Assembly (NCBI GenBank): GCA_030433135.1
Contig: JAUILF010000010.1
Span: 1 to 36,619, forward strand
Source of the DNA: Bacteroidia bacterium
GTDB taxonomy: Bacteria > Bacteroidota > Bacteroidia > Chitinophagales > Saprospiraceae
Direction: 5' to 3'
Length of the DNA: 36,619 nt
The first letter of the stretch is position 1. The number at the start of each line of letters is the position of its first letter. Shown piece after piece: positions 1 to 36,619 of this stretch. The translations under genes were made by a program, and so were the position numbers. The notes below the pieces were generated by a model. The model did not search any database, had not been told where the DNA came from, and saw only the letters and a program-made list of their open reading frames with translations.

Positions 1-2439
1 GAGGAGCCCAGTACTTCAATCCCACGTTTTCGAACCGCTAGATCTAGCGAGGTGTCGTGTACTATCTCACTCAGGAAATCCAGTGTCTTTTCATTGACGG
101 ATGCGCGCAAGGCATGGATCAGTGCTTCAGCCACTTCTGGGTTAACCTCCACCCGGGAGTGAATGAGATCCAGTCTGTTGAGACCATTGGGATCTGCCAA
201 AACCTGAATGGCATCAAACCCAGCGTCATTAGAGAATGATTGCTGTCCTAGTGAAAGTAAGTCCTCTGCACGATCTTTCAGCTGATATTTCTTCACCAAT
301 TCTACAAATTGCCAGGTACCTTTCAGTTCATCCAATGTTTGATCCAGGGCATTCTGTACCGAGGGTGTCAGGTTGATAGCTTGGGGATCAAGTGTTTGTA
401 GGGTGAGAGAACGGATTTGAGACTGATCACTGTGATTTCCATCAAGGAGAGATAAGAGATCCTGGTTCTTTTCCATTTGTTGATGGAAATGAAAGGCACG
501 GAAATACCTTACTCTTTCCTCAGTACTTACCTGATCGCTGAGAATAATGCGGGCCAGCCATTCAGTTGCGGCTGGTGCCCGGGATCTCCAAACGATGTCG
601 CGGGCGGACGATGAGGAAATGGGGTCAGCAAGCCCATCTCGCCATGTTGAAAAACGCTCTGGCCAGTTCAGATCAGCTCCTATTCCCAAAGCCTCAAGAT
701 ACCAGCGGTCGCCTTCGTGTTGAGCAGCGAGTTTTGACCATGACAAGGAACTTCGACTATCCTTCTCAAATCGCAATGCAAGGGCCAACTCCCTTCGTAC
801 GGCCGGTGAGGGATCATTGATCAGTGTTTCGATGATAGCAGGAATTGAACCTCCAACCTGGCGGGCTGCTCGAACGGCAGTGATTCGAATATCGGGATTC
901 TCGTCATTCAGGGCCTGGTCGATAAATTCCGAACCGATTTCGGGAAGCTGAGCAAGCAGCCACAAGGCTCGAGCTCTTTCACGGATATTTTTACTTGTCG
1001 TCCAGATTTCTTCAAGGACTGCCTGGGCTTCAACTCCACTGCTTTTTAAGGTTTGAAAGGCTTGATAGCGGATGTCCTGATTAGGACTGGCCAGGTACTT
1101 AGCTGCCGTGGTGACAATGGAAAGATCCGGTACACCATTCTTGTAGATGTGATCTGGTGGAGCTACTCGGAAGACTCTTCCTTTCACATGATCTCCGGCT
1201 GCACCACCTCCCACAATGGGGTCATACCAGTCCGCAATGAAGATCGAACCATCGGGAGCCACATCCAGGTCAACCGGTCGAAACCATTGATCGTAAGGGT
1301 TCTTAAGCAAATTTTTCATCGTTGCCTGGTAACCGGCTCCGTCTTTTTCTACCGGGTATGCCCTAACTACATTAGGGCCAGCATCGGTGTGAATTACCTG
1401 GTTTTGGAAGATCTCGGGTAACAGGTCTCCTTCATAAACGGTAATACCGGCAGGTGAACCAGCACCGGTAGTAAGTAAATTGGGTACCACTCCGGGATCG
1501 TTTTGGTGCCAGTGGCGTTGTGGAATGGTGTCATGCATCCCAATACGTGGTTGTGACCAGTGTGCTCCGGTCAATTCGTCCAGGTATCCGTAGTTGCCGT
1601 ACTCCATGACATAATTTATACGCACGGATTTATTTCCGTCATCATCGTTATCCGATTGCCAGAGAGTGCCGAAGGCATCGATAGCTACTTCGTAGTTATT
1701 GCGAAAGTTATGAGCCAGGACTTCCAGATTTTTACCACCCTCTTCAAAGCGAAATACCATTCCTCCATGAAAGGGATTGCCGTCCGAGATCACCGGGTTG
1801 CCATGGATGTCGCGTAGTAAATTACCGTCCCTGTCTTCAATCTTATTCCCTGCATTACCATAGTTGAAATAGAACCGGCCATCCGGACCAAAAACCACCG
1901 CATGAGCTGAGTGATCACCCGGATTACCCATGCCCGTATACAGGGTGTCTTTACTGTCGGGGACATCATCACCATTCGTATCCGTAAACACCAGCAGGTT
2001 AGGACTTCGGGTGACAAAAACGCGATTTCCCAGGACTGCTATGAACATCTTCTCCCTGGTAGTAGACCGTCCTTTTATCTGCTCTTCCATCCTGGTCGGT
2101 ATCTTCCAGAATGGTAATCCTGCCTCCGGTCTCCGTTTGTTCTTCCTCGGGTACTGCGTAATTATAGGATTCACATACCCAAATGCGACCCCGGGCATCA
2201 ATAGCCAGGTTGGTCGGATTAACAACCATGGGTTCTGTGGCAAAGGTACCAACAGCCAGTCCATTTGCGAGTTCAAAAGCATCAGCGGCGTGGGCTGCCG
2301 ATTGTCTTTCTTCCAGGCTGAGTTCTAGGTATGGATCCACCCTGTTGATTTCTTCTCTCGACGTATCTTCATTACAAGATGAAAGGACGATACAGATCAG
2401 AAACCAGCCAAGTAAGTAAAGAGTTGTTTTTGCCGTCAT
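1..2439 (-). pseudogene. PVC-type membrane-bound dehydrogenase-like lipoprotein with HEAT repeats; frameshifted, 3' end outside window
   Basis: The gene starts at 2439 with a lipoprotein signal peptide (lipobox VLSSC, Cys22). It reads in one frame for about 131 codons to near 2044, then continues in another minus-strand frame that stays open to the window edge (about 680 more codons). The first part and the early second frame match the propeller-like N-terminal domain of the PVC-type / membrane-bound dehydrogenase family (TIGR02604 type): GDHSAHAVVFGPDGRFYFNY is read at 1861-1920 and a YVMEYGNYGYLDE stretch at about 1570-1615. HEAT-like helical repeats follow at about 1120-700. Family members usually end in a c-type haem domain with CxxCH, which would lie beyond position 1. 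The frame change at 2038-2046 looks like a 14-bp deletion between CATAGC repeats. The gene lies 104 bp downstream of the ThuA gene and is probably cotranscribed with it. Family assignment is good; whether the gene is truly broken or this is a sequence error is open. Confidence 0.8.
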
Positions 2440-2542
2440 ACTTTAATAATCTCATCCAAAGATAGTAGGTTAGACTGGCAAAGTGTGACGTTGTTTGAGG
2501 TTGCCAGAATCGGTATTCGATCGAAAACTAGTATGCAGAGAC

Positions 2543-3559
2543 CTACCTATCCCACTCCCGGCTGCTGGTAGCCATTTTTCCAGGGAAGTCTTCAGGTATT
2601 TCCTGAGTGACCTTGCCAGTGGCAGCCCATTCGGCACCACGCTGGAGGGTAGTGATAAAACCCACACATTCCATAGAATAGTCCATGTGTCCCAGACCGG
2701 TATGAAATACTCTTCCTGCTCCATATTCAATCGTCATTAGAAGAGGCTCGTGACGGCCGGTGCCATTTACCTGGTCATTCCATGGAGGTCCATTTTTTTC
2801 CTTGTCGGAATATGCGGTAGCCAGCACGGTCATATTTTCGGCAGGGCCGCGCAGACGGTCGTAGAGTTCGTCTTTGGTATGTAACCATTCAGAGGGAAGG
2901 CCCTGCATAATCGGGTGATCGGGAGCCCGGGTGGTCATGACATACTCATGTTGGGGACCGTGGGAACCACAGGGACCATCTGATGGGTCTCTCACCAGTT
3001 TGCCGGCATCATCATAATACACATAGGGACCACTTTCGGTATTTCTTCCTCCCCATCCGCCGAGGCCAATCATTTTATTGAAGGCATCCCAGTCTCCCCA
3101 GGAGTTGTTGGCGGCATGGACAATAATAAGGCCTCCACCATTCTCCATATATTCCTCAAAATCAGCTTTAGTCTGCTCAGGCCAGGTAGATGCTCGCCAG
3201 CCAAAATTGGATACCACCAGGTCGTAAGCTGAAAAATCCGGACTGTAATCAGGATCTGGTTTGGGTTCTGCCATAGCTATACCATTTTCACCTGCTACGG
3301 GATACATATCCAGCAATTCGGTGATGGTGTCCAGACCAATGCTGGGATCAAAATGGGGTCCAACCCACAGATAGTGAGTCCGGTCAATATCAACTTCGAA
3401 CAACCCGGTTTGCTCCAGGTAGTCCTTGATCATGATGGTAGTCTTGGGCCAAATACCGTGGTTGCTTTCACCATCGATAATTAGAGCTTTTAGTTTGTCC
3501 TGGGCATGTAACTGTAAGCTGGTGCATACCATAAAGAGTAATAGTACGAAGATCCTCAT
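2543..3559 (-). CDS. ThuA-like domain secreted protein
   Basis: A 338-residue protein starting at MRIFVLLLFMVCTSLQLHAQ, a clear signal peptide; an ATG nine codons upstream (3586) would add a charged extension and spoil it. The mature part is a ThuA-like fold, related to glutamine-amidotransferase-like flavodoxin folds. It opens with LKALIIDGESNHGIWPKT, has a central YDLVVSNFGW strand and GGGLIIVHAANNSWGDW, and ends with a GRVFHTGLGHMDYSM motif typical of the family. In Bacteroidota and Planctomycetota such proteins often sit beside PVC-type cytochrome/dehydrogenase genes and are thought to act on sugars in the periplasm; the exact reaction is not established. Here it is the first gene of a likely two-gene operon with the PVC-type lipoprotein downstream. 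An inverted repeat lies just upstream of the start. Confidence 0.88.
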   Translation of the reverse strand: MRIFVLLLFMVCTSLQLHAQDKLKALIIDGESNHGIWPKTTIMIKDYLEQTGLFEVDIDRTHYLWVGPHFDPSIGLDTITELLDMYPVAGENGIAMAEPKPDPDYSPDFSAYDLVVSNFGWRASTWPEQTKADFEEYMENGGGLIIVHAANNSWGDWDAFNKMIGLGGWGGRNTESGPYVYYDDAGKLVRDPSDGPCGSHGPQHEYVMTTRAPDHPIMQGLPSEWLHTKDELYDRLRGPAENMTVLATAYSDKEKNGPPWNDQVNGTGRHEPLLMTIEYGAGRVFHTGLGHMDYSMECVGFITTLQRGAEWAATGKVTQEIPEDFPGKMATSSREWDR

Positions 3560-3575
3560 GTTAGTTTGTCTTTTT

Positions 3576-3601
3576 CGGAATACCAATCAGGTATTCTTCC
3601 G
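3576..3601 (-). promoter_or_regulatory. inverted repeat upstream of the ThuA gene
   Basis: AATACC-N5-GGTATT is a perfect 6-bp inverted repeat (3579-3584 and 3590-3595), flanked by CGG and CCG that extend it with a small bulge. It ends about 17 bp before the ATG at 3559. It could be an operator or an mRNA hairpin in the leader. No T-run follows, so a terminator is unlikely. Confidence 0.35.
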
Positions 3602-4071
3602 AAATCACGAATAATAATGGCAGTGGGCAAGATAGCGAAAATCTCTTTGGGGAGGAGAGGAACTGGATTACGGGATTGGCAGAATGCACAGGAGTTCTTG
3701 AATTTTTTCAGAATACACAATGGGTGTTAGATGGATGCCCTGGATGCTCCATCAACTTTTGTCCTATGCTTATTCCAGGTGGTAGAAGTCTGGTTGTCTT
3801 TCGCTATCCCCGAATTCTGAGACGTGGGAACAAGAAGCAGCGAGATTCAACTACAATGATACTTGGCAATAGGTCACATCCCTTTTTTCAGGGAGAAGTA
3901 ATCATTCAATTCGGGTACTGCCAAAATACCATCCGTCGGGGATTAGTGACGGCTATTACCACCATATTTTTGGTAGTAATTATGCTTAATAAAGTGGGAG
4001 ATTAATAATTAAATTATTCCACTCGCAATTAACATTTTCTCATGATTAAACAACTAAGATAAATTGATTTC
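3602..4071. other. intergenic region with no gene supported
   Basis: This stretch separates the divergent ThuA and DUF302 genes. A plus-strand open frame at 3676-4005 (109 codons) has no family signature and a composition unlike the neighbours, with Trp-, Cys- and Arg-rich runs, so it is not called. Near 3959-3977 there is a weak TACCA...TGGTA inverted repeat. Nothing else is recognisable. Confidence 0.5.
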
Positions 4072-4094
4072 ACATTTCAAATGGAAATGTTTTT
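4072..4094 (+). terminator. possible rho-independent terminator-like hairpin
   Basis: ACATTTC-AAATG-GAAATGT is a perfect 7-bp stem with a 5-nt loop, followed directly by further T residues (4091-4094). The stem is AT-rich and there is no convincing plus-strand gene upstream. It may instead be a regulatory element upstream of the DUF302 promoter. Confidence 0.35.
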
Positions 4095-4134
4095 CGTGTC
4101 GATCAATACCTTGATGCCTTTTGAAATTGATAAC

Positions 4135-4171
4135 TTTGAGTACTACTATCCGGAATAAGTAAATAAGTTTG
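4135..4171 (+). promoter_or_regulatory. Bacteroidota-type promoter for the DUF302 gene
   Basis: TAAGTTTG at 4164-4171 fits the Bacteroidota -7 consensus TAnnTTTG exactly, and a TTTG at 4135-4138 could be the -33 element. The 25-bp spacer is longer than usual. The predicted transcript would start only about 8-10 nt before the ATG at 4185, giving a very short leader. Confidence 0.4.
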
Positions 4172-4184
4172 TAAACGTTATATC

Positions 4185-4577
4185 ATGCAATATTATTTTA
4201 ATAAATTTATTAAAGAAAAGAGTTTTGAAGAGGTTATCCAATCAATAGAATCCGAATTAAAGCAAGAAGGATTTGGAGTTCTTACAGAAATTGATGTCAA
4301 AGCAACACTGAAAAAGAAGATTGATGTTGATTTTAAAAAGTACAAGATTCTGGGTGCCTGTAATCCACATTTTGCTTATAAAGCCTTGCAGAGTGAAGAA
4401 CATATTGGAGTTTTTCTCCCTTGCAACGTAATCGTAATCGAACAGGATAGTAAAACAATTGAGGTAGCCGCGGTCGATCCAATTGCTTCCATGCAATCCG
4501 TTGAAAATAAAGAATTGCATTCCCTGGCCAGTGAAGTTCAGAATAAGCTTAAAAGCGTAATCGAAAATTTGAACTGA
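4185..4577 (+). CDS. DUF302 domain-containing protein
   Basis: A 130-residue cytosolic protein covering the whole DUF302 (TT1751-like) fold. The N-terminal half has the amphipathic helix SFEEVIQSIESELKQEGFGV followed by a VLTEIDVKATLKKK strand-helix. The hallmark motif LGACNPHFAYKAL comes next, then IGVFLPCNVIVIEQD and VAAVDPIASMQ, both diagnostic. The biochemical function of the family is unknown; members are often found with redox or metal genes. It has its own promoter-like sequence and is convergent with the malonate transporter genes downstream, so it is probably a single-gene unit. Lys and Ile are abundant, in line with a slightly lower GC than the neighbours. Confidence 0.9.
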   Translation: MQYYFNKFIKEKSFEEVIQSIESELKQEGFGVLTEIDVKATLKKKIDVDFKKYKILGACNPHFAYKALQSEEHIGVFLPCNVIVIEQDSKTIEVAAVDPIASMQSVENKELHSLASEVQNKLKSVIENLN

Positions 4578-4638
4578 CTTAGTCAGTAACGAGATTATGA
4601 ATATTGATGGGATCTCCCAGAGGCAATATCTTTTATAT

Positions 4639-5388
4639 TTAATTGGTAGGGACTACCAGTCTTATAATAAAGTACAGGAGAGACGGGCAAAGCAAGACTC
4701 CCAGTCCGGTATAGAAAGTAGCCGTGAGAGCGCCGTAGGGCACCAGCTTTACATCAGTGGCAGCCAGGCCGGCAGCAACCCCACTGGTCGTACCGATCAG
4801 ACCACCGAACACCATGGCTGCATTGGGATTGTCAAGTCCTATTCTTGATGCCATGAATGGTGTCATGATGGTGGTTACCACCGTCTTAATGACACCGGTG
4901 GCAATGCTGATGGCGATAACCTCAGAACTGGCTCCGACGGCAGCACCGGTTACCGGACCCACGATATAGGTACATGCCCCAGCACCTATGGTGGTGATAT
5001 CTCTGGCATCAGTATGACCTGCGAAATAAGCGATCAGGCCTCCCATAATGAAAGCCACCATGATTCCAATTAATAACGAAAGCACGCCTGCCAAACCCGC
5101 TTTCCTGATCTCCGTATAACTGGCACCCATGGCGGTGGCCACTATGGCAAAATCACGAAACATCGAGCCTCCCAAAATGGCCATGCCGGCAAATAGGGGG
5201 TAGCTGGCAATTCCTTTCTCCCCACCAAAGTAGGCCAACACCAGTCCGCTGGTGATGGCGATGGCGGCACCAGGTATTTTTCCCAAAGTTAAATTGCGGG
5301 AGATCCAGTATGATATCCACATCACTAAGCCGACGAAGAGGAAGGCAAAAATTAACCCATTCTTAATCAGTAAATCCTCTATGTTCAT
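4639..5388 (-). CDS. madM: malonate transporter subunit MadM
   Basis: A 249-residue polytopic membrane protein matching the larger subunit of the two-component Na+-dependent malonate transporter MadLM. It starts at MNIEDLLIKNGLIFAFLFVG; a longer frame to 5487 only adds a region overlapping madL. Family features include ISRNLTLGKIPGAAIAITSG, YFGGEKGIASYPLFAGMAIL, GAGACTYIVGPVTGAAVGAS and ANPNAAMVFGGLIGTTSG-like sequence. The ATG overlaps the madL stop codon (ATGA), so translation is probably coupled. With MadL it would import malonate, which the malonyl-CoA synthetase encoded first in the operon would then activate. It is the last gene of the operon. Confidence 0.92.
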   Translation of the reverse strand: MNIEDLLIKNGLIFAFLFVGLVMWISYWISRNLTLGKIPGAAIAITSGLVLAYFGGEKGIASYPLFAGMAILGGSMFRDFAIVATAMGASYTEIRKAGLAGVLSLLIGIMVAFIMGGLIAYFAGHTDARDITTIGAGACTYIVGPVTGAAVGASSEVIAISIATGVIKTVVTTIMTPFMASRIGLDNPNAAMVFGGLIGTTSGVAAGLAATDVKLVPYGALTATFYTGLGVLLCPSLLYFIIRLVVPTN

Positions 5389-5759
5389 GGCCTGCTTCTG
5401 GTGTTGAGTTTTCCCCATCTGGACAGGACAGGCACGAGTAAAAAACAGGCTAAAGTCACACCTACACCGACTATGACGGCTACCCAACCCCCACTTAATG
5501 CAGCCTTGACATTCTGAATAGCAGACATAGCGACAACAATGGGAATATACATTCCACTCCAGAATAAGATGCCCTGAGCAGTATTTTCCGAAATAGAATC
5601 CTTCTTTTGGGCTATGGTGTTGATCAGTATCAACAGCGCCATGGCAAATCCCACACCTCCCACATCACCATCGATTTCAAGGAGGTAACCAAGAAATGAA
5701 CCCAGTAATTTACCGGCCAGAAAACACGCTGCCAGTACAGCAACACCATAGATTTTCAT
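5385..5759 (-). CDS. madL: malonate transporter subunit MadL
   Basis: A 124-residue inner-membrane protein with about four transmembrane segments, matching the small subunit of the malonate transporter. The N-terminus MKIYGVAVLAACFLAGKLLG is typical, as are the DGDVGGVGFAMALLILI motif and SGMYIPIVVAMSAIQNVKAA. It works as an obligate pair with MadM. Its ATG lies 3 bp after the stop of the malonyl-CoA synthetase gene and its stop overlaps the madM start, so the three genes form one compact operon. Length is normal for the family. Confidence 0.93.
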   Translation of the reverse strand: MKIYGVAVLAACFLAGKLLGSFLGYLLEIDGDVGGVGFAMALLILINTIAQKKDSISENTAQGILFWSGMYIPIVVAMSAIQNVKAALSGGWVAVIVGVGVTLACFLLVPVLSRWGKLNTRSRP

Positions 5760-5762
5760 ATG

Positions 5763-7247
5763 CTAGTTTTTAGTGAACAAGGACTGTAGCTCTTTTTTGG
5801 TCACTTTTCCCATGGTGTTTCGCGGTAAGTCATCCAGCAAGATATACTTCCGAGGAACTTTATAGCCTGGCAGGCGGTCTTTCAGCCAGTTCTTTAGTTC
5901 TTCAGGATTGAAATTTTCATCGCTCACTACGATGCCTGCAACAACCAACTCTCCCCATTCTTCATCTGGCGTTCCCACTACACCACAGTCTTTAACAACC
6001 GGATGAGTACGCAGTATTTCTTCAATTTCCAGAGCAGATATTTTGTAACCACCGGATTTGATAATATCTACTGAATTGCGGCCCAGAATACGATAATAAC
6101 CCTCCTCCAATTGAGCAATATCTCCGGTTAGAAACCAGCCATCTTCAGTAAAGGCCTCTTGAGTGGCATCAGGTCGATTCCAGTATTCCCGAAACACATT
6201 ATCGCCTTTAACCTGGATTTCACCGGGTGTCCCTTCCTCAACCAATTTCTTATCTTCATCTACCAGTCGAACCGAGACTCCGGGAAGTGGTTGACCAATA
6301 TGCCCTGGACGCCGCTCACCGCGATATGGATTACTTATGGCCATCCCCATCTCAGTCATGCCATATCTTTCCAATAGAGTTTGTCCACTGATATGCCTCC
6401 ACTTTTCCAGGGTAGATACGGGTAGTGCGGCTGATCCCGATACCATCAGACGAAAATTGCTAAGACGATTAGAAATTACGTTTTGATCTTCCTTGTCCAG
6501 ATTTTCCCAATATCCTATCAGTTTATAGTAGATAGTGGGCACGGCCATAAACAGATTGACTTCACCTTTTCTGAAAGTATCGAAAACGGCTTTGGCATCG
6601 AATGATGGCAGGAATTCACAACAGGCACCAGACCAGAGTGCGCAACTCAATACGTTAATGATACCATGCACATGATGAAGAGGCAATATATTCAGGATAT
6701 GGTCATCTTCTTGCCATTCCCAGGCTTCGACCAGTGCAGTAATCTGCGCTTCAATATTTAGGTGGGTGCTAACCACCCCTTTGGGTTTGCCGGTGGTGCC
6801 GCTGGTGTATAGGATCATGGCCCTGCTGCTCTCCGGAACGGTAGGTAGCCGTTGATCATATTGTAAAGGAGTTTTGATATTTTGGACTGGAATGCCCAAT
6901 TTCTGACCAAGAGGTTGCAATGTGGGGATGAATTCTTCGGAGGCTAAAACAGTGGAGATCTGCGCGTCCTCGAGAACGTATTGAATCGATGGTGGGGGAT
7001 AGGTCACGCAAATGGGCACAGCAATTCCGCCAGCTCTCCAGATGGCCCATTGAGTTTTGACATACTCGTAGCCAGGTTTTACCATAAACCCGATGGTGCT
7101 TTCCTTAAGACTGTGCTTACCCTGCAGCAAAGATTTGGACAGTGCTGCACTATCTTCAAGCAATTGGGCATAGCTATACATTCCAGCCGGATCAACTATG
7201 GCAGTTTGCTTAGAGTGTTGTTCAGCCCTTTCAAAGATTTTAAGCAT
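5763..7247 (-). CDS. matB: malonyl-CoA synthetase (AMP-forming acyl-CoA synthetase, MatB/ACSF3-like)
   Basis: A 494-residue ANL-superfamily enzyme expected to make malonyl-CoA from malonate, ATP and CoA in the cytosol. The phosphate-binding loop YTSGTTGKPKG is at residues 147-157, LPLHHVHGI near 190, and the adenylation signature YGMTEMGMAISNPYRGERR near 295. GWFLTGDIA and the hinge RNSVDIIKSGGYKISALEIE follow, and the C-terminal catalytic lysine lies in NTMGKVTKKEL. The YGMTEMGM...RRPGHIGQPLPGV block resembles characterised MatB enzymes more than general fatty acyl-CoA ligases, and adjacency to madLM supports malonate as substrate. It is the first gene of the operon and starts about 50 bp from the tRNA terminator. 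No malonyl-CoA decarboxylase is nearby, so the product may feed fatty acid or polyketide synthesis. Confidence 0.9.
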   Translation of the reverse strand: MLKIFERAEQHSKQTAIVDPAGMYSYAQLLEDSAALSKSLLQGKHSLKESTIGFMVKPGYEYVKTQWAIWRAGGIAVPICVTYPPPSIQYVLEDAQISTVLASEEFIPTLQPLGQKLGIPVQNIKTPLQYDQRLPTVPESSRAMILYTSGTTGKPKGVVSTHLNIEAQITALVEAWEWQEDDHILNILPLHHVHGIINVLSCALWSGACCEFLPSFDAKAVFDTFRKGEVNLFMAVPTIYYKLIGYWENLDKEDQNVISNRLSNFRLMVSGSAALPVSTLEKWRHISGQTLLERYGMTEMGMAISNPYRGERRPGHIGQPLPGVSVRLVDEDKKLVEEGTPGEIQVKGDNVFREYWNRPDATQEAFTEDGWFLTGDIAQLEEGYYRILGRNSVDIIKSGGYKISALEIEEILRTHPVVKDCGVVGTPDEEWGELVVAGIVVSDENFNPEELKNWLKDRLPGYKVPRKYILLDDLPRNTMGKVTKKELQSLFTKN

Positions 7248-7296
7248 TCACTGAATATAGGAAATCAAGCGGGGAAGGTCACGAATGAATACCAAC

Positions 7297-7328
7297 AAAA
7301 AAAGCCCACCTGTTTGTAAGATGAGCTT
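7297..7328 (-). terminator. rho-independent terminator of the tRNA-Asp transcript
   Basis: On the minus strand AAGCTCATC (7328-7320) pairs along its full length with GGTGGGCTT (7310-7302), counting two or more G-U pairs, around a 9-nt loop. A run of seven T follows (7303-7297). It lies 9 bp after the CCA end of tRNA-Asp. Confidence 0.75.
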
Positions 7329-7336
7329 CTCTTAGT

Positions 7337-7413
7337 TGGCGGTCCGGACGGGACTCGAACCCGCGACCCCATGCGTGACAGGCATGTATTCTAACCAACT
7401 GAACTACCGGACC
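7337..7413 (-). tRNA. tRNA-Asp (anticodon GTC)
   Basis: On the minus strand the acceptor arm GGTCCGG (7413-7407) pairs with CCGGACC (7347-7341). A D-arm follows (GTTC...GAAT), then the anticodon stem CATGC/GCATG around loop CTGTCAC, giving anticodon GTC, then a T-arm with GGTTCGAGTCC, discriminator G and an encoded CCA (7339-7337). All stems close, so this copy should be functional. Its upstream flank and 5' half are repeated three more times upstream in altered form. Confidence 0.96.
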
Positions 7414-7716
7414 AAACTTTCAAACGGTCTGCAGCTAAGGTGGTTAAAAGGAACTGCGAAACTGCGACCCTCCCGCCCTGGCGGGATATTCTAACCAACT
7501 GAACTACCGGACCAAACTTTCAAACGGTCTGCAGCTAAGGTGGTTAAAAGGAACTGCGAAACTGCGACCCTCCCGCCCTGGCGGGATATTCTAACCAACT
7601 GAACTACCGGACCAAACTTTTCAAACGGTCTGCAGCTAAGGAGGTAGAAAGGAATCGCGAAACTGCGACCCTCCCGCCCTGGCGGGATATTCTAACCAAC
7701 TGAACTACCGGACCAA
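7387..7716 (-). repeat. tandem 100-101 bp array of tRNA-Asp 5'-half copies with palindrome in place of the anticodon arm
   Basis: The unit repeats with starts at 7387, 7487, 7587 and 7688; the first two full units are identical and the third has a few changes plus one extra base. On the minus strand each upstream unit keeps the first 28 nt of the tRNA region, including GGTCCGGTAGTTCAGTTGG. In place of the 17-nt anticodon arm it then has TCCCGCCAGGGCGGGA, a perfect 7-bp hairpin. After this comes GGGTCGC, as in the true tRNA, then a degenerate T-arm-like stretch, no matching 3' acceptor strand, and the tRNA leader again. The hairpins are at 7471-7486, 7571-7586 and 7672-7687. The three extra copies lie upstream of the real tRNA in its transcription direction. 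They cannot fold as full tRNAs because the 3' acceptor strand is missing. Confidence 0.9.
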
Positions 7717-7726
7717 TTGTCAATCA

Positions 7727-7752
7727 ATCGTTGATAAACGATCTACTTTTTT
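7727..7752. other. hairpin with adjacent T-run, just upstream of the tRNA array
   Basis: ATCGTT-GATA-AACGAT (7727-7742) is a perfect 6-bp stem with a 4-nt loop. On the plus strand it is followed after 4 nt by six T (7747-7752), which resembles a plus-strand terminator, but there is no plus-strand gene before it. For the minus-strand tRNA transcript it would lie in the leader. Confidence 0.35.
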
Positions 7753-7791
7753 GCAGCGTGATTCCCTTTGGAGTAACGCTTTGTTTTTAGG

Positions 7792-7829
7792 ACCCTGTCC
7801 GCCGAAGCCTTGGCGAAGGCGGAAGGGTT
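7792..7829. repeat. GC-rich palindromic element (REP-like)
   Basis: TCCGCC...GGCGGA (7798-7823) with an imperfect inner palindrome is extended by flanking ACCCT and AGGGT arms. The core, with CCGAAGCC and GGCGAAGG, resembles short palindromes dispersed in many Bacteroidota intergenic regions. It shares the GC-rich hairpin character of the palindrome inside the tRNA array but not its sequence. Confidence 0.5.
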
Positions 7830-7831
7830 TG

Positions 7832-7839
7832 CAAATGTA
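7832..7839 (-). promoter_or_regulatory. possible -7 box for the tRNA-Asp locus
   Basis: TACATTTG on the minus strand matches TAnnTTTG exactly. No TTTG lies at the expected distance upstream; a TTTTG is only 11 bp away. Transcription from it would run through the palindromic element and the array into tRNA-Asp. Confidence 0.25.
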
Positions 7840-8192
7840 ATAACGTTTTTCAAAAGATAGGCTAATCAGTTGAGAAAAAATTGCTCTTGTGCAGAGCATT
7901 CCTCTTTAGACGGGCAAAAAACATTACTGATAAAGAACATTTAGCCGTATATGTAATCATAATTTGGCGAAAAGTGATCTCTTGAATGATGATTTCGCCA
8001 GTTAAGATCATAGGCGCGAGACTTCGGGAGGCCAGGATTTTAGTTTGGATCATTAGAAAGCCCAATGGCGAAATTTACTACTATCATTGGAAGACGCCAG
8101 GGTCCAGCTCACTATATGGAGAAAAGAAAACATGCACAGTCAGGAGATGGTGGATGGCGAGGTCCTGCTGGAGGATATGATTTGTTGAGGTC

Positions 8193-8618
8193 CTACTCTG
8201 CCAACAAATTCAACATTTCATAGACCGCATTCACTGCATTTTCAGTGGCTCCTTCCAAACGTGGTTCAATCTGAGTAGGGAAGACCTCCGGTCCAATAAT
8301 GCCTACTCCCATAGGCTTTTCATACTCGAGTTGGAGTTGGATGAAAGCTTTAATCACAGCATCACCCATCACATACCCATGTTTGGTCTCTCCCCTTTCG
8401 ATAATACCTAATACAACAACTCCGTCGATGTCCGGGTCTTGTAATAGTTTCTTTACAATCAAAGGTTTTTCCATGGAGCCCGGTACCCATATCTCCCTGG
8501 TAATCGTCAAAGACCTTTCCTGAGCAACCTTGTGACATGTTTTTTGCATTTGCAACATCTGATCCTGATGGAAGCTTCCCAATACCACGGCTATTTTGTG
8601 ATTCATCTTCTTTCTCAT
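8193..8618 (-). CDS. ribH: 6,7-dimethyl-8-ribityllumazine synthase, archaeal-type
   Basis: A 141-residue protein of the lumazine synthase family, which condenses 5-amino-6-ribitylamino-uracil with 3,4-dihydroxybutanone phosphate in riboflavin synthesis. Visible motifs are VPGSMEKPLIVKKLL (substrate loop, near 45-58), VLGIIERGETKHGYVM with the catalytic-type His near residue 80, and KPMGVGIIGPEVFPTQIEPR, whose Arg near 120 corresponds to the conserved phosphate-binding Arg. The GIIGPE...TQIEPR ending and the short length resemble archaeal enzymes more than the usual bacterial form (VLTTDTLEQA type). The start is either 8618, directly abutting the GNAT stop, or ATG 8606 (MNHKIAVVLG). It is last in a four-gene operon with no other riboflavin gene, so it may be an accessory copy or have shifted specificity. 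Confidence 0.85.
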   Translation of the reverse strand: MRKKMNHKIAVVLGSFHQDQMLQMQKTCHKVAQERSLTITREIWVPGSMEKPLIVKKLLQDPDIDGVVVLGIIERGETKHGYVMGDAVIKAFIQLQLEYEKPMGVGIIGPEVFPTQIEPRLEGATENAVNAVYEMLNLLAE

Positions 8619-9053
8619 TTAGTGTCCATTGCGCCAGATGCGCATTCCCGGACAATCATCCGGATAGGTTTCGAAGCCGAATTTAGCATAAAATTGCTCC
8701 AATCCCGGTGCCGTCATCAAACCAATGAAACATCCGGAATGCTTTGGAGCCTGATCCAGTACAAACTCCATTAGAGTTTCGACTATCGCAGTTCCTACCC
8801 CCAGATTTTGATAGGCAGGATCGACCAGGATGTCCTGCAAATAGAAGTACATGGCCCCATCCCCTACGACTCTGCCACATCCAATAACCTCACCATTTCG
8901 CCTGGCATGAATGCAATGTAAGGAATGCTCAAGTGCTTCCGAAGACCTTTCCAGGTCCACAGTATGCCAGCCCACAGCCTCTCTCAGTTCTTGATAGGCC
9001 CTGGCAGTGGGTGGTCCCGGCACGATCTTGATATCATCGGGCAATGCTTTCAT
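8619..9053 (-). CDS. GNAT family N-acetyltransferase
   Basis: A 144-residue acetyl-CoA-dependent acyltransferase fold. Motif A is clear: YLQDILVDPAYQNLGVGTAI at residues 71-90, with the pyrophosphate-binding loop QNLGVG, followed by the helix VETLMEFVLDQA. Motif B-like sequence APGLEQFYAKFGFETYPDD gives the usual C-terminal strand-helix. The N-terminal LREAVGWHTVDLERSSEAL resembles the group of small GNATs annotated as putative acetyltransferases of unknown substrate. The ATG overlaps the stop of the deaminase gene by 4 nt (ATGA) and its stop abuts the lumazine synthase start, so the three are translationally linked. Substrate cannot be read from the sequence. Confidence 0.88.
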   Translation of the reverse strand: MKALPDDIKIVPGPPTARAYQELREAVGWHTVDLERSSEALEHSLHCIHARRNGEVIGCGRVVGDGAMYFYLQDILVDPAYQNLGVGTAIVETLMEFVLDQAPKHSGCFIGLMTAPGLEQFYAKFGFETYPDDCPGMRIWRNGH

Positions 9054-9493
9054 CCGTCTTCTCCTATATCTTCATTCCAAAGTTCAGGATTGCTCCGGAT
9101 AAATTCTTCCATGAGATGCACACATTTAGGATCATTAAGGACTACTACTTCCACGCCCTGACTTTTCAGCAGGTCTTCTGACCCCTTGAAGGTGCGATTT
9201 TCACCTATGACTACTTTAGGAATTCCATAAAGCAGAATAGTGCCGGTGCACATAGGGCAGGGAGACAGGGTCGTGTACAAGGTTGATTCCTGGTACACTC
9301 TGGCCGGTTGTCTTCCCGCATTTTCCAGGGCATCCATTTCCCCATGACGGATCACACTACCCTGCTGTGCTCTTTTGTTGTACCCACGACCCAGGATCTT
9401 GCCATGGTGGACAATGACACTGCCGATCGGAATCCCGCCTTCTGCCAATCCAATGCGGGCCTGATTTACTGCTTCCTGAAAAAAATTGTCCAT
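9050..9493 (-). CDS. cytosine deaminase, fungal Fcy1-like
   Basis: A 147-residue zinc-dependent deaminase expected to convert cytosine to uracil and ammonia. The zinc site is HGE (residues 50-52, with Glu52 as proton shuttle) and PCPMC (Cys79 and Cys82). The similarity goes beyond the general CDA fold: GYNKRAQQGSVIRHGEMDAL, TTLSPCPMCTGTILLYGIP, VVIGENRTFKG, and the C-terminal WNEDIGE match yeast cytosine deaminase FCY1, including the substrate-binding Asn (Asn39) and the acidic C-terminal lid. This makes free cytosine a more likely substrate than guanine or tRNA adenosine. It is the second gene of the operon, 54 bp after the symporter gene, and overlaps the GNAT gene. Confidence 0.88.
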   Translation of the reverse strand: MDNFFQEAVNQARIGLAEGGIPIGSVIVHHGKILGRGYNKRAQQGSVIRHGEMDALENAGRQPARVYQESTLYTTLSPCPMCTGTILLYGIPKVVIGENRTFKGSEDLLKSQGVEVVVLNDPKCVHLMEEFIRSNPELWNEDIGEDG

Positions 9494-9547
9494 ACTCTAA
9501 AGATAAAGTTCCTCGGGAAGGATTACCAATCACCGGTATGACATCTG

Positions 9548-11038
9548 CTATGACCCACCGGGTTTCCTTTTATTTTCTGAAAGACTAAACAGTACTCCAA
9601 TTACCAGTGCAAGTAGGAAGGAGGGAAACATCACATCCATTTTCTCAAACAAAACGCCCACCTCCGGGAGCTTTGTAAATCCGAACTTAAACAAAATCAC
9701 TCCAACAAATCCGCTGACCATGGAGGCTATGGCTCCTTTTTCTGTGTATCCGGACCAGAAAAGGGACAGAATGATCACCGGGCAGAAAGTAGCAGCAATA
9801 CCTGACCATCCAAATATAACAAACCAGAAAATGGTGCGACCGGGTGACAAGACAGAGACAACAAGGGAAATTGTGAGAGCCAATAAAGCCAGTATCACGG
9901 TAATCCTGCGTGAGAAATGAGTGAGTTCATGATCTGACTTGTCCGGATGCAGGATCTTTTGATAATAATCCCGAACGACTGCACTTGAAGCAACTACCAA
10001 TAGCGAATCAATAGTGGACATGATCGCTGCCAGGACTACAGCTACATAGAGTCCGGCAAGAAGGACCGGTAGGGTCAGATTCACCAACAGGGGTAATACA
10101 TTCTGAGCATTATTTCCCAAAACGACTTCAACATCCAGGGTGGGATCTTCAAAGAGGTACCTGCCCATCATGCCAATGAGTACTGCCGCAGAGTCTGTGA
10201 TCAAAGTAAACAGTATGGCTACCCAACGGCCTTTGTTGATTTCAGCCTCATCACGGATGGAAATAAATCGTACAAATACCTGGGGTGATCCCATGAATCC
10301 CAGGCCGATCATTGCAAACCCCAAAATGGCAAAACCGTTCTCGAGGGTTAATCCTCCAGGCCCCCAGATGTTGGTCAAGCCGGGATCAATCTCCCTCAGC
10401 CCTTCGATCAGACCAGGGCCGGAGAGATATGTCCAGCCTACCAGGGGCAGAGTCACTAATCCCAAAAGCATAAGCATGCCCTGGAAAAGATCAGACCAGG
10501 CTACCGCTACAAACCCTCCCATGAAGATGTAGGCCAGTACCAGTAGAAACCCAATGATGGCCCCCGCATAGTAATTCCAGTCCAGGAACGCTTCAAAAGC
10601 AGATCCCGTCGCATCAATCTGAGCACTGACATAAATAACCACGAATACCGTAAGTACAAAGGCTGATAATTTACGTAGAGTATGGGTTGTACTTGCAAAT
10701 CGGCTGGTTAAATAGTCAGGGATGGTAATGGACTGAAACTGATCTGTTTGTTTCTTAAATGGTTTGGCCATAAGCAGCCAGGCTACACTCACACCTAGTA
10801 CTTCTCCCAGGACAATCCAGAAAGCATTGACTCCGGCTATAGCACCAGCACCGGTAAGACCCAACAAGAGCCAGGCAGACTCACCTGTAGCACGACTGGA
10901 GAAAGCTACTACCCAGTATCTCAGTTTTTTTCCACCGGCATAATAGTCAACGATGCCTTTGATTTTTCCTGATGCCTTATATCCGATCACAAACAGGATC
11001 AGGAAATAGAGAACCAGAATGATGTAGTTACTGATCAT
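9548..11038 (-). CDS. sodium/solute symporter (SSS family, PutP-like)
   Basis: A 496-residue membrane protein with about 13 transmembrane helices of the sodium:solute symporter family (LeuT fold). The N-terminal block SRATGESAWLLLGLTGAGAI, followed by SITIPDYLTSRFAST, matches Na+/proline symporters. Helix VIII, with MSTIDSLLVVASSAVVRDYY, carries the Ser/Thr Na+ site typical of the family, and WSGIAATFCPVIILSLFWSG is also PutP-like. Proline is the usual substrate of this subgroup, but its position first in an operon with cytosine deaminase and lumazine synthase leaves room for a nucleobase or a related compound. Length is normal. The start at MISNYIILVLYFLILFVIGY gives a correct first helix. 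Confidence 0.88.
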   Translation of the reverse strand: MISNYIILVLYFLILFVIGYKASGKIKGIVDYYAGGKKLRYWVVAFSSRATGESAWLLLGLTGAGAIAGVNAFWIVLGEVLGVSVAWLLMAKPFKKQTDQFQSITIPDYLTSRFASTTHTLRKLSAFVLTVFVVIYVSAQIDATGSAFEAFLDWNYYAGAIIGFLLVLAYIFMGGFVAVAWSDLFQGMLMLLGLVTLPLVGWTYLSGPGLIEGLREIDPGLTNIWGPGGLTLENGFAILGFAMIGLGFMGSPQVFVRFISIRDEAEINKGRWVAILFTLITDSAAVLIGMMGRYLFEDPTLDVEVVLGNNAQNVLPLLVNLTLPVLLAGLYVAVVLAAIMSTIDSLLVVASSAVVRDYYQKILHPDKSDHELTHFSRRITVILALLALTISLVVSVLSPGRTIFWFVIFGWSGIAATFCPVIILSLFWSGYTEKGAIASMVSGFVGVILFKFGFTKLPEVGVLFEKMDVMFPSFLLALVIGVLFSLSENKRKPGGS

Positions 11039-11167
11039 ATGTTTGGCTTATTTGCGTTGCTGCCTCTAAGCCTTGTCATAATAGTGAAAATCGCGTGTTA
11101 AGTGATACCTTTTGCTGGTTTCTATTTTTGTTAAGTATCTGAATCTCCCGTTTTAACGCCCTCATCC

Positions 11168-13525
11168 TTACTCATCCCTCAGGCACTCAGTGGGATTTAC
11201 ATAGGCTGCTTTCAAGGTTTGGATGCCAACGGTCAACCAGGCTATGACCAGAGCCAGTGCACCCGCTCCCAGGAAATACCACCAACGGAGGTCAATGTGG
11301 AAAGCAAAGCTCTGTAGCCATTCTGTGGCGAACATATAGCTCATTGGTATAGCAATCAAGACTGCGATCAAAACCATGCTGGTAAAGTCCCGGGACAGAA
11401 GAAATACGATTCCAAATTCATTGGAACCCAATACTTTCCGGATTCCAATTTCTTTTTTACGCCTTTCTGAAGTATAGATGGCCAGTCCGAAAAGGCCAAG
11501 ACATGAAATCAAAATGGCCAGACCTGCAAAATATTTGGATAGTGTCGCAACCTTCTGTTCTGCCTGATAAAGGTTGTCATAATTCTCATCCAGAAACCGG
11601 TAGTCGAATGGGTATCCGGGGTTAAACTCCTGATAGAATGTCTTGATCTTCTCCAGCGTCTCACCTTGTTGAGCACCTGAAATCCGAGCCATTATATATC
11701 GTGTATTTCCCGGAGCCAGCCACATGAAAAGCGGTTTGACCGATTCGTGAAACGAATCAAAATGAAAATCATCACAGATTCCAACTATTTCCATTTCCGA
11801 ACCCCACAAAGTCACCGTTTTGCCGACAGGATCGGTTATCCCCATATAGTCGATGGCCGCCTGATTAAAAATGATTTTACTGGTATCTGTACGAAAGGAT
11901 TTGGAGAATGCACGTCCTTCCAGCATTTTAATATCTAGTAGTTCTATCATCCCATAGTCAACCGGAACACGTTCGAATTCGGTCCTGTCCTCTGGGTCTT
12001 TACCCGGCCATTGTACTCCGTAAGTCCCTCCATTATGCCCGGATAAATTATGACCAATGGCTGATGCATCTGTGACTCCGGGAATGTTTTTTATGGCTTC
12101 AAGAAAGGTCTCCTGGCTTTCAGAGATTTTACCTTCCCTGGTTATCAATACAATATTGTCTTTCTTGTAACCCAGGTTACTGGCCTGTATAAATGCCATC
12201 TGCTTGTACACCACCCATACTGCCGAAATGAGAACAATAGATAGTGTAAATTGAAAAATGACCAGACCCTTCCGGATCCAGACTTCTCCGGCAATCGTCT
12301 TGAGGTTGCCTTTCAATACGGCAACGGGCTTGAATTTGGTGAGGTATAGTGCCGGATAGCTTCCAGAAAATAAGCCAACTATGAAAACCAGGATCAGAGC
12401 GAATGGAAACATCCAAAGGTTGCCGGATAGTGAAAGCGATTTGCCAGTTAACAAGTTGAAAGGAGATATAGAAAGTAATACCATCACGATAGCCATTATA
12501 AGCGACATAAATGCAACCATGGTCGACTCACTCAGGTATTGAGATATTAATGAAGGCCGGGTTGCACCAAGTGTTTTCTTGATGCCGATTTCTCTTACCC
12601 TTTTTGATGCCTGCGCTGTGGAAAGATTCATAAAGTTAATACAGGCAATGAGTAAAATGAAAATCGCAATCAGACTAAATAGTCGTACGTAGGTGATTCT
12701 TCCTCCACTTTGTTTCCCATTCTCATATTTTCCGTACAAATAGCTATCGGTATATAAAGTGGCAAAGGGTCTCCGGTGATTGGCTGCGCCATCTGTTTTT
12801 TCATAAACCAGGTTTTCAATTTTATCATTGAAGGCGGATAAATCGGTGCCATCTCTGAGTAAAACGAATGTTCGTGGTGCAGTGTTGAACCAATTAGTGA
12901 CCCATTCATTGCGATCCATAAACCCTTCAAAGGTCAGGACAAAATCAAATTGAGTAGATGCCGCTGCCGGCAGATCTTTGAAAATACCTGCAATCTGAAA
13001 ACTTTCTTCATGCTGCCATTCCACAGTCTTGCCAATCAAATTGTTCGTGTGTCCAAATAAGGACTGAGCCAGACCCTCCGATAGTACGATTGATTTTTTG
13101 TCTGCCAACACCTCCGAAGCACTGCCATCGATCAGAGGGTAGGTAAACATTTGGAAAAAATCCCTGCTGCCATAGATTCCATCGGCATTGAGGTCCTTAT
13201 CATCAACAGAAAGCGTATAGTCACTGACCCATGTGGCGGTAACAGCCATCTCTACTTCAGGCATTTCTTCAGCAAGGGCCGCAGCGGTAGGACCTGCAGT
13301 GGTGATGCGGGTGATGAGCCCGTGATCCTGATCCACATTTTCTCTGATTTGATAGATGTAGTCACCCTTTTGGTGAAACTTGTCAACTTTAAGTTCATCT
13401 GCTACCCACATAAAAATCAGGAGGGCACAAGCCAGGCCGGAAGAGAGGCCTATCAAATTGATGAATAAAGTACTCTTGTCCTTCAGGGCACTTCGCCAGG
13501 CAATAAGGAGGTTGTGTCTAATCAT
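11168..13525 (-). CDS. MacB/FtsX-type ABC transporter permease
   Basis: A 785-residue inner-membrane permease with two FtsX-like modules. The N-terminal helix FINLIGLSSGLACALLIFMW is followed by a MacB periplasmic core domain (about residues 45-270). A three-helix FtsX block follows, with the signature RVREIGIKKTLGATRPSLISQ, then a second periplasmic domain and a second FtsX block with RRKKEIGIRKVLGSNEFGIVF; the C-terminus is AYVNPTECLRDE. Bacteroidota have many such duplicated permeases without a linked ATPase gene; they are thought to pair with a shared MacB-type ATPase and to move peptides or lipoproteins, or to signal. No ATPase gene lies in the window. It is transcribed alone on the minus strand, downstream of the M90 peptidase gene with a 110-bp gap. 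Confidence 0.92.
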   Translation of the reverse strand: MIRHNLLIAWRSALKDKSTLFINLIGLSSGLACALLIFMWVADELKVDKFHQKGDYIYQIRENVDQDHGLITRITTAGPTAAALAEEMPEVEMAVTATWVSDYTLSVDDKDLNADGIYGSRDFFQMFTYPLIDGSASEVLADKKSIVLSEGLAQSLFGHTNNLIGKTVEWQHEESFQIAGIFKDLPAAASTQFDFVLTFEGFMDRNEWVTNWFNTAPRTFVLLRDGTDLSAFNDKIENLVYEKTDGAANHRRPFATLYTDSYLYGKYENGKQSGGRITYVRLFSLIAIFILLIACINFMNLSTAQASKRVREIGIKKTLGATRPSLISQYLSESTMVAFMSLIMAIVMVLLSISPFNLLTGKSLSLSGNLWMFPFALILVFIVGLFSGSYPALYLTKFKPVAVLKGNLKTIAGEVWIRKGLVIFQFTLSIVLISAVWVVYKQMAFIQASNLGYKKDNIVLITREGKISESQETFLEAIKNIPGVTDASAIGHNLSGHNGGTYGVQWPGKDPEDRTEFERVPVDYGMIELLDIKMLEGRAFSKSFRTDTSKIIFNQAAIDYMGITDPVGKTVTLWGSEMEIVGICDDFHFDSFHESVKPLFMWLAPGNTRYIMARISGAQQGETLEKIKTFYQEFNPGYPFDYRFLDENYDNLYQAEQKVATLSKYFAGLAILISCLGLFGLAIYTSERRKKEIGIRKVLGSNEFGIVFLLSRDFTSMVLIAVLIAIPMSYMFATEWLQSFAFHIDLRWWYFLGAGALALVIAWLTVGIQTLKAAYVNPTECLRDE

Positions 13526-13635
13526 GAAATTTCCAGGTTGAATTAAGAGCGTATACAGCTATAGTATTATATGTCAAGGACGTTCATAACACGCTGAAGG
13601 TTGCAGGTTATGGGAAAAATGACGTTTGCAGCCTA

Positions 13636-14412
13636 TCAGTGCTTAGTCCGATATATTTTCTCAAGCATGTTAAATAGTTCCGGATGTTTTTTCTCAAGCA
13701 GCTGGGGCTGAGTAAAGAAGTACTCACTGACCACACTCAGAAACTCAGCTTCATTGGTCGCCCCATAGGGGTTGATATCTGATCTCCCCTGATGTATTTC
13801 CTTGATTTCTTTATGAATTCTCTTCAACCAGGGTATGGAAAACTGATGTTGCATCAGGACTTCTGGCAGACCGTCGGTAGTGCCATCAGCTTTATCCAGC
13901 AGATGGACAAATTCATGGATGCCCACATTGCTCTTGCCGGTATGATTGGTATATCCCCGATGGAGCTCCGGTTTGGAGAGAATCATCATGCGATTCATCT
14001 CTCCCGATCCAACCATTCCGAGTATGTTTCGATCCCCACCTTCTGTTTGATAGTCGCGGTTGAATTTACCTTCATACAAAAGTACCTCATTGAGATTGCG
14101 ATAAGACCATCCCGGGAATCCGAACAGCGGAATAACAGCACTGGTAGCCACAAGGAGTCGATCCCGGTCATCAACTTCAGTACCCACTCCGGTTATGGTC
14201 ACTTTATCCAGGAATGCCAGAATGGACTGTTCGAACCTGTTTTTGTCAGGAGTTTTGAGATTACGATAGAAAAGTACCTCGTTCTCCAGGTATTCCTTCC
14301 AGTTCTTAGGAAAGACGTCGGTTGATATTTTCTTTCTTCGAAATAACAGGTACCAGCTCAGGAAGATGAGAGACAGAAAGATGACGCCAAGCAGGACATT
14401 GTTTATTTGCAT
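13636..14412 (-). CDS. M90 zinc metallopeptidase, MtfA-like
   Basis: A 258-residue protein with one N-terminal membrane anchor (LLGVIFLSLIFLSWYLLF) followed by an MtfA/YeeI-type domain. The zinc-binding HEFVH motif lies at residues 166-170 in SNVGIHEFVHLLDKADG, the exact context of M90 peptidases (IHEFAHKLD in E. coli MtfA). Other family blocks are NWKEYLENEVLFYRNL, SAVIPLFGFPGWSYRNLNEV, and the C-terminal ATNEAEFLSVVSEYFFTQP, which holds a further acidic residue. E. coli MtfA binds the repressor Mlc and has weak peptidase activity; the role in Bacteroidota is not known. The gene is divergent from the PadR gene with 143 bp between the starts. Confidence 0.9.
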   Translation of the reverse strand: MQINNVLLGVIFLSLIFLSWYLLFRRKKISTDVFPKNWKEYLENEVLFYRNLKTPDKNRFEQSILAFLDKVTITGVGTEVDDRDRLLVATSAVIPLFGFPGWSYRNLNEVLLYEGKFNRDYQTEGGDRNILGMVGSGEMNRMMILSKPELHRGYTNHTGKSNVGIHEFVHLLDKADGTTDGLPEVLMQHQFSIPWLKRIHKEIKEIHQGRSDINPYGATNEAEFLSVVSEYFFTQPQLLEKKHPELFNMLEKIYRTKH

Positions 14413-14529
14413 CAGATGATCCAGGTTTTTGGTTAAAATAAGAATGTATGATGTGATGCAACTATTCCAATCATCCTGCCGTCTTTCAAGGTAAATATTT
14501 ACAAATGTGAGGAATTGATTTTCATATTA

Positions 14530-14547
14530 TTTACATTTATGAGTAAA
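14530..14547 (+). promoter_or_regulatory. possible PadR operator upstream of padR
   Basis: TTTAC-N8-GTAAA (14530-14534 and 14543-14547) lies 9 bp before the PadR start codon, and a shorter ACA-AA-TGT palindrome sits at 14501-14508. PadR proteins usually bind AT-rich dyads near their own promoter, so autoregulation is plausible. This is inferred from position only. Confidence 0.3.
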
Positions 14548-14555
14548 ATGAATAT

Positions 14556-14888
14556 ATGAAAGGAAAGTACCTGGGAGAGTTTGAAGAACTGGTGTTGTTG
14601 GTAGTAGCCTCATTGAGTGGGGAGGCTTATGCTGTTGCAGTGAAGAATGAGATTTTTAAGATAGCAAACCGAAAGGTCAACATCAGTGCGGTACATTCTG
14701 CATTGTATCGACTGGAAGATAAAGGATTCCTCTCTTCTGATTTTGGAGCTGCTACAGCTGTGAGAGGAGGCAAGAAGAAGCGACTTTTTGAGGTGACAAG
14801 TGCGGGTTTTGAAACACTCAAGCGCATGAAGTCCGTCAAAGAAAATCTGTGGAGTCAAATTCCTCAGCTCTCCTTTCAAACCCTTTGA
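14556..14888 (+). CDS. PadR family transcriptional regulator
   Basis: A 110-residue winged-helix regulator covering the complete PadR domain. LGEFEELVLLVVASLSGEAYAVAVKNEI is the first helical part, VNISAVHSALYRLEDKGFLSSDF the recognition helix and wing, and RGGKKKRLFEVTSAGFETL the typical PadR end. It lacks the longer C-terminal dimer domain of PadR-s2 types, so it belongs to the short subgroup. The permease gene begins 2 bp after its stop codon; this PadR-permease pairing is common in Acidobacteriota and Bacteroidota and suggests the regulator controls its own operon. The inducer is unknown. Confidence 0.92.
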   Translation: MKGKYLGEFEELVLLVVASLSGEAYAVAVKNEIFKIANRKVNISAVHSALYRLEDKGFLSSDFGAATAVRGGKKKRLFEVTSAGFETLKRMKSVKENLWSQIPQLSFQTL

Positions 14889-14890
14889 AG

Positions 14891-17563
14891 ATGCAGAGTC
14901 AGGACAACAGAGATTCGGCTCCTCCGCGATGGGCTGTAAAGTTGCTCAGGAGAATCATTGACGCATCATTGTTTGATGACATTTACGGAGATCTGTACGA
15001 ACTATATCAAGAAAGAAAGACTCTGCTGGGGACACGTAGAGCGGGGCACCTCTTCATAATAGATGTCCTGGCTTCAATACGCAACTATCAGTTGAGAAGA
15101 AAGAAATATTATTCATCCGGAAATTCAATGGCCATGATTCACAATTATTTCAAGAGTACTTTTCGCAATATTGTCAAAAACAAGACATACTCCGTATTGA
15201 ACATTATGGGCCTGGCCCTGGGTATTGCGGCATGTCTATTTATTCTGCAGTATGTTTCCTACGAACGTAGCTATGACAAGTTTCATGCAAACCATCCGGA
15301 TTTATACCGCGTGCTTTACAAAGTGTATCGCAACGGTGAGCTGAACATAGATTGTGCAGCTGCGGTTCCACGGGTTGGTCCTTTCATGAAGGAAAAAATG
15401 CCTCAGGTCATTGATTACGCCCGGGTGTATCCCATGGGGGGAGTAGTGACCTATGGAGATATTCAGTATCGCGAGGATCGAATGCATATGACTGATCCTT
15501 CTTTTTTGCAGATGTTCACCTTTCCTTTGGTGAAGGGAGATCCGGCATCGGCACTTATTGATCCCAATAAAGTGGTCATTTCTGAGAGTGTCGCTCGAAA
15601 ATATTTTGGGAATGAGGATCCTCTGGGAAAAATACTGGAGGTAGATGGAGAACACCAGGTTGAAGTATCCGGTGTGGCCATGGATGTACCTGATAACTCG
15701 CATTTTAAGTTTGATTTCCTCATTTCTTATGAAACGCTGAATAACCAGACCCGTAATGACGATGGAAGTGCTTCCTCAGAAACTGCCTGGGGTTGGTATG
15801 ATTTTAACACGTATGTATTACTCCAACCGGGATCTGATCCGGCTGTGTTTGACAAGCAATTTGAGGAGTTTCTCTATGAGGAGCGGGGAGAGGATTTTGA
15901 AGAATACAATTTCAAGGCTGAATTTCCATTGCAACCTATTACGGATATTCATTTGTACAGCAATTTATTGCAGGAGTCCGAACCGGAGGAACAGGGTGAC
16001 GGACAAGCTGTATCTTTTTTAACCATCATAGCATTCTTCATTTTATTGATTGCCTGGATAAACTACGTAAATCTCTCGACAGCCAGATCCATTGAACGAG
16101 CCAGGGAGGTTGGTGTGCGAAAGACATTAGGTGCTACTCCAAGGCAGCTGGTATACCAATTTCTGACCGAATCACTGGTGCTCAATCTGATTGCCCTTCT
16201 GATTGCCCTGGGCATTGTCGTCATTGGTATACAATCCTTCAATCAGCTGACGGCGTCGTCACTTGATCTCGCATTCCTGTCAGACCCCTTCTTTTGGCTG
16301 GTGATTTTGGCTGTGCTTATCATAGGATCTATTATATCCGGCCTTTACCCGGCTTTTGTACTGTCGTCATTCAAGCCTGTTTCCGTATTCAGTGGACAAT
16401 TGTCTATGGGAACTTCAGGTAATGGGATGAGGCGTGCGTTGGTGGTGTTTCAATTTGCGGCATCGGTGACGCTGATTGCCAGTACCATTATCGTGTATCA
16501 GCAGTTAGCGCATATGCGCAACATTGATTTGGGGTTTGATATGACAGAAACCCTTGTTGTCGAAGGACCTGCCGTGTTCGGGATTGATTCACTATTTGCG
16601 TCAACAAGTAAGAGTTTCAAACACGAACTGCTCCAGCATCCGGGGATATCTTCCGTAACCTCTGCCTCCAATGTGCCGGGAGATGAGATATTCTGGACAA
16701 ACGGTATTAAGCGAGAAGAGGAGCCGGATGACCAGTTTACTACCATTTATAATGTGGGAGTGGATTACGAATACTTTCCAACTTATGATATTGACATCAT
16801 TGCCGGAAGAAATTATTTAGAAAGTCACTCAACGGACACAGGATCCCTGGTGCTTAACGAAGCCGCTATCAAGATGCTGGGGTTTCCATCTGCTGATGAA
16901 GCAATCGACCAAAGAGTAACCTTTTGGGGCAGGCCAAAGTCTATCATTGGTGTTGTTGATAATTATAACCAGATGTCTGCCAAGACCCAGGTCGCACCCA
17001 TAGCTTTTCCATTGGCCACACGTGCAGCCCGTTTTTATACCATTAAGATGGATGGCGAAGACTATCAGTCTGCATTTAACAGTGCTCAAAGCACGTACGA
17101 AGCCTTTTTTCCAGGCAATCCTTTTGATTATTTTTTTCTTGATGATTTTTTCAATCGGCAATATGAAAATGACAGGACATTTAGCCGGGTTTTTATTTTG
17201 TTTGCCATTTTCGCCATTCTGGTTGCTTGCCTTGGACTTTTTGGCTTGTCAAGCTTTACGGTATTGAAGCGGAGTAAGGAAATAGGCATCAGGAAAGTAT
17301 TGGGTGCCGGAGTCTCAAGTATAGTGCAATTGCTTTCAAGAGAATTTATCATGCTGATCATTGTGGCAAATCTGGTTGCATGGCCGGTTACCTATTTTCT
17401 GATGAGTCGTTGGCTGGAAAATTATGCAACGCGGATTACTCCCGGGGTTTCAGTATTTATAATATCCGGAGTCCTCGTCCTGGTCATTGCCATGCTGACC
17501 GTCAGTCAGAAAATTATTTCGACAGCATTAACTAATCCGGTAGAGGCGATCAGGGATGAGTGA
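14891..17563 (+). CDS. MacB/FtsX-type ABC transporter permease with PadR-linked prefix domain
   Basis: An 890-residue permease. ATG 14891 lies 2 bp after the PadR stop and is preferred over 14849, which would overlap PadR by 40 bp. The cytoplasmic prefix PPRWAVKLLRRIIDASLFDD, with IYGDLYELYQERK, is the permease prefix domain seen in PadR-linked permeases. It is followed by a helix (NIMGLALGIAACLFILQYVS), a MacB periplasmic domain, an FtsX block with RAREVGVRKTLGATPRQLVYQ, a second periplasmic domain, and a second FtsX block with RSKEIGIRKVLGAGVSSIVQL; it ends in NPVEAIRDE. It belongs to the duplicated orphan permeases without their own ATPase. It is paralogous to the 11168-13525 gene on the other side of the divergent promoter. 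Confidence 0.92.
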   Translation: MQSQDNRDSAPPRWAVKLLRRIIDASLFDDIYGDLYELYQERKTLLGTRRAGHLFIIDVLASIRNYQLRRKKYYSSGNSMAMIHNYFKSTFRNIVKNKTYSVLNIMGLALGIAACLFILQYVSYERSYDKFHANHPDLYRVLYKVYRNGELNIDCAAAVPRVGPFMKEKMPQVIDYARVYPMGGVVTYGDIQYREDRMHMTDPSFLQMFTFPLVKGDPASALIDPNKVVISESVARKYFGNEDPLGKILEVDGEHQVEVSGVAMDVPDNSHFKFDFLISYETLNNQTRNDDGSASSETAWGWYDFNTYVLLQPGSDPAVFDKQFEEFLYEERGEDFEEYNFKAEFPLQPITDIHLYSNLLQESEPEEQGDGQAVSFLTIIAFFILLIAWINYVNLSTARSIERAREVGVRKTLGATPRQLVYQFLTESLVLNLIALLIALGIVVIGIQSFNQLTASSLDLAFLSDPFFWLVILAVLIIGSIISGLYPAFVLSSFKPVSVFSGQLSMGTSGNGMRRALVVFQFAASVTLIASTIIVYQQLAHMRNIDLGFDMTETLVVEGPAVFGIDSLFASTSKSFKHELLQHPGISSVTSASNVPGDEIFWTNGIKREEEPDDQFTTIYNVGVDYEYFPTYDIDIIAGRNYLESHSTDTGSLVLNEAAIKMLGFPSADEAIDQRVTFWGRPKSIIGVVDNYNQMSAKTQVAPIAFPLATRAARFYTIKMDGEDYQSAFNSAQSTYEAFFPGNPFDYFFLDDFFNRQYENDRTFSRVFILFAIFAILVACLGLFGLSSFTVLKRSKEIGIRKVLGAGVSSIVQLLSREFIMLIIVANLVAWPVTYFLMSRWLENYATRITPGVSVFIISGVLVLVIAMLTVSQKIISTALTNPVEAIRDE

Positions 17564-17569
17564 GTACTT

Positions 17570-18004
17570 TCAATTCTCTTCAGGTACACTATTCACAAAG
17601 CCCGTCCTGTTCAGATAGAGATAGATGGTCACTATTCCCAAAATTGAAGCAACCAGGTCATAAGGGTCATAAATATTATTACCTCCCAGGTTATGAAATC
17701 TAAGTTCCTGAGACAAGGTATAAAGGGCAGTAAACAGAGCAGCTACTAAGTAAACTTTTCCAGACTCTATTTTTTTGAAAATTTTATTTCGGTATTGCTT
17801 TGCCCGGAAGAGGATCCCAGTGACAACAAGCATACCCATGACAGCTTCGGCGAAATTGGGAAAGGACAAAACCAGGTGCCTGATTACAGAGGGAAAGTCA
17901 CCAGCCAAAATGTATGGTCTAAATACGAATTTATTGAGCACAAAGAGGACAAAAGCCCCGAGGAAGATGTAGATGATTTGTTTTCTAAGATTTGACACAT
18001 ACAA
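17570..18004 (-). CDS. small membrane protein, VanZ-like
   Basis: A 144-residue protein with four predicted transmembrane segments: IIYIFLGAFVLFVLNKFVF, NFAEAVMGMLVVTGILF, VYLVAALFTALYTLSQEL and DLVASILGIVTIYLYL. The order of a helix ending in SQELR, a short loop, then YDPYDLVASILG is reminiscent of VanZ-like proteins, where E/Q-R and D-N/S-G residues are conserved. Assignment is tentative. The gene is co-directional with marC, 48 bp downstream, and ends 6 bp from the convergent permease gene. Function is unknown. Confidence 0.7.
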   Translation of the reverse strand: MYVSNLRKQIIYIFLGAFVLFVLNKFVFRPYILAGDFPSVIRHLVLSFPNFAEAVMGMLVVTGILFRAKQYRNKIFKKIESGKVYLVAALFTALYTLSQELRFHNLGGNNIYDPYDLVASILGIVTIYLYLNRTGFVNSVPEEN

Positions 18005-18052
18005 TTTTTACCAATAAAATCCGGAAGATTTCGAGTAAATTATTATACCTGG

Positions 18053-18676
18053 TCAGAGATCCAGACCAAAAGCGAGTTTCACCCCTTCTATTGCCATGCC
18101 GGTTCCGATGATGGCAAGGATGAGTCCCATGATTTTACTAATGACAACGATGAGATTATTTCCAATTTTATTCACAATCCTATCACTTATTTCAAATGCC
18201 ATGTAAGTCAGCACGGACATCAAAAAGAAAACCAGCAGGACAATTCCCATTTTGATGTTTCCTGCATCGGTTACATAATTCATCGCTGTGACGATAGTAC
18301 CTGGTCCTGCAAGGATGGGTATGGCGAGTGGTGAAATAGCGATGGTCTCATCTGGCTCGATGTTTTCCTGGTTTTGCACCTGCGATGTTTTCGAAAGCAA
18401 CATTTCAAATCCAATGAAGAATATCAGGATTCCTCCGGTGAGCTTGAAAGCTGGGATGGTAATACCAAACAGGTCAAAGATATATTTGCCCATGATCACA
18501 AAAACAGCCACGATGATAAAGGCTGTCACTGTCGCTTTTTTAGCAATCCGTTGTTTAGATGCTTTTGGCTTTCCTTCTACGAGCCCCAGAAATATGGGCA
18601 CATTGGCCACAGGATTCATGATAGCAAAAAAGCCTGTGAATACCGATAGAGAAAAGGTTAGATACTCTGATGTCAT
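18053..18676 (-). CDS. MarC family integral membrane protein
   Basis: A 207-residue protein with six transmembrane helices, the normal length for the MarC/UPF0056 family. The start MTSEYLTFSLSVFTGFFAIMNPVANVPIFL contains the conserved FxxMNPxxxxPIF motif. KLTGGILIFFIGFEMLLSK and SPLAIPILAGPGTIVTAMNY are the other two signatures, and GNNLIVVISKIMGLILAIIG the last helical pair. MarC was once linked to multidrug resistance but that role was not confirmed; the transported compound is unknown. It shares a divergent promoter region with the NTF2-like gene and may be cotranscribed with the VanZ-like gene downstream. Confidence 0.93.
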   Translation of the reverse strand: MTSEYLTFSLSVFTGFFAIMNPVANVPIFLGLVEGKPKASKQRIAKKATVTAFIIVAVFVIMGKYIFDLFGITIPAFKLTGGILIFFIGFEMLLSKTSQVQNQENIEPDETIAISPLAIPILAGPGTIVTAMNYVTDAGNIKMGIVLLVFFLMSVLTYMAFEISDRIVNKIGNNLIVVISKIMGLILAIIGTGMAIEGVKLAFGLDL

Positions 18677-18732
18677 TAAGAGGCAACGATATTATTCAAG
18701 AGCGCCAAGGTACAAAAAGCATGATTAAGCTC

Positions 18733-18768
18733 TTTGTCTTCATCACTCGCAGATTGCCATTATATTTT
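18733..18768 (+). promoter_or_regulatory. possible promoter of the NTF2-like gene
   Basis: TTTG at 18733-18736 and TATATTTT at 18761-18768 (7 of 8 to TAnnTTTG) are separated by 24 bp. A start of transcription near 18775 would leave ATG 18799, the signal-peptide start, with a short leader. Confidence 0.35.
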
Positions 18769-18798
18769 ACTTACATTGGAATGCTAAAATTGAATACT

Positions 18799-19215
18799 AT
18801 GAAGGAAATATTGATGGGGGTTTTATGCCTCTTGCTTATCTCTGCAAATGCACAGGACAAAAAGGATGCTCTGAAGGAATCCATCGACCAATTGCATAAA
18901 GCTATGCTGGATGCGGATGAATCAGCTCTGGTTAATCTGACGATTGCCGAATTGACCTATGGACATTCCGGAGGCCTGATCGAAGACAAGAATGCTTTTG
19001 TAGAAAACCTCGTGAGTGGTAATGCGGACTTCGAAACTATGGATATATCCGACCTGGTTATGACTCTCAAGGAGGATGTAGCCTGGGCCCGATGTGTCAT
19101 GGACGCCAGTGTAGTCGATGGTGGAGAAAGAAAATCCGTCGTGTTGAAGATCCTGTATGTCTGGACTCTTGATGACGGTGACTGGAAGCTGTTGGCCAGG
19201 CAGGCGGTGAAGTAG
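18799..19215 (+). CDS. secreted nuclear transport factor 2-like (DUF4440/SnoaL-type) protein
   Basis: A 138-residue protein. The chosen start gives the signal peptide MKEILMGVLCLLLISANAQ; in-frame ATGs at 18781 and 18670 would add residues before it. The mature part is a compact NTF2-like cone fold: LKESIDQLHKAMLDADESAL, then LTYGHSGGLIEDKNAFVENL, a strand pair, and the terminal LYVWTLDDGDWKLLARQAVK. The pattern D.D...L..L.......YGHSGG....K..F is seen in Bacteroidota DUF4440-like proteins. Catalytic function is unknown. It is a single gene, divergent from marC. Confidence 0.85.
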   Translation: MKEILMGVLCLLLISANAQDKKDALKESIDQLHKAMLDADESALVNLTIAELTYGHSGGLIEDKNAFVENLVSGNADFETMDISDLVMTLKEDVAWARCVMDASVVDGGERKSVVLKILYVWTLDDGDWKLLARQAVK

Positions 19216-19220
19216 CAAAA

Positions 19221-19278
19221 GGTGTTGTGGTGCTTTGGTATTGTGGTCTTTTGGTATTGTGGTATTGTGGTATTGTGG
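19221..19278. repeat. short tandem repeat of GGTATTGT
   Basis: Three perfect adjacent copies of GGTATTGT (19253-19276) are preceded by another at 19237-19244 and diverged versions back to 19221. It lies between the NTF2-like gene and the antitoxin gene and is probably prone to slippage. No coding sense is evident on either strand. Confidence 0.85.
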
Positions 19279-19335
19279 GGCTGGTATTACACCCACCATT
19301 GAGTTTCAATTTATTTATCAATCCGGTAACTACTC

Positions 19336-19366
19336 TTGATCTGATGACCATATTGTGTTATCTTGA
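19336..19366 (+). promoter_or_regulatory. possible promoter of the ParD-like gene
   Basis: TTG at 19336-19338 and TATCTTGA at 19359-19366, a partial fit to TAnnTTTG, are 20 bp apart, a spacing normal for Bacteroidota. The ATG follows at 19393. Confidence 0.3.
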
Positions 19367-19392
19367 TTCATAAGTAATAACATTGATGCAAC

Positions 19393-19635
19393 ATGACAGT
19401 GGTTCGTAAATCAATAACTTTCACAAAGCAGCAGGACGCCTGGATAAAACAGCAGATTGAGAAAGGTGATTTCACAAATGACAGTGAGTACATCCGGGAT
19501 CTTGTGCGTAAAGATCAGGCGAGGTACAGGCAAAGAAACCTGATCGATGCTCAACTCTGGGAAGGCATGGCTAGTGGCCTAAGTGACAAAAGCGTTGAAG
19601 ATATTTGGAATAAAGCGGAAGTGAATATGCCCTAA
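19393..19635 (+). CDS. ParD-like ribbon-helix-helix antitoxin, without an adjacent toxin
   Basis: An 80-residue protein of the ParD / CC2985 type II antitoxin family. The N-terminal strand VVRKSITFTKQQDAWIKQQI and the helix-helix part GDFTNDSEYIRDLVRKDQ are the RHH DNA-binding domain; the C-terminal tail with LIDAQLWEGMASGLSDKS is the toxin-binding part (usually a short peptide such as L..GL.SG.S). ParE normally follows within a few bases, but here the gene ends by overlapping the convergent 19632 gene by 4 nt, and no ParE-like sequence is present on either side. It may be a solitary antitoxin or act with a toxin elsewhere. Confidence 0.88.
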   Translation: MTVVRKSITFTKQQDAWIKQQIEKGDFTNDSEYIRDLVRKDQARYRQRNLIDAQLWEGMASGLSDKSVEDIWNKAEVNMP

Positions 19636-20429
19636 TCATCACCGATTGGCGACCTAAAATCCGGAATAGAAAGTTGTGAGTGATCCTGGACAATTTCCAA
19701 CATCTGGCTTGCGAGGGGTTTAAGGTGATTTGGATAATAGTGTATGTCAGCAAATAATTGCTGCGCAAGGGAAAAACGAAGGTCACCTGTTTTTACTTCT
19801 GATTGAAGAAAAGTATTGAGCAATAGTTCAAACCTTTGACTCAACATCTCTGTAGCTAGTTGGCTGTAGGCCCTGACTTTTTCCTTATCCTCATCCCAGG
19901 CCATTTGATAACCCCTACCATCCCATTTCCAAAGTTCGATGGCATCGACAGTAACCAAACCACCCCGGTGAAATTTGTGATTGGCAGGGTACAGTTGTTC
20001 TATCGTTCTCATGATCTGTAATATGGCTCTTCTAAACATCACAACTTTGATCCGAGTAAAGAAGGTATGTGCCGTTTCTTCGAGTCTTTTATAACCATAA
20101 ATATTAAACAAGCTGGTACGGTAATCGATCTTTCCGGTATAGTTTACTAACTCCAGTTCTATCATCAATTGAAATAGATCAGGTAGTAACTCATCTGGCA
20201 GTACTTCAACCACCTGAATCAGATGTGGCACAAACCACCTATCGACCGGGTCTCCAAGGTAGGATTTGATCAGGACTACCGATCCTGGGTCTTCGAGGAT
20301 TCCCTGATTTGACTCCCTAAACTCCCTAAAAACATCCCTCACTCTTTGACCACTGCGCAGCCAGGTAAATAGCCCAGGATTTTCATCGTAGTAGTTCTTT
20401 ACTCTGGTTATTTCAATCAAGGTAGACAT
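19632..20429 (-). CDS. hypothetical protein, 265 residues
   Basis: An unrecognised soluble protein, rich in Leu, Arg and aromatic residues and mostly helical, without signal peptide or membrane segments. Notable parts are RVRDVFREFRESNQGILEDP, DELLPDLFQLMIELELVNYT, KVVMFRRAILQIMRTIEQLY, ELWKWDGRGYQMAW, and AYSQLATEMLSQRFELLLNT. No catalytic motif is visible. Its stop codon (TAG) shares the bases CTAA with the TAA stop of the ParD-like gene on the other strand. A short open frame upstream overlaps its start by 13 nt, so the two may form a transcription unit. Real-gene status is supported by length and codon bias; function is unknown. Confidence 0.7.
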   Translation of the reverse strand: MSTLIEITRVKNYYDENPGLFTWLRSGQRVRDVFREFRESNQGILEDPGSVVLIKSYLGDPVDRWFVPHLIQVVEVLPDELLPDLFQLMIELELVNYTGKIDYRTSLFNIYGYKRLEETAHTFFTRIKVVMFRRAILQIMRTIEQLYPANHKFHRGGLVTVDAIELWKWDGRGYQMAWDEDKEKVRAYSQLATEMLSQRFELLLNTFLQSEVKTGDLRFSLAQQLFADIHYYPNHLKPLASQMLEIVQDHSQLSIPDFRSPIGDD

Positions 20430-20644
20430 TGACTGATATTTTGATTGAACGAAAGTGTTGGTCTCGTACTTAGATGAGTACTGCCAAAATATGTATTAAA
20501 ACTATTCCATCCTGTCGCACCTTCATACCAATGAGAAAAGTTATCTTGTATCCAATCATTCCATAGACCAGCTGCCTTGGTTTTGATATGGAAATCGGTG
20601 GGGCAATCAATGTTCTTAAAATAGTTCACAAGTTCGACACGCAC
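20417..20644 (-). CDS. small hypothetical protein or gene remnant without an ATG start
   Basis: A 75-codon frame starting at GTG 20644 and ending inside the start of the 19632 gene. The same frame stays open 34 codons further upstream, to a stop at 20747-20749, with sequence of protein-like character (TSFLHGYHEQNTAQFLSKAL), but contains no ATG. The next part, VELVNYFKNIDCPTDFHIKT and WIQDNFSHWYEGATGWNSF, also looks coding. Either the start is GTG, unusual in this set, or the gene lost its 5' end by mutation. No family is recognised. Confidence 0.4.
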   Translation of the reverse strand: MRVELVNYFKNIDCPTDFHIKTKAAGLWNDWIQDNFSHWYEGATGWNSFNTYFGSTHLSTRPTLSFNQNISQCLP

Positions 20645-20954
20645 ATATTGCAGGGCTTTGGAGAGAAATTGAGCTGTATTTTGCTCGTGGTAACCATGAA
20701 GAAATGAAGTAGTATTTCTCGTCTCATGTTTAAACTCAACTTCAAGTTAGTAATTTGTGGAACAGGGCCACAATTGGATAAAGCCACCTGCTTTAATTCT
20801 ATCCTAGCAACCCTATTGTTATATTATGAAATTTAGTTGTAAAAGTTGTAGCGTATTAGCTAAATATTGTTTACTGTGGACATTTTTATATCTAATACCA
20901 TAATGCCTTGCCTTTTTCTATGATATCTCAAGGTTCCCGTGATTTTTTTTGTGA
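20645..20954. other. intergenic region, AT-rich, no gene assigned
   Basis: The first 100 bases hold the upstream extension of the frame ending at 20417. From 20750 to 20954 the sequence is AT-rich with no open frame of note and no clear promoter or terminator. Confidence 0.5.
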
Positions 20955-22121
20955 TCAAAACCTAAGCCCCTCAGTTTTATCCAATCTGGCAATAATACCC
21001 CAGCCGTAGAAATAATTGGCCACCGCTATCAGGATCTCATTTTCTCCGACTTGCAGTGGTAGACTCACGGTACTGTTTTCGATGGTGCATCGGCTTCGCG
21101 GGTACTTGGAGGAAGGAGTGCCGTAGTAATTCTTATCAACATGCAGTATTTGTCCATTGATGAATACCCATACTTCATCGCTAAAGCCCAGACTTAATTC
21201 CCGAATTTGATCCTGATCTGACTGAATGGTAGTTCGTAACATCGCTAGCCGACGCTGATCTCTTTCTCCGGCACCAAACAGTCGGCTCAGATTGACCAGG
21301 GCTCTTCTTTCTGCTTCAATATCCTGCCAGGCAGCACTGCTATCAGGTAAGTCGGATTCAATTGGATCACCGTACATGGTGGGTACCGCAAACACCAGGT
21401 CGCGGCCAAAGGGGAAATCTACGGGCTCAAGTACTTGCCAATTTCTTAAATAGCGAGGGTCTGTGGCTGTCACATCATAACCAACTGTCGCCGGTAAGTC
21501 ATCGGTGGCATTGGGAGTAATGCTAAAGTTTGCATAGATGACATTACCATTGAGTGCAATAGTACCCTGGGGACTTCCGGATTCCAGACATGGTACATGT
21601 AGTGACGGAGTTTCCATGTCATTCACATAAACGTTCATTTGCAGTCCGGAAACTTCAAGTTTGATATGGTTCCATCCTTCCTGAAAGATCGTAGCACCTG
21701 CCTGGTATTCATCGGATAGATCCCACATACTGATACCATCAATGACGGCAGCATACTGCAGTGTTGTCCTGATTGCAGGAGTTACAGGCCCAAATGATCG
21801 AATGTAAACGTTTTCTGCTATGTTCTTTTCAATGTCAGTTCTGAAAACGATCCCGGGAAACCCACTACCTACAAATTCTGCATCAAATTCAATGGTCCCA
21901 TCCTCGAAAATATGATCCTTCAGGTCGATTTGATAACCCCCACCATTTTTGCCCCTGACCGCTTTGACCGACCGGTGATTGGTAAACTCAACGGTGGATG
22001 AATCGTGTTCCCAGTAGGATGGTTCCATCGGAATCTGAATGGTCTGTGCTTCGGGGAAACCTAAGATGGTGAAGGTGAAAAGTAGTACAAGTATTGAGTG
22101 CGCTGAATCTTTGAATTTCAT
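20955..22121 (-). CDS. secreted protein with concanavalin-like (LamG/DUF1080-type) domain
   Basis: A 388-residue exported protein. ATG 22121 is chosen because it starts the signal peptide MKFKDSAHSILVLLFTFTIL; the longer frame to 22211 adds 30 unrelated residues. The N-terminal half (about residues 30-210) is a jelly-roll of the 3-keto-disaccharide hydrolase / LamG type, with EDGTIEFDAEFVGSGFPGIV, ENVYIRSFGPVTPA, EGWNHIKLEVSGLQMNVYVN and GTIALNGNVIYANFSI. The C-terminal half ends in another beta-rich module with GFSDEVWVFINGQILHVDKN and VGENEILIAVANYFYGWG, like carbohydrate-binding galactose-binding-type domains. No catalytic residue can be assigned. The gene is divergent from the membrane-anchored regulator-like gene at 22272, which carries a similar domain. 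Confidence 0.8.
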   Translation of the reverse strand: MKFKDSAHSILVLLFTFTILGFPEAQTIQIPMEPSYWEHDSSTVEFTNHRSVKAVRGKNGGGYQIDLKDHIFEDGTIEFDAEFVGSGFPGIVFRTDIEKNIAENVYIRSFGPVTPAIRTTLQYAAVIDGISMWDLSDEYQAGATIFQEGWNHIKLEVSGLQMNVYVNDMETPSLHVPCLESGSPQGTIALNGNVIYANFSITPNATDDLPATVGYDVTATDPRYLRNWQVLEPVDFPFGRDLVFAVPTMYGDPIESDLPDSSAAWQDIEAERRALVNLSRLFGAGERDQRRLAMLRTTIQSDQDQIRELSLGFSDEVWVFINGQILHVDKNYYGTPSSKYPRSRCTIENSTVSLPLQVGENEILIAVANYFYGWGIIARLDKTEGLRF

Positions 22122-22271
22122 ATTGATATATTTACTGTTTGAATAGTCTCTGCACGAAATAAAGGGATCGGTCATTGGATGGAAAGTTTGTATCCGTTCA
22201 ATCCTGACCAATTCTGTTCAAGATGGTTTTATCCCTCTTGGATCTGTTTATCTCTAGGCACTATATAAGTC
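22122..22271. promoter_or_regulatory. shared divergent promoter region
   Basis: The 150 bp between the two starts must hold promoters for both the secreted protein (minus) and the regulator-like protein (plus). No convincing TAnnTTTG box could be fixed on either strand; TACTGTTTG near 22132-22140 is one base off in spacing. Confidence 0.3.
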
Positions 22272-23510
22272 ATGAATCCATTTGAACTGCAGCAGTTAGA
22301 GAGGTTAACTACCGGTATCGGAAATCGATTGGGCTGGGGATCTGTGGATAGATGGCGTGGAAGTGATTTTGAGAAGCTGAGCCAGTTGGTATATAAGAAG
22401 ACAGGAAAAAGACTTAGTGTCACCACGTTGAAAAGACTTTGGGGCAGAGCAGCACTGGATAGCAATCCGAGCCCAACCACGCTGGATATCCTGGCAGAGT
22501 TTGCCGGGTTTGAGAGTTGGCGAGATTTTATAGCTATTCAGAGAGAAGTGCCTCAGCCTGTGGATAAATGGAAGAAGTGGAAGATATTGTGGTTAGCATG
22601 TGTGATACCACTCACTTGCGTAGCTCTTTACCTGGTATCAAACAACGACACCGATGCAGCTATGGATCCACCGAACCTGGAAGGTGTCGTATTTGATCTG
22701 GAAAAGGTGACATCCGGTTATCCAAATACGGTTATTTTTCACTACGATGTAGGGGACAATGACTATGACTCCCTGGCTATCCAGCAGTCCTGGGATCAAA
22801 GTCGCAGGATACGACTTGAGGATTCATCAGGTTTGGTGACCTCAACCTATTATTATCCGGGTTACTACCTTGCAAAGTTGATTCTGAATGATGTGGTTTT
22901 GGCCGAAAAGGAACTGTACATTCCCACCTCAGGGTGGCAGGGAATGTTAGCAACTGGTTCGGACATCCATTATCTGGAGCCGGAAGAAATAGTTCAGGAA
23001 GAATCGGTAGGAGTTGTCGATGATGTGTTATCAGATATGGAAGATCAAAATGTGGACTACCTCTACCTGGCCCATCTCACTGACGATCCGGTAATCAACA
23101 GTGAAAAGTTTGAGTATGAGGTTGATTTCAGGATGGTGGAAGCTCTGGATGGAAGTATCTGCCAGGGAGTGCAGATGATTATCACCGGAACCAGGGAAGT
23201 GTTGGGTTTTACTTTTGGGTTGGCAGGCTGTGCCGGAGAATTTATGTTCTTCCTTAATCAGGATATGATTTTTGGGAGTGAGCATGATCTTTCCGCATTC
23301 GGTATTACACCGGATAGGTGGTGCAATTTTAAGTTAAGGAACGAGCAACAACAGTTGACTGTGTGGATAGACGACAAGAAGGTCTTTACCCATGAGATGA
23401 AGAGCGACATCGGAAAAATTGGTGGAGTACAATGGTACTTTGAGGGAGTGGGAGAAATCAGGGATCTAAGCATAGGCGAGCACAGTGGTGTTGTTAATAT
23501 GATGGAGTGA
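22272..23510 (+). CDS. membrane-anchored protein with DNA-binding-like N-terminus and extracytoplasmic LamG-like domain
   Basis: A 412-residue protein with three parts. Residues 1-95 hold the Bacteroidota HTH-like module: FEKLSQLVYKKTGKRLSVTT, LKRLWGRAAL, TTLDILAEFAGFESWRDFIA, a pattern found at the N-terminus of many uncharacterised proteins of the phylum. A single transmembrane helix (WLACVIPLTCVALYLVS, about 104-123) follows. Outside the membrane are a PKD-like beta domain (GVVFDLEKVTSGYPNTVIFH to about 220) and a concanavalin-like domain (YLYLAHLTDDPVINSEKFEY to VQWYFEGVGEIRDLSIGE). This is the layout of a ToxR/CadC-like one-component transmembrane regulator. DNA binding is inferred from the N-terminal pattern, not proven. 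The divergent gene for a secreted protein of similar fold is its likely target. Confidence 0.8.
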   Translation: MNPFELQQLERLTTGIGNRLGWGSVDRWRGSDFEKLSQLVYKKTGKRLSVTTLKRLWGRAALDSNPSPTTLDILAEFAGFESWRDFIAIQREVPQPVDKWKKWKILWLACVIPLTCVALYLVSNNDTDAAMDPPNLEGVVFDLEKVTSGYPNTVIFHYDVGDNDYDSLAIQQSWDQSRRIRLEDSSGLVTSTYYYPGYYLAKLILNDVVLAEKELYIPTSGWQGMLATGSDIHYLEPEEIVQEESVGVVDDVLSDMEDQNVDYLYLAHLTDDPVINSEKFEYEVDFRMVEALDGSICQGVQMIITGTREVLGFTFGLAGCAGEFMFFLNQDMIFGSEHDLSAFGITPDRWCNFKLRNEQQQLTVWIDDKKVFTHEMKSDIGKIGGVQWYFEGVGEIRDLSIGEHSGVVNMME

Positions 23511-24008
23511 GGTGAAATAAGACACTTTAAGCTCGAATTGATGAACCATATCCAGGATAAATGTATCTCTTAAATCGACTGCTTTCTCAATGAGACTGTT
23601 GATAAACTCAGGTTGATGCTGCAGCCGTAAATCGTTGTGCCTGACGAGGCGAGACGAGGAAAGATACCGGGTTTGTATCTGACTGAGGATCAACGAAGTC
23701 AGGCGCAAGGAGAACGGCTGGGAAATTCGAAATGAAATCATTTTTGATTATGTATCAGCGCAAGATGGGTTTTTCAACGGTCTCCTAGCCTTATAGTCAT
23801 CTGATTCCAATCCACGGTTGATTCGCTAAGCCAATCTTAATCTATTAATAAGTAATTCTAAATCTAGCTGATTCGGTTTTCCAAACAGCCTCTAAAGCTA
23901 ATCTACATTTGCAACATTGGTCCACCTTTTTGAAACATTAGTGGTGGCACTGCGATCAGCTGTACCTTACCTTGGCCGTATACCATCAGTATACAAAAGG
24001 TAGCCATC
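23511..24008. other. intergenic region before the giant repeat protein
   Basis: A minus-strand frame at 23466-23741 (91 codons) overlaps the 3' end of the previous gene and has no family signature. The plus strand shows a broken frame at 23638-23730 reading PDEARRGKIPGLYLTEDQRS, which could be a degraded gene but is not recognised. The last 40 bases hold the hairpin listed separately. Confidence 0.45.
23968..24002 (+). promoter_or_regulatory. hairpin just upstream of the giant gene's GTG start
   Basis: GTATAC-CATCA-GTATAC (23978-23994) is a perfect inverted repeat. It is extended by TACCTT (23968-23973) pairing with AAGGTA (23997-24002) across a small internal loop. The stem ends 6 nt before the GTG at 24009, so in mRNA it would cover the initiation region; as DNA it could be an operator. 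Confidence 0.4.
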
Positions 24009-27000
24009 GTGAAAAATTTATTGCAATTACCAATTCTCTGCGAATCAAAAGGTAGTACTCAATCAAACGCTTGTTTCCCAATTGTGTGGAAGTACACCTG
24101 CCTATTAATTTTCACATTATTGGCGACTTCGGTCAGTGCCCAATGGACCTGGACGGGCTTGATAAGTTCCGATTGGAATAATGGTGGAAACTGGAATTTG
24201 GGAATTCCTCCTACTCCGGTAGCTACTGTCAATATCCCTAATACATTCAGAGATCCAGTAATCGATGGAATAAGTACAACAGTAAACACACTTAATATTT
24301 CAAACTCAGCTAAGCTGACTATCCAATCTGAAGTCGGGCTGGGTCAACTGAATGCGGCACAAATTAGCAATGCCGGCACACTTATCAACTCGGGAAGAAT
24401 CACCGCCTCGGGCAGCTTTGTTCTGATCAATAACTCTGGAACCATTACCAATTTTGAGTCGGGTAATGTCTTTGGCACGACGGGGCTAATTACACTAATC
24501 CCAATTAGTAATTTGGCCATTTATAATACAGGCACATTTACAAATAGTCACCTCTTATCCATAGCAATCGGAGGAGTTACCGCTATCAATAATGAAGGAT
24601 CGGGTGTTTTCAATAATGCTGGAGAAATTACCATTGGAAGTAGTTCTGCGACACTTGCTGACGCGATCAACAACAGTAACGAATTTAATAATACAGGCAC
24701 ACTCACCATCCAACGCTCTGCAGGTATTGGGGTTAAGGTCAATGCACCTGGCACTTTCAATAATCAGGGAACGCTGACCATCGGTTCAGTAAGTATTGGT
24801 AAAGATGGGATTTACGTGACTGGAGACGGGGCGTCATTTAACAATAATGGAGGCACTTTAGACATCAATAATACGGGGACATCGGGCAGCGATGGAAATG
24901 GCATCTATCTTTTGAATGCTGAATTCACGAATGATGGTGGTATAGTAAATATTGATAGTACCCTCGCTACTGGGATTGCCTTGAGCAATGAAAGTACATT
25001 TGAAAATAAGGGAGGGGGGACGGTCAATATCGGTCAGAATGGTGGAAATATTGGATCAATCGGGATCGATGGAAAAAGCACGCTAGGCAGTATCATCAAC
25101 AACAGTGCTACCATCAAAGTGGACAACACAGCCGGAACGGCGATCACTATGTACAGTGATTTTAAAAATCAGGGAAGTGCAAAATTCTGGATCGGTCAGG
25201 GTGATGGAAATGTAGGAGGGCATGGTTTATGGATCAATGGGTCTGCCGAGTTTATTAACCAGGGAACTGCTGAACTGTTGATTGATCATGTCGCGGATAG
25301 AGGAATCAATTTTGACACCCACCAGACTAAATTCACTAATAAAGGCAACGCCGTTGTGAGAATTGGTGAGAATGGCGCCATCGGGGCGAATAATGAAGGA
25401 GCTATTGAGACCACTGGTGGCTCTACAACCACAATCTCGAATGAGGACTGCGCCAAGATGTACCTATATGATTTTATCCGGTTGCGGTCAGGTACTTCCT
25501 TTACCAATAGTGCTTTACTCAATCTTAATACGAACCTGGCCCACACCAATCTCGGCAGTTTTACTAATAACGGCATCGTAGCCTATATGCAAGACAACGC
25601 CATTCCCAACACGGTCAACAATGATTTGATCGTAGCTCCTGATTCTGGCACCTCCTGCTTTTTCGCTGATGTGCTGCAAATAGGCAATGCCAACAGTTTT
25701 ACACCGTCAACCATCTGGTATTTCGACCAGGCACTCAGCAACATGGCTGGTACATACGATACCGGGGGAAATGATTTTAGCTCAACCAGTCTTGCGGAAG
25801 GCACGAATTCGCTCTATTTTACCGCCGCTGGGAATGGCTGTACCTTTAATTTGCAGATTGACCTGACCTATAGTGTTGTCAACGTTGGACTTAAGACCTG
25901 GACCGGTTCGGTCGGTACCAGCTGGACAAATGCCTGCAACTGGTCTCCTCATGGCGTCCCGGTGAACTCGGACGATGTGATTATCCCTGATGTAGATAAG
26001 AATCCTATCATTGCCAACGGCGTTTCTTCCACTGTCAAATCCATTACAGTGGAGGCGAATGGAAAGCTAACTCTCAATTCTGGCAGCGTGTTGACTGTAC
26101 AAGGTTCAGATTCTTATGGGATTGAAAATTATGGCTCCATCACCAATAAAGGTACACTCAACATTTTTGATACATATAGTACAGGCATCTTCAATGCTGT
26201 TGGCAGTAGCTACGGTAATAGTATCGGTTCGCAACTTACGCTTGATAGTATAGGTCAGGAACCCACTGATTCCAGCAGCGGCATCAAGAATTATTCAACT
26301 TTCAACAACGGGGGTAAACTCCAAATTAGTAATACTGTAGGCCATGGTATTTACAATCTGGGCATTATGAAAAACATAGATGTCGGCGAAATGACGCTCA
26401 GTCAAATCGGTGGTATGGGAATACGATGCGAAAATGCTGAATTTAAAAACTTCAATAATTGTGAGATCCATGTGGTTAGTACGAATGATCATGGAATTGC
26501 CCATTTACTACTGGATGGCTTTACTGGTACCGCAGATTTTACTAATACGGGCACCATCAAAATTGGCGAAAATGGTAACATTGGAGGAGCTGGTATCCTG
26601 TGCAATACAACCTTTCTCAACGAAAGCGTGGCGAATATCTGGAGCAGTTTATACATAGATAATGTTGGGGAAGATGGAATCCGGGTAACTGATGGTACCT
26701 TTACCAATGAGGGTAACTTGTTTATCGGCACCAGCGGAGTAGTAACCAATATTAGTAGCGATGGTATCCATTGCGAGGGCATATTTGCAAATACGCAAAG
26801 GGGAAGCATCACCATCGATTATACCGGAAACCACGGCATAGAATTGGCAGCAACCAGTAGTCTAGCCAACGCAGGAGATATCATCATTGGAGAAAATACG
26901 GGCAGTTCTTCCGGGGATGGTATTCATCATGCTGGATCCGGCAACTTTAATAATAACGGTTGTGCCACCCTAGTCATGGGAAATTCTTTTTTCAGCTCAT

Positions 27001-30000
27001 CTACCTTCAACAATGAAGGTAATTTTGTGATCAATTCAGCCGAGCCCCATACCAACAGTGGTACGTTTTCCAACGATGGTGTACTCAATTATGTCCAATC
27101 TACCGTCATCCCTAATGTAGTGAATAATGATCTGATCATTACTTCCATCAGCGGTTCGTGCTTTATTTCAAATGTGCTGCAATTCGGTGCTTCCAATGAT
27201 TTTGCAGCCTCAACCGAGTGGTTTTCCGATGCAGCCATGACCACCGTGGCAGGCGAGTATGATACCACAAACAATACCTTCCTGGTCACCAACCTTGTAC
27301 CCAATATGTCTCATCAGGTCTATTTCGAAACTTCAGGCAACGGTTGCAACTTTGATAATTCCACCATCGTGAACCTGGAGAACGACACGGTAGCTCCAAC
27401 GGTTCAGTGCTTGAATCCAACTGTCGAATTAGGTAGTGACGGGACTCTGATCCTGCAAGCTGAAGACGTTATCGACTATGCCAATTCGACCGACAATTGC
27501 GGAGTCATCGTGGCTGCGTCTATTTCACCGGACACGTTCGGATGCCAGGATATTGGTGTTTTTCTCGTCGCTGTAATCGCCGCAGATCTTGCAGGAAACG
27601 AGGTTTCTTGCACTTCAACGGTCACCGTTACCGCACCCAGCGTCCCCGCATCCGGCACGCGGACCTGGACGGGTGCAGTCAGCGATAATTGGATGGATGC
27701 CTGCAACTGGAACCCTGCAGCCGTGCCTACGGCAAATAATGATGTGACTATCCCGGATGTCACTACTGATCCGGTTATTGATAGTACCACTGCAGCTGTC
27801 GTCAAATCTATACTCGTGGAAAGCAATGCATCTTTGGCCATCAAAAGTGCGGCAAGTCTGACGATTGATAATTCCAGTTCAAGTGGGCTTAATATTGAAG
27901 GGACCGTTATCAATGAAGGCACCATCGTCATTGACAACACCGGTGGCGCTGGTATAGACTGTAATAATTCAAGCCAATTCACTAATGGAGGGACCATTGA
28001 AATCGGGCTTAACGGCGGAGATTACAATATTTCGGGATATGGAATCAAAGCGAACGGCACGTTCACCAATAAAGTCGGAGGTGCCATTTCCATGGCTGAA
28101 AATTCGGGTGGAGGCATTCTGAAAAATACCGATTCTCTTTTTATTAATGAGGGTACGATCAATATCGGCATGATCACCGGGGGCATAAATATAGACGGTC
28201 GCGGTTTGGATGTTCGTTTTGGCCTACATAACAAGGTGACTGGCATTATTAACATAAACAAAACGGACAATGATATCGTCAGAAACAGGCAAGGCACATT
28301 CATCAACGACGGTGAGATCAACCTCGGTCCCAGTGGAGGTTTTAAGAGTAATGGGAATGGTTTCCAAAACGAATCAATTCTGGAAAACAGTGGCACTATA
28401 AATATCAATAGGGTTACGGGCTATGGTTTAAATGATGATAATACCAACGGTAATAATAATGTCATAGTAAATAATTCAGGTACCATTAATGTTGGATTAA
28501 GTGGAGGGAATCCTTCTATTGGTGATGATGGGATCAAAACGAAGTTTGCTGATGATTTTATTAATTCAGGTGTGATCAGGATTGCCAGAACTGAAAATGC
28601 GGGACTGGATAACCGTGGCACCGATTTTATCAATTCCGGTATCATCGAAATCGGACAAGTCGGTGGTAGCTCGAGTATTGGAACAGACGGGCTATATCAT
28701 CGGTTAGGCAGTGCTAAGTTTATTAACGAAACAGAAGGAATTATTAAAATAGATAATACCGTGGAAAGCGGCATTCTCGCTACGGCCCCTTTCAACAATT
28801 CAGGTACTATTCTTATTGGCCACACTGGGGTTATTGGGGATGCAGCCATCGATAATCAATCTACTTTCGCCAACAATGACTGCGAGGCTTTGATTCATAT
28901 CGCATCCAATAACATTATCAATAATGAGGATGAGTTTGAGAACGATGGCACGATTATCGAAGAAGCCAGTGGCAACAGCAGCATTTCCGTCAATAATGGC
29001 ATCGTTCAAAACCTTAATAACGGCACGTTTACGATCGGCACGAATAACGGAGTACTCACGACCAACACTAATGATGTCTTCTGGTTGGGTTGTGTGGATT
29101 CCACCTGGAGTAATGCGGATAACTGGTCCATTTCTTCCGCCCCAATCGCCAGTAGCGATGTCATCATCGACTCAACTGATCACGATCCTGTCATTTCCAG
29201 CTCCACTTCTGCAGTCGCCAGGTCCGTAACGGTAGAAAGTAATAGTAAATTGACAATTGAAAATGGGGCAAGCTTTTCCATTGACGGGGCTGGCGCTGTA
29301 GGATTGGATGACGGTGGTATTGTAATCAATGGTGGAACCCTCAATATCGATAATACCGGCACCCATGGATTGTCTATCCGTACTGGCAGCAGTTTTACCA
29401 ATACCGGTACCGTCAATATTGGCCAGAATGGAGGAGCTGGAAATATTACGGATGTAGGCATATATAATCGGGCTACTTTCGATAATAGAGGGTCTGAAAT
29501 AAATATCGACAATGTGGGATCGTATGGAATCATACACTTTGCCGGCACATTTACGAATGAGGCTACTATCAATGTCGGCCAAAATGGCCCAACCGACAAC
29601 ATTGGCAGGGACGGCATTTTGAACGATGCTGTTTTTGATAACAATGGTTCGCAAATAAATATTGATAATACGGGACAAACAGGGCTAAATAACAATAGCG
29701 GCACCTTTACCAATGGAGGTAGCATCAACATCGGTCAAAATGGAGAGACAAGAAGTATTTCCAATGATGGACTTACCAATGGTGGCACATTCATCAACAA
29801 TGGCCAGGAAATAAACATTGATAATACTGGAATAGATGGGATTTTTAATGCCGCCGGCATATTTAACAATACCGCAACTATTAACATCGGACAAAACGGA
29901 GGTGTAGAAAACATTGCGAGCACGGGCATTACTAACCAGGGTATATTTAATCACAACAATTCCCAGATTAATATAGATAATATGGAGAAGCGAGGAATAT

Positions 30001-30932
30001 CCTGCCTCGGGGGTACGTTCAACAACGCCGCTTCCATCGATCTGGGCCAAAATGGTGGCTTGGGCACGACTTCTCCCAATGAGGCCATTTTCCTCCAGAG
30101 TGATGCTTCCTTTGATAATATTACGTGCGGCCACATAGAAATTTTTTCTGACCATCTTGTTGTTTCCAATGGAACCTTTACAAATGATGGTCTGCTCATA
30201 GAGAATGCCACAGGCAATAGTAATATTACAACCAACAACGGTATTGTGAACAACCTTTCCGGAGGTATTTTTACGATTGGGACCAACAATGAAATCATGG
30301 TTGAGTCCACAACCTCCAACGACTGTGAAATGGTCACTCCTGCCTTTGAGCTCGGAGCAGTTGTAGACTTTGATATCATTGGGATATTCTCCGATGAAAA
30401 TGCGACTGTTTCTGCAGGAGTCTATGATGCTGGATCAAATAGCTTCATTCCGGAAAATCCCTTATCCGACTCAACCAACCTATATGTAAAGATTGATGAC
30501 CCACTAGGTGGCTGTGCGCGGATCGTTGAGTGGATGGTGATTAATCTCTCATCAGGAATCACCTGTTACCAGGATAGTGACGGTGACAATTATGGTGACC
30601 CTTTAAATTCTATGAATTTCTGCGAAGTCTGTGACACGGGCTATGTCACCGACAACACTGACTGTAATGACAATGACCCGGCTGTTAACCCAACCCCTGA
30701 CTGCTCTTCCACAACGCGTACCTGGACGGGATATATCAGCACCGATTGGAATGATGCCTGCAACTGGGCACCCAACTGTGTACCGACTCTTCTTGATGAA
30801 GTATTTATCCCCGTGGTTGTCAACCCTCCAGTGGTTGGCTTCGGTACAACGGCCTTTGCTAAAACGATCGAAATGGAATTGGGGGTCGAATTGAGTGTGG
30901 AGGTTGGCGGTGAACTTTCTGTTTTTGAATGA
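24009..30932 (+). CDS. giant secreted beta-helix repeat protein with HYR and MopE-like domains
   Basis: A 2307-residue exported protein starting at GTG with a long signal peptide ending LLIFTLLATSVSAQ (about residue 45). Five copies of a module beginning WTWTG..S.DW...CNW.P..VP (near residues 46, 628, 1216, 1690 and 2235) open blocks of beta-helix repeats. These contain INNSGTINIG-, QNGG- and GIYN..TF.N.G.-type motifs; the clearest run (about residues 1780-2030) repeats every 45-50 residues. An HYR-like domain (DTVAPTVQC...STDNCG...C.STVTV) sits near 1125-1210, and an Asp-rich Ca-binding MopE-like segment (CYQDSDGDNYGDP to DCNDNDPAVNPTPDC) near 2180-2230. The protein stops right after the head of the fifth module, without a type IX secretion C-terminal domain. 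A surface adhesin or matrix protein is likely; the ligand is unknown. Confidence 0.85.
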   Translation: MKNLLQLPILCESKGSTQSNACFPIVWKYTCLLIFTLLATSVSAQWTWTGLISSDWNNGGNWNLGIPPTPVATVNIPNTFRDPVIDGISTTVNTLNISNSAKLTIQSEVGLGQLNAAQISNAGTLINSGRITASGSFVLINNSGTITNFESGNVFGTTGLITLIPISNLAIYNTGTFTNSHLLSIAIGGVTAINNEGSGVFNNAGEITIGSSSATLADAINNSNEFNNTGTLTIQRSAGIGVKVNAPGTFNNQGTLTIGSVSIGKDGIYVTGDGASFNNNGGTLDINNTGTSGSDGNGIYLLNAEFTNDGGIVNIDSTLATGIALSNESTFENKGGGTVNIGQNGGNIGSIGIDGKSTLGSIINNSATIKVDNTAGTAITMYSDFKNQGSAKFWIGQGDGNVGGHGLWINGSAEFINQGTAELLIDHVADRGINFDTHQTKFTNKGNAVVRIGENGAIGANNEGAIETTGGSTTTISNEDCAKMYLYDFIRLRSGTSFTNSALLNLNTNLAHTNLGSFTNNGIVAYMQDNAIPNTVNNDLIVAPDSGTSCFFADVLQIGNANSFTPSTIWYFDQALSNMAGTYDTGGNDFSSTSLAEGTNSLYFTAAGNGCTFNLQIDLTYSVVNVGLKTWTGSVGTSWTNACNWSPHGVPVNSDDVIIPDVDKNPIIANGVSSTVKSITVEANGKLTLNSGSVLTVQGSDSYGIENYGSITNKGTLNIFDTYSTGIFNAVGSSYGNSIGSQLTLDSIGQEPTDSSSGIKNYSTFNNGGKLQISNTVGHGIYNLGIMKNIDVGEMTLSQIGGMGIRCENAEFKNFNNCEIHVVSTNDHGIAHLLLDGFTGTADFTNTGTIKIGENGNIGGAGILCNTTFLNESVANIWSSLYIDNVGEDGIRVTDGTFTNEGNLFIGTSGVVTNISSDGIHCEGIFANTQRGSITIDYTGNHGIELAATSSLANAGDIIIGENTGSSSGDGIHHAGSGNFNNNGCATLVMGNSFFSSSTFNNEGNFVINSAEPHTNSGTFSNDGVLNYVQSTVIPNVVNNDLIITSISGSCFISNVLQFGASNDFAASTEWFSDAAMTTVAGEYDTTNNTFLVTNLVPNMSHQVYFETSGNGCNFDNSTIVNLENDTVAPTVQCLNPTVELGSDGTLILQAEDVIDYANSTDNCGVIVAASISPDTFGCQDIGVFLVAVIAADLAGNEVSCTSTVTVTAPSVPASGTRTWTGAVSDNWMDACNWNPAAVPTANNDVTIPDVTTDPVIDSTTAAVVKSILVESNASLAIKSAASLTIDNSSSSGLNIEGTVINEGTIVIDNTGGAGIDCNNSSQFTNGGTIEIGLNGGDYNISGYGIKANGTFTNKVGGAISMAENSGGGILKNTDSLFINEGTINIGMITGGINIDGRGLDVRFGLHNKVTGIININKTDNDIVRNRQGTFINDGEINLGPSGGFKSNGNGFQNESILENSGTININRVTGYGLNDDNTNGNNNVIVNNSGTINVGLSGGNPSIGDDGIKTKFADDFINSGVIRIARTENAGLDNRGTDFINSGIIEIGQVGGSSSIGTDGLYHRLGSAKFINETEGIIKIDNTVESGILATAPFNNSGTILIGHTGVIGDAAIDNQSTFANNDCEALIHIASNNIINNEDEFENDGTIIEEASGNSSISVNNGIVQNLNNGTFTIGTNNGVLTTNTNDVFWLGCVDSTWSNADNWSISSAPIASSDVIIDSTDHDPVISSSTSAVARSVTVESNSKLTIENGASFSIDGAGAVGLDDGGIVINGGTLNIDNTGTHGLSIRTGSSFTNTGTVNIGQNGGAGNITDVGIYNRATFDNRGSEINIDNVGSYGIIHFAGTFTNEATINVGQNGPTDNIGRDGILNDAVFDNNGSQINIDNTGQTGLNNNSGTFTNGGSINIGQNGETRSISNDGLTNGGTFINNGQEINIDNTGIDGIFNAAGIFNNTATINIGQNGGVENIASTGITNQGIFNHNNSQINIDNMEKRGISCLGGTFNNAASIDLGQNGGLGTTSPNEAIFLQSDASFDNITCGHIEIFSDHLVVSNGTFTNDGLLIENATGNSNITTNNGIVNNLSGGIFTIGTNNEIMVESTTSNDCEMVTPAFELGAVVDFDIIGIFSDENATVSAGVYDAGSNSFIPENPLSDSTNLYVKIDDPLGGCARIVEWMVINLSSGITCYQDSDGDNYGDPLNSMNFCEVCDTGYVTDNTDCNDNDPAVNPTPDCSSTTRTWTGYISTDWNDACNWAPNCVPTLLDEVFIPVVVNPPVVGFGTTAFAKTIEMELGVELSVEVGGELSVFE

Positions 30933-31394
30933 ATTTGGGCAAGTAGGCCAACAGCTGTGAGGACCGACGTATAGGAGGACTGTCCTAAATTTGGGCTACA
31001 CAGCATCTGTCTGTTAATAGGTCTCCACTGGCACTAATCAGTTTTTTGGCTGCTTGGGGCTATACTCCTGCTAAAAGGCTTTGACATGACTGGAAAATCC
31101 CGAATGGATTTCCAAATCTTATTATTTGTGTTAAAGTACTAATCATGATGGAATTTCTCTCAAGAAACCAGTAGATTATTTGCTGGCCCTCAAGTACATG
31201 GAAGGTTATTTGCAACACGTATAGAGAGTGTGCGTCATTGTGGATAATCGGTAGACTATTGTTCAGCTCGAATTTTGTAACTTTTCTCTTTGAGTAGGTT
31301 CTAAGGATGAACACTTGAACGTTTCTCCCCAGAATGTTATACATTAGAACAACTAAAATCTTGTCTGAGGGGTATACTTTGATGCGGAAATTTT
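30933..31394. other. intergenic region, no gene supported
   Basis: It contains a small palindrome TAGGA...TCCTA (about 30972-30987) and a repeat of AATTTGGGC on either side of it. A minus-strand frame at 31060-31344 shows no family features. No clear terminator or promoter could be fixed. Confidence 0.45.
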
Positions 31395-34300
31395 ATGACA
31401 ATATTATACTCTTATTTCAGAGTTTCATCTTTATGTAAAGTACCCTCGACCTTATTCCCCTTATGGACAATATTATTCTCTGTTTTGTGGGGGGTCGAGG
31501 TTGGAGCCCAGCCCGAAGGTCACTTCCAACGTCGGTTTTTTCAGAGATACTCTATCCCGGAAGGACTGTCGAGCTCCACCATATTGCATATGATTGAGGA
31601 TAACCGGGGGTTTATCTGGATGGCCGGAGTGGGCGGTTTATATCGGTTTGACGGACATGAGTTTTATCCTTTTTCCAGTGAGTCCCATGTAAATGGGAAG
31701 AGCCAGTACCCAAATATTGAAACCTTCACACATATCCTTGAGGACAGTGCCGGGGATTTTTGGATTGGTACAGGTAGGCAGGGCTTGTTAAAACTTGACA
31801 GGCTGACGGGGCAATTTACATCATTTCCACGCGAACTGGACTCCACTAATTCCATTTCGCACCCAAATGTCACTTCAATTCTGGAAGGTCCATCAGGTAC
31901 ATTATGGGTCGGAACCGCCAATGGCTTGAATGTATTCGACTCAAAAACGGAAACTTTCTCACTGATTGATTTTCCAAATTCGAGCCTGGCTACTTCTACA
32001 TCATATATACATGTATTCGACCTCGCCAGAGCACTTGATGGCAATATATGGATAGCTACAATCCGTAATGGATTATTCAAAATGAATGTGTCTACCCTGG
32101 AGTTTGAAAAACTAACCTTACCCTGGGAAGAAATCGATGATAAAAACCAAGTGTTTCATCGAACCAATAGCGTGTTGGAAGACAGTCGAGGTAACCTGTG
32201 GATTGGCACATCTGCAGGGTTATACAGAAGGTCACCTGGTGGAGATATGACTTTTTATGAGCACAAATCTGACGAAGAGCACTCACTTGGCCGAAGCTAT
32301 GCAAATGGTATCATCGAGGATCATGTAGGCAACATTTGGATTGCGACATCACCGGGATTGAGTCTTTACGATCATGAGTATGATCAGTTTCAGAATTTTG
32401 ATCATGATGAATTCGATGCCTTCAGCGCAGGATTGGGGTCTGCTCATTTTCTGATGGAAGACTCACAGCAAAATATCTGGGTGGGGCTTTTTGGAGGTGG
32501 TGTCAATCGTATTTCCCAAAATCAGGGATCGTTTATTCAATATTCTGGAGGTAGCAGCCAATTTCACGATGTGCGCGGACTGACTATGGGGCCGCAAGGA
32601 GAATTGTGGATCGGTGATTCGCATGGACAACTTTATACTTTTGATCCGGTAACTCGTGACTTTGATTATTTTGATCTGCAATTACCTGTCGCCCAGTCTC
32701 CAAATTTCAAGCATATAACTGCCCTGTATTATGATCAGGATGAAGGAAAAATATGGATTGGTACCCAGGGTCTCGGTGCCTTTAGGCTCGATCCTACTAC
32801 TGGCATGGTGAAGTCCCTCAGTGATATTGCAGGCTGGCCGGAAAGTCAGGATGAGATCAAAGGATTTTGTAAGGATTCACGTGGATGGCTCTGGATTATG
32901 AGAAATGGTGGCGGAGCTATTGTGTACAAGACCGATGATGATTTGGTTCAGATTTATAGCCATGACCCTGCCGATGAACATTCAATACCCTTTGATTTTC
33001 TCGATCAGGTAATTGAAGACTCCAGGGGAAATATCTGGATGTCTACCAACGGACAAGGCTTGATCAGATTCGACCCTATGACGGAAATATTTACTCATTA
33101 CCGCGAAGATCAGGAACATAGGAAGTCCATTTCTTCCGATCGTATTTTTTATCTGTTTGAGGACAGTAAGGACAATTTATGGATTTGTACCAGTAAGGGG
33201 CTGGATAAATATGATGATGACACAGAAGAGTTTGATCATTATAATGCTCAGAACGGCTTCTTAAGTGACAAGGTAAGAACCATAATCGAAGATGACAATG
33301 GTTTGTTATGGCTGGCAACTGATTTGGGAATGTATCGGCTTGATCCACACAGTGAAGATTTTCACCTTTTTGATTATGCAGATGGATTATCTCTACAGGA
33401 GTACATACAGGCCAGTGCCAGGGATGAAGTTACCGGGCAATTATTTTTCGGTTCCCTCAAAGGATTGTTGGCTTTTAACCCGGATAGTTTTCACGATAAT
33501 TCAGTTAGTCCTCCGGTGATTATTTCAAAAATGACCTCTTATATTGATGGTAAATATCTTGACCCACTGGTCGATATTTTTGTCGAGGAAGAAAGTTCGA
33601 TAGAAGTCAGCAATGATATTCGAATTATTGAACTTGATTTAAGTTCTCTTAGCTATCATCAATCGGAGAAAAATAAATATGAATACAGATTAAAGTCGAA
33701 AGGTATCATTTCAGCTGAAATTGTTACCGATTGGTTTGATCTAAAGTCAGAGCGTCGGATTAGGCTTAGTAATTTGGTTCCGGGTAATTACGCATTAAGT
33801 CTTAGGGGTTTTAATAATGACGATGTACCATCTGAAAGGGAAACGCACTATTCCTTCGTTATTCATCCACCCTGGTGGAAGACCCGGTCGGCATATGTCG
33901 GTTACTTTTTGACATTTGCCATAATTATCTACCTGATCAGACGATTCGAACTTAATCGACGAAAATTAAGTGAGCAATTATTGATTGACCGTGCGAGGGC
34001 AGAGGAAAAGCAAAACCAGGCCTTGAAGATCGAAAGACAGGCCAATAAATTAGAAAGCTCACTAAATGAACTGAAACAAAAGAATGCCGAGATACTTCGT
34101 GCCCAGGCACAACTCATTCAGCAGGAAAAACTGGCATCTCTCGGTCAGCTCACAGCCGGAATTGCCCATGAAATGAAAAACCCACTCAATTTCGTAAATA
34201 ATTTTGCCGAGGGTTCACAGGAATTGTTAGAAGACCTATGGGATGCGATCCAAAATGAAAAGGGCAGGATTTCAGAAGAAAACTATGTACAGATTCAAAG

Positions 34301-34901
34301 TTTGATTAAAGATCTGCAACAAAATTCTGTCGATATAATTGAAAATGGAGTCCGTGCCGATCGCATCATACACAGTATGATGGATCATACCAGAAATGCA
34401 CCCAGTGAAAAGAGAATAATTGATATTAATCAGCTGCTGGATGATAATATTAATCTGGCGTATCATGGATACCGCGCTTTGGAGCCCTCATTCCACGTTA
34501 GATTGAGAAGGGAATTTGATGATGCAATTGAGCCACTTGCTGTTTTTCCCCAGGAACTGGCTCGTGCCTTCCTTAATATTTTGAATAACGCTTGCTATGC
34601 TGTAAATGAAAAGCAGAAGACGGCAAAGGGGAATTATGACCCTGCAATTGATATTAGTACCAGGCGTGATTTGAAAGAAGGAATTATTATCGTGATAAAG
34701 GATAATGGAAATGGCATTCCAGATGCCATCAGGCAGAAGATATTCCAACCATTTTATACCACCAAGTCTACCGGGTCAGGTAGTGCCGGCCTCGGTCTGT
34801 CGATCAGTTATGACATCATTGTTAATCAGCATCATGGAGAGGTTCGGGTCAATAGTGAAGACGGGAAGTACACTGAGTTTATCATTGTACTTCCCGTCTG
34901 A
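31395..34901 (+). CDS. sensor histidine kinase with two-component regulator propeller
   Basis: A 1168-residue membrane sensor kinase. After an N-terminal signal region (LFPLWTILFSVLWGVEVGAQ) comes a periplasmic double propeller of Reg_prop repeats (about 45-720), with many copies of the form ILEDSRGNLWIGT..GLYR. A Y_Y_Y domain follows (about 745-815, ending LVPGNYALSLRGFNNDD), then one transmembrane helix (YVGYFLTFAIIIYLIRRF, about 833-851), a coiled coil, and the kinase core. The phospho-acceptor His925 lies in GIAHEMKNPLNFVNNF, the N-box is FLNILNNACYAVNEK near 1058, and the G-boxes are KDNGNGIPD and FYTTKSTGSGSAGLGLSISY. It ends there: the receiver and AraC domains of hybrid two-component systems such as Bacteroides HTCS are absent, so a separate regulator is needed. 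No response regulator gene is nearby. The ligand is probably a glycan or other extracellular compound. Confidence 0.93.
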   Translation: MTILYSYFRVSSLCKVPSTLFPLWTILFSVLWGVEVGAQPEGHFQRRFFQRYSIPEGLSSSTILHMIEDNRGFIWMAGVGGLYRFDGHEFYPFSSESHVNGKSQYPNIETFTHILEDSAGDFWIGTGRQGLLKLDRLTGQFTSFPRELDSTNSISHPNVTSILEGPSGTLWVGTANGLNVFDSKTETFSLIDFPNSSLATSTSYIHVFDLARALDGNIWIATIRNGLFKMNVSTLEFEKLTLPWEEIDDKNQVFHRTNSVLEDSRGNLWIGTSAGLYRRSPGGDMTFYEHKSDEEHSLGRSYANGIIEDHVGNIWIATSPGLSLYDHEYDQFQNFDHDEFDAFSAGLGSAHFLMEDSQQNIWVGLFGGGVNRISQNQGSFIQYSGGSSQFHDVRGLTMGPQGELWIGDSHGQLYTFDPVTRDFDYFDLQLPVAQSPNFKHITALYYDQDEGKIWIGTQGLGAFRLDPTTGMVKSLSDIAGWPESQDEIKGFCKDSRGWLWIMRNGGGAIVYKTDDDLVQIYSHDPADEHSIPFDFLDQVIEDSRGNIWMSTNGQGLIRFDPMTEIFTHYREDQEHRKSISSDRIFYLFEDSKDNLWICTSKGLDKYDDDTEEFDHYNAQNGFLSDKVRTIIEDDNGLLWLATDLGMYRLDPHSEDFHLFDYADGLSLQEYIQASARDEVTGQLFFGSLKGLLAFNPDSFHDNSVSPPVIISKMTSYIDGKYLDPLVDIFVEEESSIEVSNDIRIIELDLSSLSYHQSEKNKYEYRLKSKGIISAEIVTDWFDLKSERRIRLSNLVPGNYALSLRGFNNDDVPSERETHYSFVIHPPWWKTRSAYVGYFLTFAIIIYLIRRFELNRRKLSEQLLIDRARAEEKQNQALKIERQANKLESSLNELKQKNAEILRAQAQLIQQEKLASLGQLTAGIAHEMKNPLNFVNNFAEGSQELLEDLWDAIQNEKGRISEENYVQIQSLIKDLQQNSVDIIENGVRADRIIHSMMDHTRNAPSEKRIIDINQLLDDNINLAYHGYRALEPSFHVRLRREFDDAIEPLAVFPQELARAFLNILNNACYAVNEKQKTAKGNYDPAIDISTRRDLKEGIIIVIKDNGNGIPDAIRQKIFQPFYTTKSTGSGSAGLGLSISYDIIVNQHHGEVRVNSEDGKYTEFIIVLPV

Positions 34902-34927
34902 TAAGAGCATTGGTTTATCGGGATTCA

Positions 34928-34955
34928 CACCCACACTCACACCCACACTCACACC
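34928..34955. repeat. short 12-bp tandem repeat
   Basis: The unit ACCCACACTCAC is repeated about 2.3 times between the converging ends of the kinase and TonB receptor genes. It is a simple low-complexity tract that probably varies in copy number. Confidence 0.8.
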
Positions 34956-34958
34956 ATA

Positions 34959-36619
34959 TTATATTCTATACCTCAGACCCAAATAAGTATTCCTCCCGAA
35001 AATGGGTCCCCAGGTTAGTGAGCTGTCAAAGTATTCACCAAATGGATCGTCACTGGCCAGGATTGGTGATTCCTGACGGTAATTTAACAGGTTTTCAACG
35101 CCCAGGTACACTTCAAATGCGTTCCACCTTTTTGTAATCTGAGCGTTCATGACCACAAAATCCGGTGAGTAAGCATCCAGTTGATATTCAACGGGATTAC
35201 TTTTGGTGCCGGGTATCCGTTTGCGACCCTGCCAGTTGATCGTATAGTCGAAGATCCAGTCAGATTCCGTCTCATAAGCCAGGTTGAGGAATAGCCGATG
35301 ACGTGAAATCAAAGGTTTTTCCAGCAGTTCCTCTCTGTACGTGGTTTTGACATCATACCATCGATAGGCAGTCCGCACATCAAATCGTGGTAAGAGTTCA
35401 TAATCAACCTGAAACTGAAAACTATTTGAGTACGAAGATCCTTCCAGGTTGTAAAAATGTACCGCCTGAGGACTGTCATCGAGATCAACCACAATCTGAT
35501 TCTGAAAGGAAGTATGATAAAAATCAAAACTCAGGCTTCCCGGTTGTTGATTGATCTGAAAGGTATAAACCAGGTTTGCACCGGTGTTCCAGGCAACCTC
35601 CGGATTCAATCCATATGGCTTGTCACTACCATCCCCTTCAATAAAAAACTGGCGTGAACTAGCCATCAGACCATTGTTCTCTGCCAGGATGTTAGCTGTT
35701 CGTTGTCCTCTACCCAGAGAAACCCTTCCGACTAACTGGTCACTGAATCCGTAGCGCACGTGCAATCTTGGTGTAGCAAAAAATCCGTACTGGTTGTGAT
35801 AGTCACCCCGCAACCCAGCTACCAACGATACTTTCTCGTGACCACCATAGGTGTATTCGAAAAATGCACCGGGTACACTTTCTATCCGATCGTAATTGAC
35901 GTCATCAAATGATTCGGAGTAATCATCATATTGCCAGCTTGCACCCATCAAAACCTGGTGATTAGTGTTAGCAATGATAGTCTGATGCATCAGATTTACA
36001 TAAAGCGAATTCTGGGTTGCATCGTAACCCCGAATGCCAAAGTAGCTATCCTGATGATGCCTTGCAGCCGATGCCTGGATAGCCCAACTGCGCCAGGGCA
36101 GCATTTCATTGACACTGCCAATTTTGAGCCATCCCTCCAATCGGTCGATATTGAGATCCATGCCCCAGACCTGGTCGGAAGGCTCACCCCTTTCTGAATC
36201 CAGCTGACCACCATGTGATCTGATGTAGGTGCCATTGATCCCAAACTGCATACGCAGGCCGTTATTGCCCATGTATTTCCAGCGGTTCATAGCAATGAAA
36301 TGATCAGCAAGAGGATTATCCATAAATCCATCGTTGTTCCTGTCGTTCTTTATAGGATTTGTCTTTCCATGCAACAGCAAGGCAGTAGACCACTGGTCAT
36401 TGAGCTCTGCCCTGAAATTGGCATTGGCTTCAATTCGACTTCCTTCATTTGCGTACAAATTCAGATACATGCGATCACCTTCATCAGGCTTACGCAGTTC
36501 TACATTAATCTGTCCGGCAATGCTTTCAAAGCCATTGACCACACTACCTGTGCCCTTACTTAGTTGCATACCCTCTACCCAGGTACCGGGCACAAACGTT
36601 AAACCACACATCGAAGAAA
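34959..36619 (-). CDS. TonB-dependent outer membrane receptor, C-terminal part (N-terminus outside window)
   Basis: The frame is open to the right edge, so about the last 550 residues are seen. The first visible part, FVPGTWVEGMQLSKGTGSVV with NGFESIAGQINVELRKPDEG, is the end of the plug domain, where the conserved GxxSVxxGxxxIAGxIN pattern precedes the barrel. The rest is a beta-barrel of alternating strands with long external loops (SERGEPSDQVWGMDLN, YDATQNSLYVNLMH), ending in IFGRNTYLGLRYRI, a normal outer-membrane C-terminus with aromatic residues. The cargo cannot be told from the barrel alone; similar receptors in Bacteroidota serve metal or siderophore uptake. The gene converges on the kinase gene with 57 bp between them. 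Confidence 0.9.
   Translation of the reverse strand, partial: SSMCGLTFVPGTWVEGMQLSKGTGSVVNGFESIAGQINVELRKPDEGDRMYLNLYANEGSRIEANANFRAELNDQWSTALLLHGKTNPIKNDRNNDGFMDNPLADHFIAMNRWKYMGNNGLRMQFGINGTYIRSHGGQLDSERGEPSDQVWGMDLNIDRLEGWLKIGSVNEMLPWRSWAIQASAARHHQDSYFGIRGYDATQNSLYVNLMHQTIIANTNHQVLMGASWQYDDYSESFDDVNYDRIESVPGAFFEYTYGGHEKVSLVAGLRGDYHNQYGFFATPRLHVRYGFSDQLVGRVSLGRGQRTANILAENNGLMASSRQFFIEGDGSDKPYGLNPEVAWNTGANLVYTFQINQQPGSLSFDFYHTSFQNQIVVDLDDSPQAVHFYNLEGSSYSNSFQFQVDYELLPRFDVRTAYRWYDVKTTYREELLEKPLISRHRLFLNLAYETESDWIFDYTINWQGRKRIPGTKSNPVEYQLDAYSPDFVVMNAQITKRWNAFEVYLGVENLLNYRQESPILASDDPFGEYFDSSLTWGPIFGRNTYLGLRYRI

Follow-up and report, generated by a model that had tools for sequence, protein, structure and literature searches.

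Upstream of a tRNA-Asp gene in a Saprospiraceae bacterium (assembly GCA_030433135.1) stand three further sequences that begin exactly as the tRNA begins and then carry a GC-rich palindrome where its anticodon arm belongs. What produced these broken copies, and why are there several of them? The window, by which we mean the whole stretch of 36,619 nucleotides analyzed from contig JAUILF010000010.1, holds them as a tandem array at 7387-7716 (period 100, 3.3 copies, 97% match, score 616 in TRF) with a probable promoter ahead of it and an intact tRNA-Asp behind it, everything on the minus strand. Read on that strand from about 7830 to 7337, the order is leader, three tandem units, intact tRNA-Asp(GTC), and terminator-like hairpin. 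The initial annotation had reported three units of 100, 100, and 101 bp in the direction of the tRNA transcript, two of them identical, and sequence comparison and TRF bear this out, the identical pair being units 2 and 3. The features are:

7296..7334, minus strand: terminator-like hairpin and T run, 3' of tRNA-Asp (sequence scan)
7337..7413, minus strand: intact tRNA-Asp (GTC), last of the series (ARAGORN; Rfam RF00005, 68.7 bits)
7414..7513, minus strand: unit 3, 100 bp, comprising tRNA to position 26, palindrome, GGGTCGC, and spacer (TRF, sequence comparison)
7471..7486, no strand: palindrome TCCCGCC-AG-GGCGGGA replacing arm 27-43, unit 3 (sequence search)
7514..7613, minus strand: unit 2, 100 bp, same sequence as unit 3 (TRF, sequence comparison)
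7571..7586, no strand: palindrome TCCCGCC-AG-GGCGGGA, unit 2 (sequence search)
7614..7714, minus strand: unit 1, 101 bp, behind the promoter-side leader (TRF, sequence comparison)
7672..7687, no strand: palindrome TCCCGCC-AG-GGCGGGA, unit 1 (sequence search)
7832..7839, minus strand: TAnnTTTG-type -7 element TACATTTG, inferred Bacteroidota promoter (by eye)

On the minus strand, the first unit begins at 7714, the second at 7613, and the third at 7513. Each repeats the tRNA-Asp exactly through position 26 (27 nucleotides, zero changes; the first anticodon base is numbered 34). There the 17-nt anticodon arm gives way to TCCCGCCAGGGCGGGA, after which come GGGTCGC and divergent sequence. The palindrome substitutes exactly for tRNA positions 27-43, with junctions at 26 and 44. 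Unit 1 differs from units 2 and 3 by five substitutions and one indel, all of which sit in the spacer after GGGTCGC. An exact repeat of the leader had also been proposed; units 2 and 3 do share their leader with the intact tRNA-Asp, but unit 1 has the promoter-side leader, which is unlike theirs. The tRNA was the sole Rfam match in the window at gathering score.

The promoter call at 7832..7839 is based on TAnnTTTG, which we take to be the Bacteroidota -7 consensus; inspection by eye revealed no -33 match at the expected distance from this element, and a sigma-70 scan returned nothing at this position. The sequence TTACATTTGC also occurs upstream of tRNA-Asp in congener G005 (L006). A second GC-rich imperfect palindrome (around CCGCCTTCGCC-AAGGCTTCGGCGG) occupies 7793-7827, downstream of the probable promoter and ahead of unit 1; no counterpart to it was seen by eye in G005. 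Short tandem repeats were reported by TRF at 19221-19278 (8 bp, 7.2 copies) and 34925-34955 (12 bp, 2.6 copies) of the window.

Within the 6.3-Mb draft genome, TCCCGCCNNGGCGGGA is confined to the three units and no second locus for the array was found, such that the unit is not a repeat spread widely away from tRNA-Asp; the copy number of the units is known from this one draft of 577 contigs. Among its 34 tRNAs above the Rfam score, 30 were examined for dead copies, which were flagged upstream of tRNA-Asp, Pro-TGG, Leu-CAA, and Leu-TAA and downstream of tRNA-Asn, Arg-CCT, and Ser-TGA. The flags raised at Ala, Thr, and Val-GAC correspond, by eye, to neighboring tRNA genes. The tRNA-Pro(TGG) gene on G000:C87 (L098) has a single upstream dead 5' half with TCCCGCCTCAGGCGGGA. 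Separately, G000:C292 (L052) carries tandem GIY-YIG genes and dead 3' halves, and the tRNA 3' part of two of its three copies is that of the C87 tRNA-Pro(TGG); the C292 array is probably the other side of the C87 locus.

Similar arrangements were identified in other genomes. A locus search of 60 genomes yielded a match in 56. Palindrome-bearing dead 5' halves lie upstream of tRNA-Asp in G012, G014, G015, and G041; such halves carry TCCCG..CGGGA in G014, G242, and G291 and other palindromes in G012, G015, and G041. When 40 tRNA-Asp genes were screened automatically, with locus G009 counted twice and some flanks short, dead copies were flagged upstream at L007, L028, L029, L030, and L032 and downstream at L010, L029, L033, and L042, whereas flags at L003, L024, and L035 were intact tandem copies. 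A palindrome followed by GGGTCGC was detected at 48 places, in 21 of the 396 genomes searched from the order, versus two for the reversed pattern; the match in G369 is by eye a chance match in coding sequence, and two of the three in G176 overlap. The stretches printed from these matches were mostly remnants of tRNA-Asp, -Pro, -Asn, and other tRNAs, with the palindrome in the anticodon arm. A D-arm followed by a palindrome was found at 27 places in 16 of 395 genomes of the phylum, representing 16 genera (reversed pattern, 0). Arrays were also identified at tRNA-Met (six units in G697, with a nuclease gene 3' of the tRNA), tRNA-Gly (three units in G744), and tRNA-His (six units in G059). Collectively, these sequence comparisons indicate that the substitution of a palindrome for the arm recurs beside many tRNA isotypes across the Bacteroidota, in arrays of up to six. 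The proposal that a palindrome replaced the arm of a tRNA copy and that the unit was then amplified is strengthened by this recurrence, related genomes having yielded the same kind of arrays beside other tRNAs.

Congeners G005 and G003 have a tRNA-Asp without any unit, at loci whose synteny with the window is not established; G002 could not be judged. Contigs of G005, G008, G010, G012, G021, and G037 end about 130 bp or less from tRNA-Asp, and repeats at this gene perhaps break draft assemblies there. Palindrome-bearing dead copies were miscalled by ARAGORN at L152, L265, and L266 as tRNA-Glu, tRNA-Val, and tRNA-Lys, and the copy in L152 scores 51.1 bits against the Rfam tRNA model. Such remnants can pass into annotations as false tRNA genes.

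Many dead copies adjoin a small ORF of the GIY-YIG family, with PF01541 identified in all five of the matched stretches that were scanned. By profile comparison, the solved proteins closest to it are the structure-specific nuclease SLX1 and two members of UPF0213. The columns Y, YxG, R, and E, presumably the GIY-YIG catalytic residues, are invariant across eight aligned nuclease sequences. The window's own genome, which is 91% complete, has eight GIY-YIG places. These adjoin tRNA-Asn, -His, -Ser, and -Glu and the remnant array on C292; of the others, one is without a nearby tRNA and one lies in a 602-residue frame that is probably uvrC. None of the eight is linked to tRNA-Asp. No GIY-YIG match was found on the window's contig, which leaves the window without the nuclease gene by which a module is recognized; its array is therefore probably a relic rather than a module.

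A protein-alignment search of 40 relatives identified 84 nuclease places in 30 genomes, 15 of which contain internal stops and represent degenerating copies. A nuclease of relative G219, which is placed in the family of the window, is identical to one in the named Saprospiraceae record JALWSS010000080.1, in line with a probable Saprospiraceae host. The association with tRNA genes was then counted in loci selected by nuclease similarity alone, comprising a relatives set (52 ORFs) and a named-genome set (22 ORFs). These are distinct ORFs with at least 51 model positions that were first seen in L107-L176 and L177-L201, respectively; ORFs identical to those in earlier-taken loci, frames longer than 260 aa (probably the reason that L184 is absent), and three of the 84 places without a retrieved locus fall outside the two sets. 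In the relatives set, 28 of the 52 ORFs lie 400 nt or less from a tRNA, nine are cut by the end of a contig or locus, and the other 15 are without one, and in the named-genome set the corresponding numbers are 16, 4, and 2 of 22. Among the 15, eight belong to one separate clade and three are later copies in tandem rows that start at a tRNA. The nuclease is on the strand of the tRNA in all 44 tRNA-adjacent ORFs, following it in 19 and preceding it in nine of the relatives set and evenly divided (eight and eight) in the named-genome set. Rfam backs the tRNA in 43 of these 44 cases, with L189 called by ARAGORN only; in L152 the nearest tRNA call is the dead copy, and an intact tRNA-Val lies 53 nt away. 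GIY-YIG matches in phage and plasmid collections were distant only (<60% identity).

Of the testable ORFs in the two sets, 24 of 27 and 13 of 16 had a dead copy of the same tRNA on their far side, and a palindrome lay at the inner end of this copy in 15 of those 24 and in all 13 (shuffled flanks, 11% and 17%). Two forms can be distinguished. In one, a 5' half is followed by a hairpin, the nuclease, and an intact tRNA, as in L178 (tRNA-Asp of Eudoraea) and L184 (tRNA-Pro), and also in L187, L188, and L196 (Patescibacteria), L189 (a Bacteroidetes draft), and L191 (Muriicola); the signal for this form in L186 was not above shuffles. The mirror form, in which an intact tRNA is followed by the nuclease, a hairpin, and a 3' half, is represented by L033, L122, L152, L182, L199, and others. 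Further tRNA remnants with palindromes or inserts, outside these two forms, were seen in L060 and L080 (G104) and L037 (G013).

Since matches to the two genome patterns require TCCCG..CGGGA, and are hence subject to selection bias, hairpins were recounted on loci not chosen by this pattern. Of 83 hairpins, seven whose left junction is at position 72 or later (natural terminators) were dropped, leaving 76 mapped; rows may repeat for overlapping loci, and some are assigned to a neighboring or false tRNA call (L152, L266). The anticodon-arm region is touched by 55 of the 76, and the junctions are exactly 26|44 in 10 of the 29 hairpins with both ends mapped. Others lie at 24|35, 30|44, or 37|50, or within the D and T arms. 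Hairpin ends are TCCCG..CGGGA in 41 and TCCGC..GCGGA in eight of the 76, and the inner letters vary between genomes, mostly staying complementary. In the window's own genome, the frame TCCCG(2-14)CGGGA occurs at 122 sites versus 45 for the reversed pattern, and this class of palindrome is therefore also present away from tRNAs. The palindrome was considered as a fixed element end, which was ruled out as it stays with the dead half both where the nuclease precedes the tRNA and where it follows. Nine contigs of the own genome (L087-L094, L097) share a dispersed repeat with TCCCGCCTTTGGCGGGA or a variant in a common longer context, and no tRNA was found in these stretches.

Phylogenetic reconstruction of the nucleases (100 rows, 79 columns) left 54 of 97 inner branches unresolved. 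Mapping of tRNA isotype on this tree required 26 changes versus 47.7 in shuffled labels, with none of 200 shuffles as low. Clustering of the Asp, Asn, Met, Pro, and Arg rows exceeded all 500 shuffles and that of the Val rows exceeded 498, and no clustering was detected for Ser and Glu rows. A group of 15 rows (support 91) includes the Asp rows of Saprospiraceae, Roseivirga, Algoriphagus, and Eudoraea. A 13-row clade without tRNA neighbors, three of its loci being cut short, provides an internal contrast. Modules adjacent to tRNAs were also identified in Patescibacteria. As judged from this alignment, nuclease lineages track tRNA isotype across families.

Within a single genus, g35, different states of one tRNA-Asn locus can be compared. 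The locus in G072 has a promoter, a palindrome-bearing dead 5' half, and the tRNA, which is the state of the window, and no nuclease was found within 1.5 kb 3' of the tRNA. In G039, G085, and G059, the dead 5' half and the tRNA are followed by a nuclease and a dead 3' side. Each of the two dead parts bears TCCCGCACGTGCGGGA or a close variant, the left junction falling at one tRNA position in both; in G085 the 3' palindrome is shortened on its right. The locus in G107 is without a dead 5' half; its contig stops 59 nt past the tRNA, so that the upstream side alone can be judged. Alleles with and without a recognizable nuclease gene share one syntenic locus within the genus. The same locus (L122, L232-L236) is near the RNase P RNA gene.

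These observations can be brought together if the units of the window are a nuclease-less relic of homing modules that split a tRNA gene and restore it, a reading drawn from sequence that we hold to be fairly probable. The three units would be displaced dead 5' halves of tRNA-Asp left after one or more invasions by such a module. Complete modules elsewhere sit inside a tRNA gene and read promoter, 5' half, hairpin, GIY-YIG gene, and intact tRNA (e.g., L178), or in mirror form intact tRNA, terminator, GIY-YIG gene, hairpin, and 3' half. The module would bring or recreate a complete tRNA, and the host would therefore survive, with the severed half remaining by the promoter or the terminator. We infer that the nuclease breaks its tRNA gene at, or close to, the anticodon arm and that the module is then copied into the cut gene during repair. 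The window may subsequently have lost its nuclease, or its array may be a non-autonomous derivative, with recombination then multiplying the 100-bp unit. In principle, a palindrome in the dead copy would leave that copy uncuttable. Replacement of one hairpin by another through the nuclease is conceivable, because its nearest solved relatives include the structure-specific SLX1. We count in favor of homing the dead copies across the nuclease, the tree that follows isotype, the allele states in g35, and the decayed nucleases. Dead-half arrays without a visible nuclease occur elsewhere, and a nuclease-independent cause is therefore possible. A bolder version, which we advance only tentatively and think rather doubtful, is that these are 'cleave and rescue' selfish elements in at least two phyla, in which tiny nucleases, with every lineage dedicated to one isotype, break the essential tRNA gene in its anticodon arm and provide an intact copy in return. 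The nuclease, which is SLX1-like, may itself swap the arm for a genome-resident hairpin, and hairpin-capped dead halves would pile up as arrays.

Several other histories might yield the same array. The tRNA-Asp gene could have been duplicated in tandem, with neutral insertion of a genome-resident GC palindrome of the REP kind and expansion by unequal crossing-over, and with the nuclease as a mere neighbor. The presence of TCCCG..CGGGA palindromes elsewhere in the genome, hairpins in D and T arms with varied junctions, and intact tandem tRNA-Asp copies in G020, G023, and G027 are all consistent with such a history, but the concentration of hairpins on the anticodon arm (55 of 76) and at exactly 26|44 (10 of 29) argues against it, as do dead copies across the nuclease (24 of 27 and 13 of 16) and nuclease lineages that follow isotype. 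On balance, we consider neutral insertion unlikely. Duplicated pieces of tRNA near a tRNA commonly mark integrated elements, and debris of a tyrosine-integrase element that used tRNA-Asp as its attachment site might thus be suspected; in L034 (G009), moreover, the intact tRNA-Asp gene is followed some 2 kb downstream by a 3' half of tRNA-Asp. However, no integrase-like ORF was recognized by eye among ORFs of 80 aa or more that overlap 5000-10500, the units are 100 bp and duplicate the 5' half, and attachment does not explain a palindrome that replaces the arm, which makes this origin very improbable. Misassembly is less credible still: the genome is a 577-contig draft in which units 2 and 3 are identical, yet unit 1 carries six changes and the same architecture is present in other genomes, including Algoriphagus vanfongensis DSM 17529 (L182).

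The units might instead be retained as functional RNA, with self-folding 5' halves in the tRNA precursor acting as decoys, insulators, or small RNAs. Because the spacer can pair with the 5' half, the predicted structure of each unit alone is a rod tipped by the palindrome (z -3.07 and -3.23). The sequence after GGGTCGC had been described as decaying; it does diverge, but it can also fold back on the 5' half. In the window this pairing is better than in dinucleotide shuffles (duplex p 0.014; spacer-shuffle z -3.16 and -2.7), and the confinement of the differences between units to the spacer would likewise fit a functional RNA. A first fold-back test over 29 units gave a mean z of -1.53, with 13 below -1.64. 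Taking one unit per locus, however, fold-back at p<0.05 was seen in just six of 21 loci (combined p 6e-5), versus four of 21 (p 0.006) in the reversed-sequence control. At equilibrium in the whole transcript, the tRNA acceptor stem is predicted to form with a probability of 0.98 when the units are absent and 0.18 when they are present, a drop that would be interference. The value of 0.18 falls inside the range given by 25 shuffled spacers (mean 0.31); with the native arm in place of the palindromes the probability is 0.05. A general claim that the units act as an RNA insulator was dropped, given the six of 21 loci, a reversed control that was also low, and the lack of protection in the whole-transcript fold. 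The initial annotation had suggested RNase P decoys or stable small RNAs. The predicted fold of a unit is a rod rather than a cloverleaf, the whole-transcript fold points to neither a decoy nor an insulator, and a decoy function is unsupported by these models. We regard functional RNA as an improbable explanation. Modules of a GIY-YIG nuclease adjacent to a tRNA are a better account of the units than the isolated insertion first envisaged.

Homing genes of the GIY-YIG family, including tRNA-linked examples in phages, are already known. SegB is a free-standing GIY-YIG homing endonuclease of phages T4 and T6 in the tRNA region (PMC13096335; PMC2988022), and it is needed for tandem amplification of a tRNA-containing segment in phage T6 (PMC13096335). 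It resembles the modules described here in that a GIY-YIG nuclease adjoins tRNA genes, and it provides a GIY-YIG precedent for tandem multiplication of a tRNA segment. It differs in being phage-borne and in its stated target, the tRNA intergenic region, and the passages on SegB in these accounts mention neither hairpin-bearing dead tRNA halves nor isotype-tied nuclease lineages in bacterial chromosomes. The mobile ORFs of fungal mitochondria (Allomyces and Glomus atp6; Glomus atp9, cox2, and nad3) set a precedent for an essential gene that is split and given a new end. According to the relevant passages, an endonuclease element splits the gene and provides the replacement, the native end being displaced; the element in Glomus atp9 is of the GIY-YIG type (PMC3630166). 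In those passages the targets are mitochondrial protein genes and the C-terminal end is replaced, whereas the modules described here involve tRNA genes, either end, and palindromes in the displaced part. The tRNA and gene-neighborhood passages of a phylogenomic survey of the GIY-YIG family are silent on such modules, and the word 'palindrome' is absent there (PMC1564403). Among the best matches in open-licence PubMed Central full text, a collection distinct from subscription papers and preprints, we found no description of isotype-linked chromosomal modules with palindrome-bearing dead tRNA halves.

Two bacterial repeat families also invite comparison. REP and REPIN palindromes, which are associated with RAYT transposases, are short, GC-rich, and genome-resident, as are the palindromes considered here, although the exact palindrome of the window is limited to its three units. 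The rtT repeats of Escherichia coli tyrT contain the 3' end of the tRNA, lie downstream of the gene, and are not known to carry a hairpin for the anticodon arm. They are likewise tandem repeats with part of a tRNA gene inside a tRNA transcription unit, but the repeats of the window hold the 5' half, lie upstream, and carry a hairpin in place of the arm.

If the units are the relic of tRNA-splitting and tRNA-restoring modules, many tRNA loci in Bacteroidota and Patescibacteria would be battlegrounds of minimal homing elements that live by breaking an essential gene and then restoring it. This would account both for odd tRNA fragments in tandem and for false tRNA calls, and the specificity of a nuclease of about 80-100 residues for one tRNA gene would become testable. 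The dead halves left beside intact tRNAs would constitute a readable fossil record of such elements.
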